Below, piece after piece: positions 1-64,000 of a stretch of 64,000 nucleotides of DNA. Position 1 is the stretch's first letter. Each line of letters begins with the position of its first letter. The notes under the pieces are model-generated. The model saw only the letters and a program-made list of their open reading frames with translations, was not told the origin of the DNA and made no database searches. This DNA is from Pseudomonas lini (GTDB lineage: Bacteria; Pseudomonadota; Gammaproteobacteria; Pseudomonadales; Pseudomonadaceae). A program made the translations under genes and the position numbers. Location of the stretch: positions 310,001 to 374,000 of the forward strand of contig NZ_OZ061318.1 of NCBI RefSeq assembly GCF_964063345.1, read 5' to 3'.

Positions 1-1
1 C

Positions 2-1288
2 ATGAGCGGCACGGGGTTTCTGTTTTTGCTGTTTTTCGGCACGGTGTGGCTGAACTGGGGTGGCCGCCAGGCGGTGCTCTGGGACCTTAGCGAAAGCAAA
101 TTCCACATCTTCGGCGCGACCTTCTGGCCACAGGATTTCATTCTGCTGTCGGCGCTGCTGATCATTGCCGCGTTCGGCCTGTTTGCGATCACCGTTTTTG
201 CGGGCCGTGTCTGGTGCGGTTACACCTGCCCGCAGAGTTCCTGGACCTGGATCTTCATGTGGTGCGAGAAGCTCACCGAAGGCGAGCGCAACCAACGGAT
301 CAAACTGCAAGCTGCGCCCTGGGGCCTGAACAAACTGATCCGCCGCTCGGCCAAACATACCCTGTGGCTGGCGATCAGCCTGCTGACTGGCCTGACCTTT
401 GTCGGCTACTTCACACCGATCCGTCCGCTGGCCGAAGAACTGCTGACCTTGCAAATCGGCGGTGTCAGCCTGTTCTGGGTGCTGTTCTTTACCGGGGCCA
501 CTTACATCAATGCCGGTTGGCTGCGCGAAGCGGTGTGCATGCACATGTGCCCGTATGCGCGATTCCAGAGCGTGATGTTCGACAAAGACACCCTGACCAT
601 TTCCTATGACGTAGCCCGCGGCGAAAACCGTGGCCCGCGCAAACGTGACATCAAACCCACCGAGGTCGGACTGGGTGATTGCATCGATTGCCAATTGTGC
701 GTGCAGGTCTGCCCGACCGGCATCGACATTCGCGACGGCTTGCAGATGGAATGCATCGGTTGCGCCGCGTGCATCGACGCCTGTGATTCGATCATGGACA
801 AAATGGGCTACGCCCGTGGGCTGATCAGCTACACCTCGGAGCATGAGTTGCAGGGTGGCAAGACCCACCTGCTGCGCCCGCGCTTGATCGGCTACAGCGC
901 GGTGCTGCTGGTAATGATCGGCGCCCTCGTCCTGGCGCTGGTGGAGCGGCCGATGGTGTCGCTGGACGTGAGCAAGGACCGTGGCCTGTTCCGCGAGAAC
1001 AGTGAAGGCCAGATCGAAAACATCTACAGCCTGAAGGTCATCAACAAGACCCAGCAACGTCAGGATTATCGATTGACGCTGGTCGACGGCGATGGCTTCC
1101 AGCTGCAAGGCAAGAGCGAATTGAGCCTGGCCCCCGGTGAGATCGTCGACGTGCCGGTGTCGGTGGCCATGACCACGGATCGCCCGAGCAGCAGCTCGCA
1201 GACCATCAGTTTCAAGGTTGTCGACAATGATGAACCGGACATCTACAGCGTGGCCAAGAGCCGGTTTGTTTCGCCGATGAACCGTTGA
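2..1288 (+). CDS. ccoG: Cytochrome c oxidase accessory protein CcoG (FixG/RdxA), 5'-truncated by the window edge
   Basis: Membrane-bound polyferredoxin-like protein needed for maturation (copper delivery) of cbb3-type cytochrome oxidase. The visible 428 residues show hydrophobic segments near residues 1-20, 40-65, 115-140 and 150-170. A CGYTCPQSSW motif follows the second, then two ferredoxin-type cysteine clusters (CIDCQLCVQVCPTG and CIGCAACIDAC, about residues 230-265), another membrane segment near 295-315 and the C-terminal FixG Ig-like domain. Family members are about 470 residues, so roughly 40 N-terminal residues lie upstream of the window and the first Met is probably internal. The next gene is a MocR regulator, not the fixH/ccoI genes that usually follow ccoG, so this could be a second ccoG copy. 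Family call is secure. Confidence 0.93.
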   Translation: MSGTGFLFLLFFGTVWLNWGGRQAVLWDLSESKFHIFGATFWPQDFILLSALLIIAAFGLFAITVFAGRVWCGYTCPQSSWTWIFMWCEKLTEGERNQRIKLQAAPWGLNKLIRRSAKHTLWLAISLLTGLTFVGYFTPIRPLAEELLTLQIGGVSLFWVLFFTGATYINAGWLREAVCMHMCPYARFQSVMFDKDTLTISYDVARGENRGPRKRDIKPTEVGLGDCIDCQLCVQVCPTGIDIRDGLQMECIGCAACIDACDSIMDKMGYARGLISYTSEHELQGGKTHLLRPRLIGYSAVLLVMIGALVLALVERPMVSLDVSKDRGLFRENSEGQIENIYSLKVINKTQQRQDYRLTLVDGDGFQLQGKSELSLAPGEIVDVPVSVAMTTDRPSSSSQTISFKVVDNDEPDIYSVAKSRFVSPMNR

Positions 1289-1341
1289 GCCTTTAAGATG
1301 CACTTCTCTGTCAGATGCAGTCCTCTGTCAGATGCTGTCTC

Positions 1342-1435
1342 TGTGGCGAGGGAGCTTGCTCCCGCTGGGGTGCGAAGCGCCCCCAAAAATTTACGACTGC
1401 TACGCAGCCGAGCGGGAGCAAGCTCCCTCGCCACA
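1342..1435. repeat. REPIN (inverted REP pair, GGCGAGGGAGCTTGCTC class)
   Basis: A TGTGGCGAGGGAGCTTGCTC arm and its inverted partner enclose about 40 bases. It sits between ccoG and the MocR gene. Confidence 0.9.
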
Positions 1436-1473
1436 AAAGAGTACCCCATGAATACCTTCAAACCAGGCACTAG

Positions 1474-2883
1474 ATGAAACGCTACGAAAAATTCGCCGAC
1501 GACATCGCTGAACTGATCCGCTCCGGCGTCCTCGGTCCCGGCCAGCGGGTGCCATCGGTGCGCTACGCCAGCCAGACCTACGGCGTCAGCCCGTCCACCG
1601 TGTTCCAGGCCTATTACCTGCTCGAACGCCGCGGCCTGATCCGCGCCCGGCCGCGTTCCGGTTACTTCGTCAATGCGCATGCACCGAGCCCGTTCTCGGA
1701 GCCGGTGATCAGCAGCCAGGTCAACGAGTCCACCAAAGTCGACGTCAGTGAACTGGTGTTCTCGGTGCTGGACTCGATCAAGGATCCGAACACCGTGCCC
1801 TTCGGCTCGGCTTTCCCGAGCCCCACGCTGTTCCCGCTGCAACGGTTGTCCCGCTCGCTGATCAGCGCCGCCCGGAAAATCGACCCGAGCATGGTCGTCA
1901 CCGACATGTCGCCGGGTAACCCCCAGCTGCGTCGACAAATCGCCCTGCGCTACATGGTCGGCGGGCTGATGTTGCCCATGGAAGAGCTGCTGATCACCAG
2001 CGGCGCCCTCGAAGCCCTGAACCTGTGCCTGCAAGCAGTCACCGAACCCGGCGATCTGGTGGCCATCGAAGCCCCGGCGTTTTACGCCAGCCTGCAAGTG
2101 CTGGAACGCCTGAAGCTCAAAGCGGTGGAAATTCCCGTCCATCCGCGAGACGGCATCGACCTCGGCGTGCTGGCCCAGACGCTGGAACGGCATCCGATCA
2201 AAGCCTGTTGGTGCATGACCAGTTTCCAGAACCCCATGGGCGCGACCATGCCCGAAGCGAAGAAGCAGGAACTGGTGGAACTGTTGCGCACCCATCAGGT
2301 GCCGCTGATCGAAGACGACGTTTACGCCGAGCTTTATTACGGGCAACAGGCGCCAAAACCGGCCAAGGCTTTCGACACCGAAGGGCTGGTGATGCATTGC
2401 GGATCGTTCGCCAAGAGCCTGGCCCCTGGTTACCGCATCGGCTGGGTCGCCGCTGGGCGGTATGCGCAGAAAGTCGAACGCCTGAAGCTGATGACCTCAC
2501 TCTGCGCCTCGATGCCTGCCCAAGCCGCCATCGCCGATTACCTGCAACACGGCGGCTACGACCGGCACCTGCGCAAATTGCGTTACGCCCTGGAAGAACA
2601 GCAAAGCGCCATGCTCGCTGCCATCGCCCGTTACTTCCCGGCCGAGACTCGCGTCAGTCAGCCGGCCGGCGGTTATTTCCTGTGGCTGGAACTGCCGCCG
2701 CAGATGGATTCGTTGAAGTTGTTTCAGATGGCATTGGCGCAAGGGATCAGCATTGCACCGGGGCCGATCTTTTCACCGACCCAGCGGTTCAGGAATTGTA
2801 TACGGCTGAATTATGGAAGCCCTTGGACCGAGGATTCAGAGAAGGCGATGGAGACGTTGGGCAGGATCGTGCGGTCGTTCTAA
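1474..2883 (+). CDS. MocR-type regulator: GntR winged helix fused to a PLP-dependent aminotransferase-like domain
   Basis: 469 residues. Residues about 5-72 form a GntR-type winged helix (PGQRVPSVR, then GVSPSTVFQAYYLLERRGLI). Residues about 110-465 are a fold-type I aminotransferase-like domain; the Schiff-base lysine is probably in HCGSFAKSLAPGYRIGW (about residue 315). MocR proteins are normally transcription factors that use PLP as sensor or effector scaffold; true aminotransferase activity is less common. The ligand and target cannot be read from sequence. The start is the ATG after a weak AGGC ribosome site; a nine-codon ORF at 1448 overlaps it as ATGA. No partner gene is divergent, so the regulated target is unclear. 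Confidence 0.88.
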   Translation: MKRYEKFADDIAELIRSGVLGPGQRVPSVRYASQTYGVSPSTVFQAYYLLERRGLIRARPRSGYFVNAHAPSPFSEPVISSQVNESTKVDVSELVFSVLDSIKDPNTVPFGSAFPSPTLFPLQRLSRSLISAARKIDPSMVVTDMSPGNPQLRRQIALRYMVGGLMLPMEELLITSGALEALNLCLQAVTEPGDLVAIEAPAFYASLQVLERLKLKAVEIPVHPRDGIDLGVLAQTLERHPIKACWCMTSFQNPMGATMPEAKKQELVELLRTHQVPLIEDDVYAELYYGQQAPKPAKAFDTEGLVMHCGSFAKSLAPGYRIGWVAAGRYAQKVERLKLMTSLCASMPAQAAIADYLQHGGYDRHLRKLRYALEEQQSAMLAAIARYFPAETRVSQPAGGYFLWLELPPQMDSLKLFQMALAQGISIAPGPIFSPTQRFRNCIRLNYGSPWTEDSEKAMETLGRIVRSF

Positions 2884-2910
2884 AGGTTTGATGTTGTCTA
2901 GGCTATCGCC

Positions 2911-3003
2911 TTCGCGAGCAAGCCCGCTCCCACAGTGATCGAGGTGAACACAAACTCATGAACACCAGCGATCCCTGTGGGAGCGGGCTTGCCCGCGAAG
3001 AGG
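2911..3003. repeat. REPIN (GGGAGCGGGCTTGCCCGC class)
   Basis: Inverted arms at about 2911-2935 and 2974-3000. It lies between two convergent genes (MocR and SDR), a typical extragenic position. Confidence 0.88.
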
Positions 3004-3031
3004 CCAGAACAGACAGCGCCAACCTTAAGGA

Positions 3032-3778
3032 TTAACGCCCACCACCAAGGTCGACGAAAGTCCCCGTCGCATAAGAAGCCTTATCCGACAACAACCACAC
3101 AATCGCCTCCGCCACCTCATCCGGCCGACCACCCCGGGCCATGGGAATCGCCGATTCCAGCTTGCTGACCCGATCCGGATCGCCGCTCAATGCATGGAAA
3201 TCGGTGTAGATGTAACCCGGCCGCACGGCATTGACGCGAATTCCCTCCCCCGCCACTTCCTTGGACAGACCGATGGTGAAGGTGTCCAGCGCGCCTTTGG
3301 ACGCAGCGTAGTCGACATATTCGCTGGGGGCGCCCAAGCGGGCAGCGACCGACGATACATTGACGATGCTGCCGCCCTGCCCGCCATGCTTGGGCGACAT
3401 GCGCAGGATCGCGTGTTTGGCGCAGAGGATCGGCGCCAGAACGTTGGTCTTGAGGATTTTCAGAATACGGAATTCGGACATTTCGTCGATCCGAGACTTT
3501 TGCCCGACAGTCCCGGCGTTATTCACCAGCGCCGTGACCCGACCGAGTTCGGTGTCTACGCGGTGGAACAGGCCAATCACTTCGTCTTCGATGCTGACAT
3601 CGGCGCGCACGGCAATGGCCTGGGCGCCGAGTGCGCGAACTTGTTCCAGCACACTGTGCGCCGCCTGTTCGTCGGACTGATAGTTGATACAGATCCGATA
3701 GCCTTGTTCTGCGGCCAACAGGGCCGTGGCGGCGCCGATTCCGCGGCTGCCGCCGGTGATGACGATGACTTTGTCCAT
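3032..3778 (-). CDS. Short-chain dehydrogenase/reductase (SDR) family oxidoreductase
   Basis: 248 residues, the normal length for a classical SDR. It shows the Rossmann nucleotide motif TGGSRGIG near residues 8-15, the structural NNAG motif near 86-89, the catalytic Ser (VNVSSVAARLG) and the YxxxK pair (YVDYAASKGA, Tyr and Lys about residues 158-162). The C terminus GTFVDLGGGR is typical of sugar-dehydrogenase-like SDRs; it resembles E. coli YgfF. NAD(P) dependence is expected but the substrate is unknown. It stands alone, flanked by two REPINs, and is convergent with the MocR gene. Confidence 0.88.
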   Translation of the reverse strand: MDKVIVITGGSRGIGAATALLAAEQGYRICINYQSDEQAAHSVLEQVRALGAQAIAVRADVSIEDEVIGLFHRVDTELGRVTALVNNAGTVGQKSRIDEMSEFRILKILKTNVLAPILCAKHAILRMSPKHGGQGGSIVNVSSVAARLGAPSEYVDYAASKGALDTFTIGLSKEVAGEGIRVNAVRPGYIYTDFHALSGDPDRVSKLESAIPMARGGRPDEVAEAIVWLLSDKASYATGTFVDLGGGR

Positions 3779-3852
3779 GCTGGCATTTCCCCCGTTTCAA
3801 GCGTAAGCAGTCGGGGCCAAGAATAACCGCCATTGCGCGGTTTTGCATGGGT

Positions 3853-3974
3853 TGTGGCGAGGGAGCTTGCTCCCGCTCGGCTGCGCAGCAGTCGTAAGTC
3901 CAGGCAACCCGGTAGGTCTGAAGAAATGAGGGGGCCGCTTCGCTGCCCAGCGGGAGCAAGCTCCCTCGCCACAG
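3853..3974. repeat. REPIN (GGCGAGGGAGCTTGCTC class)
   Basis: Inverted arms at 3853-3876 and 3949-3973 lie between the SDR promoter side and the 3' end of the GGDEF-EAL gene. Confidence 0.9.
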
Positions 3975-3989
3975 TAATCCCAGGGTCAA

Positions 3990-6071
3990 TCAGCCCGCCG
4001 CCAATCGCTCCCCACGATGAATATCAGCCATGAAACGATCGGCAGGCAGCGGGTGCCCCAGCAGGTAACCCTGCAACGAGTCGCAACCGAGTTGGGTCAG
4101 GAAGTCTTGCTGGACACCGGTTTCCACCCCTTCGGCCACAATCCGCAAGCCCAGCGCCTGGCCAAGGGCGACGATGGCCGAGACGATGGCTGCGTCATCG
4201 CTGTCGTGCTCCAGATCGCGGACGAAACCCCGATCAATCTTCAGTTCATTGGCCGGCAGGCGCTTGAGGTACATCAAGCTCGAATAGCCGGTACCAAAGT
4301 CGTCGATGGACAGGTCAACGCCCATTTCCGAGAGTTCCTGCAGCACCGTCATGCTCGCATCGGCGTCGCTCATGGCGGTGGTTTCGGTGATTTCCAGGGT
4401 CAGGCTGTTGGCCGGCAAATGGTGAGTGGCCAAGGCCTTGGCGACGCTCTGGACCAACCCGGCGTGGCAGAACTGCAATGCCGAGAGGTTCACCGCGATG
4501 CGCCAGTCGGTGTAACCGAGCACGTACCACTCGCGCATCTGACGGCAAGCTTCGTTGAGCACCCACTCGCCGATCGGGATGATCAGCCCGGTCTTCTCCG
4601 CGAGGTCGATGAAACTGTCCGGCAACAGCATGCCTTGGGTCGGGTGTTCCCAGCGCAGCAGCGCCTCGGCACCTAGCGGTCGTCCATTGCCAGCGTCGAA
4701 TTTGGGTTGGTAATAGAGACTGAACTGCTGCTGATCGACGGCATTGCGCAGGTCTTGCAGCAATTGCAGCTGTTTGCGCGCATTGCTGTTCATCGAGGCA
4801 TCGAAGAAGCGGTGGCCGTTTTTCCCGGCGCCCTTGGCGTGGTACATCGCGGCGTCGGCGTTCATCAGCAATTCCTCGGCGGTGTGACCGTTACCCGGAT
4901 AGAGCGCGATGCCGACGCTGGCGGAAATCTGCAAGTCATGTTCCGCGACCCGGAACGAGCGCCCGATCAGCCCCACCTGTCTCGCCGCCAGGTTCAGCGC
5001 GTCATTCGGCTCGGTGAGTTGCACCAGCAGCACAAACTCATCGCCGCCGATCCGCGCCAGGGTGTCCTGGCTGCGCAAGTCCTCGCGCAGGCGCAGGCCG
5101 ACTTCACGCAGCAACTGGTCGCCCATGTGGTGTCCGAATGCATCGTTGACCGGCTTGAAGCCGTCCAGATCAATGAACATCAACGCAAAACAACTGCCCT
5201 GCTCCTGCACCCTCGACATCGCCTGATCGATACGGTCGGCCAACAGCACTCGGTTCGGCAGCCCGGTCAGCGTGTCGTGCAGCGCCAGTTGGGTGAGTTC
5301 GCGGTTGGCCTCGGTCAGTGATTGGGCGAGCTCAGCGGTGCGGGCCTCCAGACGGGCATCGAGGATCGAGGTCAGCAAGGCAATGCTCAACACCGCCAGG
5401 GTAGTGATCAGAACAAGATTGTCCAGGCCCTCGCCGTTCAGGCCATCGACCGCCGCACCACAGAAACTGCCGTCGGCAAAGCGCGCCGCAGCCATGCCGG
5501 TGTAGTGCATGCCGACGATGGCGATGCCCATGATCACCGCTGCACCGCCGCGAATCAGACGCACATACGGCGCGTGCTGGCGCAGGCGGAACGCGATCCA
5601 TAACGCCGCCCCCGATGCACCGACGGCGATCAGCAGCGAAGCGCTAAACAGTGCAGGGTCGTAATCAATGCCCGGCTGCATGCGCATGGCGGCCATGCCG
5701 GTGTAATGCATCGCACTGATGCCAGCGCCCATGACCAAGGCGCCGAACGCCAGTTGCCAGGCCGGCAGTTGTGGCTGGCTGACCAGCCACAGGGCAAAGC
5801 CGCAGGACAGGACTGCAATCAATAGGGACAGCGCCGTGAGGCTAACGTCGTAGCCCAGATCGATCGGCAATGTGAACGCGAGCATGCCGATGAAATGCAT
5901 CGACCACACGCCGACCCCCATCGCAAAAGCGCCACCCGCCGTCCACAGATGCACCGCCCGGCCCTTGGCCGTGGTGATGCGACCGGTGAGGTCGAGCGCA
6001 GTATAAGAGGCAAGTATCGCCACACAGAGCGATATGAAAACCAGGGTAAGGGAATAACTACCGATGAGCAT
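3990..6071 (-). CDS. mucR: MHYT-GGDEF-EAL membrane protein, MucR-like c-di-GMP enzyme
   Basis: 693 residues. The N-terminal ~240 residues form seven hydrophobic helices with three MHYT-type repeats (GVWSMHFIGM, ISAMHYTGMAA, IVGMHYTGMAA), a proposed metal and gas/oxygen sensor. A GGDEF domain follows (about 260-420) with an intact GGDEF sequence (RIGGDEFVLL), then an EAL domain (about 440-680) with intact EALLRW, NLSALQF and DDFGTGYSS motifs. Both catalytic motifs look complete, so it may make and degrade c-di-GMP. Domain order and length match P. aeruginosa MucR (about 685 residues), which feeds c-di-GMP to alginate synthesis; equivalence of role here is inference. Monocistronic. Confidence 0.9.
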   Translation of the reverse strand: MLIGSYSLTLVFISLCVAILASYTALDLTGRITTAKGRAVHLWTAGGAFAMGVGVWSMHFIGMLAFTLPIDLGYDVSLTALSLLIAVLSCGFALWLVSQPQLPAWQLAFGALVMGAGISAMHYTGMAAMRMQPGIDYDPALFSASLLIAVGASGAALWIAFRLRQHAPYVRLIRGGAAVIMGIAIVGMHYTGMAAARFADGSFCGAAVDGLNGEGLDNLVLITTLAVLSIALLTSILDARLEARTAELAQSLTEANRELTQLALHDTLTGLPNRVLLADRIDQAMSRVQEQGSCFALMFIDLDGFKPVNDAFGHHMGDQLLREVGLRLREDLRSQDTLARIGGDEFVLLVQLTEPNDALNLAARQVGLIGRSFRVAEHDLQISASVGIALYPGNGHTAEELLMNADAAMYHAKGAGKNGHRFFDASMNSNARKQLQLLQDLRNAVDQQQFSLYYQPKFDAGNGRPLGAEALLRWEHPTQGMLLPDSFIDLAEKTGLIIPIGEWVLNEACRQMREWYVLGYTDWRIAVNLSALQFCHAGLVQSVAKALATHHLPANSLTLEITETTAMSDADASMTVLQELSEMGVDLSIDDFGTGYSSLMYLKRLPANELKIDRGFVRDLEHDSDDAAIVSAIVALGQALGLRIVAEGVETGVQQDFLTQLGCDSLQGYLLGHPLPADRFMADIHRGERLAAG

Positions 6072-6214
6072 GGGACTTCTCGCGAACGCCCCCGCCGTGC
6101 TGTGTTAGTTCTCGGGGAGCAAAGCTGGCGATTGTACTGATTCCGCGGACGAACGCACTCACAAAGTAATCAAAAGGCCATCAAGATGATGAAACGTTTG
6201 TGTGATCGCTGCAC

Positions 6215-6395
6215 TGTGGCGAGGGGGCTGGCCCTAATGCCGGTAAGTCAAGGTGCAGAACCTGTGGGAGCGTGGCTTGCCCGCGAAGAACGATGACGCG
6301 TACTACCTGAAAAACCGCGGCGCATTCTTCGCGGGCAAGCCACGCTCCCACAGGATTTTCGTCGCTCAAATTTCTCGGCTTACCGGCATTAGCCC
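6215..6395. repeat. REPIN with extended palindromic flanks, loop orientation A
   Basis: Perfect 28-base arms at 6261-6288 and 6327-6354 enclose a 38-base loop (6289-6326). Outer inverted flanks (ATGCCGGTAAG and CTTACCGGCAT) extend the palindrome to about 6235-6393. A lone degenerate REP of the other class lies at 6215-6237. A second copy with the loop inverted is at 27481-27640. This element fills most of the 330-base gap between opmB and mucR; I see no gene there. Confidence 0.88.
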
Positions 6396-6403
6396 ACCTT
6401 GTG

Positions 6404-7897
6404 TTATTCCTTGTCGCTCACCTGAAGCTGCCCATCCCACCCGCCGCCCAGCGCGGCAATCAATTGCACGCTGGCGATCAAGCGGCTCTGCAGCAAGCTC
6501 AGCACGTTGCGCTCGTTGCTCAACGCCGTGGCCTGAACCACCACCACATCCAGATAAGCAATGACCCCGGCCTTGTATTGATTCTGGGTCAACCGCAAGG
6601 ATTCTCGCGCCGCATCCAGGGCTTCCTGGCGCACCTTGGCTTCGTCTTCCAGCACCTTGAGCTGCACCAAATAGTTTTCCACTTCACGCAAGCCATCGAG
6701 CACGGTCTGGCGGTACTTGGCGACGGTCTCGTCATAGGCCGCTTCGCTGCGGTCGACTTCCGCCGAGCGCTGCCCACCGTCGAACAGGGTCATGGCCAGT
6801 TGCGGGCCGACCGACCAGAAGCGGTTGGGTACGCTGATCCAGTTGTTAGAGGTGCTGCTGCTATAACCTCCGTTCAGGCTCAGGGTCAGGTCCGGGTAGT
6901 AGGCCGCTTTGGCCACGCCGATGTTGGCGTTGGCGGCCATCACCGAGCGCTCGGCGGAAGCGATGTCCGGACGGCGTTCCAGCAATTGCGAAGGCAGGCT
7001 CAGTGGCACCTGCGGCAATGTCGGGATGTCTTTGGTTTCAGCCAGGCTGAACTCGGCCGGCGGCAAACCAATCAGTACGGCGATGGCGTTCTCGAACTGC
7101 GCGCGCTGCCAGATCAGGTCGACCATCTCCGCCTGGGTGCTTTTGAGCTGAGTGGTGGCCTGGGCCACTGCGTCCTTGCCGGAGACACCGGCGCGGTACT
7201 GGTTTTCGGTCATTTTCAGCGAGCGCTGATAGGCCTCGACTGTCGCCTCCAAAAGACGCTTCTGTTCGTCGATCACGCGAAGTTGCAGATAGTTCTGCAC
7301 CAGCTCCGATTGCTGGCTCAGGCGCATCGCCGCCAGATCGGCAAAGCTCGCCTCGGCATTGGCCGTGTCCGCTTCCAGGCCTCGACGCAATTTGCCCCAG
7401 ACGTCTGCTTCCCAACTGACACCAGCCTGCGCGGTGTAGGTGTCGCGAATACCGCTGGAAGAACTGCTCAGGCTCGAACTGCTGCTACCGGTGCCTTGGC
7501 TGGAGCGGGTTTTCCCGACGGTCAGGTCCACTGTCGGGAAAAACGCACCCCGGGCGCTGCGCACCAAGGCCTGAGCCTGGCGGTACTGGGCTTCGGACTG
7601 GGCGACGGTCTGGTTGGCGCTGTTGAGTTTTTCGATCAGGCCGTTGAGTTGCTGATCGCCATACAGCTCCCACCAGGCTCCCCGCGCCAAAGAATCGCTG
7701 GGATTGGCCTGACGCCAACCAGCCGCTTCCTTGTACTGTGCCGGCGCGGCGGCTTGCGGGCGCTGGTAATCCGGGCCGATGGCGCAGGCACTGAGCATCG
7801 CCACGCACAGCGACAGGCTCAGCAAGCGCGAGCGCTGCGCCTTGAATAGCGCCGTGATCAGCGGTGCAGCCAGCTTGATAAGCGAACGGTCAGTCAT
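6404..7897 (-). CDS. opmB: Outer-membrane efflux channel OpmB (TolC/OprM family lipoprotein)
   Basis: 497 residues, last gene of the mux operon. A lipoprotein signal peptide ends in AMLSACAIGPDYQRP (lipid-modified Cys about residue 38). Two homologous OEP halves follow, rich in alternating beta-barrel and long coiled-coil sequence, as in NodT-type factors. The ATG at 7897 overlaps the muxC stop as ATGA, which fixes this start over a longer in-frame extension inside muxC. It should form the trimeric exit duct for the MuxA-MuxB-MuxC pump. Confidence 0.93.
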   Translation of the reverse strand: MTDRSLIKLAAPLITALFKAQRSRLLSLSLCVAMLSACAIGPDYQRPQAAAPAQYKEAAGWRQANPSDSLARGAWWELYGDQQLNGLIEKLNSANQTVAQSEAQYRQAQALVRSARGAFFPTVDLTVGKTRSSQGTGSSSSSLSSSSSGIRDTYTAQAGVSWEADVWGKLRRGLEADTANAEASFADLAAMRLSQQSELVQNYLQLRVIDEQKRLLEATVEAYQRSLKMTENQYRAGVSGKDAVAQATTQLKSTQAEMVDLIWQRAQFENAIAVLIGLPPAEFSLAETKDIPTLPQVPLSLPSQLLERRPDIASAERSVMAANANIGVAKAAYYPDLTLSLNGGYSSSTSNNWISVPNRFWSVGPQLAMTLFDGGQRSAEVDRSEAAYDETVAKYRQTVLDGLREVENYLVQLKVLEDEAKVRQEALDAARESLRLTQNQYKAGVIAYLDVVVVQATALSNERNVLSLLQSRLIASVQLIAALGGGWDGQLQVSDKE

Positions 7898-10800
7898 AGC
7901 GGAGTTTCCAGAGCAGCATCGGTACGCACCCCACGCCAGTGGTTGAAGCGATGGCGCAGTTTGTCGAGATAGAGGTAAACCACCGGGGTGGTGTAAAGGG
8001 TCAGCACCTGGCTGAAGACCAGCCCGCCGATAATGGTCAGGCCCAGCGGCTGACGCATTTCCGCCCCTTCGGCACGACTCAGCAACAACGGCAAGGCGCC
8101 GAGGATTGCCGCCAGGGTGGTCATCAGAATCGGTCGCAGCCGCTGCAGACAAGCGCTGCGGATCGACTCCAGTGGCTCCAGGCCCTGGTGCCGCTCCAGT
8201 TGCAGCGCCAGATCGATCATCAGAATGGCGTTTTTCTTCACCACGCCGATCAGCAAGAACAGCCCGAGCAAGGAGATCAGGCTGAACTCGCCGCCCAGCA
8301 CATAGATCGACAGCAACGCCCCGACCCCGGCCGACGGCAAGGTCGAGAGAATAGTCAGCGGGTGGATATAGCTTTCATACAGCACGCCCAACACCAGATA
8401 CACCGCCACCAGCGCGCCGAGAATCATCCACGGCTGGCTCTTCTGAGCGGCGGCAAACGCATCGGCAGTACCGGCCATTTTCGCGATCACGTCTTCGGGC
8501 AAACCGACCTTGGCAATCGCCCGCTCAATGGCCGCCGAACCCTGCTCCACCGTCACGCCTTCGGCCATGTCGAAAGCGATGCTTTCCGACGCGAACTGGC
8601 CTTCGTGGCTGACCCGGTCGTCTTCCAGGCTGTTTTCATAGTGAGCGATGGTCGACAGTGGAATCCGCGCACCGTCCGCCGTGATTACCTTGACCTGATT
8701 CAGGGTGATCGGGTCCTGGGCGTATTTCGGGTTGACCTCCATCACCACCTGATATTGGTTGAGGCTGTCGTAGATCGTTGAAATCTGCCGCTGGCTATAG
8801 GCGTTGTTCAACACCGCGGTGACCATGTCCATGTCCACGCCCAGACGCTTGGCCTGATCGCGATCGACGATCAGGGTCACTTGCTGGGCGCCACGGCCTT
8901 CGCGCGCATCAATCGCCGTCAGTTCCGGCAGCGCCTTGAGCGCGGTGACGACTTTCGGATACCACTCGCGCAACGCGCCGAGATCGCCGCTTTGCAGGAT
9001 GTAGGAATATTGCGAGGAGGTCTGCTCGCGGCCACCGCCAAATTGCAGGTCCTGATCCGCCATCAGCATCAACTGCGCACCGGGCACCTTGGGCATTTCC
9101 TTGCGCAGGCGTTCGATGACTTTCTGCGCGGACAGGTTGCGTTCCTTGATCGGTTTCAGCCGCACCAGCATGAAGGCGTTGTTGGTACCGTTGCTGCCAC
9201 CGATGAACCCGGCGACGCTTTGCACCGCCTCATCCTTGAGCACGGCCCGGCGGAAGATTTCCATCTTCGGCTGCATCACGCTGAACGACAGGCCATCGTC
9301 GCCGCGCACGAAACCGATCAACTGGCCAGTATCCTGCTGGGGTAGAAATGTTTTAGGAACAACGACATACAGCGCAATATTCACGCCAATCGTCACGAAC
9401 AGACTGAGCAAGGTCAGCCGACGGTGGCGCAACACCCAGTCGAGGCTGCTGGCGTATTTGCCGACCATCCATTCGTTGGTCCGCTGGCTCCAGCGTTGCA
9501 GGCGGTTTTCCTGACCCAGCGTATGCGGCTTAAGCCAGCGCGCGCAGAGCATCGGCGTCAGCGTCAGCGACACCAGCAACGACACCACAATGGCCGCCGC
9601 CAAGGTGATGGAAAACTCGCGGAACAGGCTTTCGATGATCCCGCCCATGAACAGGATCGACAGGAACACCGCCACCAGCGAGACGTTCATCGACAGCAGC
9701 GTGAAACCGACTTCCTGGGCCCCGAGGTACGCGGCCTTCATCGGCGACACGCCCTTGTCGATGTGCCGGGAAATGTTCTCCAGCACCACGATGGCGTCGT
9801 CCACCACCAGCCCGGTGGCCAGGATCAGCGCCATCAGCGACAGGTTGTTCAGGGAGAACCCGTAGAGGTACATCACCGCAAACGTTCCCACCAGCGACAC
9901 CGGCACCGCCAGGGTGGGAATCAGCGAGGCACGGAAGTTACCGAGGAACAGAAACACCACCAGAATCACCAGTGCCACGGCAACCAGCAAAGTCATTTCA
10001 GCTTCGTGCAGGGTGGCCTTGATCACCGGTGAACGGTCCATCGCCAGGTTCAGCTTGACGCTGGCCGGCAGCACGGCCTGCAACGCCGGCAGCTGCGCCT
10101 TGATCTCGTTGACCGTCTCGATGATGTTGGCGCCGGCCTGGCGGTTGATCACCAGCAACACCGCCGCGTCGTCGTTGAAAAAGCCGCTGTTGTAACGGTC
10201 CTCGACGCCGTCGCTGACCTTAGCCACATCCTTCAGGCGCAGGGCCGCGCCGTCCGCGTAGTGAATGATCAGCGACTCGTAATCCTTGGCCTTTTCCAGT
10301 TGATCGTTGGCCTGCACCTGCCACAGCCGCTGGCCGTCTTCGACCGAGCCCTTGGGTCGGCGCACGTTGGCGTTGGCGATGGTGTTGCGCACATCATCCA
10401 GCGCCACGCCGTACTGGTTGAGCGCCTGGGGTTCGAGTTCGATGCGCACCGCCGGCAACGAGCTGCCACCGATCTGCACTTCACCCACGCCCTGCACCTG
10501 CGACAGGCTCTGGGACAAAATGGTCGAGGCCAAGTCATAGAGCTGGCCTTTTTCCAGCACATCCGAGGTCAGCGACAACACCATGATCGGCGCCTGAGAC
10601 GGATTGACCTTCTTGTAGGTCGGCATACTGCGCATGCCGCTCGGCAACAAATTGCGCGAGGCGTTGATCGCCGCCTGCACTTCCCGCGCCGCGCCGTTGA
10701 TGTCGCGGTCCAGGTCGAATTGCAGAATCACCCGCGTCGAGCCTTGGCTGGAACGGCTGCTCATGGTGTTGACCCCGGCGATGGCGCCAAAGGAACGCTC

Positions 10801-11001
10801 AAGCGGCGTGGCCACGGTCGAGGCCATGACCTCCGGGCTCGCGCCGGGCAAACTGGCCTGAACCACGATCACCGGGAAGTCCATCTGCGGCAGCGGCGAT
10901 ACCGGCAACAGACCGAAGCTCACGCCGCCCAGCAATATGATCGCCAGGCTCAACAACATCGTCGCGACCGGGCGCTTGATGAAAGGTCCGGACAGGTTCA
11001 T
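7894..11001 (-). CDS. muxC: RND efflux transporter permease MuxC (MdtC-like)
   Basis: 1035 residues, normal for an RND/AcrB-superfamily proton antiporter. It has an N-terminal anchor helix ([22 protein letters not shown]), two large periplasmic loops, and a transmembrane block containing [20 protein letters not shown] with the paired acidic residues of the proton relay. MuxB and MuxC form a two-permease pump, like MdtBC of E. coli. In P. aeruginosa, MuxABC-OpmB exports novobiocin, aztreonam, macrolides and other compounds. It overlaps muxB and opmB by four bases (ATGA) on both sides, so the genes are translationally coupled. Confidence 0.94.
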
Positions 11002-14000
11002 GGCTGTTCTACCGGTTCCACGGACTCGGACTTACGGCCCCAGCGCCGCCCGAGGCGGTCGAAGTACAAGTAGATGACGGGCGTGGTAAACAACGTCAGC
11101 ACCTGACTCACCAGCAAGCCACCGACCATCACCAGACCCAAAGGCTGGCGCAGTTCCGCGCCGGAACCCGTGGCCAGCATCAGAGGCACCGCGCCGAACA
11201 ACGCCGCCAGGGTGGTCATAAGAATCGGCCGGAAGCGCAGCAGCGCGGCCTGATAGATCGCGGTTTGCGGGTCCATGCCTTGGTTACGTTCCGCCTCGAG
11301 GGCGAAGTCGATCATCATGATCGCGTTCTTTTTCACGATGCCGATCAGCAGGATGATGCCGATGATCGCGATCATCCCCAGGTCATTGCCGCTCAACAGC
11401 AACGCCAGCAAGGCGCCGACCGCCGCCGAGGGCAAGGTCGAGAGAATGGTGATCGGGTGAATGTAACTCTCGTAGAGCACGCCGAGCACGATGTACATGG
11501 TCACCACCGCCGCCAGAATCAGCAGCAAGGTGCTCGACAGCGACGCCTGGAACGCTTCGGCCGCGCCCTGGAACTGGGTCTGCACGCCAATCGGCATGCC
11601 GATGTCTTTCTGCACCTGATCGATGATCTCCACCGCATGCCCCAGCGCCACGCCGGGCGCCAGGTTGAACGACATCATCACCGCCGGAAACTGGCCGATA
11701 TGGGTGATCGCCAGTTGCGCCTGACGCTCCTCGACATGCGCCAGGCTGGACAGGCGCACCTGACCGCCATCGGTGGTCTTGACGTGAATCTGGTTCAGCG
11801 CATCCGGGCCGATCTTCTCGCCGGACTGCGATTGCAGCACCACGCGGTATTGGCTGGCCTGGGTGTAAATGGTGGAAATCTGCCGCTGACCGAAGGCGTC
11901 GTACAGCGCGTCGGTGATGTTGGACACCGATACGCCGACCCGCGACGCCGCATCACGGTCGATCACCAGATAAACCTGCAAGCCCTTGTCCTGCAAATCG
12001 CTGGCGACGTCGGTCAGCTCCGGCCGTTGGGCCAGCGCTTCTACCAGACGCCCGCTCCACAGGCTGAGCAGCTCGGAATCCGGCGAGGACATGCTGAACT
12101 GGTACTGCGTGCGGCTGACCCGATCTTCGATGGTCAGGTCCTGCACCGGCTGCATGAACAGACGAATGCCGATCAGCTTGTCCAGCTCCGGTTGCAGGCG
12201 CGCAATCACTTCGGTGGCACTCAGGTCGCGATGGCTATGGGATTTGAGGTTGATCAGCAGCCGGCCGCTGTTCAGCGTCGAGTTGTCGCCATCGACCCCG
12301 ATGTAGGACGACAGGCTTTCGACCGCCGGATCGGCCAGGATCACCTTGGCCAGTGCCTGCTGACGCTCGCTCATCGCCGTAAAGGAAATCGACTGCGGTG
12401 CCTCGGAAATCCCCTGGATCACCCCGGTGTCCTGCACCGGAAAGAAACCCTTGGGCACCACCATATACAGGAACACGGTCAAGGCCAGCGTGCCGATGGC
12501 AACCATCAGGGTCAGCGGTTGATGCTTGAGAACCCACTTTAACTTGCGCCCGTAAGCCGCGATCATCCAATCAATTGCGGCACCACTGGAGCGGTAAAAC
12601 CGGCCCTGTTCTGCTTCCTTGGGTTCACGTTTGAGCAGCCGTGCGCACATCATTGGCGTCAGGGTCAGGGAGACGACAAGGGAAATCAGGATCGCCACCG
12701 CCAGAGTGATCGCAAACTCACGGAACAAGCGCCCCACTACGTCGGCCATGAACAGCAGCGGAATCAACACCGCGATCAGCGACAGCGTCAGGGAAATCAG
12801 GGTGAAGCCAATCTGCTTGGCGCCCTTGAGCGCCGCTTGCAGCGGGCTGTCGCCCTCTTCGATATATCGGGAAATGTTCTCCAGCATGACGATCGCATCG
12901 TCCACCACAAAACCGGTGGCGATGGTCAGCGCCATCAGGGTCAGGTTGTTGACCGAAAAGCCTGCGAGGTACATCACGCCGAAGGTGCCGATCAACGACA
13001 GCGGCACGGCCACCGACGGAATGATCGTGGCGCTGGCCCGCCGCAAGAACAGGAACGTGACCATCACCACCAGCGCGATGGCGATCAGCAGTTCGTGTTG
13101 CACGTCGGTGACCGAGGCACGGATGGTCTGAGTGCGGTCGGTGAGTACCGTGACGTCGAGGCCGGCCGGCAGGTTGTCGGTGATGTTCGGCAGCAAGGCC
13201 TTGATCCGGTCGACCACTTCGATGACGTTGGCGCCGGGCTGGCGCTGGATGTTCAGCAGAACGGCCTGGTTTTCATTGGCCCACGCCGCCAGACGTTCGT
13301 TTTCGGCACCGTCGACGATCTCTGCCACGTCCTTGAGCCGCAACGGCGCGCCGTTAGCGTAGGCGAGGATCAGGTTGGCGTAGTCCTTGGGGGAAGTCAG
13401 TTGGTCGTTGGCGTCGAGCATCGACACCCGGGTCGGGCCGTCGAAGTTGCCCTTGGGCTGATTGACGTTGGAGGCACCGATCAGGGTGCGCACGTCCGAC
13501 AGGTTCAGGCCGTTGGCCGCCAGGGCCTCGGGGTTGACCTTGATGCGCACGGCCTGACGCTGGCCGCCGGCAATGCTGACCATGCCGACGCCGCTGATCT
13601 GGGCGATTTTTTGCGCCATGCGCGTGTCGACCAAATCATTGAGTTTGGGCAACAGCATGGTTTTCGAGGTAATCGCCAATGTCAGCACCGGGGTGTCCGC
13701 CGGGTTGACCTTGTTGTACACCGGCGGTGCCGGCAGGTCTTTGGGCAGCAAATTGGTCGCGGCGTTGATCGCGGCCTGCACCTGCTGCTCGGCAACGTCC
13801 ATGTTGATGTCGAGACTGAACCGCAGGGTCAGCACCGACGCGCCGCCGGAGCTGGTGGACGCCATCTGGGTCAGGCCGGGCATCTGCCCGAACTGACGCT
13901 CCAGCGGCGCAGTCACGGCGCTGGTCATGACATCCGGGCTGGCGCCGGGATAGAGGGTCATGACGCGAATGGTCGGGTAGTCGACCTGGGGCAATGCCGA

Positions 14001-14102
14001 CACTGGCAGCAGCCGATAAGCAATCACGCCGGCCAGAATAATCGCCAGCATGCTCAGGGTCGTGGCGACCGGGCGAAGGATGAACAGCCGCGAGATGTTC
14101 AT
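10998..14102 (-). CDS. muxB: RND efflux transporter permease MuxB (MdtB-like)
   Basis: 1034 residues and clearly homologous to the following muxC. N-terminal helix [22 protein letters not shown]; central transmembrane motif [22 protein letters not shown] carries the two proton-relay aspartates; the C-terminal transmembrane block includes [17 protein letters not shown]. Together with MuxC it should form the heterotrimeric inner-membrane pump. The start overlaps the muxA stop as ATGA, and its stop overlaps the muxC start the same way. The C-terminal cytoplasmic tail is short and charged. Confidence 0.94.
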
Positions 14103-15415
14103 GCGCCGCCCTTTTTCGCCTTGTCGGTGGCCGTCGCGTCAGGTGCAGTGGCGGCCGACTTGCCTTGCAGGTGTTCGGTCGGAGTGGTCGGCACATCCTT
14201 GCTGTCGTTGACGACCTCCACTTCGCTGCCTTCCTTCAGGCGGTCGGTGCCTTCAAGGACCACCCGATCACCAGCGGCCAGACCTTCGGTGATCACCGTG
14301 TTGTCACCGTCACTGGCGCCGACTTTCAACTGGCGGATGGTGACCTTCTTGTCGCCGTCCATGGCATAGACGAACGTGCCGTTGGTGCCGAACTGGATGG
14401 CGGCCGAAGGCGCAAGCACCACGCCCTTAAGGGTGTCGGCCAGCAAGTGGACATTGACGAATTGATTAGGGAACAGCGCTTGATCGCGGTTCTCGAAACG
14501 GGCCTTGAATTTCAGGGTGCCAGTGGTGACATCGATCTGGTTGTCCAGGCTCTGCAACACGCCCGTGGCCTGCAGTTTAGTGTCGCCACGGTCCCAGGCT
14601 TCGGCCGGGAGCTTGGCGCCGGTGCGATAGCGGGCCAGTACGGTGTCCAGGCTGTTTTCCGGCAAGGTGAAAGCCACGCTGATCGGTTGGGTCTGGGTGA
14701 TGATCACCAGCGCCGTGGTGTCGTTGGCCGCCACAAGGTTGCCGACATCCAGTTGACGCAGGCCCACACGCCCGGCGATTGGGGCGCGAATTTTGGTGAA
14801 TTCCAGATTGAGCTTGGCGTCATTGACCGCCGCCTGATTGGTCTTGACCGTGCCCAGGTATTGGCCGACCAATGCTTCGGCAGTGTCCAGGGTTTGCTTG
14901 GCGATACTGTCTTCGCGGTACAGGCCGCGATAGCGCTCGACATCGACCTGAGCGTTTTTCAGTTGCGCTTGATTCTGCAGCAAGGTGCCTTCGGCCTGGA
15001 GCAAGGCGTTCTGGTAAGGACGCGGATCGATCTCGGCCAGCAGGTCGCCCGCCTTGACCATCTGCCCTTCTTCGAACGAAATCTTGATCAACTCACCGCC
15101 AACGCGACTGCGCACATTGATGGTGTTCAGCGCGGTCACGGTGCCCAGCGCCTTGTAATACAGCGGAAAATCGCCTTTGACCGCTGGAGCCACGCGCACC
15201 GGCACCGGCCCGGACGCCCCACCAAACCCTGGACGCATCCCCCCCGATCGACCGGTGTGCCCGGCAACGGCTTTCTGCCCTGCGCCCTCCTTCGGGCTGC
15301 TGCCTGCGGGCCAGAATTTCCAGCACAGGCCAGCGATGACCAACAGGACAAGCAGGCCGAACAGCCAGCGACGAGGATTGCGGGAAGCGGAGGATTGCAT
15401 TGAGTGATCAACCAT
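14099..15415 (-). CDS. muxA: RND periplasmic adaptor MuxA (membrane fusion protein)
   Basis: First gene of muxABC-opmB. A membrane anchor ([18 protein letters not shown]) near the N terminus precedes a Gly/Ser/Lys-rich linker, a lipoyl/barrel-sandwich domain ([16 protein letters not shown]), an alpha-helical hairpin (about 125-195) and beta-barrel/membrane-proximal domains. The low-complexity C-terminal tail is rich in Thr, Ala and Lys. Start choice is uncertain: ATG 15415 has an AAGAAG ribosome site about 12 bases upstream, and GTG 15457 is also in frame without one. The tripartite context makes the call firm. Confidence 0.92.
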
Positions 15416-15480
15416 TGGGCGCGTGGGCTTCTTTACATGAGGCTGAACGATAAGCACTGGTGGGTATTAAGCAAAGCGCC

Positions 15481-15496
15481 TTTACCGGCAATTTAC
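15481..15496 (-). promoter_or_regulatory. Possible CpxR-type box upstream of muxA
   Basis: On the minus strand, GTAAA-N6-GTAAA lies 66-81 bases before the chosen muxA start. The E. coli CpxR consensus is GTAAA-N4-8-GTAAA. Seen by eye; there is no cpxR gene in the window, so the link is inference. Confidence 0.35.
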
Positions 15497-15532
15497 CTTT
15501 GGCTTACGTAACAGGAGGTTAGGGACACAAAT

Positions 15533-15561
15533 GAAAACGGCCTGGACAGGGCCAGGCCGTT
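15533..15561 (-). terminator. Rho-independent terminator of tpx
   Basis: Ten-base stem AACGGCCTGG/CCAGGCCGTT (15536-15545 and 15552-15561) with a six-base loop. On the minus strand the stem is followed by TTTTCAT, fitting termination just after tpx and before muxA. Confidence 0.75.
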
Positions 15562-15580
15562 AACAATTGTAAAACTTCGC

Positions 15581-16081
15581 TTATTTCAGAACGGCGAGCG
15601 CTGCGTCGTAGTTCGGCTCTTCCGCGATTTCCTTGACCAGCTCGCTATGCAGGACATTGTCGTTTTCGTCCAGCACCACGACGGCACGGGCGGTCAGGCC
15701 TTTGAGTGGGCCATCGGCAATCGCTACACCGTAGTTCTCGATGAACTCGGCACCGCGCAGGGTCGACAGGTTCTGCACGTTTTCCAGGCCTTCGGCGCCG
15801 CAGAAACGAGCCTGGGCGAACGGCAGGTCAGCAGAGATGCACAGCACGACAGTGTTGGCGATGTCGTTGGCCTGGGCGTTGAACTTGCGCACCGAAGTAG
15901 CGCAGGTCGGGGTGTCGATGCTTGGGAAGATGTTCAGCACTTTGCGCTTGCCGGCGAAGCTCGCCAGGGTCACGTCGGACAGATTGCCGGCAACCAGAGA
16001 AAAGGCTGGCGCCTTGGAACCGGCTTGTGGCAGTTGGCCGTTGACTTGAACCGGGTTGCCTTTAAGAGTGACTTGAGCCAT
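15581..16081 (-). CDS. tpx: Thiol peroxidase Tpx (atypical 2-Cys peroxiredoxin)
   Basis: 166 residues, the usual Tpx length. The peroxidatic Cys lies in [13 protein letters not shown] (about residue 60) and the resolving Cys in [11 protein letters not shown] (about 94), the arrangement of E. coli Tpx. It reduces hydrogen and alkyl hydroperoxides in the cytoplasm or periplasm, recharged by thioredoxin. The start [11 protein letters not shown] at 16081 has an AAGGA site upstream (ACTCCGTTC region) and matches the family N terminus; a longer in-frame extension to 16189 is not family-like. tpx also neighbours muxA in other Pseudomonas. Confidence 0.95.
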
Positions 16082-16249
16082 GAACGGAGTCCTTCTGAAC
16101 GTTGAAGTAGAGAGTTTTGACGAGGCCGAAGTTAACCACGAAATGGGCTGACGACCTATGCCCAGATACAAATTGTGATATGTCGTCACACAAAACTGGA
16201 TATACGTGCTTCAACAAAACTTAACACTGCATAACCCTGTGCGGGCTTG

Positions 16250-16344
16250 TGTGGCGAGGGCGCTTGCTCCCGCTCGACTGCGTAGCCGTCGCAAGCTTTT
16301 GGGGCCGCTTCGCGACCCAGCGGGAGCAAGCTCCCTCGCCACAC
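16250..16344. repeat. REPIN (GGCGAGGG-CTTGCTC class)
   Basis: Arms at 16250-16273 and 16320-16343. Immediately left (16240-16249) is GCGGGCTTGT from the other REP class, giving a hybrid junction also seen at 25419-25440. Confidence 0.85.
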
Positions 16345-16378
16345 AAGTCAGCTCCCACAGGATTGGATGCACTTCGCA

Positions 16379-16822
16379 CTATCCGAGCAAGCGCAACATA
16401 TTGCGGTGCCGCGCTTCGAAAATCCGCCGCATGTAGGCATTGACCAGCAGCCATTCCAACGGTGCGCCACCCATGGCCGCATAGGTCACACGGTCGGTGT
16501 ACAGCGTACCGCCCTCGCCCGCCGCCACCCGATGTTCATGACGAAAGGCCGCCATTGGCCCCTTGAGCATTTCATCGATGAAATGGTGCTCGCCCACCTC
16601 GCGGATCACCACCGTCCAATTCGACGGGATCAAGTTGAACATCCAGTGTCGAAAGCGAAACTGTCGATCGGCTTCAATGCGCAGGTTGGTCAGGTCGATA
16701 TCACCCAACGGCGTGACCCGTTCCGGGAAGATCTTCGGGAAGTTGACGCCTTCCAGGCAGAAGTCGAGCACTTGCCGGGGCGTGCGGTTGGGGATCAGGG
16801 TGGTGAGTTCCAGAACAGGCAT
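16379..16822 (-). CDS. SRPBCC/START-like domain protein
   Basis: About 147 residues from ATG 16822 (an in-frame ATG at 16834 has its AGGA directly abutting, so the internal start is preferred). The protein starts PVLELTTLIPNRTPRQVLDFCLEG, then repeats the pattern of a helix-grip fold: N-terminal strand, hinge helix, beta sheet with RVTPLGDIDL and GGTLYTDRVTYAA, and a C-terminal long helix (LEWLLVNAYMRRIFEARHRNML). Such proteins resemble polyketide-cyclase/StAR-like ligand-binding folds; the ligand is unknown. It lies 47 bases downstream of the pyocin-related fusion gene on the same strand, but nothing links its function to bacteriocin biology. Confidence 0.75.
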   Translation of the reverse strand: MPVLELTTLIPNRTPRQVLDFCLEGVNFPKIFPERVTPLGDIDLTNLRIEADRQFRFRHWMFNLIPSNWTVVIREVGEHHFIDEMLKGPMAAFRHEHRVAAGEGGTLYTDRVTYAAMGGAPLEWLLVNAYMRRIFEARHRNMLRLLG

Positions 16823-16869
16823 AGACGGTAACATTCCTTAGTTTGGCGGGTGGCTGATTAGCGGCTGCG

Positions 16870-18453
16870 TTAGAGCACAGTCGCGCCAGGTTTTGCTTCA
16901 GCAATGGTCATTCCAGGGTATTCGCGCCGATCTCTGAACATGATGTAAAGCGGGTCCAGGCCCGTCGCTGGCGGGAAGACAACGACATAATCATCGAAAC
17001 GAATTGCGGCCATGTCACTGAAGGACTCCAACAAGGGCACAGATGAAGACCGGAGAAATCCCAGCCGATACTCGGGGGCTGGCGCCAGGGTCGAGGTGGT
17101 TTCAATGGTAGCTGGCGCACTCCAGCTCACGATCATCGGGGCCGATCCGTCAGCCGTGAAGCAGTAGGTCTTCAGTTGCTCATTCCAGACGGCGGCTCGC
17201 ACCCTCACTCTGGCCGATAATGCGCTGCCATTCGTCGGCGTAATCGCCACCTGTAGCAATGTCTTTATTTCCCTCAGGCCTCGGGACATAGTCCCGGGTG
17301 GAACGGCGTACGTGCCGCTGCTCATCCTGAAAGGAAGATCGACTTCGGCACCCGACGCGGCCAAACCCTGCCAATCCTGACCCTCGATTGGCAGCAACTC
17401 GAGCAGAGGAACGCTGAGCCCATACCTGCCCACTTCGGCCCGACTGAAAAAATCAAATTGCAGCACGGCGGCGTATTGACCTTGATGATCCTGGGTTCCC
17501 GAGGTGATCTGCCAGGTAAACTCCGCCACCGCCGAGCGTATGGCCTTTTGCAGCGCGACCCGATGGGTTTCCAATGGTTGCGCAAGGCCGCCATCGAGGA
17601 AAATACCCGGTCGCGCATTGGCAAAGGCAAGCGGTGCAAAAAGCAGTTCGGACACCTGAGTCGGCCCTGTTCCCTGCTGATAACGCTGATCAACGAGTTG
17701 TGTTTGCGCGACCACCAGCAGCGCCTCGGCATCCATTTGAAAGCGATGGAGACGTTGATTGATCTCATTCAGCTTCGCCAGATAGCGGTCGTAAGTGACG
17801 TTGATCTGGTGGGCGATACTTTGCCACTGCGCGTGCTCGGATCGGGCGTAGGACAGGTCGCGCCGGGCGCTGTCTCGCTTGAATGTGAGGCTCATTTTCC
17901 AGTATTCGTACCGGCGAGCTGCCAGGCGCGCTTCAAACTCGGCGACCTCCAGAGCACGGATGTCTGCCTCGCGCCCACGGATGTCCACTTGGGCGCTCTG
18001 TCGCTGACTCAGGTGTTTGATCCGTTGTTCGAAAAGAATGAGTTCCGCTTCTGCCGCCCGCTCCGAGGCCAGCAGATCGACGGCGGTTTTTTGTACGTCC
18101 GCCAGATTATGGGCAATGCGCTGCTGCGTCATCTGCGCCAGGGTCAACGGCGCTCCCGGTCTTGCAACAACCGGACGTGGAACAGGAGCCCCCTCCCCCT
18201 TGAATGCTGCACGGTTCTGTTTGTGGTACCAGTCTTTGACGTAGTACACGACCGAGCCCGATAAATAGGTGTTCGTATCGTCCTCCGGCGGATAAAACAG
18301 CAGGTCTGCGCCTTTCGGGTGACCCACGATGCGATCGAAATGATTGATCAGTCGGTCGTGGTCCTGTTTCGGCAGATCGACGGCCCAGATTCTGTCGACC
18401 AGTGCCTGGAATTCGGGCTCGGTGTAATCCTTGAGTGTTGTTTTAAGTTCCAT
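16870..18453 (-). CDS. Im9-like immunity domain fused to an S-pyocin body without a cytotoxic domain
   Basis: 527 residues. Residues 1-85 are a colicin E/S-pyocin DNase immunity domain (MELKTTLKDYTEPEF, GADLLFYPPEDD; compare Im9 and its FYP/YYP toxin-binding helix). A short Pro-rich linker (86-104) leads to a long charged helical region (about 105-260), then a Pyocin_S-type translocation domain (about 265-515) ending PLYIMFRDRREYPGM. That motif normally joins the translocation domain to the nuclease; here the protein stops 13 residues later. Start chosen at 18453 because AAGGAA lies 9 bases upstream. It is 107 bases after the true immunity gene, separated by a hairpin. No frameshift remnant of a nuclease is visible downstream. 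Function unknown: a decoy or immunity carrier, or a decayed pyocin. Confidence 0.8.
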   Translation of the reverse strand: MELKTTLKDYTEPEFQALVDRIWAVDLPKQDHDRLINHFDRIVGHPKGADLLFYPPEDDTNTYLSGSVVYYVKDWYHKQNRAAFKGEGAPVPRPVVARPGAPLTLAQMTQQRIAHNLADVQKTAVDLLASERAAEAELILFEQRIKHLSQRQSAQVDIRGREADIRALEVAEFEARLAARRYEYWKMSLTFKRDSARRDLSYARSEHAQWQSIAHQINVTYDRYLAKLNEINQRLHRFQMDAEALLVVAQTQLVDQRYQQGTGPTQVSELLFAPLAFANARPGIFLDGGLAQPLETHRVALQKAIRSAVAEFTWQITSGTQDHQGQYAAVLQFDFFSRAEVGRYGLSVPLLELLPIEGQDWQGLAASGAEVDLPFRMSSGTYAVPPGTMSRGLREIKTLLQVAITPTNGSALSARVRVRAAVWNEQLKTYCFTADGSAPMIVSWSAPATIETTSTLAPAPEYRLGFLRSSSVPLLESFSDMAAIRFDDYVVVFPPATGLDPLYIMFRDRREYPGMTIAEAKPGATVL

Positions 18454-18499
18454 CTTTATGGCTTCCTTGTTTCTGGCACACAACGGTTGCCAGATAACA

Positions 18500-18529
18500 G
18501 CATCTGCTCATGTTGTGATGAGCAGATGC
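18500..18529 (-). terminator. Perfect 12-bp hairpin between immunity gene and fusion gene
   Basis: Arms GCATCTGCTCAT (18500-18511) and its exact inverse (18518-18529), six-base loop. Only a weak T-rich tail follows on the minus strand, so it may be a terminator, an attenuator or an mRNA stabiliser splitting toxin-immunity from the fusion gene. Confidence 0.55.
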
Positions 18530-18560
18530 CTTTGAGTTGTTTGCGTTTCAAGCCGTGCAG

Positions 18561-18836
18561 TTATTCTGGCTTGAAGCCGGGCTTTTTATTTAGTGCGCGC
18601 CATTCTTTGACTTCTTTCAGGATGCCCTCTGGACTGTCCTCTTGGCCTTCCTTTGGGTAGAAGATGACGTCCGAACGACCTGGATGCTCAGTAATACGTT
18701 CAAAATGCGTGAGAAGTCGATCCAGATATACCTCCAGTTCCCTACCCTCCAAGCCACTAGGATAATGGTCAAACCCTTTCAAAAAATTCAGAAAGTCTAT
18801 TTCAGTGTAATCCTCTAATTTCTCTTTAAAGATCAT
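18561..18836 (-). CDS. DNase-bacteriocin immunity protein (Im2/Im9 family)
   Basis: 91 residues, close to Im9 (86). Diagnostic features: KLEDYTEIDFLNFL at the start, HFERITEHPGRSDVIFYPKEGQEDSPEGI with the FYP triplet of helix III, and C-terminal VKEWRALNKKPGFK. It would bind the exosite of the HNH DNase and protect the producer. Start at 18836 follows AAGGAAAG by 11 bases on the minus strand; the gene begins 11 bases inside the 3' end of the toxin gene, so the two are translationally coupled. Pairing with the adjacent toxin is therefore near certain. Confidence 0.95.
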   Translation of the reverse strand: MIFKEKLEDYTEIDFLNFLKGFDHYPSGLEGRELEVYLDRLLTHFERITEHPGRSDVIFYPKEGQEDSPEGILKEVKEWRALNKKPGFKPE

Positions 18837-21408
18837 GATTTTTTCTTTCCTTATGTAGCTCAATATGTCGCCGTGGCGTCATTACAGAAATATTATCCAT
18901 CCCATAAACTTCGCCCCCACTTGAAACTTCAACATCATGATGAAGTTCGAACGTTTTACGTCCGCCGCTTTGGTCAGCTAACGTAGGGTACGGAGAGAGC
19001 CCTGCACGCATTCTGTTCAAATTGCGAGCACTAAACTGCTGACTCAATTCCACATCCGCCGCAACAGCCTTCCAAAACGCCCGCCTGAACCCATGAAAAT
19101 TACGAAACTCCATCCACCGCAACTGATCCGCAATCTGCTCGGGAATCGGCGCACCGTCCATTCGTGCAGCCTCGCCTAGCCATACGCCTGATACCTGCTC
19201 CCCAAACCCCATCGCCATACCTGGATCATCTCGCCGATCCAGAAACAGGACATCGGAGGACGGCAATTCCATATCCGCCGGGTACCCAGGAATACTGGCA
19301 CCGATCTGCCCTTCGTCAACAGCCGGAAACGTCTCGTTTTGCGGTAGGACCGGGATGACGGGTGCGCCGGGATAAACGGCTGGAATCGACGGTGTAACCG
19401 GTGAGGTTGTAGGACCGAGGTGTTCGATACCTGGCGGAACCAGAGGGGTCCAGGTACCAACGCCGATCGGACGAGTCGGCCAGGGCAGGACCGCAAGGGT
19501 AATCCCTGGCCGCCCCTGGGTGCTTTGCGGCGTGGTGATGCTGATTTTGTCGAGGTTGAAAGGATTGGCGCCGAGCTCTGCTCGCTCCTGATAGCGCAAT
19601 TCGAACTCGCGTCGCTCACCGGCCCAGGTGCTTTTCGGCGCGTATGGCGCGAAGCCCTGTTCGATGCGCTTTTTGTTGACCTCATCGAATTGGGCGATGA
19701 GCGCCGGATGCTCGCCGAGCGTTCGCCACAACGCTTCGTCGAAAGCACCGAACGAGTTGATTTCCCGGCCTCGAAACTGGTCACCAATCTGTACCGGGAT
19801 GGCTGCGCCCTGAGGCTGGCTCGCGGATTTCCACCAGTCATTCGCCGCCGGTTTACCGATCCCCGTGACGACGCCCGAGCCTATGGGTGGCAGATTGAAG
19901 GTCAAGTAAATCGGCGGCTGGCCAGGCACGCACACTATGCAATCGCTGAAACGCAGATCGACACCCGTCGCAATGGCCTCGACCTGTGGTGTCAACACGC
20001 TCAGCCCGGGCTGACTGGCAGTGGCAACCTGAGTGGTGTCCGGGGTGAATTGCAGATGCCTGGTCGGTGACCCGGGAATCTCGGCGCTATAGAAGCCGGT
20101 CAACGGGTCAAGCACTGCGTTGACAACCGGCACATGGGCACCTATCTCCCCACCCGTGCTGACAACGATGATCGCTGTGCCTTCCGGCACGGTCTCAGGT
20201 TTGAGCCGGTACGCGACCTCCACTGAACCGCCCGCATCGGCGATCGATTGCAACGCTTGACGGTCAGCAAGGCCCAACGCTTGCGCCGGCACCCCGACAG
20301 CCTGGAACAAACGCCGACGTTGCTCGGCAGTCAACTCGCCATTGCCCAAGGTTGGCGAGTACACCATTGCGGTAACGAACACCGGCCCTGTTTTTGCTGC
20401 AATGCGTGCGAAATCGATGAGGGTGTTGACGGCAGACTGGACAGCCGCCTCAAGCGCTGCCGCCGCTTGCCGCGCCACAAATACGCCGTTACGCGTCAAA
20501 ACCATCCCGCCAGCGGCAACGGAGGTAACAGGAGCCGTCAGCGTGTGAGCCTGCCTGACCCGTTCAACCCGTACATCCTCATCAGTCTGCTGCTTGAAGC
20601 GAACGCGTGCTTCACGCTGCTCGGCGTATTGACGTTGGGCCTCCCGGACGGCTTCCCTTTCGCGCCAGACCACGGTCTGGTCAGCGTGATACTTGGCCAG
20701 CGCAATGGATTTGCCCGTCAGTGCATTGATTTGCGATGTCAGCAACCGCGCTTCATGGGCCGCGTTGTAGGCGTTTTCCCAAATTTGGTGGCCGTCATTG
20801 AGCGCCTGACCGAACGCCCCCAATCGCGTCAGGTAATCATTCGAAGTGCGGGTAAATGGATCATGCCCATCGAAGGACCGGGCAACCGCGTTTTTTGCAT
20901 TGAGCTCAATGGTCTTGCGGGCGAGCAGCCCGTCGATTTCGTTTTTTTCTTTGGTGATGGTGTAGAGCTGCCAACGCTCGGTCTGGTTGGCGTCAGGGGG
21001 CCTCTTTGTTGCGAGAATTTCCTGTTCAAGCGCTGAGGTGAGTTGTCTGGACTTCTCGGCAAAACGGCGATCCACTTCGGATCGGATGACGTCGCGCCGC
21101 TGCGTCAGGCCTGCCAGAAATTGCAAAAGCGCTTGATGCCGCGCCTGTTCCTGAGCTTGCGCAGCGGCCGCTTGTGCTCGCGCCGCTTCGGCTTGAGCGT
21201 TGGCCGCAGCCTGAGCCCGCTCTTTTTCCTGCGCCTGACGATGCGCTGCCATGGCCCGTTTTCGGGCCCTTTTTCTCTTCTTGCTGCTCGTACCACCGAA
21301 TCCGCCTGATACCCCTCCGCCGACGCTAAAAACGCTGCCCGAGGATGAGGGTCCCGGCCTGATGACAACTTCCCCTGTCGTTCCATCGTTCAATATGTTT
21401 TGTGCCAT
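18826..21408 (-). CDS. S-type pyocin/colicin-like bacteriocin with an inactive and an active HNH DNase module
   Basis: 860 residues; typical S1/S2/AP41 pyocins are about 620-780. Layout: Gly/Ser-rich N terminus with a basic stretch (KKRKRARKR, about 43-51); Ala/Gln/Glu-rich helical region (55-290); Pyocin_S translocation domain (about 290-510); a degenerate colicin-DNase-like module (about 512-632); a Pro-rich linker (about 635-720); an intact DNase module (about 731-858) with ELHH, GMDNIS and RRHIELH, the HNH/ββα-metal motif of colicin E9 and pyocin S2. In the first module the matching positions read ELRY, NLDKIS and PQSTQ, so every catalytic His/Asn is lost. Start 21408 has AAGGAG 8 bases upstream. 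Secreted by lysis; kills related Pseudomonas by cutting DNA. Confidence 0.93.
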   Translation of the reverse strand: MAQNILNDGTTGEVVIRPGPSSSGSVFSVGGGVSGGFGGTSSKKRKRARKRAMAAHRQAQEKERAQAAANAQAEAARAQAAAAQAQEQARHQALLQFLAGLTQRRDVIRSEVDRRFAEKSRQLTSALEQEILATKRPPDANQTERWQLYTITKEKNEIDGLLARKTIELNAKNAVARSFDGHDPFTRTSNDYLTRLGAFGQALNDGHQIWENAYNAAHEARLLTSQINALTGKSIALAKYHADQTVVWREREAVREAQRQYAEQREARVRFKQQTDEDVRVERVRQAHTLTAPVTSVAAGGMVLTRNGVFVARQAAAALEAAVQSAVNTLIDFARIAAKTGPVFVTAMVYSPTLGNGELTAEQRRRLFQAVGVPAQALGLADRQALQSIADAGGSVEVAYRLKPETVPEGTAIIVVSTGGEIGAHVPVVNAVLDPLTGFYSAEIPGSPTRHLQFTPDTTQVATASQPGLSVLTPQVEAIATGVDLRFSDCIVCVPGQPPIYLTFNLPPIGSGVVTGIGKPAANDWWKSASQPQGAAIPVQIGDQFRGREINSFGAFDEALWRTLGEHPALIAQFDEVNKKRIEQGFAPYAPKSTWAGERREFELRYQERAELGANPFNLDKISITTPQSTQGRPGITLAVLPWPTRPIGVGTWTPLVPPGIEHLGPTTSPVTPSIPAVYPGAPVIPVLPQNETFPAVDEGQIGASIPGYPADMELPSSDVLFLDRRDDPGMAMGFGEQVSGVWLGEAARMDGAPIPEQIADQLRWMEFRNFHGFRRAFWKAVAADVELSQQFSARNLNRMRAGLSPYPTLADQSGGRKTFELHHDVEVSSGGEVYGMDNISVMTPRRHIELHKERKNHDL

Positions 21409-21623
21409 ACAGTCACTCCTTGTCTGTAGGCACAGCATGTCGATGGAGCCGCGGTCAGGTGCGGTACATAGTTATCGGTGTGGATTTATATCGAGGTGCC
21501 ATGAGCCACTCACAGAGGTAACAAATCCGTTCCTTTTGCGGTCTTTTGTTAGAGGTAGTGTCGATTCAGGCGACTGCCATTCGACTAGACAGTGAGTCAT
21601 TCAAATCCAGCGGAGACAAGACC

Positions 21624-22049
21624 ATGCGATTCATGATCATTGTGAAAGCCAGCCCGGATTCCGAGGCCGGCGTGATGCCCAGTGAAGAACTGATGACCGC
21701 GATGGGCAATTTCAACGAGGAACTGGCCAAGGCCGGCATCCTCATCGATTGCGATGGCCTGCAGCCCAGCGGCAAAGGCGCCCGAGTGCGTTTCTCGGGT
21801 GACCAGCGCACGGTGATCGACGGCCCGTTCGCCGCAACCAAAGAGCTGATCGCCGGCTATTGGCTGTGGCAGGTGAAGTCGAAAGAGGAAGCGATCGAGT
21901 GGGTCAAGCGCTGCCCTAACCCGATGCCGGGCACAGAGGCCGAGATCGAGATTCGCCAAGTGTACGAGGCCGAAGACTTCGGGGCCGAATTCACACCGCA
22001 GTTGCGCGAGCAGGAAGAACGAGTGCGTGCGCAGGCGAAGAAGCACTGA
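21624..22049 (+). CDS. YciI-like (DGPF-type) small protein
   Basis: 141 residues. It shows MRFMIIVKASPDSEAG at the N terminus and the VIDGPFAATKELIAGYWLWQV signature of the YCII/DGPF-domain family (ferredoxin-like fold). In many bacteria these are paired with an ECF sigma factor; no sigma factor is next to it here. The enzymatic role is not established for this subfamily. Start at 21624 is supported by GGAG eight bases upstream; longer in-frame extension is not family-like. It diverges from the pyocin gene, sharing a 215-base intergenic region. Confidence 0.88.
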   Translation: MRFMIIVKASPDSEAGVMPSEELMTAMGNFNEELAKAGILIDCDGLQPSGKGARVRFSGDQRTVIDGPFAATKELIAGYWLWQVKSKEEAIEWVKRCPNPMPGTEAEIEIRQVYEAEDFGAEFTPQLREQEERVRAQAKKH

Positions 22050-22076
22050 AGCGCACTTGATAAGCCTGAAAGGCCG

Positions 22077-22175
22077 CTTTCGCGAGCAAGCCCGCTCCCA
22101 CATTTGATCTCTGGCGTACACAAAATGTGTGATCGAAACAGAATCAATGTGGGAGCGGGCTTGCTGGCGAAGAGG
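22077..22175. repeat. REPIN (GGGAGCGGGCTTGC class)
   Basis: Arms at about 22078-22104 and 22147-22173 between two convergent genes. Confidence 0.88.
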
Positions 22176-22192
22176 CCCTCAGCCCCACCGCA

Positions 22193-22864
22193 TTACTTGG
22201 ACTTGAGCTTCAGATACGACTGATGCAGGTCCGACGCCCAGCCATCGATCACGTTTTTCACGTCATCGGTCTTCATCACCTGATCTGAGTTTTCCAGCGG
22301 TTTGCCGGTGCCCTTGCGCACGACCTGGGCGACGGCTTTGTTGCTGCCGCCATCGAGAAACACCGCTTCGGTGGCCAGATCGGTTTCCTGGTCGCGAATG
22401 CCGCTGGCAGTACTGACTGCCGCAGCCACCAGGGCGATCGGGATGACTTCATAAGGCTTGAGGCCTTCGGTCTTGCTGCTGACGGCGGTGATCGCCGCAC
22501 GCACCACCATCACGCCAGGGCCGGGACCGTTGGCCAGTGGCAGGGATTTCCCTATTTCGCGTTTAAGTGCTTGATCGTAGTAACTGGTGATGCCGTTCAG
22601 TGTGGTCTGAGGGATCTTCACCGTCGGTTGCGGTTTGGGATAGAGCTGAGTCGGTTCGACGTAGACACTGGTGAATTTGTTGATATCAAGCTTGGGGTCC
22701 ATCCAGCGCATCACCACGGCGCCCGATGGCGACTTGGCTTCCTTCAGCTGACTGTAGTCCTTGAGAAAACCGGAGTACTGGTCTGGCTCGACGACTTTGC
22801 TGGAGCAACCCACCACCCCGATAGAGGCGATGCACAGTGTGCTCATCATTAACGCAAGCTTCAT
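22193..22864 (-). CDS. DUF3313-type lipoprotein
   Basis: 223 residues. A signal peptide (MKLALMMSTLCIASIGVVGCSSK) ends in a lipobox VVGC, so the mature protein is lipid-anchored. The remainder is a soluble domain with MRWMDPKLDINKFTSVYVEPTQLYP and an IRDQETDLATEAVFLDGGSNK stretch typical of the DUF3313 family (predicted envelope lipoproteins of unknown role). Start at 22864 is supported by AGGAGT six bases upstream. Monocistronic, bracketed by REPINs. Confidence 0.83.
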   Translation of the reverse strand: MKLALMMSTLCIASIGVVGCSSKVVEPDQYSGFLKDYSQLKEAKSPSGAVVMRWMDPKLDINKFTSVYVEPTQLYPKPQPTVKIPQTTLNGITSYYDQALKREIGKSLPLANGPGPGVMVVRAAITAVSSKTEGLKPYEVIPIALVAAAVSTASGIRDQETDLATEAVFLDGGSNKAVAQVVRKGTGKPLENSDQVMKTDDVKNVIDGWASDLHQSYLKLKSK

Positions 22865-22998
22865 GCTGTAACTCCTGTCAGAAGGCCGGGCAACAATATT
22901 GCATAGAGGAATTACAGGTATAGCCAATGCCCGGCACTTTGTTTTCAAAAAACACAATATTCATCTATTGCCACAGCACATCATTGACATCAAAGGCC

Positions 22999-23080
22999 CC
23001 TTCGCGGGTAAGCCTCACTCCTACTTGTAAGAAATGCATACAACCCGGTCCCGTAGGAGCGAGGCTTGCCCGCGAAGACA
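22999..23080. repeat. REPIN (diverged GTAGGAGCGAGGCTTGCCCGC form)
   Basis: Inverted arms at about 22999-23024 and 23052-23079. The 356-base gap between the lipoprotein start (22864) and the DUF934 gene end (23221) contains this and otherwise nothing I can support. Confidence 0.82.
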
Positions 23081-23220
23081 TCATCTCGAACAACACAAAA
23101 CCTCATCTGGAAAAAACTGGTCAATCACCACAAAGATCCGTTTTTTTCGCCGCCAATTCCCGCCGACTACCGCCCCGCATCGCCTTGGTCGGGTATCGGG
23201 GCAAGCCCACCTGGAAAACT

Positions 23221-23715
23221 TCAGCGCCGCCGAAACAATGGCCGCGGCTCAATCACCGAGCGCCCATAAAGCACACTCATCCCCGCCAAGCCCTTCAGTG
23301 CATCTTCGGCGGACTTGTCTTCGCGCACGGCAAAACTGTCGAAACCGCATTGGCGCATGTGGCTTAGTTGATCGCGCAGTACATCGCCAATCGCACGTAA
23401 TTCGCCTTGCCAACCGAAACGCGTACGCAACAGATAGGCTTGGCTGTAGGCGCGCCCGTCGCGAAAACTCGGGAAGTCCAGGGCAATCAACGGCAGGTCC
23501 GGCAACCAAGGAGCCACGTTTGTCACTTCTTCGTTGGGACCCAGCCAGACGCCTTCGAGCGCTGATGTCCTGTCGGCATTCAGGGCCAGCCACTGGGGTA
23601 ACGGCAGTATCAGCGGTCCGGCCGGCAATTGCTCCGTTGTTCCACGAATCAACTGCCACGGATCGTCTCGCACCCACTCGGCGCCGCTGTCTTGCAAACG
23701 CAGCAGATTGTTCAT
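23221..23715 (-). CDS. DUF934 protein, sulfite-reductase partner (CysH/CysI-associated)
   Basis: 164 residues. The C-terminal half has the family pattern DFPSFRDGRAYSQAYLLRTRFGWQGELRAIGDVLRDQL and MRQCGFDSFAVRED. DUF934 proteins are almost always encoded next to cysI-type reductases in Proteobacteria and are presumed to help sulfite reduction or its regulation; a direct activity is not established. The start overlaps the stop of the upstream reductase by four bases (ATGA), so the two are one operon. Confidence 0.9.
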   Translation of the reverse strand: MNNLLRLQDSGAEWVRDDPWQLIRGTTEQLPAGPLILPLPQWLALNADRTSALEGVWLGPNEEVTNVAPWLPDLPLIALDFPSFRDGRAYSQAYLLRTRFGWQGELRAIGDVLRDQLSHMRQCGFDSFAVREDKSAEDALKGLAGMSVLYGRSVIEPRPLFRRR

Positions 23716-25385
23716 GCTGAAACCTCCAGCATTTTCGGATACACCCGCTCCTTGAACGGCTCCAGACCGATGCGCGCAAAGGTATCGACGAACAGCTCCT
23801 CGCTTTCCCGGTAGCGAACGAACGTGGCAATGATCCGTTCAATGACATCGGGCACTTCGGTGGCGCTGAAGGATGGGCCGATGACTTTGCCCAACGCACT
23901 GTTCTTGCCCTGGGCGCCGCCTAGAGTGATCTGGTACCACTCGCTGCCGCTTTTATCGACGCCTAGAATGCCGATATTGCCGATGTGGTGGTGGCCGCAG
24001 GCGTTCATGCAACCAGAGATATTCAGGCTGATATCGCCCAGGTCATGCAGGTAATCCAGATCCTCGAAACGTGCCTGAATCGCTTGCGCGATGGGGATTG
24101 ATTTGGCGTTGGCCAGCGCGCAAAAGTCGCCGCCGGGACAAGCGATTATGTCGGTCAGCAAGCCGATGTTGGCGTTCCCCAGGCCTTGCTCGCAGGCCAG
24201 GCACCACAGTGCGTGAAGTCCAGCCTTGGGCACGTCCGGCAGAACGATGTTCTGTTCATGGGCGATGCGGATTTCGCCGAAACCAAATTGCTCGGACCAC
24301 CGGGCCACCGCATCCATTTGCTCGGCGGTGACATCCCCCGGCGGCGCGGTGATGCCCGGCTTGGTCGACAGCACCACGCTGGCGTAACCCGCCACCTTGT
24401 GCGGCTGAACATTGCGCGCCACCCAACGGGCGAACGCCGGGTTCTCGGCCAGGCGTGTACCGAAGTCCAGATCAGTGCCGGCCAGTGAACGGTAATCGGG
24501 GGGCACGAAGGCACTGGCGACACGCTCATATTCAACGTCGGTCAATTGCGCCGGACCGTCCTTGAGGTACTCCCACTCCTCCTCCACTTCCCTGGCGAAC
24601 GCTTCGATACCCAAAGCCTTGACCAGAATCTTGATCCGCGCCTTGTACTTGTTATCGCGGCGCCCGTGACGGTTATAGACCCGCAACACTGCCTCTACAT
24701 AGGACAGCAGATGCTGCCACGGCAAGCCTTCGCGAATCTGCAAACCAAGGATCGGTGTGCGCCCCAAGCCGCCACCTACGATCACCCGCAAGAGCATTTG
24801 CCCGCTGTCATCGCGATAAAGATAGAGGCCGATGTCATGCATCATGATCGCCGCGCGGTCCTGCTTCGCCGAGCAGATGGCGATCTTGAACTTGCGTGGA
24901 AGAAACAGGAATTCCGGGTTGATGGTCGACCATTGCCGCAGGATTTCTGCCAACGGGCGCGGGTCCATCAACTCGTCCGCCGCGACGCCGGCGAAGGCTT
25001 CGGTGGTGATGTTGCGCACGCAGTTGCCGGAGGTCTGGATCGCGTGCATTTCTACCCCGGCCAGACGCTCAAGGATGTCCGGCACCTGAGCCAGTTCGAT
25101 CCAGTTGAACTGCATGTTCTGCCGGGTAGTGAAATGGCCGTAACCACGATCGTAGTCCCGCGCAATGCTCGCCAGAATTCGCATTTGCTTCGCGCTCAGC
25201 GTGCCGTAAGGAATCGCCACGCGCAGCATGTAGGCATGCTTTTGCATGTACAGGCCATTCTGCAGACGCAAGGGCAGGAATTCTTCTTCGCTCAAATCGC
25301 CTGCCATGAAACGTTCGACCTGATCGCGAAACTGCGCAACACGCTCGAACACCAGGGCTCGGTCATAGTCGTCGTACTGATACAT
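23712..25385 (-). CDS. cysI: Nitrite/sulfite reductase hemoprotein beta component (CysI type)
   Basis: 557 residues. Repeated ferredoxin-like half domains (LRVAIPYGTLSAKQMR and its second half) and siroheme/4Fe-4S ligand cysteines in CPGGDFC (about 425-431) and CMNACGHHH (about 465-473). It catalyses six-electron reduction of sulfite to sulfide in assimilatory sulfur metabolism; the annotation 'nitrite/sulfite reductase' is used for this branch. Partner DUF934 is downstream in the same operon. The flavoprotein electron donor is not in the window. Confidence 0.93.
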   Translation of the reverse strand: MYQYDDYDRALVFERVAQFRDQVERFMAGDLSEEEFLPLRLQNGLYMQKHAYMLRVAIPYGTLSAKQMRILASIARDYDRGYGHFTTRQNMQFNWIELAQVPDILERLAGVEMHAIQTSGNCVRNITTEAFAGVAADELMDPRPLAEILRQWSTINPEFLFLPRKFKIAICSAKQDRAAIMMHDIGLYLYRDDSGQMLLRVIVGGGLGRTPILGLQIREGLPWQHLLSYVEAVLRVYNRHGRRDNKYKARIKILVKALGIEAFAREVEEEWEYLKDGPAQLTDVEYERVASAFVPPDYRSLAGTDLDFGTRLAENPAFARWVARNVQPHKVAGYASVVLSTKPGITAPPGDVTAEQMDAVARWSEQFGFGEIRIAHEQNIVLPDVPKAGLHALWCLACEQGLGNANIGLLTDIIACPGGDFCALANAKSIPIAQAIQARFEDLDYLHDLGDISLNISGCMNACGHHHIGNIGILGVDKSGSEWYQITLGGAQGKNSALGKVIGPSFSATEVPDVIERIIATFVRYRESEELFVDTFARIGLEPFKERVYPKMLEVSA

Positions 25386-25418
25386 GTGGCTGCCACCTCA
25401 TCAGGGGTTTTGCACAGA

Positions 25419-25535
25419 ACCTGTGGGAGCGGGCTTGTGTGGCGAGGGAGCTTGCTCCCGCTGGGCTGCGCAGCGGCCCCAATGATGTGAGTGCTGCGCA
25501 CTCAAGCGGGAGCAAGCTCCCTCGCCACACAAACT
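25419..25535. repeat. REPIN with a hybrid left end
   Basis: Arms TGTGGCGAGGGAGCTTGCTC (25438 on) and the inverse ending at about 25532. The left edge is fused to CTGTGGGAGCGGGCTTG of the other REP class (25420-25436). It lies in the cysI upstream region. Confidence 0.88.
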
Positions 25536-25588
25536 CCTCACAGGAATTGCGGTGCGTCGAATTCTGCGGCTCGATCTGGAGGGCAACT

Positions 25589-25900
25589 ATGCGACAGCAG
25601 CGCAGCACGTTACAGATTCAGCTAAACACTAAAAAACCGTATCAGGACGCGGCCTATGGCCGCAGGCGCGCGCCGCATCTGATCCGCATAGACTCGGTTC
25701 TTCTAGTCTGTTCTGTCTATATCGCCTCGATGTGGGTCAACCAACGACGACGGCACGATGCCAGCCTGATTCCGTTCGTCGATGACCTTGAAGTGGCGCG
25801 GCGCGTGGAATTGGCGACAGGCAAAACCGTGAAAGCGGTGGCAGGGAGAGGTGAAGCCGGGTTGGGGCAACCTCGAAATCTGAGGCACCCCATCTACTGA
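25589..25900 (+). CDS. Small single-pass membrane protein, CcoQ/FixQ-like C-terminal part
   Basis: 103 residues. Basic N terminus (MRQQRSTLQIQLNTKK), one hydrophobic segment at about 33-50 (IDSVLLVCSVYIASMWV), then NQRRRHDASLIPFVDDLEVARRVELATGKTV. The latter strongly recalls the cytoplasmic tail of CcoQ, the small subunit of cbb3 oxidase (LPFADDPE pattern). GGAGG lies seven bases before the ATG, which supports expression. The last ~20 residues look unlike CcoQ and may reflect a frameshift or extension. No ccoN/O/P genes are next to it, so the CcoQ idea is tentative. Confidence 0.5.
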   Translation: MRQQRSTLQIQLNTKKPYQDAAYGRRRAPHLIRIDSVLLVCSVYIASMWVNQRRRHDASLIPFVDDLEVARRVELATGKTVKAVAGRGEAGLGQPRNLRHPIY

Positions 25901-25940
25901 GGAAGCTGCAGTGAATCCATCTGCCGGGAACGCCGCAGAT

Positions 25941-26036
25941 CAATGTGGGAGCGAGCCTGCTCGCGATAGCGGAGGGTCAGTCAACATACATGTTGATTGC
26001 TAAACCGCCATCGCGAGCAGGCTCGCTCCCACAGGG
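25941..26036. repeat. REPIN (GGGAGCGAGCCTGCTCGCGA class)
   Basis: Arms at about 25941-25972 and 26005-26034, between the convergent ends of the CcoQ-like gene and a hypothetical gene. Confidence 0.88.
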
Positions 26037-26057
26037 GAATGTGCAAGTTCAGAGAAT

Positions 26058-26552
26058 TCAGCCGCGCTCGCGGGGAATCAGGCTCTGCAGCTGCTGCGCC
26101 AGGAAGTTCGCATCGAAAGCAAAGGTATCCGGGTCTTTCAAGCCATTGGTCTTGCGCCACTGCCAATTGCTGGAGGGCGGCAGGCACACCAGCGAAATGC
26201 TGCCATAACGCGCGGCGGTCAAGCCCATCACTGCAAGGGAAATCTGCCCACCTGCGCCCATCACGTCCGGCACGAACTCCACCGGTTTACCGGCGATCAC
26301 AATGGACAGTTTCTCGGTCTTGAACGTCGACGTCTCCGCCGGCACGCTCGGCCCGGACGCGACATACGCCTCGCGGCTCACCTCCAACAAATTGGGCGTC
26401 AGGACCGGTGCCAGCCACTGCTGGATCTGATCGAACAACTCACCAACGCGCGTCGCCCACACGGCCGATTGCGACTCAAACAGTTGCTTCTTGTGCGCTT
26501 CGCTATCTGCATAGTGGCGAAGCATCTCGCCCAGTTGCTGTACATCGTCCAT
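26058..26552 (-). CDS. Hypothetical protein
   Basis: 164 residues, not recognised. Start at 26552 chosen because AAGGAA lies seven bases upstream; a longer in-frame extension lacks support. The first ~60 residues look helical (LGEMLRHYADSEAHKKQLFESQ and FDQIQQWLAPV), the rest mixes strands around KLSIVIAGKPVEFVPDVMGAGGQISLAVM and ISLVCLPPSSNWQWRK. No signal peptide or membrane segment, so probably cytoplasmic. No motif suggests an enzyme. Confidence 0.7.
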   Translation of the reverse strand: MDDVQQLGEMLRHYADSEAHKKQLFESQSAVWATRVGELFDQIQQWLAPVLTPNLLEVSREAYVASGPSVPAETSTFKTEKLSIVIAGKPVEFVPDVMGAGGQISLAVMGLTAARYGSISLVCLPPSSNWQWRKTNGLKDPDTFAFDANFLAQQLQSLIPRERG

Positions 26553-26785
26553 TGCGGTGTTCCTTTGGTTGAAGCGTTGCTGCGGACTTTGAGCATGGCA
26601 GATGCCGGCCGCTCGCGTACAGAAAAGGTGCGAACGGCTACAGAGGCTCGGTAGATGAAAAGCACCATGACACTTCACCGAAAGATGAACGGTACAGTTG
26701 ATTTTCGCTGGTATCGGCCGTTGGACAAACGGAAACTCCCTTCAGGCCTGACCTATCAACACAGGCCATAGCCTGAGGAAATCCA

Positions 26786-27478
26786 ATGCACACCATCGGC
26801 CTTATCGGCGGCATGAGCTGGGAGTCCAGCGCCGAATATTACCGTCTCATCAACCAGCAGGTACGCGATCGCCTGGGGCCGTTGCGTTCGGCGAAATTGC
26901 TGATGTACAGCGTCGACTTCGGCCCTGTAGAACAGGCCCAGCATGCCGGGCGCTGGGACGATGCGGCGGCGATTCTGGTGGATGCGGCCCAGCGTCTGCA
27001 GGCGGGTGGCGCCGAGTGCGTGGTGCTGTGTACCAACACCATGCACAAGGTGGCCGGGCAGATACAGGCAGCGATCGATATTCCGTTCCTGCACATTGCC
27101 GATCCGGCCGGCCAAGCGGCACTGGACGTCGGCGCGCTGCGAGTGGGTTTGCTGGGGACTGCATTCACCATGGAACAGGACTTTATCAAGGAGCATCTGA
27201 CGGCCAAGGGCCTGACGGTGCTGGTGCCGGACGCCGAGGAGCGCCAAGCCGTGCACCAGATCATCTATGACGAGTTGTGTGTCGGGGTAATCAGCGAGGC
27301 GTCACGCCAGGTCTATCAACGGGTGATCGAATCGCTGACCGAACGCGGCGCCCAGGCGATCATCCTCGGCTGTACCGAAATAGGCCTGCTGATCAAACCC
27401 GAGCACAGCGCCCTGCCCTTGCTCGACACCACCGAACTGCATGCGCGGGCGGCGGTGGCGTTCGCATTGGGCGACTGA
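26786..27478 (+). CDS. Aspartate/glutamate racemase family protein (RacX/YgeA-like)
   Basis: 230 residues. MHTIGLIGGMSWESSAEYY at the N terminus and two catalytic cysteines in CTNTMHK (about 84) and ILGCTEIGLL (about 197), the paired acid/base residues of cofactor-independent amino-acid racemases. The family includes aspartate racemase and broad-specificity racemases; the substrate here is not set. A D-amino-acid supply for the cell wall or signalling is one possibility. Monocistronic between a hypothetical gene and an extended REPIN. Confidence 0.9.
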   Translation: MHTIGLIGGMSWESSAEYYRLINQQVRDRLGPLRSAKLLMYSVDFGPVEQAQHAGRWDDAAAILVDAAQRLQAGGAECVVLCTNTMHKVAGQIQAAIDIPFLHIADPAGQAALDVGALRVGLLGTAFTMEQDFIKEHLTAKGLTVLVPDAEERQAVHQIIYDELCVGVISEASRQVYQRVIESLTERGAQAIILGCTEIGLLIKPEHSALPLLDTTELHARAAVAFALGD

Positions 27479-27480
27479 CT

Positions 27481-27640
27481 CGCGCAGAACCTGTAGGAGC
27501 GAGCGGTGCGGCGATCCGACTTGCCCGCGAAGAATGCACCGCGGTTTTTCAGGTATTCCGCGTCATCGTTCTTCGCGGGCAAGCCACGCTCCCACAGGAT
27601 TTTCGTCGCTCAGATTTCGTGACTTACCGGCATTGGGCCT
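27481..27640. repeat. REPIN copy with extended flanks, loop orientation B
   Basis: Right arm at 27571-27598 is identical to that at 6327-6354, and the right flank (to about 27635) matches the flank at 6355-6393. The 38-base loop (27533-27570) is the reverse complement of the loop at 6289-6326 with three mismatches. The left arm (27489-27532) is degenerate. Confidence 0.85.
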
Positions 27641-28151
27641 CGGGCGTGCGACGCAGGCGCGCCATGCTCAGGGTATCGACCAGCCGACCGTCACGCACGG
27701 CGTAATCACGAAACAGACCTTCGGTTTCAAAGCCGAATTTCTGGTACAGGCCGATGGCTGCTTCGTTGTCGGCGTACACCGAAAGCTCGACCCGTTGCAG
27801 GTTCATCCAGTTGTCGGCGATGTCCAGCGCTGCTGCCAGCAGTTTCGAACCGACGCCTTTGCCCTGCCAAGCCACGGCGACACCCATGCCGAAGCTGCCG
27901 GCGTGGCTGCGGCGGATTCGCGAAAACTGTTCCAGGCCAATATTGCCGATGACCGATCCCTGGTGCAGCGCCACCAGTTTCACCGCGCGTTCGTTGTCCG
28001 CCATCAGGCGTTGGCGCCAGACCTCGGTGGACTGAAACGGCATTTGCAGCACCTGCCGGGCCACGGCCGGGTCATTGTAGAGCGCGGTGATGCCCTCGAT
28101 GTGGTGTTCGCTGAAGCGTTCGAGGTGAATGGCGGGGTCATGGTCAGGCAT
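27624..28151 (-). CDS. GNAT N-acetyltransferase (YhhY-like)
   Basis: 175 residues. GNAT landmarks: motif A GVAVAWQGKGVGSKLLAAALDIAD (Q/RxxGxG/A acetyl-CoA loop) near 93-116 and motif B VELSVYADNEAAIGLYQKFGFETEG near 123-147. Sequence order and NWxxxxRxEL pattern resemble E. coli YhhY, which acetylates some amino acids. The exact acceptor is unknown. Lone gene converging with the racemase; its 3' end overlaps the extended flank of the REPIN. Confidence 0.88.
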   Translation of the reverse strand: MPDHDPAIHLERFSEHHIEGITALYNDPAVARQVLQMPFQSTEVWRQRLMADNERAVKLVALHQGSVIGNIGLEQFSRIRRSHAGSFGMGVAVAWQGKGVGSKLLAAALDIADNWMNLQRVELSVYADNEAAIGLYQKFGFETEGLFRDYAVRDGRLVDTLSMARLRRTPEAQCR

Positions 28152-28239
28152 GGCGGTGTTCGTCCTTGATCGGTGTGTGGCCGATCACTCTAAACCGCGA
28201 TCCCCATGAGTGGCGATAACAATTGAAGGTGTATCCACC

Positions 28240-28373
28240 TGTGGCGAGGGGGCTGCCCCCGTTGGGCTGCGTAGCAGTCGTAAACCCGGTAAATGCGATT
28301 TATCAGATAAAACCGGGTTGAATGGTTTTGAGGCTGCTGCGCAGCCCAACGGGGGCAGCCCCCTCGCCACAAA
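28240..28373. repeat. REPIN (GGCGAGGGGGCTGCCCCC class)
   Basis: Arms at about 28240-28265 and 28349-28372, with an additional inner inverted segment near GCTGCGTAGCAG. It occupies most of the 328-base gap between the two GNAT genes; nothing else is visible there. Confidence 0.88.
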
Positions 28374-28479
28374 TGAGCGGGGGTCAGTCATTGCGGCCCC
28401 ATCATCAGACGTTCACACAAGCGCAATACAGTAACTCGGATTGATTTCTCGCCCCTTCAATCTGTGAGCCGAATACGTA

Positions 28480-29274
28480 ATGTTGACTGTTGCCGAGATG
28501 GAAGCCTCCTTGAAAAACGGGATTGCAAAGATCCCTGATCGTTACGCTGGCAGAAATGAAGTGGGGGCTTACTGCCCCACTAACGATGTTGAGATCAACG
28601 TTCGATTTCTATCGCCAGCTGACATTCCCTCGGTGCTTGAACTTGAGCAAAGGAAATGGGAAAGCGATCAGCGCGCCGAGGCCTCCATGCTGGCGTCACG
28701 GATCGCCTCTTTCCCTGCATTGAGTATCGGCGCTTTTTGCACTCGCACGGGGACTGCGCTGGCGTCGTTGTTCATGAAACCTACCCGTCACGACACCATA
28801 CGCAAGTGCCCGACATGGGCAGACTGCGCAAGAAAACAGGACGGCGAGGAGTCCGCAAAAACCGGTGTGCTGTTTGGCATCAGCCTGAGCAGTGTTGATC
28901 CGAAAGCGGTGCAAGCGATTTTCGAGTTCTTCTGGCCCCATGCGCTGAAGGCGGGATGGTCAGACATCTATCTTGGCTCGCCGGTCCCGGGTCTTCGTCA
29001 TTGGGCCTCGCAGAATCCTGATCTTCCAGTAGCGCAGTATGTGCGAGGTGAACGCAAGGGCCTGCCGCTGGATCCACAACTGCGGTTTTACTTCAAAAAA
29101 GGCTTTCGCAAGATTGTCGCCATCAACGACAACTATTTCCCGCATGAGCCTTCGCTGGATGTCGGCGTGCTGATCGTAGGTAAAGTGCCACTCTCCGGCC
29201 TTTCCTTCATATGGAAGAGAGTTCCGCTGCCTTGGCTGCAGCGCATGAAAAAACTGTGCTCCGTGTGCTTGTGA
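28480..29274 (+). CDS. GNAT-like acyltransferase, first gene of a desaturase operon
   Basis: 264 residues, unrecognised. Residues 40-95 (VRFLSPADIPSVLELEQRKW, QRAEASMLASRIASFPALSIGAF) follow the first helix and strand of GNAT folds; FGISLSSVDPKAVQAIFEFFWPHALKAGWSDIYLGSPVPG continues as the central region. The C-terminal YFKKGFRKIVAINDNYFPHEPSLDVGVLIVG is the usual end of GNATs with 'KGF' motifs. Acyl donor and acceptor unknown. The 3' end overlaps the desaturase start region by up to 64 bases. Position ahead of a desaturase suggests an acyl-amide or lipid tailoring pathway; inference only. Confidence 0.7.
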   Translation: MLTVAEMEASLKNGIAKIPDRYAGRNEVGAYCPTNDVEINVRFLSPADIPSVLELEQRKWESDQRAEASMLASRIASFPALSIGAFCTRTGTALASLFMKPTRHDTIRKCPTWADCARKQDGEESAKTGVLFGISLSSVDPKAVQAIFEFFWPHALKAGWSDIYLGSPVPGLRHWASQNPDLPVAQYVRGERKGLPLDPQLRFYFKKGFRKIVAINDNYFPHEPSLDVGVLIVGKVPLSGLSFIWKRVPLPWLQRMKKLCSVCL

Positions 29275-30158
29275 ACGCCTCTCTGACAAAAGCGCAGCAC
29301 GTCGATGCTGGCTCGCGCTCCAACCTGCCCAGCTATCTGTTCATGGCCCTGTGCGTCTTGAATACGACCGCGATCGCCTGGCTGACTGCGCATGAGAGGT
29401 TCGGATGGCTGCCCGTTGTTCCGCTGATGGTGCTCCAGGCGATCCTGATGATTGGTCTTCAGGAGATCAAGCATCAGGCTGTGCATCGTCAGTTCCTCGT
29501 TGGCACGCGTCTCAATGATGCAGTGGGTGTGTTCGCGGCCGCCATTTTCGCCGCCAACTTCGTGGGCTACCGCTACTTTCACCTCGAACACCACCGCAAA
29601 ACCTGCCAGGCCGATGATCCCGAAGGGCTGATGTACGAACAGACATGGCGGACACGCCTGATCAGCCTGCTGGGTGCAGCGGAGCAACTATGGGTGACCG
29701 TCACCACCAATATTATTTCCCGACGCTACACGCCCCCTCGCGCGGTCTGGCGCTGGCGCTGGAACAATGCCTTGATCGTCGCTTTCGTTGCAGTGCTGGG
29801 GTCAGGCATCTATGAGGTGCCTCGACAAGTCGTGTGCGCCTATCTGCTCCCGTATTGCCTTTTTGCCTGGATGGATTTCTGGCTGACGCAGGCCGAGCAC
29901 TATGGCGTGCCGATCTCGGCTCAAGGCTCGCGCCGCGCACCCGCAGACATCACGACGGATTTATACCTGCCAAGGCCTCTGTCCTGGCTCATCCTGAATC
30001 GCTCGCTGCACCGCATTCACCACCACGCGCCGGCGACCCGCTGGTTCCATGCGTACGCTCAATCGAGGGCTCTGGCCAAAAGCAAGCCCGGCGGCGTGAC
30101 GGACCTGCCCACCTTTCTTGCAACCTGGATGCGACTCGGTCCCCGACTCTGGAAGTAA
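29211..30158 (+). CDS. Fatty-acid desaturase-like membrane di-iron enzyme
   Basis: 315 residues. Three histidine boxes typical of membrane desaturases/hydroxylases: LQEIKHQAVHRQF (about 85), RYFHLEHHRK (about 124) and SLHRIHHHAPATRW (about 267), with hydrophobic pairs at 40-70, 100-120 and 185-220. It should bind two irons and use oxygen and electrons to desaturate or hydroxylate an acyl chain or other hydrophobic substrate. Start is uncertain: ATG 29211 overlaps the GNAT gene by 64 bases; a GTG at 29271 would give a four-base GTGA overlap. No reductase partner is adjacent. Confidence 0.87.
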   Translation: MEESSAALAAAHEKTVLRVLVNASLTKAQHVDAGSRSNLPSYLFMALCVLNTTAIAWLTAHERFGWLPVVPLMVLQAILMIGLQEIKHQAVHRQFLVGTRLNDAVGVFAAAIFAANFVGYRYFHLEHHRKTCQADDPEGLMYEQTWRTRLISLLGAAEQLWVTVTTNIISRRYTPPRAVWRWRWNNALIVAFVAVLGSGIYEVPRQVVCAYLLPYCLFAWMDFWLTQAEHYGVPISAQGSRRAPADITTDLYLPRPLSWLILNRSLHRIHHHAPATRWFHAYAQSRALAKSKPGGVTDLPTFLATWMRLGPRLWK

Positions 30159-30161
30159 GCC

Positions 30162-30920
30162 ATGACAGACGCACCTATCGAACAGCGGCGCGCAAAGACT
30201 GCCGAGGCCATTGTCTTCAAGCCATTCTGGAACGACACATCGATCAAAACCTATCTGTTCGATGCCTGTTCGGTACTGCTTCCTGCCGGTGAGCAATTCG
30301 TGATTTCGGTGGTGGAGTCATCTGCGTTGCGGCTGCAACAAACGTCGGCGCTTGCCGAACATTCGCGCAGCTTCGTGGCAGAGGAACGAGCCCACCAGCG
30401 AGCGCACAGGCTGTACAACCAGCAACTGGAAAACCAGGGGTTTGAAGTCAAGAAGTTCGAGCACATGATCGAAAAAGATCTCGAGGCTCTTCAGTCGAAA
30501 TTGTCACTCAATGCGCAATTGGCATTGGCTGCCGCGTTCGAGCACGTGACGGCTGTCATGTCCGCTGCCGCCTTGCGTAAGAGCGGCTTGCTCTCGGTCA
30601 AGGAGTCTCCACAGACCCGCCTGTGGCGATGGCATTGCGCTGAAGAAGTGGCGCACCAGCACGTCACCACGGACCTGGTGCGGTCGCTGGGCATACCCTA
30701 TTGGCAGCGGATTTTCTTTTTCCTGGCAGCATCGGGGCTCATGGCGTTCGATGTCATTCGTCACATGCACAGTTTTGCCCGCTTCGACATCGCCCGTGGC
30801 CGCGTCAGCTCGAAGGAAGTACGGCGTGCCGCGGGTAGCTTGCTGTTGCGCGATGGCGCCAATCTGGCGTTGATGGCAATCAGATGGGCCGCCTACTTTC
30901 TTCCGCTGAAAAAAAGCTAA
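30162..30920 (+). CDS. PF10118-type predicted metal-dependent hydrolase
   Basis: 252 residues. Matches the pattern of the family annotated 'metal-dependent hydrolase': ferritin-like helices with SFVAEERAHQRAHRLYN (about 68-84) and WRWHCAEEVAHQHVTTDLV (about 160-178), i.e. two ExxH-type pairs that could hold a di-metal centre. The true reaction is not established for this family. Three bases separate the desaturase stop from its start region, with GGAAG as ribosome site, so it is the third gene of the operon. The C-terminal helix (RDGANLALMAIRWAAYFLP) may associate with the membrane. Confidence 0.82.
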   Translation: MTDAPIEQRRAKTAEAIVFKPFWNDTSIKTYLFDACSVLLPAGEQFVISVVESSALRLQQTSALAEHSRSFVAEERAHQRAHRLYNQQLENQGFEVKKFEHMIEKDLEALQSKLSLNAQLALAAAFEHVTAVMSAAALRKSGLLSVKESPQTRLWRWHCAEEVAHQHVTTDLVRSLGIPYWQRIFFFLAASGLMAFDVIRHMHSFARFDIARGRVSSKEVRRAAGSLLLRDGANLALMAIRWAAYFLPLKKS

Positions 30921-31103
30921 GGGGACAGCTCGATAAAAGAGCGGCATGGCTGGACGGTTGACGCGACAACCACCTGCTAGAGTAAAAAGCATACCAATCG
31001 ACTATCCAGCACTGGAGTCGTACACCGCCACCTGGACTTTCGACTTGAGCAACGACGTTATTGGCCGGACTGAATGTCACCTTCGGAAAATGAGGAAATT
31101 TCT

Positions 31104-31250
31104 ATGAAAGGTTTGCTTCGCGTCGCTGGATTCAGCCTGATGGCGCTTTTCGCAAGTTGTGGTGTCGGTGCCCAGACAGTGCACAGTCATGCGGCGCCTG
31201 CCTTCACCACCACACCGGCCGATATCCAAGCGGATAGACAAGGAGATTGA
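31104..31250 (+). CDS. Small exported peptide, 48 residues
   Basis: Short ORF: signal-like MKGLLRVAGFSLMALFASCGVGAQ, then a short Thr/Ala/Asp-rich tail ending ADRQGD. GAGGAAAT lies just before the ATG at ribosome-site distance. A cut after GVGA would release about 25 residues; FASC is a weak lipobox alternative. It follows the three-gene operon by 180 bases. Short length means it could be chance, but the coupling of ribosome site and signal sequence argues for it. Confidence 0.5.
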   Translation: MKGLLRVAGFSLMALFASCGVGAQTVHSHAAPAFTTTPADIQADRQGD

Positions 31251-31269
31251 TCGTTCCCATGTTCCACGC

Positions 31270-31372
31270 AGAGCGTGGGGACGGGCTTGCTCGTTAAAGG
31301 CGACCTGCACAGTCGACATTGATGTCGAATGTGATGGTCCCATCGCGAGCAGGCTCGCTCTCACATTTGAAC
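31270..31372. repeat. Degenerate REPIN
   Basis: Arms around 31284-31298 (GACGGGCTTGCTCG) and 31341-31370 (ATCGCGAGCAGGCTCGCTC) are imperfect compared with other copies. Confidence 0.65.
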
Positions 31373-31377
31373 AGTGG

Positions 31378-32358
31378 CTAGCCTTCAAACCATTCCCGCC
31401 GCTCGTTGAACGTGTTGTGAATCAGCTCGACGATCCCCTGCACCCCGGCCTCATTCCGGGAGTCGACATTGACCGCCATCCACACCTGGCGCTGCATCGG
31501 TTGCTTGAAAAGCCCGGGCAATGCCACCAGCGCCCGGTCGAATTGGCTCATGTAGTGCGGCAACAAACCGATGCAGGCGCTGCAACGGATCATCTCCAGC
31601 ATCAGCTCATAGGAATGCAGCTGCACCATCCCCGCCAGGCGCTGCTCCACCAAACTGTTCCATGGGCCGAAAGCGGTGACCTGGCGATCGTGCTGCCATT
31701 GCACCAGCATGAAATCGGCCAGGTCACCCAGGCTGTCCGGCCGCGCCGCGACCCGTGAATACCGTTTGGCGATGTGCGGCATATAGTCCAGCCGCGCCAG
31801 ACGCTGGGGCTCACTGATAGCGAAACTGGGGCCTGGCAACGGCGAATCGGTGCCGGCCAGCCACACCACCACATCGGCACTGATCGCCCGCAGGGACAGT
31901 TCGCTGTCCAGGGAAATGATGTCCAGGCGCACACTGGCGTTGCGCCGCAGCAGCGAGACCAGATCACGGCCGAGGATGTCGTGCAGGATTGACTCCGCCA
32001 CGGCCAGGCGAATCAAGGGTTGTTCGATCACTGGCAAGTCGCGTTCACGGGCCAGGGCAATCAACTGCGCCTGAAGCTGCAAGCCGTCACGACTGAGGGC
32101 AAAGCCATTGCCCGAATGGCTGAACAGCGAACACTGCAATTGCGCTTCAAGTTGCGCCAATTGTTTACGCAATTGAGTCGACTTGATGTTGAGGCTGCGG
32201 GCCGCTTGCATGAAACAGCCGCAACGGGCGCTGACCATGAACGACTGCACCAGCACCGGATCAATGCCGGCTACCCGCGAGTGCAGGGATTCGCGCTGTT
32301 CTGCGGGCCAGCGGTACTCGGCCATCCCCTGGCGCGAGGTGGATTCCATGAATGACAT
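31378..32358 (-). CDS. LysR-family transcriptional regulator
   Basis: 326 residues. N-terminal HTH (SFMVSARCGCFMQAARSLNIKSTQLRKQLAQLEAQLQCSLF, residues about 38-80) is LysR-type but lacks the usual short N-terminal lead, having a ~30-residue extension. The effector domain spans about 110-320. Start at 32358 has AGGGAG upstream. Faces a divergent AhpD-like gene only indirectly (both are on the minus strand), so the target is unclear. Confidence 0.85.
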   Translation of the reverse strand: MSFMESTSRQGMAEYRWPAEQRESLHSRVAGIDPVLVQSFMVSARCGCFMQAARSLNIKSTQLRKQLAQLEAQLQCSLFSHSGNGFALSRDGLQLQAQLIALARERDLPVIEQPLIRLAVAESILHDILGRDLVSLLRRNASVRLDIISLDSELSLRAISADVVVWLAGTDSPLPGPSFAISEPQRLARLDYMPHIAKRYSRVAARPDSLGDLADFMLVQWQHDRQVTAFGPWNSLVEQRLAGMVQLHSYELMLEMIRCSACIGLLPHYMSQFDRALVALPGLFKQPMQRQVWMAVNVDSRNEAGVQGIVELIHNTFNERREWFEG

Positions 32359-32466
32359 TGATGACTCCCTGTCGATCTGTCCTTGAGCGTTTTATCCTGC
32401 TGACTGTTCATGAACCTGATATGACAATCGGGCAAAAATTGAGTCACCTGTCTGTAAGCGCTTGAA

Positions 32467-32907
32467 TTAACCGCTGGGCGTTTGCCGAAAGCTCACCGCC
32501 AGGCGATTCCAGCTGTTGATGGTGCTGACGGCCATCGTCAGGTCGACCAGTTCACCTTCGCTGAACTGCTCCCGGGCCAGTGCGTAAACGTCATCCGGCA
32601 CGTGGCTTTCCGAGAGCAGGGTTACCGCTTCGGTCCAGGCCAGGGCAGCGCGCTCGCGAGGGTTGAAGAAGCTGCTGTCGCGCCAGACCACGATCGCATA
32701 CAACCGGCGATCGCTCTCGCCGAAGCGGCGCGCATCCACCGAGTGCATGTCGGTGCAGAAGGCGCAGCCATTGAGCTGCGAGGCGCGGATTTTGATCAGG
32801 TTCAACAAGGCCGGTTCAATGCTCAGGTCGCGGGTCAAGGCCTCCATGGCGATCATGGCTTTCATCGCTTTGGGGGATGCGCTGTAGTAATCCAGACGGG
32901 GGTTCAT
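32467..32907 (-). CDS. Carboxymuconolactone decarboxylase-family (AhpD-like) protein
   Basis: 146 residues. AhpD core with the active-site signature ASQLNGCAFCTDMHSVDARR (CxxC...H) near residues 43-62, as in alkylhydroperoxidase-like proteins. It would act as a thiol-dependent peroxidase or redox protein. It is divergent from the MocR gene at 33111 with a 203-base promoter region, and MocR regulators often control the divergent gene, so this is a candidate target. The start has no long alternative. Confidence 0.9.
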   Translation of the reverse strand: MNPRLDYYSASPKAMKAMIAMEALTRDLSIEPALLNLIKIRASQLNGCAFCTDMHSVDARRFGESDRRLYAIVVWRDSSFFNPRERAALAWTEAVTLLSESHVPDDVYALAREQFSEGELVDLTMAVSTINSWNRLAVSFRQTPSG

Positions 32908-33110
32908 GGGGCGACCTCATGGATCGGATAGATGACTCCAAGGTAGAGCCTGATCCCTGGGCGTGACAGGTCCAATTCGTCGAAAAAACCATGGACCGCC
33001 GCAGCAGGCCAATCGCAGGTTTTTCGCCCACGCAACTTCTGTGCAGCCATTCATGCGGGTAATCTGGCGCGACGCACAGTCGCCTCAACCGCCCCAGGAG
33101 CCCCGCCGGT

Positions 33111-34544
33111 ATGGAACTTCATGTTGTCATCAACGGCCGCAAGGACCTGGCAGGCCAGTTGTACCGGCAACTGCGCGACGCCATTGAATCCGGCCGTCTG
33201 GCGGCCGGGGCGCAGCTGCCGCCCAGCCGCTTGCTGGCCGAACAACTGGGGATCTCACGCAAAACCATTTCCGACACGTATGCGCAACTCACCTACGAAA
33301 ACTTCCTTACCGGGGTGATCGGCAAAGGCACTTACGTCAATGCCCGGCCGGCAAAAATCGTTCGCAAACAGAGCCATTCGGAGCTGGCGAGCTTTGATGT
33401 CATCGAACGCTGGCGCAGCCTGCCGACATTCTTGCGCCACCCGACGCTGGAAGGCTCGCTGCGTTACGAGTTCATCGGTGGCGCCACCAGCAAGGGCCAG
33501 TTTCCGCAGGACGATTGGCGCCGTTGCACTTCCCATGCCTTGCGCCAGATCGCCGGTTCCAAAGGTTTCTATAGCCTGCCCGAAGGCCTGCCGGCGCTTC
33601 GCAATGCCATCGCACGGCACATCGCGTTCTCGCGTGGGGTCAATTGCCAGGACGAAGACGTGGTGGTGTGCAACGGCGCGCAACAGGCGCTGGACCTGAT
33701 TTCCCGGGTCCTGACCCAACCGGGCAGCCTCGTTGCCATGGAAGATCCCGGCTACCCGCCGGCGCGCCTGTTATTCGGGAGCCATGGCGCGACGGTGGTC
33801 GGCGTGCCGGTGGATGCGCAAGGCATTCAGGTCGAGCACATTCCCGATGGCACCCGGCTGATTTACGTCACCCCGTCCCACCAGTTCCCTTTGGGCATGC
33901 CTATGAGCCAGTCCCGCCGCGAAGCCCTGCTCGCAAGGGCCTATGAGCTGGGGGCGATCATTATCGAAGACGATTACGACAGCGAATTCCGCTACGAAGG
34001 CCGGCCCACCGACTCGCTGCAAAGCCTGGATGAGCGCGGCATCGTCGCCTACGTCGGTACTTTCTCGAAGACCCTGTTGCCGGAGTTGCGGCTTGGGTAC
34101 GCGATTTTGCCGCCGGCGATTCTCGAAGCGGTGATCCGTGCCAAGCAGCTTACCGACCTGCATACCTCCACCCTGCCCCAATGGGCGCTCGCCAAGTTCA
34201 TCGCCGAGGGTTGTCTACTCAAGCACATCCGACGCAGCCATACGATTTACGCCGGACGCCGTGAACGGATCCTGGCGCGCATGGCGGGTGACCTTTCGCC
34301 GTGGTTTGAGGCAGTGCCGACCACGGCCGGGTTCCACATGGCGGTGCTGTGCAAGGTGCCGGTCGATATTCCATTGGTGATCGAATTGGCAAAAAAAGTC
34401 GAAGTGGGACTCTATGCCCTGGACAGTTTTTTTTACCAGCAAACGCCGCGGGCCGGGCTTTTCCTGGGGTTCGGCGCGATCGAAACCCTGGACATCGACA
34501 TCGCCCTGGACCGCTTAAGAGACATTTTGCAGCAGCTCGGCTGA
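33111..34544 (+). CDS. MocR-type regulator (GntR winged helix plus aminotransferase-like domain)
   Basis: 477 residues. Winged helix at about 8-75 (SGRLAAGAQLPPSRLLAEQLGISRKTISDTYAQLTYENFL). Aminotransferase domain at about 110-470 with the aspartate in IIIEDDYDSEFRY and the PLP-lysine in YVGTFSKTLLPELRLGYA. Ribosome site AGGAG lies ten bases upstream. It is divergent from the AhpD-like gene and followed by an ABM monooxygenase and a cupin, so it probably regulates a small redox gene group. Unlike the first MocR in the window it shares only the architecture. Confidence 0.9.
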   Translation: MELHVVINGRKDLAGQLYRQLRDAIESGRLAAGAQLPPSRLLAEQLGISRKTISDTYAQLTYENFLTGVIGKGTYVNARPAKIVRKQSHSELASFDVIERWRSLPTFLRHPTLEGSLRYEFIGGATSKGQFPQDDWRRCTSHALRQIAGSKGFYSLPEGLPALRNAIARHIAFSRGVNCQDEDVVVCNGAQQALDLISRVLTQPGSLVAMEDPGYPPARLLFGSHGATVVGVPVDAQGIQVEHIPDGTRLIYVTPSHQFPLGMPMSQSRREALLARAYELGAIIIEDDYDSEFRYEGRPTDSLQSLDERGIVAYVGTFSKTLLPELRLGYAILPPAILEAVIRAKQLTDLHTSTLPQWALAKFIAEGCLLKHIRRSHTIYAGRRERILARMAGDLSPWFEAVPTTAGFHMAVLCKVPVDIPLVIELAKKVEVGLYALDSFFYQQTPRAGLFLGFGAIETLDIDIALDRLRDILQQLG

Positions 34545-34667
34545 GGGATTGGTCTGCGGCTTTATCTGGCGATTGGCTATTGGCGGTCTGGGGGTGCAGG
34601 CCTATCCTGATTGGGCGTTATCCCTCAATGAGCAGGATTCGTCCGGCCTGATTCAGGAGTGTGAGCA

Positions 34668-34961
34668 ATGTCCAACGAAGTGATCAACACCGTAAAGGTG
34701 CAGGCTGCCGCCGGCCGCTCGGACGAACTGGGTAAGCAACTGCAAAAGATTGTCGACACCCTGCGCGAACTACCGGGCTGTGACTCCTATATGGTCGACC
34801 GCTGCCCCGAGGACGACACCCGCTGGACGGTCAGCGCCCGCTGGCAATCGGAAGCGGCCATGCACTCGCATTTCAACTGCCCCGAAGTGCAAGGCTTTAT
34901 CGGCCTGATCGACAGCCGACTGGCGAATGCCGTCGACTTCAACAGCTTTCCAATCGTCTGA
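34668..34961 (+). CDS. ABM-domain (antibiotic biosynthesis monooxygenase-type) protein
   Basis: 97 residues, the single-domain size of a ferredoxin-like ABM fold. Pattern: NTVKVQAAAGRSDELGKQLQKIVDTLRELPGCDSYMVDR, then RWTVSARWQSEAAMHSHFNCPEVQGFIG. Such proteins include quinol monooxygenases and heme oxygenase-like enzymes; substrate unknown. AGGAG lies upstream at 34656-34660. It follows the MocR gene by 124 bases. Confidence 0.85.
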   Translation: MSNEVINTVKVQAAAGRSDELGKQLQKIVDTLRELPGCDSYMVDRCPEDDTRWTVSARWQSEAAMHSHFNCPEVQGFIGLIDSRLANAVDFNSFPIV

Positions 34962-34969
34962 CAAACATC

Positions 34970-35115
34970 TGTGGCGAGAGAGCTTGCTCCCGCCGTCCGG
35001 TCCGCGCTCGGGCGCAGCAGACGTAAATCCGGCGAACGCAGTCTGCCTGGTCCTGCGCGTCCACCGGTTTTGGGGCCGCTGCGCAACCCAGCGGGAGCAA
35101 GCTCCCTCGCCACAG
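34970..35115. repeat. REPIN (GGCGAGAGAGCTTGCTC class)
   Basis: Arms at about 34970-34994 and 35091-35114 between the ABM and cupin genes; loop about 95 bases, one of the longest here. Confidence 0.85.
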
Positions 35116-35242
35116 TTCATCACCCTTTAGCTCTGCGCACTCTGTGATTGGTCCCCTCACCTTCCCGAAAATTGGCCGTTTGATTGCCCGATAGCGCGGC
35201 TTACTGTGGTCCCTGACGACTCACCACCTCAGGTAATCAACC

Positions 35243-35659
35243 ATGAATGCGCTTCGTTTTTTTGCTGCTCCTTTCGCCGCCCTGACGCTGAGCGTTTCAG
35301 CCCCGGCATTCGCCCACGACACCGCAGCTTCAGAAAAAGTCACCGTCCTGCAGGACCAGATGCTGAAGAACGCACCCGGCAAAAAAGCCTTGATGATCGA
35401 AGTCGATTACCAGCCGGGCCAATCGTCCATCGCCCATAAACATCAGGGCACGGCCATGGCCTATGTGCTTTCGGGGGAGATCATTTCGCAAGTCAAAGGT
35501 GAAAAAGCGATCACCTACAAGGCCGGCGAGTTCTGGTACGAACCGGCCGGTTCTGAACATCTGGTCTCGAAGAATGCCAGCGCCACCCAAACCGCGAAGC
35601 TGTTGGTGTTCATGGTGTTGGCTCCGGATGAGAAAGTGTTGATTCCTTTGGAAAACTGA
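35243..35659 (+). CDS. Exported cupin-domain protein
   Basis: 138 residues. A signal peptide (MNALRFFAAPFAALTLSVSAPAFA, cleavage after AFA) and a single cupin barrel with SSIAHKHQGTAMAYVLSGEI and FWYEPAGSEHLVSKN (metal-binding His/Glu positions partly present). Periplasmic, function unknown; related proteins are often annotated as small cupins near stress genes. Convergent with gdhB, sharing a terminator. Confidence 0.87.
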   Translation: MNALRFFAAPFAALTLSVSAPAFAHDTAASEKVTVLQDQMLKNAPGKKALMIEVDYQPGQSSIAHKHQGTAMAYVLSGEIISQVKGEKAITYKAGEFWYEPAGSEHLVSKNASATQTAKLLVFMVLAPDEKVLIPLEN

Positions 35660-35680
35660 TCACCGAGGTGATGCTGACGG

Positions 35681-35780
35681 CCTCATCGCGGGCAAGCCCG
35701 CTCCCACAGTGTCCGTGTCGTGCTCAAATCCTGAGTCACCCACAATACCTGTGGGAGCGGGCTTGCCCGCGAAGAGGCCC
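35681..35780. repeat. REPIN (GGGAGCGGGCTTGCCCGC class)
   Basis: Arms at about 35682-35708 and 35751-35778, in the cupin 3' region. Confidence 0.88.
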
Positions 35781-35804
35781 GCCCAGCTGCTGCAAATCCC
35801 AGAC

Positions 35805-35844
35805 AAAAAAAAAGCCCCATCTCTTTCGAGACGGGGCTTTTTCA
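35805..35844. terminator. Bidirectional rho-independent terminator between cupin and gdhB
   Basis: Stem AAGCCCCATCTC/GAGACGGGGCTT with one G-T pair (35812-35839), preceded by an A-run and followed by TTTTTCATT, so it can terminate transcripts from either side. Confidence 0.88.
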
Positions 35845-35855
35845 TTCAACGCCTA

Positions 35856-38800
35856 TCAGGCAGCCGGTTCCAGCTCGGTGCTGACAGCGGCAGTCGCAGT
35901 GGCAGGCACCACCGCTTGACCGCTTAACGCCAGGTCCAGCAGTTCGCGGTTGGCCACCGCGTACATGGCGTAGTCAGTGCCGCTGGCGGCACGGATTTCC
36001 ACCAGCATGGCGCGCCAGCGTTCGATCATGCCTTCGTGCTCTTCCATCCACAGCGCCAGGCGTGTTTCCACGTCCTGGGTGCCGTCGCCCTGTTGCAGGA
36101 CGGAGATGGTGATCGCACGTTGTTGCCAGTCGACGTCATCACGGAACGCTTCACGGGCCAGGGCCTGCCAGTTGTTTTCAACCGGCAGAGCGCTGATCTG
36201 TTGCAGGTACCAGGTGATGTCCAGCGCGCTGCCCACGGCGAAGTAGGCCTTGGCCACGTCCGCTGCGTTCTGGCCGGTCACGTCCGAAGCTTCGATGATC
36301 GGCAGCAAGGTGTACAGGTGAGTGGTGCCTGCAACCATGCGCGCCAGCAACTCAGGCACGCCAGCAGCGACGTAAGCCTGGTAGCGGGTCTGCCAGCCTT
36401 CGCGAGTCGGGCCTTCCAGCAGTTCGTCGAGCTTGAGACCCAACGCTGCCAGATGCGGGCCGAAGTGCGCGACGTCACGGGCAGCGTTCTGCTCGTTGCG
36501 ACGGCTGCGCAGGAACCAGCGCGTAGCGCGACGGCCCAGACGCATCAACTCGTCCATCAGCTCCAGTTGCACATCAGCGGAGACCTGGTAGTCCAGGGCT
36601 TCGATCTGACGGAACCAGTGTGGGAGATGGAAGATGTCACGCACGATCACATAAGCACCGGCCACGTTCGCCGGGCTCATGCCGGTCGACTCTTTGAGTC
36701 GTTGAACGAAAGTGATGCCCATGTGGTTTACCAGATCGTTGGCGATCTGGGTGCTGACAATTTCGCGCTTCAGACGGTGACGGCGCATGGCAGCGGAGAA
36801 CTTGCTGACCAGCGTCGGCGGGAAAGCGGTTTCCATGTCGCGGGTCAGGTAATCGTCGTCCGGCACCAAGGAGTTGAGCAGCGCTTCCTTGAGGTCGATC
36901 TTGCTGTAGGAGATCAGCACCGACAGCTCGGCACGGGTCAGGCCGTGGCCTTCCGCGAGGCGTTCGTTGATCGCTTCTTCAGCCGGCAGGAACTCGATGG
37001 CGCGATCCAGCTTGCCGCGGCCTTCCAGATCGTTCATCAGGCGCTTGTATTCAGCAATCCGCACGAAGGCACGGCGTGCCGCCAGGGACAGGGCCTGAGT
37101 CTGCTTGTAGTTGTTGCCAAGCACCAGGTTGCCGACTTCGTCGGTCATGCTCGCCAGCAACTGGTTACGTTGCTTGTCGGTCATGTCACCTGCGTGTACC
37201 ACTTCGTTCAGCAGGATCTTGATGTTCACTTCGTGGTCGGAGCAGTCCACACCACCGGCGTTGTCGATGAAGTCGGTGTTGGAGCCGCCGCCATTGAGGC
37301 CGAATTCGACACGACCCAGCTGAGTCATACCGAGGTTACCGCCCTCGCCCACGACTTTGCAGCGCAGTTCGTTGCCGTTCACGCGCAGTGCATCGTTAGC
37401 CTTGTCGCCGACATCGGCGTGGCTTTCGGTGCTGGCTTTCACGTACGTACCGATACCGCCGTTCCACAACAGGTCTACCGGTGCCTTGAGCAAGGCATTG
37501 AGCAGTTCGGTTGGAGTCAGCTTGTCAGCCTGAATGTCGAAACGCTCTTTCATCTGCGGGGAAATCGCGATGCTTTTTGCGCTGCGCGAGAAGATCCCGC
37601 CACCTTCGGACATGATGCTGGTGTCATAGTCCGACCACGCCGAACGCGGCAAGTCGAACAGACGTTGACGCTCGGCGAAGCTGTTGGCAGGCGCAGGGTT
37701 CGGGTCGATGAAGATGTGCAGGTGGTTGAAGGCAGCGACCAGTTGCAGCTTGTCGGACATCAGCAAGCCGTTACCGAACACGTCACCGGCCATGTCGCCG
37801 ACGCCGACCACAGTGATGCTGTCTTCCTGAACATTGATGCCGCGCTCACGGAAGTGGCGTTGTACGCCGACCCACGCGCCCTTGGCGGTAATGCCCATTT
37901 TCTTGTGGTCGTAACCGGCCGAGCCGCCGGATGCAAAGGCGTCGCCGAGCCAGAAACCGTAATCGATGGCGATACCGTTGGCGATGTCGGAGAAGGTCGC
38001 AGTGCCTTTGTCCGCCGCCACTACCAGGTACGGGTCATCGTCGTCATGACGCACGACGTTGGCCGGCGGTACCAGCGCGCCGTCTTTCAGGTTGTCGGTG
38101 ATGTCCAACAGGCCCGAGATGAAGATGCGGTAGCAGGCGATGCCCTCGGCCGCGATCTCGTCACGGCTGCCGCCCAGTGGCAGGCGACGCGGCAGGAAGC
38201 CGCCCTTCGCACCCACCGGCACGATGACCGAGTTCTTCACTTGCTGGGCTTTTACCAGGCCAAGGACTTCGGTACGGAAGTCTTCTTCACGGTCGGACCA
38301 GCGCAGACCACCACGTGCAACGTTGCCAAAGCGCAGGTGCACGCCTTCAACGCGAGGCGAGTAAACGAAGATTTCGAACTTCGGAACCGGCTTCGGCAGC
38401 TCTGGAATCTGGTGCGGGTTGAACTTGAAGCTGAAGTAGGACTTGTTCTGACCGTTGGCGTCGGTCTGGTAGAAGTTGGTCCGCAGGGTCGCTTTGATCA
38501 GGTCCAGGTAACGACGCAGGATGCGGTCTTCGTTCAGCACCTGAACATCGTCCAGTGCTGCCAGAATCGCGTGTTCCAGACGTTGTTGCTTATCTTCCAG
38601 ATCGTCGCCGGTCAGCTTGCGCGCCAGGTAGAAACGGGTCTTGAACAACCGGGTCAACTCGCGAGCGATGTCGGTGTGGTTGTTCAGGGTGCTGGCGATG
38701 TAACCCAGGTCGAAGCCCAGGCGGATCTGCTTCATGTAACGGGCGTAAGCACGCAGCAGCGCCACATCGCGCCATGGCAGGCCGGCGGTCAGCACCAGGC

Positions 38801-40763
38801 GGTTGAATGCATCGTTCTCGGCATCGCCACGCACGATGTGGACGAAGGCGTCCTGCAAGGTGTCGTTGAGTTGCTGGATGTCGAGTTCCAGGCCTTCGGC
38901 GGCGGTGAACGCGAAATCGTGAATCCAGAATTCGCGGCCATTGTTGTGACGCAGGCGATACGGGAACTCACCCAGCACGCGCAGGCCGAGGTTTTCCAGG
39001 ATCGGCAACACGTCGGACAACGCCAGCGGCGTATCGGCGTGATACAGCTTGCAGTGCAGCATGCGCTGACCGGAGACCTGGGCCAATGGCTGATAGAAGC
39101 TCATGACCAGCGGATTTTTTTCGCTCAGGCTCAGCAGGTGTTGCATGTCGACCACAGCCGAGTGGGCTGCGAAACGCTCGCGGTAACCGGCCGGGAAGCC
39201 TTTCGGGAAGTCGGCCAACACGTTGGTGCCCTGGGCTTCGCCGAAGCTCTCGACCACCAGGCTCGCGTAGTCGTCCTGCCAGCTGCGGCAGGCCTGCACC
39301 ACTTCTTTTTCCAACAGAACCGGGTCGATGTCCAGACGGTTCTTCGGATCGACGCGCAGAATCAGTTGCACACGGGCCAGCACGGACTCGGAGAAGAAGG
39401 TCCAGAACTCGCAGTCCGAGGCTTTCAGGCGATCCATCAGCACTTGCTGGATCTTCTGGCGCACTTCGGTGGAGTAGATGTCACGCGGCACGTAGGCCAG
39501 GCAGTAGCAGAAGCGGCCGTACGGGTCTTTGCGCAGGAACACGCGGATCTTGTTGCGTTCCTGGATCTGCACGATCGACATCACGGTGGTGAACAACTCG
39601 TCCACCGGGGTCTGGAACAAGTCATCGCGCGGCAACACTTCAAGCACCTGGGCCAATTCCTTGCCCAAGTGAGCCTTGGCCTGGAAGCCCGAACGCTGTT
39701 CGATGATCTCGACCTTGCGACGGATGTAAGGAATGACCCGCACGCTTTCGCCATACACCGAGGAGGTGTACAGGCCCATGAAGCGGCATTCTTTAACGAC
39801 TTTGCCATTGGCATCGATCTGGCGGATCGACACGTAATCCGGGTACGCCGGACGGTGTACGCGGCTTGGGTGTGCAGCCTTGGCGAACGACAGTGGCGTT
39901 GGTTCACGCAGGTAATTGACGGCGTAGTCTTCGATGCGCAGATCATCGACGGTCAGGCCGGCGCGCAGCAGTTTGGTCAGGCCGAGGAACGAAGTCTGGT
40001 CATATTCGATGTGACCGCCGTTCTGATCTTCGCCCACCACGAATTCTTCGTAGCCCAGGAACGTGAAGTGGTTGCCCACCAGCCATTCCAGGAAGCTCTT
40101 GATTTCGGATTTTTCGTCGGCATTGATGATGAACTGGCTGTTGTCGATGCCTTCGATCAGCTCCTGGACCTTGGCTTTCATCGGTTCGAAATCGGCGACC
40201 GCGACGCGGACTTCGCCGAGAACCTGCTCCAGCTCTTTGGTCAGGACATTCAGCTCGGCCGTATTGGCGCAACGGTCGATTTCCAGGTACATCAGCGATT
40301 CTTGCAGAATGCCTTCGCCCTGGGTGCCTTTCGGCAGGATTTCCAGCAGCTCGCCCTTGCTGCCGCGACGCACGCTCAGCACAGTGGTTTGCAGGGTATG
40401 GATGCTGTAGCCGCGACGGTTCAGCTCGGTACGCACCGAGTCCACCAGAAACGGCAGGTCGTGGTGCAGCACTTCGACCGCGGTGTGGGTCGACTGCCAG
40501 CCGTGGCGTTCGTAATCGGGGTTGTAGACGCGCACTTGCGGATGCGCGTGATCGAAGCGCTCAAGCAGGCGCCACGCAGAAAGGGTGCAGCCGGCGAGAT
40601 CGGACAGCCGACGCTGGGTCAGCTCGTCCAGGGAAATAATGCCGAAAAATTGTTCGGCGAACAGCGCCACTTGTGGCAGTGCCTGTTCACTGATGTGCTG
40701 CGCCAGTGCCGCTTGCAGTTGGTGCTGGAAGTCGGCTTTGCTGGCTGCGGTGAAGAACGCCAT
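35856..40763 (-). CDS. gdhB: NAD-specific glutamate dehydrogenase, 180-kDa class
   Basis: 1635 residues, the size of the giant NAD-GDH (GdhB) of Pseudomonas. It converts glutamate to 2-oxoglutarate and ammonia in amino acid catabolism. The N-terminal ~700 residues are ACT-like/regulatory; the catalytic domain is central, including EDFRTEVLGLVKAQQVKNSVIVPVGAKGGF, GGLRWSDR and the Rossmann region GVGDMAGDVFGNGLL. Start at 40763 (MAFFTAASKADF) is supported by GGAG nine bases upstream. In P. aeruginosa it is induced by arginine via ArgR; I did not verify a site here. Same neighbourhood as PA3068. Confidence 0.96.
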   Translation of the reverse strand: MAFFTAASKADFQHQLQAALAQHISEQALPQVALFAEQFFGIISLDELTQRRLSDLAGCTLSAWRLLERFDHAHPQVRVYNPDYERHGWQSTHTAVEVLHHDLPFLVDSVRTELNRRGYSIHTLQTTVLSVRRGSKGELLEILPKGTQGEGILQESLMYLEIDRCANTAELNVLTKELEQVLGEVRVAVADFEPMKAKVQELIEGIDNSQFIINADEKSEIKSFLEWLVGNHFTFLGYEEFVVGEDQNGGHIEYDQTSFLGLTKLLRAGLTVDDLRIEDYAVNYLREPTPLSFAKAAHPSRVHRPAYPDYVSIRQIDANGKVVKECRFMGLYTSSVYGESVRVIPYIRRKVEIIEQRSGFQAKAHLGKELAQVLEVLPRDDLFQTPVDELFTTVMSIVQIQERNKIRVFLRKDPYGRFCYCLAYVPRDIYSTEVRQKIQQVLMDRLKASDCEFWTFFSESVLARVQLILRVDPKNRLDIDPVLLEKEVVQACRSWQDDYASLVVESFGEAQGTNVLADFPKGFPAGYRERFAAHSAVVDMQHLLSLSEKNPLVMSFYQPLAQVSGQRMLHCKLYHADTPLALSDVLPILENLGLRVLGEFPYRLRHNNGREFWIHDFAFTAAEGLELDIQQLNDTLQDAFVHIVRGDAENDAFNRLVLTAGLPWRDVALLRAYARYMKQIRLGFDLGYIASTLNNHTDIARELTRLFKTRFYLARKLTGDDLEDKQQRLEHAILAALDDVQVLNEDRILRRYLDLIKATLRTNFYQTDANGQNKSYFSFKFNPHQIPELPKPVPKFEIFVYSPRVEGVHLRFGNVARGGLRWSDREEDFRTEVLGLVKAQQVKNSVIVPVGAKGGFLPRRLPLGGSRDEIAAEGIACYRIFISGLLDITDNLKDGALVPPANVVRHDDDDPYLVVAADKGTATFSDIANGIAIDYGFWLGDAFASGGSAGYDHKKMGITAKGAWVGVQRHFRERGINVQEDSITVVGVGDMAGDVFGNGLLMSDKLQLVAAFNHLHIFIDPNPAPANSFAERQRLFDLPRSAWSDYDTSIMSEGGGIFSRSAKSIAISPQMKERFDIQADKLTPTELLNALLKAPVDLLWNGGIGTYVKASTESHADVGDKANDALRVNGNELRCKVVGEGGNLGMTQLGRVEFGLNGGGSNTDFIDNAGGVDCSDHEVNIKILLNEVVHAGDMTDKQRNQLLASMTDEVGNLVLGNNYKQTQALSLAARRAFVRIAEYKRLMNDLEGRGKLDRAIEFLPAEEAINERLAEGHGLTRAELSVLISYSKIDLKEALLNSLVPDDDYLTRDMETAFPPTLVSKFSAAMRRHRLKREIVSTQIANDLVNHMGITFVQRLKESTGMSPANVAGAYVIVRDIFHLPHWFRQIEALDYQVSADVQLELMDELMRLGRRATRWFLRSRRNEQNAARDVAHFGPHLAALGLKLDELLEGPTREGWQTRYQAYVAAGVPELLARMVAGTTHLYTLLPIIEASDVTGQNAADVAKAYFAVGSALDITWYLQQISALPVENNWQALAREAFRDDVDWQQRAITISVLQQGDGTQDVETRLALWMEEHEGMIERWRAMLVEIRAASGTDYAMYAVANRELLDLALSGQAVVPATATAAVSTELEPAA

Positions 40764-41265
40764 CTGTGGTACTCCGCTTGGGCTTGTTATTGATGGAAGC
40801 GTCGCGTGCAAAACCCCTTTCGGGGCAATCCGTCACCCTGTTCCTGATTCTCGGGCAGAGGAAACAGAATGACAGGTGGATGAAGCTGGACGAGACACTC
40901 AGGTCACATTCACCTTCCTGAATGGGTATCGGCAAAAGCGACTGTACAATGAATTACACAATGCCTTTACGGGTATCCATTCGATGCGCAGCTTAACGAG
41001 TGCAGCAAGGGCCGTGCTTGCAGCGCTGCGACATATTCGGTCATCGGCACGTAAACGGCGGTCCATGCCTCGAACAACACTAGCAGTCATGCGGAAAAAT
41101 AGGCACTTTATGCCCGGCTTTACCGCACCCTCGTGCCAAAAATGACTGAGGATGCTCCGGATGTTCACGTCACATCTTCTGACACTCAGCCGAGCAGAAA
41201 TTCCCCGGGGCTGGCAGAATTGCCTTTTGTTACGTTCACCACGCTCGCCGAGCCAGGATTTTCCC
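40764..41265. other. Intergenic region between divergent gdhB and a small acidic protein gene
   Basis: About 500 bases without a convincing gene; small ORFs here have no ribosome site or family features. It should contain the gdhB promoter(s) and the promoter for the rightward gene. I could not assign operators. Confidence 0.5.
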
Positions 41266-41619
41266 ATGCAAATGACAACTGACCTCTTGATCGTCAACCC
41301 GTGCGACGAAGAAGAAGACAACTTGGCCATGCTCTGCTGCAACAGCGCCGAGGGCGAAATGTTCCTGATGAGCCGCTTTCCGGACGAGGATGAGCTGGAG
41401 ATCATCTTCCACGACAAGCCTTCGGCCCTCAACGGGGTGAAAGTCACTCTCAGCCCTGACCGCCTGCTGATCGAAATCGCCGCCGCGGACGCCGATGTGC
41501 TCGATGGCGAAGATTCGCTGGAAATTCTGCACAGCACCGATGCGCAGGATTTGGCTGAAGTGGAAGAAACCTTGCAGAACATCCTTAAAGGCACGGGAAC
41601 TTACATCAGCCAGCTCTGA
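41266..41619 (+). CDS. Small acidic hypothetical protein (PA3069-like position)
   Basis: 117 residues, strongly acidic (DEEEDN, PDEDELEIIF, DADVLDGEDSLEIL). No signal or membrane segment, so cytoplasmic. Start at 41266 has AGGA eight bases upstream. It lies between gdhB and moxR, as PA3069 does in P. aeruginosa. Function unknown. Confidence 0.82.
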   Translation: MQMTTDLLIVNPCDEEEDNLAMLCCNSAEGEMFLMSRFPDEDELEIIFHDKPSALNGVKVTLSPDRLLIEIAAADADVLDGEDSLEILHSTDAQDLAEVEETLQNILKGTGTYISQL

Positions 41620-41631
41620 TGGTGTTCGGGC

Positions 41632-42800
41632 GGGCCTCATCGCGGGCAAGCCCGCTCCCACAGGGTCTGATGTGTTGCAAAGATTGCAAGCACACCGCTG
41701 AAACCTGTGGGAGCCGGGCTTGCCCGCGATGAGGCCAGAACAGCCACCGCCCGACCCAACCTTGGAATATCCAACAATTTTGCCCCTCAATTCCTGCACT
41801 CCCACAGGCTCTGATGTGTTGCAAAGATTGCAAGCACACCGCTGAAACCTGTGGGAGCCGGGCTTGCCCGCGATGAGGCCAGAACACCCACCGCCCGACC
41901 CAACCTTGGAATATCCAACAATTTTGCCCCTCAATTCCTGCACTCCCACAGGCTCTGATGTGTTGCAAAGATTGCAAGCACACCGCTGAAACCTGTGGGA
42001 GCCGGGCTTGCCCGCGATGAGGCCAGAACAGCCACCGCCCGACCCAACCTTGGAATATCCAACAATTTTGCCCCTTAATTCCTGCACTCCCACAGGGTCT
42101 GATGTGTTGCAAAGATTGCAAGCACACCACTGAAACTTGAGGGAGCCGGGCTTGCCCGCGATGAGGCCAGAACAGCCACCGCCCGACCCAACCTTGGAAT
42201 ATCCAACAATTTTGCCCCTCAATTCCTGCACTCCCACAGGCTCTGATGTGTTGCAAAGATTGCAAGCACACCGCTGAAACCTGTGGGAGCCGGGCTTGCC
42301 CGCGATGAGGCCAGAACAGCCACCGCCCGACCCAACCTTGGAATATCCAACAATTTTGCCCCTTAATTCCTGCACTCCCACAGGGTCTGATGTGTTGCAA
42401 AGATTGCAAGCACACCACTGAAACCTGTGGGAGCCGGGCTTGCCCGCGATGAGGCCAGAACAGCCACCGCCCGACCCAACCTTGGAATATCCAACAATTT
42501 TGCCCCTCAATTCCTGCACTCCCACAGGGTCTGATGTGTTGCAAAGATTGCAAGCACACCGCTGAAACCTGTTGGAGCCGGGCTTGCCCGCGATGAGGCC
42601 AGAACAGCCACCGCCCGACCCACCTTGGAATATCCAACAATTTTGCCCCTCAATTCCTGCACTCCCACAGGCTCTGATGTGCTGCAAAGATTGCAAGCAC
42701 ACCGCTGATACCTGTGGGAGCCGGGCTTGCCCGCGATGAGGCCAGAACAGCCACCGCCCGACCCGGCCTACAAATTTCCAACAATTTCGCCCATCAATTC
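41632..42800. repeat. Tandem array: eight copies of a 144-bp REP-containing unit
   Basis: Copies begin at 41666, 41810, 41954, 42098, 42242, 42386, 42530 and 42673 (spacings 144 x6, then 143). Each unit starts TCTGATGTGTTGCAAAGATT, contains a GAGCCGGGCTTGCCCGCGATG REP core and ends with ACTCCCACAGG. Copies 4 and 6 share three private variants. The left edge is half of a normal REPIN. It lies between PA3069-like gene and moxR. Because 144 is divisible by three, long apparent ORFs run through it; these are not genes. Confidence 0.95.
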
Positions 42801-42915
42801 CCGCACTTTGCACAAAATGCCGTTAGTCGCCGCCCCCCGCGATGGATTAAAGTAACGCCCCCAGCCCTGGCGTTATTCGAACGTCTTCGGTCACCCTTTC
42901 CAGGAACAGTCATCG

Positions 42916-43875
42916 ATGGAACATCGTGAAGCGCTGCTCGCGCTGCGAACCTTTCTTTCAACGCAGATTCTCGGCCAGGAAAAACTCATCGAGCGCTTGC
43001 TCATCGCCTTGCTCGCCGACGGCCACATGCTGGTCGAGGGCGCCCCGGGGCTGGCCAAGACCAAAGCCATCAAAGAACTCGCCGAAGGCATCGAAGCCCA
43101 GTTCCATCGCATCCAGTTCACCCCCGACCTGCTGCCGGCCGACATCACCGGCACGGAAATCTATCGCCCGGAAACCGGCAGCTTCGTGTTCCAGCAAGGC
43201 CCGATTTTCCACAATCTGGTGCTGGCGGACGAAATCAACCGTGCCCCGGCCAAGGTTCAGTCGGCCCTGCTCGAAGCCATGGGCGAACGCCAGGTCAGCG
43301 TCGGGCGCAGCACCTACGACCTGTCGCCGCTGTTTCTGGTCATGGCCACGCAAAACCCCATCGAGCAGGAAGGCACCTACCCACTGCCCGAAGCCCAGCT
43401 CGACCGTTTCCTGATGCACGTGAAAATCGGCTTCCCTGACGCCGCCGTCGAGCGCCGGATTCTGCAACAGGCCCGTGGCGAAGCGCTGCATGGCGAAACC
43501 AAGCCCGAGCGCCGGGTCAGCCAGCAGGCGATCTTCGCCGCGCGCAAGGAAATCCTCGGGTTGTACATGGCCGACGCCGTGGAGGAATACCTGGTGCAAC
43601 TGGTCATGGCCACACGCACCCCGGCCAAATTCGACCCGGAAATGGCCGAATGGATCGCCTACGGCGCCAGCCCCCGTGGCTCCATTGCCCTGGACCGTTG
43701 CGCCCGGGCCCACGCCTGGCTCGCCGGTCGCGACTTCGTCAGCCCGGAAGACATTCAGGCGGTGTTGTTCGATGTGTTGCGCCACCGCATCATTCTTTCC
43801 TTTGAAGCCGAAGCCGCTGGCATCGACCAGGACCGGGTGGTCCAGCGGATTCTCGACGTCGTAGCCGTCGCTTGA
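42916..43875 (+). CDS. moxR: MoxR-family AAA+ ATPase
   Basis: 319 residues. AAA+ landmarks: Walker A GAPGLAKT (about 40-47), Walker B VLADEINRAP (about 105-114), sensor 1 VMATQNPIEQEGTYPLPEAQ (about 139-158), C-terminal lid. MoxR ATPases work with von Willebrand A proteins to mature complexes. First gene of a six-gene operon with DUF58, DUF4381 and VWA proteins; AGGAA lies 9 bases upstream. Confidence 0.93.
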   Translation: MEHREALLALRTFLSTQILGQEKLIERLLIALLADGHMLVEGAPGLAKTKAIKELAEGIEAQFHRIQFTPDLLPADITGTEIYRPETGSFVFQQGPIFHNLVLADEINRAPAKVQSALLEAMGERQVSVGRSTYDLSPLFLVMATQNPIEQEGTYPLPEAQLDRFLMHVKIGFPDAAVERRILQQARGEALHGETKPERRVSQQAIFAARKEILGLYMADAVEEYLVQLVMATRTPAKFDPEMAEWIAYGASPRGSIALDRCARAHAWLAGRDFVSPEDIQAVLFDVLRHRIILSFEAEAAGIDQDRVVQRILDVVAVA

Positions 43876-43880
43876 CCCCG

Positions 43881-44825
43881 ATGAACGCCCTCCTGCCGCC
43901 CGAGCCGGGCATCCGCATCAGTCTTTCCGAGCTGATCAAGATGCGTCATCGCGTGCGTGAAGTGCAGTTGTTTTCCACGCCGAGCCAGCGCAGCCCGCTG
44001 ATCGGCCTGCACCACTCAAAACTGCGCGGGCGCGGGGTGGACTTCGATCAGGTGCGGGTCTATCAGGCCGGTGATGACGTGCGAAGCATCGACTGGCGCG
44101 TCACCGCCCGAACCCAGGAACCCCACACCAAGCTGTTCCACGAAGAACGCGAGCGACCGATTTTCATCATGGTCGAACAGAGCTGCCGGCTGTTTTTCGG
44201 CTCGGGGCTGATGTTCAAGTCGGTGCTCGCCGCCCAGGCCGCCAGCCTGATTGGCTGGGCCGCACTGGGCCACAACGACCGAGTCGGCGGGCTGGTGTTC
44301 GGCGACAACGAACACTACGAGATCAAGCCGCGACGCAGTAAACAGAGCCTGCTGCAATTGCTCAACCGACTGGTACGGGTTAATCAGTCGCTGCACACCG
44401 AACGCGAACCCGACCGCGACGCCTTCGGCATTGCCTTGCGCCGCGCCCGTGAAGTGTTGCGCCCTGGCAGCCTGGTGATCGTGATCTGCGACGAACGCGC
44501 CTTGTCCGACGGTGCCGAGCAGCAGTTGAGCCTGTTGTCACGCCATTGCGACCTGTTGCTGCTGCCCGTGTCCGATCCGCTGGATCACGCCCTGCCCGCC
44601 GCCGGGCTTTTACGCTTCGCGGAACGGGGGGCGCAGCTGGAACTCGACACGTTGAATTACGACTTGCGCCAGGCGTATCGCGCACAAGCGGAAGCGCGCA
44701 TCGCTCGCTGGGAGCTGCTGGCGCAGAAACTGCGGGTATTGCTGATGCCTTTGAGCACCCAAAGCGAAATGGTCGAGCAACTGCGCGAATACCTGAACCC
44801 GCAGCGTCCGGGGAAAGGTCGATGA
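43881..44825 (+). CDS. DUF58 protein of the MoxR/Bat operon
   Basis: 314 residues from ATG 43881 (a TTG nine bases upstream would overlap the moxR stop). Conserved DUF58 pattern SKLRGRGVDFDQVRVYQAGDDVRSIDWRVTARTQEPHTKLFHEERERPIFIMVEQS, followed by a degenerate VWA-like part. DUF58 proteins nearly always partner MoxR ATPases; molecular activity unknown. The stop overlaps the next gene as ATGA. Confidence 0.9.
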   Translation: MNALLPPEPGIRISLSELIKMRHRVREVQLFSTPSQRSPLIGLHHSKLRGRGVDFDQVRVYQAGDDVRSIDWRVTARTQEPHTKLFHEERERPIFIMVEQSCRLFFGSGLMFKSVLAAQAASLIGWAALGHNDRVGGLVFGDNEHYEIKPRRSKQSLLQLLNRLVRVNQSLHTEREPDRDAFGIALRRAREVLRPGSLVIVICDERALSDGAEQQLSLLSRHCDLLLLPVSDPLDHALPAAGLLRFAERGAQLELDTLNYDLRQAYRAQAEARIARWELLAQKLRVLLMPLSTQSEMVEQLREYLNPQRPGKGR

Positions 44826-45316
44826 GCAGCCTCGATCAACTGCAACCGCTGATTTCCCCGCCACCGATCGGCTTCTGGCCGCCGGCGCCGGGCTGGTGGC
44901 TACTGCTGTTATTGCTGCCATTGATCGGTTTCGGCCTGTGGCAGTTGCGCCGTTTCATTCCGAACAAGCGCCCTGTCGTCCGCGCCGAACAACCGCTGGA
45001 CCCTGTGCGTCTCGCGGCGCTGGCCGAACTCGCCCGGATGCCCAAGCCCTATGACGGCGCCCCGGCCGGTGCCTGGCTACAGCAACTCAACGGGTTGCTC
45101 AAACGCTTGTGCCGCAACCATTACCCCTACAGCCAGAGCCACACCCTTAACGGGCGCAAATGGCTGGCATTCCTCGATAACCGCTGCCCGGCCGCCGGCC
45201 TCACGCGCTGGATGGTGCTGGTGGAAGGCGCCTACAAACCCGAATGCAAACTCGACGACAAAGCCATCGCCGGCCTGACTCAAGCCGTCGACACCTGGAT
45301 TCGCAAACATGTTTGA
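44822..45316 (+). CDS. DUF4381 membrane protein of the Bat operon
   Basis: 164 residues. Single hydrophobic segment near 25-45 (GWWLLLLLLPLIGFGLW), then a cytoplasmic domain with LNGLLKRLCRNHYPYSQSHTLNGRKWLAFLDNRCP. Typical DUF4381 placement between DUF58 and VWA genes. The start overlaps the DUF58 stop (ATGA) and its 3' end overlaps the VWA gene by eight bases. Confidence 0.88.
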   Translation: MSSLDQLQPLISPPPIGFWPPAPGWWLLLLLLPLIGFGLWQLRRFIPNKRPVVRAEQPLDPVRLAALAELARMPKPYDGAPAGAWLQQLNGLLKRLCRNHYPYSQSHTLNGRKWLAFLDNRCPAAGLTRWMVLVEGAYKPECKLDDKAIAGLTQAVDTWIRKHV

Positions 45317-46388
45317 GTTCGCCTGGCCGTGGATCTTCGCCCTGCTGCCACTACCGTGGCTGATGCGGGTGCTGTTGCCGGTGGCCGACAGTGGCGAACC
45401 TGCGCTCAAAGTCAGCTTCCTCAGTGACCTCGAAGGCCTCGCTCGCCGCCGCGCCCGGGCGAATCTGCCAGCGTGGCGTCAGCAAGCACCGTTCATTTTG
45501 CTGTGGCTGCTATTGCTGATCGCCGCCGCGCGCCCGCAATGGCTCGGCGACCCCCTGCCGGTTGCCGCCAGTGGCCGCGATCTGCTGGTGGCGGTGGACG
45601 TGTCCGGCTCCATGGATTTCCCCGACATGCAGTGGCAGGACGAAGGCGTCAGCCGACTGTCGCTGGTGCAGCATTTGTTCGGTGATTTTCTTGAAAGTCG
45701 CGATGGCGACCGGGTCGGGTTGATCCTGTTCGGCAGCCAGGCCTATCTGCAATCGCCACTGACCTTCGATCGGCACACCGTGCGCGTGTGGCTCGACGAA
45801 GCGCGAATCGGCATCGCCGGCAAGAACACCGCCATCGGCGATGCCATCGGCCTGGCCCTCAAACGCCTGCGTCAACGCCCGGCACAAAGCCGTGTGCTGA
45901 TTCTGGTCACCGATGGCGCCAACAACGGCGGCGAGATTGACCCGCTGACCGCCGCACGACTGGCGGCCAACGAAGGCGTGAAAATCTACCCGATCGGTAT
46001 CGGCGCCGACCCGGAGCAAAGCGGCACCCTGGGATTTCTGGGCATCAACCCGAGCCTGGACCTCGACGAACCGGCCTTGAAAGCCATCGCCCAAGCCACC
46101 GGTGGCCAATACTTCCGCGCCCACGACGGCGAGGAATTGCAGGCGATCAAGCGCACCCTCGACCAACTGGAACCCGTGACTCAACAACCCACCCAAGCCC
46201 GCCCGGCCCAAGCGTTGTATCACTGGCCTTTGGCGATGGCGCTGCTGTTGAGCATGCTGCTGGTGATCCGCGAGCGCTGGCCGGACAACCCGTTGCAACG
46301 GTTGTTTACCAAAGAGCGGTTTCTGCCATCGCAACTGCCCGACTGGCGTCAGCGACTCAAACGCCTGCGTCTGCGGAGGCGTCGATGA
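45309..46388 (+). CDS. VWA-domain membrane protein (BatA-like)
   Basis: 359 residues. N- and C-terminal hydrophobic segments (FEFAWPWIFALLPLPWLM; ALYHWPLAMALLLSMLLVI) bracket a VWA domain with an intact MIDAS DxSxS motif VAVDVSGSMDFPD (about residue 95), then the T and D residues in VTDGANNGGEIDP. It should bind a metal and a partner in the periplasm. Overlaps the flanking genes, so part of the same operon. Confidence 0.92.
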   Translation: MFEFAWPWIFALLPLPWLMRVLLPVADSGEPALKVSFLSDLEGLARRRARANLPAWRQQAPFILLWLLLLIAAARPQWLGDPLPVAASGRDLLVAVDVSGSMDFPDMQWQDEGVSRLSLVQHLFGDFLESRDGDRVGLILFGSQAYLQSPLTFDRHTVRVWLDEARIGIAGKNTAIGDAIGLALKRLRQRPAQSRVLILVTDGANNGGEIDPLTAARLAANEGVKIYPIGIGADPEQSGTLGFLGINPSLDLDEPALKAIAQATGGQYFRAHDGEELQAIKRTLDQLEPVTQQPTQARPAQALYHWPLAMALLLSMLLVIRERWPDNPLQRLFTKERFLPSQLPDWRQRLKRLRLRRRR

Positions 46389-48121
46389 TTGCGCTCTGGC
46401 CGCACTGGTTCCGTCCCTGGTGGCTGCTGTTGTTGCCGCTGCTGGGCTGGTTGCTCTGGCAACTCTGGCATCGGCAGAAACGCGCCGGTCGCTGGCAAAT
46501 GATTCTGCCCCCCGCCTTCCATGCCGCGTTGCTCAGTGGTGGCAGCGGTCGCGAGAGCAAACTGCCATGGGTCGCCCTGGGTCTGGCCTGGGTGCTGACC
46601 GTGCTGGCCCTGCTGGGGCCGAGCTGGCAGCGCGTCGAACAAACCAGCCAGAAACCCGCCGACCCGCTGGTGGTGTTGCTTGAGCTGACCCCGGAAATGC
46701 TCGCCACCGACATTGTGCCGAACAGGCTGGAGCAAGCCCGGCGCAAGCTGTTCGACCTGCTGCAAAACCGTAGCGATGCGCAGACCGCAATCATCGTCTA
46801 CGCCGGCAGCGCCCACACCTTGGTGCCGCTGTCGGACGACCTGTCGACCAGCCGCAACCTGCTGGATGCGCTCAAGCCGTCGCTGATGCCCCAGGCCGGT
46901 CATCGTGCCGATCTGGCGGTGGCCAAGGCCCTTGCGTTGTTGGATCAGGGCGCCCTCGGCCAGGGTCGGATCCTGCTGATCGGTTCGTCGCTGACAGAAC
47001 AGGAGCGCCAAGGGATTCGTCAGGCGCTGGACGACAAGTCCACGCAATTTCTGATGCTCGGTATCGGTACCGCCGAAGGTGCGCCGGTCGCACAGGACGA
47101 CGGCAGTTTCCTCAAGGATGACTTGGGCGCAATTCTGGTGCCGCGTCTGGACGGCCCCAGCCTGAAGGCCTTTGCCAACGGGCTGGGTGGACGTTACCGC
47201 CAGGCGCGTCTGGACGATGCCGACCTGCGCGGCCTCGGCCTGCTCGACGGCCCACGGGATCTGCGCAACGACGGCCAGACGCTGCGTCTCGACACTTGGG
47301 CCGATCAGGGTTACTGGCTGCTGCTGCCACTGTTATTGCTGGCCGCTTGTGCCGGGCGCCGCGGCTGGCTGTTCTGCCTGCCGCTGCTGTTCCTGCTGCC
47401 GCAACCAAGTTACGCCTTCGATTTCGAAGACCTGTGGCTGCGTCCCGATCAGCAGGGCCTGCACTTGCTCAAACAAAAGCGCCCGGCCGAGGCTGCGCAG
47501 CATTTTGAAAATGCTCAATGGCAAGGCGTGGCGCTTTATGAAGCCGGCGACTACAGTGGCGCCGCTCAGCGGTTTGCCGAAAGCAATGACGCCCACGCCC
47601 ACTACAATCGTGGCAACGCCCTGGCCAAAAGCGGTGAGCTGGAAGCGGCGCTGGATGCTTATGATCAAGCGCTGGAGCGTCAACCGGATCTGCGCCCGGC
47701 CCTGACCAACAAGGCACTGGTGGAAAGTCTGCTCAAACAGAAGGCCTCAACGCCGCCCGTCGAGCCGGACAAAACCGCCGATGGCAAAACCGAAACCATC
47801 ACCCAGGAACCGCCGCCGGGCAGCGCCACCCAACCCAGCAATGGCGAGCCGAAAACCGACGCCGAGCAAACCACGCCGGACGCCGAGCAGCCGCCCACGA
47901 CGCCACCGCAACCGGGCGCCAATGAAGTCCCGGGCAGCGAGTTGGGCGATGAGCAAAGCACCACGCCACCACGCCACCCAGCTAGCGACATGATCGAAGG
48001 CGAACAGCGCCAGGCGCTGGAGCAATGGCTGCGCAAGATCCCGGATGACCCCGGCGAACTGCTCAGACGCAAATTCTGGTACGAACAGCAACAACATCAG
48101 GATCAGGAAAAAACTCGATGA
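46385..48121 (+). CDS. VWA plus TPR membrane protein (BatB/BatC-like fusion)
   Basis: 578 residues. N-terminal membrane helices, a VWA-like domain in which the MIDAS is degenerate (VVLLELTPEM replaces DxSxS), two more hydrophobic segments (LLLPLLLLAACAGRRGWLFCLPLLFLLP), then TPR repeats (YNRGNALAKSGELEAALDAYDQALERQPDLRPALTNKAL) and a Pro/Thr/Gln-rich acidic tail. In Bacteroidetes, BatB and BatC are separate; here they are fused. Overlaps BatA-like and BatD-like genes as ATGA. Confidence 0.9.
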   Translation: MIALWPHWFRPWWLLLLPLLGWLLWQLWHRQKRAGRWQMILPPAFHAALLSGGSGRESKLPWVALGLAWVLTVLALLGPSWQRVEQTSQKPADPLVVLLELTPEMLATDIVPNRLEQARRKLFDLLQNRSDAQTAIIVYAGSAHTLVPLSDDLSTSRNLLDALKPSLMPQAGHRADLAVAKALALLDQGALGQGRILLIGSSLTEQERQGIRQALDDKSTQFLMLGIGTAEGAPVAQDDGSFLKDDLGAILVPRLDGPSLKAFANGLGGRYRQARLDDADLRGLGLLDGPRDLRNDGQTLRLDTWADQGYWLLLPLLLLAACAGRRGWLFCLPLLFLLPQPSYAFDFEDLWLRPDQQGLHLLKQKRPAEAAQHFENAQWQGVALYEAGDYSGAAQRFAESNDAHAHYNRGNALAKSGELEAALDAYDQALERQPDLRPALTNKALVESLLKQKASTPPVEPDKTADGKTETITQEPPPGSATQPSNGEPKTDAEQTTPDAEQPPTTPPQPGANEVPGSELGDEQSTTPPRHPASDMIEGEQRQALEQWLRKIPDDPGELLRRKFWYEQQQHQDQEKTR

Positions 48122-49758
48122 CCCGCTTCACCGCCTTTTTGCTCGCCCTGCTGCTCTGCACCGTTCAGGCCCAGGCTGCGGAGCTGGTCGCCAGCGTCGA
48201 TCGCAGTCGCCTGAATTCCGGTGAGACGGTTGAACTGACCCTGGAAACCAGCGACGTGACCCAGTTCGGCAAACCCGACCTGACCCCGCTGGAGCCGCTG
48301 TTCGAAGTACGCGGCACCCGCCAGGTCAACCAACTGAACACTCTCAACGGCGACACCCAAGCGACCACGCGCTGGATCATCACCCTGCTGCCCCGGCAAA
48401 ACGGCAGCGTGGTGATTCCGTCGCTGCAACTGGGCGACGTCCAGAGCCAGCCGATTACCGTGCAGGTGATCGAGAGCGAAACCCAGGACAGCAGCACCAC
48501 ACTGGCGCCGGTGTTCATCGAGGCCAGTCTCGACCAGAACAGTGTCTATGTGCAGGCTCAGGCGATCCTGACCTTGCGCATCTACCATTCGGTGTCGCTG
48601 TACGACGACAGCAGCCTGACTCCGTTGCAGATTCCCGATGCGCGCATCGAACAGCTGGGCGAGTCGCGCACCTACGAAAAAGTCATCAACGGATTGCGCC
48701 ATGGCGTGATCGAAATGCGCTACGCGATCTACCCACAACACAGCGGTGAATTGACCATTCCGGCGCAGATGTTCAGCGCCACGCCGGTCGATACCCGGCC
48801 GTCCCAGGACGCAACACCACAAGGGCCGAAACCGGGCAAGCAGATGCGCGTCAAATCTGCCGAGATCCCGCTGATGGTCAAGGCCAAACCCGGCACGTAT
48901 CCGGCCGATGTGCCCTGGCTGCCGGCCCGCAGCCTGAGCCTGAGCGAAAGCTGGAGCCCGGAACCAGACCATTTGCAGGTCGGCGACTCGCTGACTCGCA
49001 GCCTGACCCTGAACGCCGAAGGCCTCGCCAGTTCGCAATTGCCACCGCTGCCCGCCACCGAGATCAACGGCCTGCGGCGTTACCCGGATCAACCGGTGCT
49101 GGGCAACCAGAGCAGCGAACGCGGCTTGATTGGCAGTCGCGAGGACCGTGAAGCCCTGGTGCCGACCCGCACTGGCAACATTGATTTACCGAGTGTTGAA
49201 GTGGTCTGGTGGAACACCTTCGAGGATCACCTGGAACACAGCAGCCTGCCGGCCCGTACGCTGCAAGTGGCGAGCAATCCGAGCCTGATCGTCGATACAC
49301 CGGCGGGCAGCCTGCAGGTCATGTCCGGCGCCAACAACGAAGCCCTCTGGTGGTGGAAACTCAGCACTGTGATTCTGGCCTGCACCACCCTGCTGGGCTT
49401 CGGCCTCTGGTGGCGCGCCCGCTCGCAACCGGCAATCCTGCGTGCCGCGCAAACCGGCCCGAGCCCGCGCACCCTGCTCGACGACCTCAAACGCACCTGC
49501 CAGGCCAACGACTCCCACGCCACCCGCCAGGCCCTCGACGCCTGGGCCCGGCAACAACCGGAAACCCTGGCCGACATGGCCGCGCGTTTTGTGCCGTTGT
49601 CGGATGCTCTCGATGGTCTGAACGGCGCGCTGTACAGCGAAACCGGCCAGTACTGGCAGGGCGAAGATCTCTGGCGCGCAATTCGTGCGATCCCGACGGC
49701 CGAAGGGGTTCAGGATCTGGTTGGCGATACCGGCTTGCCGCCGCTTTATCCGAAATAA
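48118..49758 (+). CDS. BatD-family protein
   Basis: 546 residues. Signal peptide MTRFTAFLLALLLCTVQAQA, then several Ig-like beta repeats (VASVDRSRLNSGETVELTLETSD; IRVYPD-like LRRYPDQPVLGNQSSERGLIGSREDREALVPTRTG), a C-terminal transmembrane helix (LSTVILACTTLLGFGLWW) and a short cytoplasmic domain. Last gene of the MoxR/Bat operon. Role in cell-envelope stress/oxygen tolerance is known for Bat in other bacteria; here inferred. Confidence 0.9.
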   Translation: MTRFTAFLLALLLCTVQAQAAELVASVDRSRLNSGETVELTLETSDVTQFGKPDLTPLEPLFEVRGTRQVNQLNTLNGDTQATTRWIITLLPRQNGSVVIPSLQLGDVQSQPITVQVIESETQDSSTTLAPVFIEASLDQNSVYVQAQAILTLRIYHSVSLYDDSSLTPLQIPDARIEQLGESRTYEKVINGLRHGVIEMRYAIYPQHSGELTIPAQMFSATPVDTRPSQDATPQGPKPGKQMRVKSAEIPLMVKAKPGTYPADVPWLPARSLSLSESWSPEPDHLQVGDSLTRSLTLNAEGLASSQLPPLPATEINGLRRYPDQPVLGNQSSERGLIGSREDREALVPTRTGNIDLPSVEVVWWNTFEDHLEHSSLPARTLQVASNPSLIVDTPAGSLQVMSGANNEALWWWKLSTVILACTTLLGFGLWWRARSQPAILRAAQTGPSPRTLLDDLKRTCQANDSHATRQALDAWARQQPETLADMAARFVPLSDALDGLNGALYSETGQYWQGEDLWRAIRAIPTAEGVQDLVGDTGLPPLYPK

Positions 49759-49768
49759 TCACTGCACC

Positions 49769-49904
49769 CTGTGGCGAGGGAGCTTGCTCCCGCTGGGCTG
49801 CGAAGCGGCCCCAAAACCACATCACTCGTTTCTTCTGGCATAACGCTTCAACCATTTTGCGCCTGCTGCGCAGCCGAACGGGAGCAAGCTCCCTCGCCAC
49901 AGGT
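49769..49904. repeat. REPIN (GGCGAGGGAGCTTGCTC class)
   Basis: Arms at about 49769-49793 and 49880-49903 after the last Bat gene, upstream of sbcD. Confidence 0.9.
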
Positions 49905-50018
49905 CTTCGGTTCGATCAGATCCATCGCGCCATCCCATGTGTTTGCCAGTAAACTCTCCTCCCTTTAGTCGCTGTCATTTTCCTCGCGACCATTACCTTA
50001 TTTCCTACGGAGTACGCC

Positions 50019-51263
50019 TTGCGTCTGTTTCACACCTCCGACTGGCACCTTGGGCAGAACCTGCATGGCCAGGAGCGCGATTTCGAGCACGCCTGTTTTC
50101 TTGACTGGCTGCTGCGCCAGTTGAAGCTGGATCAGCCCGATGTGCTGCTGATCGCCGGCGATATCTTTGACACGGTCAACCCGCCGGTCAAAGCCCAGGA
50201 ACGCCTCTACGATTTCATCGTCAGCGCCCACGAACAGCAGCCCTTGCTGACCATCGTGATGATCGCCGGCAACCACGACTCCGGCTCACGGATCGAACTG
50301 CCCGCGCCGCTGATGCGGCGCTTGCGCACTCACGCCCTCGGTCGCGTGCTGTGGCTCGATGACGGTCAACTGGATGCCGAACGCCTGTTGCTGCCGTTGC
50401 CTGATGCCAGCGGCGAAATTGTCGCCTGGTGCCTGGCGCTGCCGTTCCTGCGCCCGGCCGAAGTGACCGGTGCGCATTTGGGCGATAACTATTTGCGCGG
50501 CATCGGCCAGGTTCATGAATGGCTGATCGAAGCCGCGAATATCAAGCGCAAACCGGGCCAGGCGCTGATCGCTATTAGCCACGCGCACATGGCTGGCGGT
50601 TCGGTTTCGGAAGATTCCGAGCGCAGCCTGATCATTGGCAACGCCGAAGCCCTGCCTGCCAGTCTGTTCGGGCCGAGCATCAGCTATGTCGCCCTCGGGC
50701 ATTTGCACAAGCCGCAGAAGGTCAACGGTGAAGAGCGCATCCGCTACTGCGGCTCGCCGATTCCGTTGTCGTTCTCCGAGATCAATTACCAGCATCAGAT
50801 CCTCGACATTCATCTCGATGGCGAAACATTGGTCAGCGTCGAACCGCGTCTGATTCCGCGTTCCGTCCACTTGCAACGACTCGGCTCCGCGCCGTTGGCG
50901 GAGATCCTGCTGCAACTGGCCGACCTGCCCAACATCGACCTGCTCGCCGATATCCAGCGTCAGCCGTGGCTGGAAGTGCGGGTTCGTCTCGACGAACCGC
51001 AACCGGACCTGCGCCATCAAGTGGAGACGGCGTTGCAAGGCAAAGCCGTGCGGCTGGTGCGGATTGCTGCCGAATACGCCGGCAATGGCAGCCGCGACGG
51101 CGTCGATGACGGCACAACCTTGATCGAACTCGATCAACTTTCGCCCCAGGAACTGTTCAGCCGCGCCTGGCAGGACAATTACGGCAGCGAGGTCGACGAA
51201 CAAACGCTCAAGGACTTCGCCGAGCTGTTGCAAGACGTGCAGATGGAGAGCGAACAGCCATGA
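50019..51263 (+). CDS. sbcD: Exonuclease subunit SbcD (Mre11 family), TTG start
   Basis: 414 residues. All phosphoesterase motifs are present: SDWHLGQNL, AGDIFDTVNPP, IAGNHDSG, ISHAHMAGG, LGHLHKPQ. Together with SbcC it forms an ATP-dependent nuclease that opens hairpins and processes DNA ends. The reading frame opens with TTG at 50019, preceded by GGAG at seven bases; no ATG in frame is close to the family N terminus (MRLFHTSDWHLG), so TTG is the true start. Four-base overlap with sbcC. Confidence 0.95.
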   Translation: MRLFHTSDWHLGQNLHGQERDFEHACFLDWLLRQLKLDQPDVLLIAGDIFDTVNPPVKAQERLYDFIVSAHEQQPLLTIVMIAGNHDSGSRIELPAPLMRRLRTHALGRVLWLDDGQLDAERLLLPLPDASGEIVAWCLALPFLRPAEVTGAHLGDNYLRGIGQVHEWLIEAANIKRKPGQALIAISHAHMAGGSVSEDSERSLIIGNAEALPASLFGPSISYVALGHLHKPQKVNGEERIRYCGSPIPLSFSEINYQHQILDIHLDGETLVSVEPRLIPRSVHLQRLGSAPLAEILLQLADLPNIDLLADIQRQPWLEVRVRLDEPQPDLRHQVETALQGKAVRLVRIAAEYAGNGSRDGVDDGTTLIELDQLSPQELFSRAWQDNYGSEVDEQTLKDFAELLQDVQMESEQP

Positions 51264-54200
51264 AAATTCTCGCGATCCGCCTGAAAAACCTCGCCTCGCT
51301 GGCCGGGCCGTTTGAAATCGACTTCACCGCTGAGCCCTTGGCCAGTGCCGGCCTGTTCGCGATTACCGGGCCGACCGGCGCCGGCAAAAGCACGCTGCTT
51401 GATGCACTGTGTCTGGCGCTGTTTGGTGCCGTGCCGCGCCTGAACAACACCGGCCGCGACGCCAAGGTCCCGGATGCCGATGGCGAAATCGGTACTGGCG
51501 ACCCGCGCACCCTGCTGCGGCGTGGCACCGGCGAAGGCTATGCCGAAGTGGATTTCGTCGGCATCGACGGACGCCGCTATCGCGCTCGCTGGGAGGCCAA
51601 TCGCGCCCGGGAAAAGGCCGGCGGCAAGCTGCAAGCCAGTCGCCAGAGCCTGCGCGACATCGATCAGGATCAACTGCTGGCCAGCCAGAAAGGCGAATAC
51701 AAAGCTCAGCTCGAAGCCGCGCTGGGCCTGAACTTCGAACAGTTCACCCGCGCCGTCATGCTGGCCCAGAGCGAGTTCAGCGCCTTCCTCAAGGCTGACG
51801 ATAACGACCGCAGCGAACTGCTGGAAAAGCTCACCGACACCGCGCTCTACACCCGTCTCGGTCGCCGCGCTTTCGACAAGACCAAAGAAGCTCGCGAAGC
51901 CCATAAGTTGCTGCAGGATCAGGCTACTGGGGTCACGCCGCTGTCGCCGGAAGCTCGGGCCGAACTCGATGAGCGCTTCAACGACGCTCAACAGCAACTC
52001 AAGACCCAGCAAGCGCAGCTCAAACAGTTGGAGTTGCAACACACTTGGCTCAAGGAACTGCGCCAGGTGCAGGACGCGCAACAAAGCGCCACCGAGCAAC
52101 TGCACTCCGCCCAGCAACACTGGAACAGCCTGGCCGGTGAGCGCTTGAAGCTGACCCGCCTGGAGCAACTGGCCCCGCAACGGCATCAGTTCGCACGCAA
52201 GACTGAACTCACCGCCCAGCTCACGCCGTTGGCGGCGGAGATTCAGCAGCACACGCAACAGCAAACCGAGCTGACCGAGCGACAGACTCAACTCGAACAG
52301 AGCCTGAGCTCCGCCCAAACGGCGCTGACCCAAGCGCAAAGCCAACACAGCTCCAGCGCGCCCCTGCTGCGTCAGGCCTTCGAAGAGCAAAACACCCTCG
52401 CCCGTCTGGTCAAGGACGCCAGCCTCAGTGCCGACCTCAAGCAGCAGGCGGAACAAGCCTGCACTCAGGGTCAGGGCACGATTCAGGGTTTGCTCGACCA
52501 ACAAAAACAGGTTGCCGAACGGTTGCAGCGGATTGCCGGTGAGCTTGAGCAAAGCACTCATCTGGCGCCGTTGAGCGATGCCTGGAACGCCTACCGCGAT
52601 CGCCTGCAACAACTGATGCTGATCGGTAATCGCCTGAACAAGGGCCAGGCCGAACTGGCCGCCCTGGAGCAAAGCGCCGCCCGTGCCGCCGAGGAACTGG
52701 CCACACAGCGCCAGAGTCTTGAGGTGCTGTACAAAGAGGCCGGCGCTGAGCCTGAAGCGGTGGCCGAGCAGATTCAGATCCTCGGCAGCCTGCTGCAGGA
52801 CAACCGCAAGCAACTGCGGGCCTTTGAAGAGCTGACGCGACTGTGGGCCAGCCAGCAGGAACTGGACAAGCGCGGTACCGAGCTTCAGCAGCGGCAACTC
52901 TCCGCTCAACAAGACCGCGATCGTTTGACTCAGGACGGTGTAAAGACCAAGGCCGAGCTGAGCGTCGCCGAACAGACCCTGACCGTCACCCGCGAACTGC
53001 TGGAGCGTCAGCGTCTGGCGCGCAGTGCCAGCGTCGAAGAACTGCGTGCGCAGTTGCAGGACGATCAGCCGTGCCCGGTTTGCGGCAGCCCGGACCATCC
53101 CTATCATCAACCCGAAGCCTTGCTGCAAAGCCTCGGCCGGCATGATGAAAGCGAACAGGCCAACGCTCAGAAAGCCGTCGACCTGCTCAAGGAAAAACTC
53201 ACCGATCTGCGCGCCGAAGTCGGCGGTTTGATTGCTCAGCAAAAGGAATTGCTGCAACAGCAAGAACAGCTCGCGACTCAGCAACTAGGCCTGACGCCAA
53301 GCCTGGAAGCGCACCCGCTGTCCGCGCAGCTATTGGCGCAGGACGCAAGTAAACGCGATACCTGGCTGACCCAACAAAGCAGCCAGTTGAACCAGAGCAT
53401 CACGCAGGACGAACAACGGCAAACCGCCCTGCTCACCCTGCAACAGGATGCCGCACGCCTGGCGCAACAACTGCGCAGCGCCGAAGCGGCGAGTCAGCAA
53501 GCAACACAGCACCTGATCAACCAACAACGTGAATTGAGCAGTGATCGCCATCGTCTGGACGAAGAACTGAAGACGTTCAGCACCCTGCTCCCAGCCGACA
53601 CGCTCGAGGCCTTGCGCAACGAACCCGCCGCGACCTTCATGCAGCTCGACCGGCAGATCGCCCAGCGTCTGCAACAACTCGACCAGCAGCGCGAAGAACT
53701 CAGCGAACAGCAACAGCGCCAGCAGACGCTGGACAAAGAACAGTACCAACAGCAGACCCGCATCCAGCAACAGGAAGCTGCGCAGCAACAGTTCACGGCG
53801 CTGGCCGGGCAACAACAGGCTTGCCAGGAAAAACTGACGCAACTGTTGGGCGAACATGCCAGCGCCGAACAATGGCAGCAGCAACTGGATCAGGCCGTCG
53901 AGCAGGCGCGCACTGCCGAAGCGACGGCCAATCAGCAATTGCAAACCGTGCGCACACGGTTGGTGCAACTGGCCGCCGAACTCAAGGCTCAGCAAGAACG
54001 CCTGCTGGCGCTGGAAACCGAAGACCGTGATTTGAACGGCAAGATCGCCGACTGGCGTGCGCAGCATCCAGAGCTGGACGACGGTGGACTGGAAGATCTG
54101 TTGAGCGTCAACGACCAACACGTCAGCGAACTGCGTCAACGTTTGCAGCAGAGCGAAAAAGCCATCGAGCAAGCCAAAGTGCTGTTGCAGGAGCGCGATC

Positions 54201-54901
54201 AGCGCCTGCTCGATCATCAGGCGCAGCACAACGGCAATCTCGATGCAGAACAATTGGCCACGACGCTGGCCGAGCTGCAAAACCTGTTCGCCGCCAGCGA
54301 ACATCGTTGCGCCGAATTGCGTGCCGAACAAGCCGAGGATCAGCGTCGACAGAATGCCAATCAGGCACTGGCGCAACAGATTGCCGACGCCTACACCGAG
54401 TACCAGCGCTGGGCACGCTTAAATGCGCTGATCGGTTCGGCCACCGGCGATACCTTCCGCAAAATCGCCCAGGCCTACAACCTCGATTTGCTGGTGCATC
54501 ACGCCAACGTCCAGTTGCGGCAACTGGTGCGGCGTTATCGGTTGAAGCGCGGCGGCAGCATGCTCGGGTTATTGGTGATGGACACCGAGATGGGCGATGA
54601 ACTGCGCTCGGTGCATTCGCTGTCCGGTGGCGAGACATTCCTGGTGTCGTTGGCCTTGGCACTCGGTTTGGCGTCGATGGCGTCGAGCACGCTGAAAATC
54701 GAATCGCTGTTCATCGACGAAGGCTTCGGCAGCCTCGATCCGGAATCCCTGCAACTGGCCATGGACGCCCTCGACGGTCTGCAAGCGCAGGGCCGCAAGG
54801 TCGCGGTGATTTCCCACGTGCAGGAAATGCATGAACGGATTCCGGTGCAGATTCAGGTTCACCGTCAAGGCAACGGCCTGAGTACGCTGGAGGTGAAATG
54901 A
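51260..54901 (+). CDS. sbcC: Exonuclease subunit SbcC (Rad50/SMC-like ATPase)
   Basis: 1213 residues. Walker A GPTGAGKSTLLDAL (about 34-47), two long Gln-rich coiled coils, zinc-hook CPVCGSPDHP (about 611), signature HSLSGGETFLVSLALALGL and Walker B SLFIDEGFGSLD near the C terminus. SbcC dimerises through the hook and powers the SbcD nuclease. Its Gln content (coils) is high, as in other Pseudomonas SbcC. ATGA overlaps at both ends link it to sbcD and the GST gene. Confidence 0.96.
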   Translation: MKILAIRLKNLASLAGPFEIDFTAEPLASAGLFAITGPTGAGKSTLLDALCLALFGAVPRLNNTGRDAKVPDADGEIGTGDPRTLLRRGTGEGYAEVDFVGIDGRRYRARWEANRAREKAGGKLQASRQSLRDIDQDQLLASQKGEYKAQLEAALGLNFEQFTRAVMLAQSEFSAFLKADDNDRSELLEKLTDTALYTRLGRRAFDKTKEAREAHKLLQDQATGVTPLSPEARAELDERFNDAQQQLKTQQAQLKQLELQHTWLKELRQVQDAQQSATEQLHSAQQHWNSLAGERLKLTRLEQLAPQRHQFARKTELTAQLTPLAAEIQQHTQQQTELTERQTQLEQSLSSAQTALTQAQSQHSSSAPLLRQAFEEQNTLARLVKDASLSADLKQQAEQACTQGQGTIQGLLDQQKQVAERLQRIAGELEQSTHLAPLSDAWNAYRDRLQQLMLIGNRLNKGQAELAALEQSAARAAEELATQRQSLEVLYKEAGAEPEAVAEQIQILGSLLQDNRKQLRAFEELTRLWASQQELDKRGTELQQRQLSAQQDRDRLTQDGVKTKAELSVAEQTLTVTRELLERQRLARSASVEELRAQLQDDQPCPVCGSPDHPYHQPEALLQSLGRHDESEQANAQKAVDLLKEKLTDLRAEVGGLIAQQKELLQQQEQLATQQLGLTPSLEAHPLSAQLLAQDASKRDTWLTQQSSQLNQSITQDEQRQTALLTLQQDAARLAQQLRSAEAASQQATQHLINQQRELSSDRHRLDEELKTFSTLLPADTLEALRNEPAATFMQLDRQIAQRLQQLDQQREELSEQQQRQQTLDKEQYQQQTRIQQQEAAQQQFTALAGQQQACQEKLTQLLGEHASAEQWQQQLDQAVEQARTAEATANQQLQTVRTRLVQLAAELKAQQERLLALETEDRDLNGKIADWRAQHPELDDGGLEDLLSVNDQHVSELRQRLQQSEKAIEQAKVLLQERDQRLLDHQAQHNGNLDAEQLATTLAELQNLFAASEHRCAELRAEQAEDQRRQNANQALAQQIADAYTEYQRWARLNALIGSATGDTFRKIAQAYNLDLLVHHANVQLRQLVRRYRLKRGGSMLGLLVMDTEMGDELRSVHSLSGGETFLVSLALALGLASMASSTLKIESLFIDEGFGSLDPESLQLAMDALDGLQAQGRKVAVISHVQEMHERIPVQIQVHRQGNGLSTLEVK

Positions 54902-55494
54902 ATACGCTGTATTCGTTCCGCCGCTGCCCCTACGCCATGCGCGCACGCATGGCCCTGCGGTATTCGGGGGTTGCGGTGCAGATCGTCGAGGTCAGCCTCA
55001 AGGCCAAACCTGCCGAAATGCTCGCACTGTCGAGCAAAGGCACGGTGCCGGTGCTGAGTGTGGATGGGCGGGTGATCGATGAGAGCTTGGAAATCATGCA
55101 CTGGGCACTGGCGCAGAACGATCCGCAGGACTGGTTGCTCAAGGATGACCCGCAAGGACAGCAACGCAGCGCCGCGTTGATCGAAGAGAACGATCAAGTG
55201 TTCAAGGTGCACCTGAATCGCTACAAGTACGCCGAGCGTTATCCCGAGCAGCCGATGGAGTTTTACCGGTCAGAGGGCGAGGTGTTCTTACGCAAGCTGG
55301 ATGAATTGCTGGAGGGACGCGACTACTTGCTGGCCGGGCACCCGAGCCTGGCGGATATCGCCCTGATGCCGTTCGTACGGCAATTCGCCCACGTGAATCG
55401 CGAATGGTTCGGGCAGACGCCTTATGGGCGATTGCAGGCGTGGTTGCAGCACTTCATCGAGTCAGCCCTGTTCACCGGTGTGATGCAGAAATAA
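54898..55494 (+). CDS. Glutathione S-transferase family protein
   Basis: 198 residues. Thioredoxin-fold N terminus SFRRCPYAMRARMALRYSG with a CPYA motif, KGTVPVLSVDGRVIDESLEIM in the GSH-binding region, then an alpha-helical C-terminal domain containing AGHPSLADIALMPFVRQF (N-capping/hydrophobic staple). Substrate unknown. The start overlaps the sbcC stop as ATGA; co-transcription with sbcDC is a positional fact, functional relation is not known. Confidence 0.9.
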   Translation: MNTLYSFRRCPYAMRARMALRYSGVAVQIVEVSLKAKPAEMLALSSKGTVPVLSVDGRVIDESLEIMHWALAQNDPQDWLLKDDPQGQQRSAALIEENDQVFKVHLNRYKYAERYPEQPMEFYRSEGEVFLRKLDELLEGRDYLLAGHPSLADIALMPFVRQFAHVNREWFGQTPYGRLQAWLQHFIESALFTGVMQK

Positions 55495-55505
55495 CACCGC
55501 GCACT

Positions 55506-55638
55506 TGTGGCGAGGGAGCTTGCTCCCGCTCGGCTGCGTAGCAGTCGTAGATCAGCTGATGAAGGCTGTCTGAAAACAATGAGGTGGCAGGTTTTGGGGC
55601 CGCTGCGCAGCCCAGCGGGAGCAAGCTCCCTCGCCACA
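55506..55638. repeat. REPIN (GGCGAGGGAGCTTGCTC class)
   Basis: Arms at about 55506-55530 and 55613-55637, between the convergent ends of the GST gene and a small gene. Confidence 0.9.
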
Positions 55639-55651
55639 TTAGATTGGGGAC

Positions 55652-55909
55652 TCATGCCAATACCGCGCACATCCCCAACGCCGAGCAATCCACCTGGAAC
55701 GGCCCGAAGAATTCGCCATTGGATTTGATCGGCGGATTCCCCACCAGCAGCTCCAGAGCCTTGGCAGTCTGAATGTTGTGGGTGATGTTGTGGTTGCATT
55801 CGATGGCCCGAGCCACCGACCCCGCCGAGGCCTGCCCGATTCCCAGCAAAGAAGCGCCATTGGTCATGAATGCCAGGAAGGCGATGCCCCAGAGTTTGCG
55901 TCCTTTCAT
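55652..55909 (-). CDS. Small exported cysteine-containing protein
   Basis: 85 residues, unrecognised. A signal peptide (MKGRKLWGIAFLAFMTNGASLLGIGQASA, cleavage after ASA) precedes a short mature part with ECNHNITHN and DCSALGMC, i.e. three cysteines. Its ATG overlaps the stop of the upstream small gene (ATGA at 55906-55909), so it is the second gene of a pair. Function unknown. Confidence 0.7.
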   Translation of the reverse strand: MKGRKLWGIAFLAFMTNGASLLGIGQASAGSVARAIECNHNITHNIQTAKALELLVGNPPIKSNGEFFGPFQVDCSALGMCAVLA

Positions 55910-56118
55910 GCCCCCACCACTCCCGCTACGTCGGCGTGATCGACCATTACGTTTTGAGCACGGTGTTCGAATTGAATGGCGGGATAACCGACCTGGATCG
56001 GTGCTTGAAGGCTTTGTTGCGATTGAGCCGAAAGGCTGACGACCAACACCATGGCCACGTAAAGACCGATGGCCAGGTAGGCGCCGTATTTGGCAGAAGT
56101 GATGATTGCGCTGGCCAT
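55906..56118 (-). CDS. Small single-pass membrane protein
   Basis: 70 residues from ATG 56118, which has GGAG six bases upstream. One hydrophobic segment (YGAYLAIGLYVAMVLVVSLSA, about 11-31), then a Gln/His-containing tail (QSQQSLQAPIQVGYPAIQFEHRAQN). Not recognised. Overlaps the next gene by ATGA, so the two are co-translated. Confidence 0.68.
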   Translation of the reverse strand: MASAIITSAKYGAYLAIGLYVAMVLVVSLSAQSQQSLQAPIQVGYPAIQFEHRAQNVMVDHADVAGVVGA

Positions 56119-56233
56119 GGTGTTCTCCGTGGGCATGTTTCAGTGCCCACAGAGTCAATCAAAAAACAGAAGATAACTAGCGACCTTTATCCATAGTAGC
56201 TATCAGTTTTATTGATCATGAACCCAGCGTGTT

Positions 56234-56359
56234 TCAGTCCTCGATAAAACTCATCAAGCGCTCGCGGGCCGCTTCCGGCTCGTTGGGAACGGGCTCGGCG
56301 GCCGATAGAATCGGGGTGGAATAGAGAAACAGGAGAACCACTGCCAGACGCATCGCCAT
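56234..56359 (-). CDS. Small exported acidic peptide, 41 residues
   Basis: MAMRLAVVLLFLYSTPILSA is a clear signal peptide; the mature part is short and acidic (EPVPNEPEAARERLMSFIED). AAAGGAT lies eight bases upstream of ATG 56359. A TTGATA/TAAATT-like promoter and a palindromic sequence lie upstream (56423-56446). Too short to classify. Confidence 0.55.
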   Translation of the reverse strand: MAMRLAVVLLFLYSTPILSAAEPVPNEPEAARERLMSFIED

Positions 56360-56422
56360 GCTGTCGATCCTTTTAGGGAAGGAGTCAAAAAATCAGCGCC
56401 AAATTTAAACTCATGGCCATGT

Positions 56423-56446
56423 GATATCAAGCAATACCTTGATATC
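56423..56446. promoter_or_regulatory. Palindromic operator-like sequence (GATATCAAG/CTTGATATC)
   Basis: Nine-base perfect arms (56423-56431 and 56438-56446) around CAATAC. One arm overlaps a TTGATA that could serve as -35 of the 41-residue gene (spaced 17 bases from a TAAATT). Regulator unknown. Confidence 0.45.
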
Positions 56447-56470
56447 AATATGATGCTGTCGTAAACGCGT

Positions 56471-56545
56471 TATGCAGGAGCGACATCACTTCGACGCTTT
56501 TCGACGCCTTACAGGTCGATCGGCAAGTGACTTCGCTCCTGCATA
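56471..56545. repeat. Inverted repeat of a class unlike the REPINs
   Basis: Arms TATGCAGGAGCGACATCACTT (56471-56491, written here as 21 bases split by position) and its inverse (56525-56545), 19 of 21 matching, enclosing 33 bases. It lies between two small genes and could act as a processing or termination hairpin. Confidence 0.7.
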
Positions 56546-56566
56546 AAAGGTGCAGAGGCTTACATT

Positions 56567-56746
56567 TCAGTGTTGGGATTTGTGATCCAGAGCAGCGTAG
56601 AAGTTGGCGCTCTGTTGCAGGTATTTCTGGGTGTAGCTTTGGGTGTGGGATTTTTTGTCGCTGATTTCAACGTTGGCGTTGGCTGGCAGCGCAACGGTGG
56701 CAGAGATAGCGGAAGCGGCGATGACGGAGAAGAGATTGAAGTTCAT
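56567..56746 (-). CDS. Small exported protein, 59 residues
   Basis: Signal peptide MNFNLFSVIAASAISATVALPANA, then a polar mature part with SHTQSYTQKYLQQSANFYAALDHKSQH. Start at 56746 has GAGGAA nine bases upstream. Periplasmic; function unknown. Confidence 0.7.
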   Translation of the reverse strand: MNFNLFSVIAASAISATVALPANANVEISDKKSHTQSYTQKYLQQSANFYAALDHKSQH

Positions 56747-56873
56747 GGCGGTATTCCTCGATTCAGTTGGCTTGCTTGCCCGGTGGGGCCGTGAAGCAAA
56801 CTTAACTCCCGAGGGTCGGCGCCTTGAAATGCTTTGTAGCATTAGCCGATATCAGTCTCATTAATAGAAGGTT

Positions 56874-56898
56874 GCAGGCCCCATCAACCGGGGCCTGC
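56874..56898 (-). terminator. Terminator hairpin of the lactonase gene
   Basis: Nine-base GC-rich stem GCAGGCCCC/GGGGCCTGC just after the stop at 56902; the downstream T-tract on the minus strand is weak. Confidence 0.6.
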
Positions 56899-56901
56899 GG
56901 T

Positions 56902-58077
56902 CTATTGACGCACCAGGAACTTGAGATCGCTGGGGGCGTCCATCGGCAGTTTCTGCACGGTTTTACCCAACAGCCCGGTCTTGGCGTCGCGCTCGACGAC
57001 GACAATCTGGTTGCTCTTCTGGTTGGCAATCAGCACGAACTTGCCACTCGGATCGAGGCTGAACTCGCGCGGGTGATCACCATCCACGGAGCGGCGCTGC
57101 AGCTCTTTGAGGTGGCCGGTCGCCGGGTCGATGGCGAACACCAGCAACTGATTGGTGGTGCCACGGTTGCTGACGTAAAGGAACTTGCCATCGGCCGAGG
57201 CGTGAAGCGCAGCCGCAGCCTTGCCCGATGTCGGCAGACCCGCCGCCAGATCGACCAACTGCGTTTGCTCAAGCTTGCCGTCGCGGTAATCGAACACTGC
57301 GACCTGCGCGCTCATTTCCATCGTCAGCCAGGCGTGTTTTCCATCGGCACTGAACAGCAAGTGTCGCGGCCCGCTGCCGGGTGGCAATTGGACGGACGCC
57401 GGTTTGGCGGCGGTCAACGGCAGTTCCGGATTGGCCTTGGGATCGAAGCGATAGACGAAGATCTTGTCCGCCCCCAAGTCGTTGGAAAACACGTACTGGC
57501 CATCCGGTGACGAAACCACCGAATGCACGTGCGCTGACTTCTGCCGTTCAGGATTGACCCGGCTGGCTGGATGACTGCTCATCTGCACGACGGGTTTTAG
57601 CTTGCCATCGGTGCCCACCGGTAACACCGCCAAGGTGCCGCCCGGGTCTTCAGCCACCGAGTAGTTGCTGACAAACAAGTGGCTGGCATCGCCGCTGACG
57701 CTCGAATGCGTCGGTTCGTTACCCAGGGTTTGCGCCTGACTGATCAGGCTCAACTCGTGGGTCTTGGGATCAATTGCATAACTGCTGACGCGACCTACCG
57801 GATCGGCCTGACCGGGGCCGTTTTCGTTGACCGCGAACAGGCGCTGTTGATCCTTGGACACGGCCAGCCAGGACGGGTTGGCGCTCTTCACCACTTGCAG
57901 GGGTTTGGCGTCGATCTGCCCGGTGCGGCTGTCGAAGTTCAGACGATAAATCCCCTGGCTCTGGCCAGAGGTATACGACCCCACCAGCAACTCGTAACTG
58001 TCCGCCGGGGCCGCTTGCACGCCCATTGCGGCGACACTGCCGGCCATCAACAGTGGCCAGAGGTTACGCATCCTCAT
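56902..58077 (-). CDS. Periplasmic lactonase family protein (7-bladed propeller, 6-phosphogluconolactonase-like)
   Basis: 391 residues from 58077. Signal peptide MRMRNLWPLLMAGSVAAMGVQA, then the repeated blade pattern of the YbhE/Pgl lactonase family (LLVGSYTSGQSQGIYRLNF, VSSPDGQYVFSNDLGADKIFVYRF, GSGPRHLLFSADGKHAWLTME, HPREFSLDPSGKFVLIANQKSNQIVV). Exported, so it may act on sugar lactones outside the cytoplasm. It is 450 bases from the sugar-acid cluster, which fits a pentono-lactone, but this is inference. Confidence 0.85.
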   Translation of the reverse strand: MRMRNLWPLLMAGSVAAMGVQAAPADSYELLVGSYTSGQSQGIYRLNFDSRTGQIDAKPLQVVKSANPSWLAVSKDQQRLFAVNENGPGQADPVGRVSSYAIDPKTHELSLISQAQTLGNEPTHSSVSGDASHLFVSNYSVAEDPGGTLAVLPVGTDGKLKPVVQMSSHPASRVNPERQKSAHVHSVVSSPDGQYVFSNDLGADKIFVYRFDPKANPELPLTAAKPASVQLPPGSGPRHLLFSADGKHAWLTMEMSAQVAVFDYRDGKLEQTQLVDLAAGLPTSGKAAAALHASADGKFLYVSNRGTTNQLLVFAIDPATGHLKELQRRSVDGDHPREFSLDPSGKFVLIANQKSNQIVVVERDAKTGLLGKTVQKLPMDAPSDLKFLVRQ

Positions 58078-58360
58078 TCGTTTCGTCCTCGTCGTCACCA
58101 CCGCCGAACGCTTCCATAGGCACCAACCGGTGCTCGCCGGAATCACCGGTAATGATCCAGCTCTTCAAGTCGGGATCAAACGTTGCCGCCGCGATCTGCG
58201 CCACGCTGAACTCCCAGCGCTTGAGCGCCCGCCCGTCCATGCATTCGATGTGCAGGTTATCGTCTTCATCGAGAGAAAAGTCGAACGCGTGCAGCCCGTC
58301 GATCTCCAGCATGTCGCAGTGTTCGAGGGCGTTGATCAAGGTGTCGTTTACGGCAGTCAT
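58064..58360 (-). CDS. Small acidic DUF5629-type protein
   Basis: 98 residues: MTAVNDTLINALEHCDMLEIDGLHAFDFSLDEDDNLHIECMDGRALKRWEFS is split here for length by position only; the C terminus is very acidic (GGGDDEDETNEDA). Resembles small Pseudomonas-specific DUF5629 proteins (from memory). Its 3' end overlaps the lactonase start by 14 bases, so the two are probably one operon. Confidence 0.75.
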   Translation of the reverse strand: MTAVNDTLINALEHCDMLEIDGLHAFDFSLDEDDNLHIECMDGRALKRWEFSVAQIAAATFDPDLKSWIITGDSGEHRLVPMEAFGGGDDEDETNEDA

Positions 58361-58417
58361 GGCAGTCAATCTTTGAATGAGAAAGAGGCAATGATAGCTC
58401 ATGCCGTTCCACTGGTC

Positions 58418-58510
58418 CCTGTGGGAGCGGGCTTGCCCGCGATGGCGGCAGTACATCCAACATCGCTGTGACTGCCAGATCGCTATCGCGGGCAAGCCCG
58501 CTCCCACAGG
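58418..58510. repeat. REPIN (GGGAGCGGGCTTGCCCGC class)
   Basis: Arms at about 58418-58444 and 58484-58509, upstream of the small acidic gene and downstream of the aldehyde dehydrogenase. Confidence 0.9.
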
Positions 58511-58525
58511 GATTGTGATCAGTCG

Positions 58526-60106
58526 TTAGAGGGCTTCGCGCGATGGCTTGCCGTCGACCAGGCGTTGGATGCGCAGCGGATTGCCGTTCTTCAGTGCTTC
58601 CGGCAGCAGGCTGTCGGGGTAGTTCTGGAAGCATACCGGGCGCAGGAAACGGTCGATGGCCAGGGTACCCACCGATGTGCCGCGCGCATCGGAAGTCGCC
58701 GGGTACGGCCCGCCATGCACCATCGCGTCGCAGACTTCCACGCCGGTCGGATAGCCGTTGAGCAGGATCCGCCCGACCTTCTGTTCCAGCAATGCCGTCA
58801 GCTCGCTGAACTGTTCAAAGTCCGCCGGCTCACCGATGATCGTTGCCGTCAGTTGCCCATGCAAACCGTTCAACGCGGCACTGAGTTGCACCTGATCCGC
58901 CACTTCGACGAACACCGTGGTCGGCCCAAACACTTCTTCTTGCAGCACTTCATCGCCATCGAGCAATAGGCTCATATCGGCCTTGAACAGTTGCGGTTGC
59001 GCCTGATTGCCCTGTTGCGGAACGCCCGCCAAATGCTCGATCTTCGGATGCGCGAGAAGTTTCTGCAGGCCTTTGCCATAGCTGCTCAACGTACCGACAT
59101 TGAGCATGGTTTGCGCCGGTTGATCGCCAATCAGCCCCGCCACCTGCTGCACGAACGCACTGAACTGCGGCGAACGAATGCCGATCACCAACCCCGGATT
59201 GGTACAGAACTGCCCACAGCCCTGCACCACCGAAGCCGTGAGGTCACGGGCGACGCTTTCAGCCCGAGCTTCCAACGCTTGAGGCAGCACGATCACCGGG
59301 TTGATGCTCGACATCTCGGCGAACACCGGAATCGGCTGCGCCCGTGCCGCGGCCATGTCGCACAGCGCACGCCCTCCCTTCAGTGAGCCGGTAAAACCGA
59401 CCGCCTGAATCGCCGGGTGCTTGACCAACGCTTCACCCACCCCGCCGCCGTAGATCATATTGAACACACCGGCCGGCATGGCGGTTTTCTCGGCGGCGCG
59501 GATCACCGCGTCGGCCACCCATTCAGCGGTCGCCATATGGCCGCTGTGCGCCTTGAATACCACCGGGCAGCCGGCGGCCAATGCTGAAGCGGTGTCGCCG
59601 CCTGCGGTAGAGAATGCCAACGGAAAGTTACTCGCGCCAAACACGGCGACCGGCCCCAGGCCGATGCGGTACTGACGCAAATCCGGACGTGGCAATGGCG
59701 TACGTTCTGGCAGCGCGCGATCAATCCGCGCCCCATAGAAATCACCGCGCCGCAGCACCTTGGCGAACAAACGCATCTGGCCGCTGGTGCGACCACGTTC
59801 GCCTTGAATCCGGCCGGCCGGCAATGCTGTTTCGCAGCAGACCACGGCGACAAAGTCATCGCCCAACGCGTCCAGTTCATCGGCAATCGCATCGAGGAAT
59901 TGCGCACGTCGTTCAGCGCTCAGGCTGCGATAGGCCGGGTAAGCAGCGGCGGCAGCCTTCGCGGCGGCGTCGACTTCATCAAGGGTGGCCTGATAGAAAT
60001 CGTGAGGCAAAGCCTCGCCAGTACTGGCGTCGACGCTCTGGAGCTCGACGGCGCCGGTAGCGCTGCGCTGACCGCCAATGTAGTTGTGGCCAAGAATCCG
60101 GGTCAT
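58526..60106 (-). CDS. Aldehyde dehydrogenase (NADP+), 2-oxoglutarate semialdehyde dehydrogenase-type
   Basis: 526 residues, matching the AraE/KGSADH-like subgroup. It has VFGASNFPLAFSTAGGDTASALAAGCP (Rossmann), FTGSLKGG, catalytic Glu in FAEMSSINPV, and catalytic Cys in VVQGCGQFCTNPGL. It should oxidise 2-oxoglutarate semialdehyde to 2-oxoglutarate as last step of a pentose-acid route. Start 60106 has AAGGAG upstream, within ten bases of the AraD1 stop. Clustered with dehydratase, AraD1 and MFS. Confidence 0.92.
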   Translation of the reverse strand: MTRILGHNYIGGQRSATGAVELQSVDASTGEALPHDFYQATLDEVDAAAKAAAAAYPAYRSLSAERRAQFLDAIADELDALGDDFVAVVCCETALPAGRIQGERGRTSGQMRLFAKVLRRGDFYGARIDRALPERTPLPRPDLRQYRIGLGPVAVFGASNFPLAFSTAGGDTASALAAGCPVVFKAHSGHMATAEWVADAVIRAAEKTAMPAGVFNMIYGGGVGEALVKHPAIQAVGFTGSLKGGRALCDMAAARAQPIPVFAEMSSINPVIVLPQALEARAESVARDLTASVVQGCGQFCTNPGLVIGIRSPQFSAFVQQVAGLIGDQPAQTMLNVGTLSSYGKGLQKLLAHPKIEHLAGVPQQGNQAQPQLFKADMSLLLDGDEVLQEEVFGPTTVFVEVADQVQLSAALNGLHGQLTATIIGEPADFEQFSELTALLEQKVGRILLNGYPTGVEVCDAMVHGGPYPATSDARGTSVGTLAIDRFLRPVCFQNYPDSLLPEALKNGNPLRIQRLVDGKPSREAL

Positions 60107-60116
60107 GGGTGTCTCC

Positions 60117-61109
60117 TTAAAGTGTGCCGACGGTGCCAGGTTCGAACGCCGCTTCAACGGGCTCAATGCCATTGATCAAGGGCGCGCCGAACTCGGCCTG
60201 ACTGATCTCGAATACGTCACCCGGTTGGGTGCGAATGCCGTCAGCGAAAGACAGGGTCGCGGTGCCGAAGAAGTGAATGTGCACGTCGCCGGGGCGCAGG
60301 AACTGGCTGTATTTGAAATGGTGATACTCGAGGTTTTCCAGGCTGTGGCACATGTTCGCTTCGCCACTGAGGAACTCGTTCTGCCACAACACTTCACCGT
60401 CACGCAGGATCCGGCTGGTGCCGACCAGATGCTGGGGCAATTCGCCGACCCGAAGCTCCGGGCCATAGCTGCAACTGCGCAATTTCGAATGGGCCAGATA
60501 AAGGTAATTCTTGCGCTCCATCACATGATCGGAGAACTCGTTGCCCACCGCGAAACCGAGGCGATACGGTTTGCCGTCGTGACCGATCACATAGAGACCG
60601 CTGAGCTCGGGCTCCTCCCCGGCATCTTCGGCAAACGGCGGCAACGGGAACGGCTGGCCCGGTCGTACGACGATGCTGCCGTCGCCCTTGTAGAACCACT
60701 CCGGTTGCACGCCAGCCTGGCCCGTCGCGGGTTTACCGCCCTCCACACCCCACTTGAAGATGCGCATGGTGTCGGTCATGGCGGTTTCGTCGCCGGCCTG
60801 CTGATGCATTTTGTCCCGGGCCGAAGCGCTGCCCAGATGGGTCAGGCCGGTGCCGCTGACCAGCATGTGCGCCGGGTCCGGGTGATCCAGCGGCGGCAGG
60901 ATTTGCAGATTGGCCAGCAGCGCTGAATAGTCGTGGCCGATGCCCAGCCCCAGGGTTTGAACCTGTTGCTCAAGATTGACGCCCGCCTCGATCGCCGCCA
61001 GCGCCAGATCCCGCACCGTGCGTGCATCCCGCACTTCGCGCACCAGGCCGTCCTCGACCACGCCGACGCGGCGTTCGCCGTTACTCAATTCGAACTGAAC
61101 TAAACGCAT
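60117..61109 (-). CDS. AraD1/GguC family protein (FAH-like)
   Basis: 330 residues. N-terminal MRLVQFELSNGERRVGVVEDG and HMLVSGTGLTHLGSASARDKMHQ, central IGHDGKPYRLGFAVGNEFSDHVMERKNYLYLAHSKLRSCS and C-terminal PGDVHIHFFGTATLSFADGI. This is a FAH-superfamily relative implicated in 2-keto-3-deoxy-sugar-acid metabolism (annotated AraD1 in sugar-acid clusters). Exact reaction not certain. Its start has AGGAG at six bases. Confidence 0.85.
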   Translation of the reverse strand: MRLVQFELSNGERRVGVVEDGLVREVRDARTVRDLALAAIEAGVNLEQQVQTLGLGIGHDYSALLANLQILPPLDHPDPAHMLVSGTGLTHLGSASARDKMHQQAGDETAMTDTMRIFKWGVEGGKPATGQAGVQPEWFYKGDGSIVVRPGQPFPLPPFAEDAGEEPELSGLYVIGHDGKPYRLGFAVGNEFSDHVMERKNYLYLAHSKLRSCSYGPELRVGELPQHLVGTSRILRDGEVLWQNEFLSGEANMCHSLENLEYHHFKYSQFLRPGDVHIHFFGTATLSFADGIRTQPGDVFEISQAEFGAPLINGIEPVEAAFEPGTVGTL

Positions 61110-61150
61110 GATTTTCTCCTGTTAACGCAAAACTTCAAAACACGCAGAAC

Positions 61151-61246
61151 CCTGTGGGAGCGGGCTTGCCCGCGATAGCGATCTGTCTGACACATCAATG
61201 GTGAAGGTGCTGCCGTCATCGCGGGCAAGCCCGCTCCCACAGGGTC
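61151..61246. repeat. REPIN (GGGAGCGGGCTTGCCCGC class)
   Basis: Arms at about 61151-61177 and 61218-61244 between AraD1 and the MFS gene, inside the operon. Confidence 0.9.
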
Positions 61247-61268
61247 GGTGGTGATCGCCTATTTCGTG

Positions 61269-62591
61269 TCAGGTGCGGGTCGCCCCCCGAGCACTAGCGG
61301 CGAACTGGTCAGCCGGCAGCACGTGCTTACGCTCCAGCAGCCGATAAACCACACCCGTCAGCACCAGGCCGAACACCATCACGCAAGACAGGAAGTACAA
61401 CCCCGACGCCAGATTGCCGGTGTATTCCTTCAACGCGCCGATCACGAACGGGCCGATGTAGCCTCCGAGGTTGCCCACTGAGTTGATCAACGCGATCCCC
61501 GCCGCTGCACTGGCGCCGGCGAAGAAGCGACCCGGCAAGGTCCAGAACACCGCAGTGCAGGAAAACAGCGCGAACGCCACCAGGCACAGCGCCGCCAATT
61601 GCAGCACCGGCACCGTCAACCAGGCGCTGAGGAACAGACCGATGGCGCCCAACACATACAGCACGGCCAAATGACCGTAGCGATCATTCAAGCGATCGGA
61701 GCTGCGCGGAATGATCAGCAAACCGATGATCCCGAAGATGTACGGCACCGACGACACGAACCCGGTCACCAGGTCAGTGCCACCGAATTGCTTGATCAAC
61801 GTCGGCAACCACAAACCGAGACCGTAGATGCTCAGGGTCACCGGCAGATAGAACAGCGCCAGCAGCAACACACGTTTGTCCTTCAGCGCATGCAGCGGAT
61901 TGCCGTGGCGGGTCTGGCCGTATTCTTCCAAGTCCTTTTTCAGCTCGCCGGTCAGCCAGTCTTTCTCAGACTGGTCCATCCATTTCACCTGTTGCGGGCC
62001 GTCCGGCAGGTAACGCAGCACCGGCCAGGTCAGCAGGATCGCGGGAGTACCGATGACGATGAACAGCCACTGCCAACCGTGCAGCCCAAGAATCCCGTCC
62101 ATGCCCAGCAAGCCGCCGGACACCGGGCCGGTGATCATCATCGCGATGGGTTGGGAAAGGATGAACAGCCCGAGGATCTTGCCGCGATGGCGGATCGGGA
62201 ACCATTGGGTGATGTAGTACAGAACGCCCGGGAAGAAACCGGCTTCGGCCGCACCGAGCAGAAAGCGCATCACATAGAAGCTGTTCGGTCCCTGGACGAA
62301 TGCCATGCCGATGGTGATGGCGCCCCAAGTGACCATGATCCGCGCAAACCAGCGCCGGGCGCCGAAGCGGTCGAGCATCAGGTTGCTGGGGATTTCCAGC
62401 AGGAAGTAGCCAATGAAGAACAGCCCGGCACCCAGGCCATAAGCCGCGTCACCCAGGCCGATATCGGCGCCCATGTGCAGCTTGGCGAAACCTACCGCGG
62501 AGCGATCTACATAGGCGATCAGGTACAGCAGGATCAGGAAGGGAATCAGTTTCAGCGTGATGCGGCGAATAAGCCGCAGTTCCTGGCTCAT
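61269..62591 (-). CDS. MFS transporter, ACS-type (sugar-acid symporter)
   Basis: 440 residues with about 12 hydrophobic helices. ACS-family signature LLYLIAYVDRSAVGFAKLHM near the start and RHRGKILGLFILSQPIAM and FLLGAAEAGFFPGVLYY in the middle. Family members carry organic/sugar acids with proton or cation. First gene of the leftward operon; start at 62591 has GGAG nine bases upstream. Confidence 0.9.
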   Translation of the reverse strand: MSQELRLIRRITLKLIPFLILLYLIAYVDRSAVGFAKLHMGADIGLGDAAYGLGAGLFFIGYFLLEIPSNLMLDRFGARRWFARIMVTWGAITIGMAFVQGPNSFYVMRFLLGAAEAGFFPGVLYYITQWFPIRHRGKILGLFILSQPIAMMITGPVSGGLLGMDGILGLHGWQWLFIVIGTPAILLTWPVLRYLPDGPQQVKWMDQSEKDWLTGELKKDLEEYGQTRHGNPLHALKDKRVLLLALFYLPVTLSIYGLGLWLPTLIKQFGGTDLVTGFVSSVPYIFGIIGLLIIPRSSDRLNDRYGHLAVLYVLGAIGLFLSAWLTVPVLQLAALCLVAFALFSCTAVFWTLPGRFFAGASAAAGIALINSVGNLGGYIGPFVIGALKEYTGNLASGLYFLSCVMVFGLVLTGVVYRLLERKHVLPADQFAASARGATRT

Positions 62592-62684
62592 GAGTTCGGT
62601 CTCCGATTGTTGTTGTTATAGAACCTCGGGGGACGCCTCTCGCAGAAAACTGCCAGGGCCATCCCTCCGTTGAAAACGACTATA

Positions 62685-62695
62685 TAGTAATACTA
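62685..62695. promoter_or_regulatory. FadR-type (GntR FCD) operator-like site 1
   Basis: TAGTAATACTA fits the TNGTNNNACNA consensus for FCD-type GntR regulators and is a perfect inverted repeat. It lies in the divergent promoter region between the MFS operon and the dehydratase. Confidence 0.6.
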
Positions 62696-62759
62696 TTTAA
62701 CCAACAACACTTCCAAACAGCCGAAATTGCGCTTATGTTACGCCGTAGCTCAAACAATA

Positions 62760-62770
62760 TAGTCATACAA
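62760..62770. promoter_or_regulatory. FadR-type (GntR FCD) operator-like site 2
   Basis: TAGTCATACAA also fits TNGTNNNACNA, 75 bases from site 1 and 14 bases before the dehydratase start codon. Two sites suggest a repressor controlling both divergent transcripts. Confidence 0.6.
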
Positions 62771-62784
62771 TAAGAGAACAGATT

Positions 62785-64000
62785 ATGTCTGATAAGAAAC
62801 CCACCCTGCGCTCCGCCCAATGGTTTGGCACCGCCGACAAGAACGGCTTCATGTACCGCAGCTGGATGAAGAATCAGGGCATCGCCGACCATCAGTTCCA
62901 CGGCAAGCCGATCATCGGCATCTGCAACACCTGGTCGGAACTGACCCCGTGCAACGCGCATTTCCGGCAGATCGCCGAGCACGTCAAACGCGGGGTGATC
63001 GAAGCCGGCGGTTTTCCAGTGGAATTCCCGGTGTTCTCCAACGGCGAATCGAACCTGCGCCCCACTGCGATGCTTACCCGTAACCTGGCGAGCATGGACG
63101 TCGAGGAAGCGATTCGCGGTAACCCGATCGATGGCGTGGTGCTGCTCACCGGTTGCGACAAAACCACTCCGGCACTGCTGATGGGCGCGGCCAGTTGCGA
63201 CGTGCCGGCCATCGTCGTCACCGGTGGGCCGATGCTCAACGGCAAGCACAAGGGCCAGGACATCGGCTCGGGCACGGTGGTCTGGCAGCTCAGCGAACAG
63301 GTCAAGGCTGGCACCATCACCCTCGACGATTTCCTCGCGGCCGAGGGCGGCATGTCACGCTCGGCCGGCACCTGCAACACCATGGGCACGGCCTCGACCA
63401 TGGCCTGCATGGCCGAAGCACTCGGCACTTCCCTGCCCCACAACGCGGCGATTCCGGCGGTCGATGCGCGCCGTTATGTGTTGGCGCACATGTCGGGCAT
63501 GCGCGCAGTGGAGATGGTGCGTGAAGATTTGAAACTGTCGAAGATCCTGACCAAGGAAGCCTTCGAAAATGCCATCCGGGTAAACGCCGCCATCGGCGGT
63601 TCAACCAACGCGGTGATCCACTTGAAAGCCATCGCCGGGCGCATCGGTGTCGAGCTGGATCTGGATGACTGGACCCGCATCGGTCGCGGCATGCCGACCA
63701 TCGTCGACCTGCAACCGTCCGGGCGCTTCCTGATGGAAGAGTTCTACTACGCCGGCGGCTTGCCCGCGGTACTGCGTCGCCTCGGCGAAGCCAACCTGAT
63801 TCCGAACCCGAATGCCCTCACCGTTAACGGCAAAACCATCGGCGAGAACACCAAGGACGCGCCGATCTACGGTCAGGACGAAGTGATCCGCACCCTCGAC
63901 AACCCGATCCGCGCCGACGGCGGCATCTGTGTGCTGCGCGGTAACCTGGCGCCACTCGGTGCGGTGCTCAAGCCATCCGCCGCGAGTGCCGAATTGATGC
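62785..64000 (+). CDS. IlvD/Edd-family dehydratase, L-arabonate-dehydratase-like, 3'-truncated by window
   Basis: The visible ~405 residues show LRSAQWFGTADKNGFMYRSW at the start, cluster-binding cysteines in ICNTWSELTPCN, TGCDKTTPALLMG and SAGTCNTMGTA, and the loop GGPMLNGKHKGQDIGSGT. It resembles L-arabonate dehydratase, which forms 2-keto-3-deoxyarabonate. The divergent MFS, AraD1 and aldehyde dehydrogenase complete a non-phosphorylative pathway to 2-oxoglutarate. Related dehydratases act on xylonate or galactonate, so the sugar is not fixed. Confidence 0.9.
   Translation, partial: MSDKKPTLRSAQWFGTADKNGFMYRSWMKNQGIADHQFHGKPIIGICNTWSELTPCNAHFRQIAEHVKRGVIEAGGFPVEFPVFSNGESNLRPTAMLTRNLASMDVEEAIRGNPIDGVVLLTGCDKTTPALLMGAASCDVPAIVVTGGPMLNGKHKGQDIGSGTVVWQLSEQVKAGTITLDDFLAAEGGMSRSAGTCNTMGTASTMACMAEALGTSLPHNAAIPAVDARRYVLAHMSGMRAVEMVREDLKLSKILTKEAFENAIRVNAAIGGSTNAVIHLKAIAGRIGVELDLDDWTRIGRGMPTIVDLQPSGRFLMEEFYYAGGLPAVLRRLGEANLIPNPNALTVNGKTIGENTKDAPIYGQDEVIRTLDNPIRADGGICVLRGNLAPLGAVLKPSAASAELM

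What the first reader, a model, noticed from the sequence alone, without database searches (positions are those of the whole stretch)
16870..18453. Immunity protein fused to a toxin-less S-pyocin body
The protein starts with an Im9-type immunity domain (residues 1-85) and continues into a full helical plus Pyocin_S translocation region, ending 13 residues after the motif (FRDRREYPGM) that normally leads into the DNase. There is no TonB-box-like or receptor N terminus and no nuclease. It keeps an intact ribosome site and a 527-codon frame, which argues against simple decay. It might be an immunity carrier, a decoy occupying partner or receptor sites, or protection against incoming pyocins with related DNase domains. 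Such an architecture would be a distinct type of bacteriocin-related protein; I cannot tell from memory how widespread it is.
Basis: partly seen in the sequence, partly recalled or inferred. Interest (0 to 1): 0.82.

Follow-up and report, generated by a model that had tools for sequence, protein, structure and literature searches.

The report
Probable docking partner of a bacteriocin
A protein without a toxic part, next to a bacterial killer protein, looks like its dedicated partner: it probably clips onto a dead copy of a DNA-cutting domain inside the killer, so that two proteins together would make one antibacterial weapon.

Summary
It is not decay: the fusion is full-length in 39 of 398 Pseudomonas genomes (identity down to 31%), with dN/dS 0.15-0.34 in 12 pairs. 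It lies just downstream of one kind of toxin, which carries a catalytically dead DNase between its Pyocin_S domain and its warhead. A separate toxin search found that toxin in 35 genomes; all 35 have the fusion. Warhead type changed at least 9 times. The dead DNase lost its active site (HNH in 0 of 43) but kept a conserved immunity-binding surface. The salt bridge of known DNase-Im complexes (Arg54-Glu30) is reversed: acid in the dead DNase faces base in the fusion in 32 of 42 pairs. The toxin's own translocation motif is shortened (canonical in 2 of 44); the fusion's is mostly intact (40 of 46). Best reading: a two-component bacteriocin in which the fusion docks on the dead DNase and supplies translocation or receptor functions. 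Docking is inferred, not shown. The dead-DNase toxin is in print; I found no text on the partner.

The parts
16870..18453 (-). Fusion protein gene (527 aa): Im-type domain + long helices + Pyocin_S/T-domain
18190..18453 (-). Im9-type domain of the fusion (residues 1-88); Lys29 (codon 18367-18369) lies where Im9 has Glu30, by the helix II register
   Evidence: PF01320 57.6 bits; PDB Im hits
17677..18141 (-). Long helices of the fusion (residues 105-259), possible receptor-binding part
   Evidence: AlphaFold2 model; function inferred
16924..17664 (-). T-domain / inner-membrane-translocation region of the fusion (residues 264-510; PF06958 at 364-505)
16945..16992 (-). Canonical DPY motif D-X4-FP-X8-Y of the fusion (residues 488-503)
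   Evidence: motif from PMC5536347
18500..18529 (-). Hairpin between the immunity gene and the fusion; the searched pattern occurs once in this genome
18561..18836 (-). Standalone immunity gene, presumably for the live DNase warhead (ATG at 18836, overlaps the toxin end)
   Evidence: PF01320 108 bits; sequence
18826..21408 (-). Partner toxin (860 aa from the likely start): glycine-rich N terminus, helical region, Pyocin_S, dead DNase, linker, live DNase
19894..20268 (-). Pyocin_S domain of the toxin, with shortened DPY motif (19906-19944, D-X4-VP-X5-Y)
19444..19878 (-). Dead DNase domain of the toxin, proposed docking site; Asp (19738-19740) at E9 position 54; FELRY (19591-19605) where live DNases have FELHH
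   Evidence: PDB hits to colicin E9 and others
19606..19686 (-). Immunity-protein exosite of the dead DNase (E9 positions 72-98)
18829..19263 (-). Live HNH DNase warhead of the toxin
   Evidence: PF21431; PDB pyocin S2 and E9; HNH intact

Best explanation
The locus encodes a two-component S-type nuclease bacteriocin. The toxin carries, between its translocation domain and its exchangeable warhead, a DNase domain that has lost catalysis and is kept as a docking platform. The fusion's N-terminal Im domain, once an immunity protein, binds that platform through a re-specified DNase:Im interface. The fusion thereby attaches a second helical part and an intact translocation (IMT/DPY) domain to the toxin, whose own is eroded. 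The warhead keeps its own ordinary immunity protein. Shown here by sequence: architecture, co-occurrence, dead active site, conserved exosite, reversed salt-bridge charges, motif asymmetry, warhead swapping. Inferred: physical docking (about 0.8) and supply of translocation or receptor function in trans (about 0.45).
For: A toxin search made without the fusion found the toxin, complete through the dead DNase, in 35 of 398 genomes; all 35 have the fusion. Of 39 genomes with a full-length fusion, 35 have that toxin and 4 a truncated or rearranged one. Same strand; fusion 349-2091 nt after the toxin stop in 42 of 43 measured loci (L094, a cut toxin, reads -7). HNH pattern in 0 of 43 dead DNases and 19 of 19 scored warheads. 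Exosite entropy in the same 19 loci: dead DNase 0.26 bits vs 0.75 elsewhere (p 0.002), warheads 1.33 vs 0.80 (p 0.03). Im helix II entropy in those loci: fusions 0.52, cassette Ims 1.44 (all loci: 1.06 and 1.52). Arg54 in 19 of 19 warheads and acidic position 30 in 29 of 31 cassette Ims, against acidic 54 in 35 of 43 dead DNases and Lys/Arg/Gln at 30 in 44 of 46 scored fusions; acid faces base in 32 of 42 pairs; the one dead DNase with Lys54 (L062) faces Glu30. Canonical DPY: toxins 2 of 44, fusions 40 of 46. Warhead type changed at least 9 times on the toxin tree.
Against: No complex was modelled or measured. Within the family, mutual information does not single out the 54-30 pair (rank 899 of 8190), so the swap may be one or a few events. 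The register of Im position 30 rests on where a one-residue gap is placed. Eight of 43 dead DNases are not acidic at 54 (G4, N2, H1, K1), and one fusion besides L062's has Glu30 (L097, toxin truncated). The toxin keeps the DPY tyrosine, the only one of three DPY-network residues whose mutation abolished colicin E9 killing. In G146 (L113) the toxin's first motif is canonical and a second one near-canonical, yet a fusion-like gene follows, whose Im hotspot is degraded. Two genomes (G128, G215) have fusion pieces with no toxin seen in the fetched region. The toxin model is poor (pLDDT 63.6). No SOS or P-box consensus upstream in most loci.
Confidence: 0.7

Rival explanations
1. The fusion docks on the toxin (as in the best reading) but works only outside the target cell: its helical part binds a second surface receptor and adds avidity, then it is shed like an ordinary Im protein. 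This rival shares the docking step, so its odds overlap with the best reading.
For: Same docking evidence. The helical part has clearly the highest dN/dS of three parts in 9 of 12 pairs (one tie, one lower, one with the T-domain undefined). Im proteins are normally released at import (PMC9040868 section 8; PMC5536347 passages).
Against: Would not explain why the fusion keeps a canonical DPY motif in 40 of 46 while the toxin's is shortened.
Confidence: 0.25
2. The fusion is a true immunity protein (carrier or decoy) protecting against DNase bacteriocins.
For: It is a PF01320 protein with the helix III hotspot Asp51 in 43 of 43 paired loci.
Against: Position 30 is basic or Gln in 44 of 46 scored fusions, facing Arg54 in 19 of 19 live DNases. 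21 of 43 toxins on the tree carry a warhead that is not the HNH type, and the fusion is there all the same (loci chosen by the fusion). All 19 scored DNase-warhead loci have a separate cassette Im.
Confidence: 0.08
3. The fusion is a relic of a second toxin that lost its warhead after an in-frame join with an immunity gene; no present function.
For: Four fusions (L085, L086, L060, L091) keep a DNase-like tail that is dead and truncated, so the ancestor was probably a full toxin. Some copies are broken (L077, L087).
Against: dN/dS 0.15-0.34 overall in 12 chosen pairs; full-length at identities from 91 to 31% and paired with the toxin. The origin may be right; lack of function is unlikely.
Confidence: 0.04
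4. The fusion acts inside the producer as a chaperone or cap: it binds the dead DNase to keep the toxin folded or to control release, and is not part of the weapon. It too shares the docking step.
For: Docking evidence is equally compatible; the gene follows the toxin on the same strand.
Against: Would not call for a conserved T-domain with a translocation motif.
Confidence: 0.12

Closest known systems
S-type nuclease pyocins and colicins (pyocin S2, AP41, colicin E9) with their Im proteins
   Same: Toxin with PF06958 and a C-terminal HNH DNase; standalone Im gene overlapping the toxin end; Im fold and T-domain of the fusion match these structures.
   Different: Normally one toxin chain plus one small Im. 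Here a second large chain with an Im domain and a T-domain accompanies the toxin, and the toxin has an extra dead DNase.
Pseudomonas nuclease bacteriocins with dual pyocin_S and an additional non-functional DNase (Ghequire et al. as cited in Sharp et al. 2017, PMC5536347)
   Same: Very likely the toxin described here: Sharp et al. [quoted passage not shown] a further HNH or non-HNH DNase follows (section 8 read in two parts).
   Different: The passage gives no function for the dead DNase and mentions no partner protein. The cited 2014 review was not read.
Proteins with both PF06958 and PF01320 tallied in Atanaskovic et al. 2022 (PMC9040868, Fig. 1D legend)
   Same: The legend lists Colicin_Pyocin among Pfam domains that occur with the IMT domain in one protein, so the architecture had been counted.
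   Different: No analysis of that architecture in what I saw (sections 5 and 8, and passages from a term search).
PmdH-type hybrid bacteriocin with a presumed inactive ColM domain before pyocin_S and a carocin D-type warhead (PMC5821083)
   Same: A degenerate toxin domain kept inside a bacteriocin upstream of a live warhead (passages).
   Different: Different dead domain; no Im-fused partner in those passages.

Membership tests
Colicin/pyocin Im proteins (PF01320) | PF01320 four-helix fold | tested here: met
   57.6 bits over cut-off 21.2; Foldseek and VIA matches to Im7/Im9
Colicin/pyocin Im proteins (PF01320) | Acidic residue at position 30 for the salt bridge to DNase Arg54 | tested here: not met
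   Lys in the window; Lys38, Gln4, Arg2, Glu2 of 46 scored fusions
Colicin/pyocin Im proteins (PF01320) | Inhibits the nuclease of the adjacent toxin and protects cells | not testable with these tools
   needs a binding or protection assay
Nuclease bacteriocins (fusion as a toxin) | C-terminal catalytic nuclease domain | tested here: not met
   none in the window fusion; the tails of 4 relatives are dead and truncated
Nuclease bacteriocin T-domain proteins (PF06958, DPY motif) | PF06958 and D-X4-FP-X8-Y | tested here: met
   56.0 bits; canonical in 40 of 46 fusions, window included
Nuclease bacteriocins (partner toxin) | PF06958 plus C-terminal nuclease with intact motif plus immunity gene | tested here: met
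   window; HNH intact in 19 of 19 scored DNase warheads
Nuclease bacteriocins (partner toxin) | Canonical DPY motif in the toxin chain | tested here: not met
   2 of 44 toxins; the window toxin has D-X4-VP-X5-Y
Nuclease bacteriocins (partner toxin) | Kills related bacteria | not testable with these tools
   no assay
DNase:Im pair (dead DNase with fusion Im) | Exosite scaffold NxxxPhixxGxAP and Im helix III Asp51 | tested here: met
   relaxed motif (V allowed at Phi, P for A) in 42 of 43, strict in 20 of 43; Asp51 in 43 of 43
DNase:Im pair (dead DNase with fusion Im) | Tight physical binding | not testable with these tools
   no complex prediction or assay available

The most novel reading that the evidence does not exclude
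A toxin:antidote pair has been turned into a permanent joint: a killed DNase and its former immunity protein hold together a two-chain bacteriocin in which one chain carries the interchangeable warhead and the other carries the working translocation machinery. The high-affinity DNase:Im interaction is reused as a structural coupling, with reversed charges keeping it apart from the live DNase:Im pairs of the same locus.
Probability: 0.5. Interest if true: 0.88.

Novelty: new variant of a known kind. Interest (0 to 1): 0.78.

Why it matters
Colicin-type bacteriocins are understood as one toxin chain plus a disposable immunity protein. A conserved second large chain that docks by a repurposed toxin:antidote interface would show that these weapons can be multi-subunit. 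It would give a natural case of a re-specified DNase:Im interface, one of the best-studied protein-protein interactions. It would also let the inner-membrane translocation domain be tested in trans, and would explain the extra non-functional DNase noted in print in 2017.

Tried and rejected
Decay or assembly error: rejected by conservation (39 of 398 genomes) and dN/dS. Immunity to DNases: disfavoured. Fusion docking on its own DNase tail: in the four fusions with a tail the residue at position 54 is basic (K or R, read by eye from the alignment), which does not suit a basic position 30. Within-family covariation: the 54-30 pair ranks 899 of 8190, no support. Search outside the genus: 390 genomes of the order and 369 of the class at E 1e-15; full-length fusions only in Pseudomonas; a fusion as distant as that of L113 would be missed. 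Plasmids: 0 of 229 matched records cover 80% of the fusion. Phages: no match for the toxin; the fusion was not searched there. Promoter motifs: CTG-N10-CAG in 5 of 43 and ATTGnn(n)GT in 3 of 43 toxin upstream regions, no positive control run, so no claim on regulation. Toxin AlphaFold2 model (pLDDT 63.6) too weak for use. Other warhead type: no Pfam match over the warhead in 5 toxins at E 0.1; a carocin D-like identity is only a guess from passages of PMC5909648 and PMC5821083. NCBIfam gave only below-cut-off matches; PHROGs gave one family of unknown function over the Im domain. Literature: 8 of 10 searches used (in 10 and 80 the tool read Pyocin_S as 'pyocins'); no listed title or abstract was on an Im-fused partner or a two-component nuclease bacteriocin. 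The library lacks most subscription papers, the 2014 review included.

Rows and limits: searches scored at most three candidates per genome. 'Full-length' and 'complete' are my reading of the match ranges. The sequence counts use 49 loci (window, L063-L102, L044, L046, L049, L053, L055, L059, L060, L062), chosen because they matched the fusion: 46 with a fusion frame, 44 with a toxin frame carrying the dead DNase. L094's dead DNase is too short for the 43. L044 is left out of position-30 counts (Im frame broken); L062's short fusion is counted there but not among the 46. L044's HNH warhead is not among the 19 (toxin in two frames).

Full report

NEIGHBOURS. Upstream on the same strand lie a toxin of 860 aa from its likely start (21408 to 18826) and a standalone Im gene that overlaps its end (18836 to 18561). 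The toxin holds two DNase-like domains, 30% identical over 135 aligned columns. The C-terminal one matches pyocin S2 and colicin E9 DNases. The first matches the same structures more weakly, E 2e-22 to 1e-16, and has FELRY where live DNases have FELHH.

CONSERVATION. In 398 Pseudomonas genomes the fusion is full-length in 39 by my reading of the rows, own genome included, at 91 down to 31% identity; three more (G128, G215, G159) have parts. The call's own tally of 109 genomes includes ordinary Im proteins and S-pyocins that match one part only. Of the 39, G208 (L077) and G112 (L087) are broken in frame. dN/dS over the whole gene is 0.15-0.34 in the 12 pairs that I chose. Searches of 390 genomes of the order and 369 of the class found full-length fusions only in Pseudomonas. 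Named hosts include P. brassicacearum, P. fluorescens, P. migulae, P. viridiflava, P. frederiksbergensis and P. helleri.

PARTNER. The toxin without its warhead, searched on its own in the same 398 genomes, is complete through the dead DNase in 35; all 35 have the fusion. In some of these the warhead is frame-broken (L065, L077, L090). The other four fusion genomes (G112, G245, G311, G155) have a truncated or rearranged toxin at the locus. Fisher's exact test on 35, 0, 4, 359 gives p 4e-46, which ignores kinship. A more distant toxin in G146 (L113, E 1.5e-47) is followed by a fusion-like gene found only with my own profiles, with a degraded Im hotspot. G367 (L115) and G159 (L123) have remnants of both genes. 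G128 (L100) and G215 (L101) have fusion pieces and no toxin in the fetched region. Of the weaker toxin hits I fetched eight more (L114, L116-L122): each shows one DNase domain and no second, dead one; the rest were not looked at.

WARHEADS SWAP. The 43 toxins on the tree were chosen for having the dead DNase and a fusion nearby, so their presence is no result; the independent test is the one above. Among them 20 have an HNH warhead, 21 another type and 2 are cut short, and warhead type changed at least 9 times (quick tree, 29 of 40 inner branches well supported). So in about half the loci the fusion's Im cannot be the immunity protein of the warhead. Orphan DNase or Im cassettes lie between toxin and fusion in some (L068, L073, L049).

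DEAD DNASE KEPT AS A SURFACE. The pattern HHX14NX8HX3H (N or D allowed) is in 0 of 43 dead DNases and 19 of 19 scored warheads. In the same 19 loci the immunity exosite (E9 72-98) is more conserved than the rest in the dead DNase (0.26 vs 0.75 bits, p 0.002) and less in the warheads (1.33 vs 0.80, p 0.03); over all 43 dead DNases it is 0.81 vs 1.30. On the Im side helix II has 0.52 bits in fusions and 1.44 in cassette Ims at those loci (1.06 and 1.52 over all), while helices I and IV vary more in fusions. In known pairs the exosite and helix II are the diversifying specificity parts (PMC4548480, passages). The exosite scaffold NxxxPhixxGxAP described there is present in relaxed form in 42 of 43 dead DNases, strict in 20.

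REVERSED SALT BRIDGE. PMC4548480 (passages) calls Im Glu30 strictly conserved, pairing with colicin E2 Arg501 (E9 Arg54 by my count) in all DNase-Im structures. Here Arg54 is kept in 19 of 19 scored warheads and position 30 is acidic in 29 of 31 cassette Ims. In the dead DNases position 54 is D25, E10, G4, N2, H1, K1 of 43; in scored fusions position 30 is K38, Q4, R2, E2 of 46. Acid faces base in 32 of 42 scored pairs. The only Lys54 (L062) faces Glu30; the other Glu30 (L097) has a truncated toxin. Caveats: the register of position 30 is anchored on the following helix, which puts the gap in loop 1; the loci are related; mutual information within the family ranks the pair 899 of 8190.

TRANSLOCATION MOTIF. 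Sharp et al. 2017 (PMC5536347, section 9) report the DPY motif D-X4-FP-X8-Y in all nuclease bacteriocins examined (3094 sequences) and that mutation of Tyr285, not of Asp270 or Arg185, abolished colicin E9 killing. It is canonical in 40 of 46 fusions (4 of the other 6 near-canonical) and 2 of 44 partner toxins; 39 of 44 toxins have D-X4-(V/I/L)P-X5-Y. Four of five other Pyocin_S proteins of this genome are canonical. The IMT domain is needed to bring pyocin G across the inner membrane (PMC9040868, abstract and sections 5 and 8). This suggests that the fusion supplies the translocation domain. Against this, the toxins keep the tyrosine, and the toxins of L091, L062 and (first motif) L113 are canonical although a fusion follows (L062's a short form).

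ORIGIN. Four fusions keep a dead and truncated DNase tail, so the fusion probably came from a full DNase bacteriocin whose N terminus was replaced by an immunity gene. This is inference.

PRIOR WORK. Section 8 of PMC5536347 says that Ghequire et al. reported tandem pyocin_s toxins in 10 isolates and that the additional DNase lacks a functional HNH motif. The Fig. 1 legend of PMC9040868 lists Colicin_Pyocin among domains found with the IMT domain. I saw no text on a conserved Im-fused partner or on docking in the listings or in the passages read, within a library that lacks most subscription papers.

VERDICT. Worth attention: most likely the conserved second subunit of a known but unexplained kind of S-type bacteriocin, held by a repurposed DNase:Im interface. 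Docking is well supported by sequence but not shown; its purpose is less certain.

Noticed in passing
window 18500-18529: A hairpin with a 12-bp stem lies between the immunity gene and the fusion. Stems of 10 bp or more occur in 23 of 45 loci, with differing stem sequences (largest stem in 20 shuffles per locus: 11); the pattern occurs once in this genome. Possibly an RNA processing or expression-ratio element.
   Followed up: partly
L113:4024-7101 (+) and 7929-9947 (+): A 1025-aa toxin with two Pyocin_S-like stretches in one chain, a dead DNase between them and a live DNase at the end, followed by an orphan DNase-Im cassette and a fusion-like gene with a DNase-like tail.
   Followed up: partly
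L048, L057, L102 and other toxins, C-terminal ~110 aa: A second warhead class (DIDHIPSR ... HQKFSETYGGRN and variants) without a Pfam match; possibly the carocin D type.
   Followed up: no
L068:6159-6704, L073:6133-6705, L049:6953-7542, L100:5682-6984: Orphan DNase and immunity cassettes between or beside toxin and fusion genes, some broken, as in polymorphic toxin loci.
   Followed up: no
own genome, L005-L007: Three further Pyocin_S proteins (open frames of 445, 369 and 325 aa) with a canonical DPY motif; their C termini were not examined.
   Followed up: no
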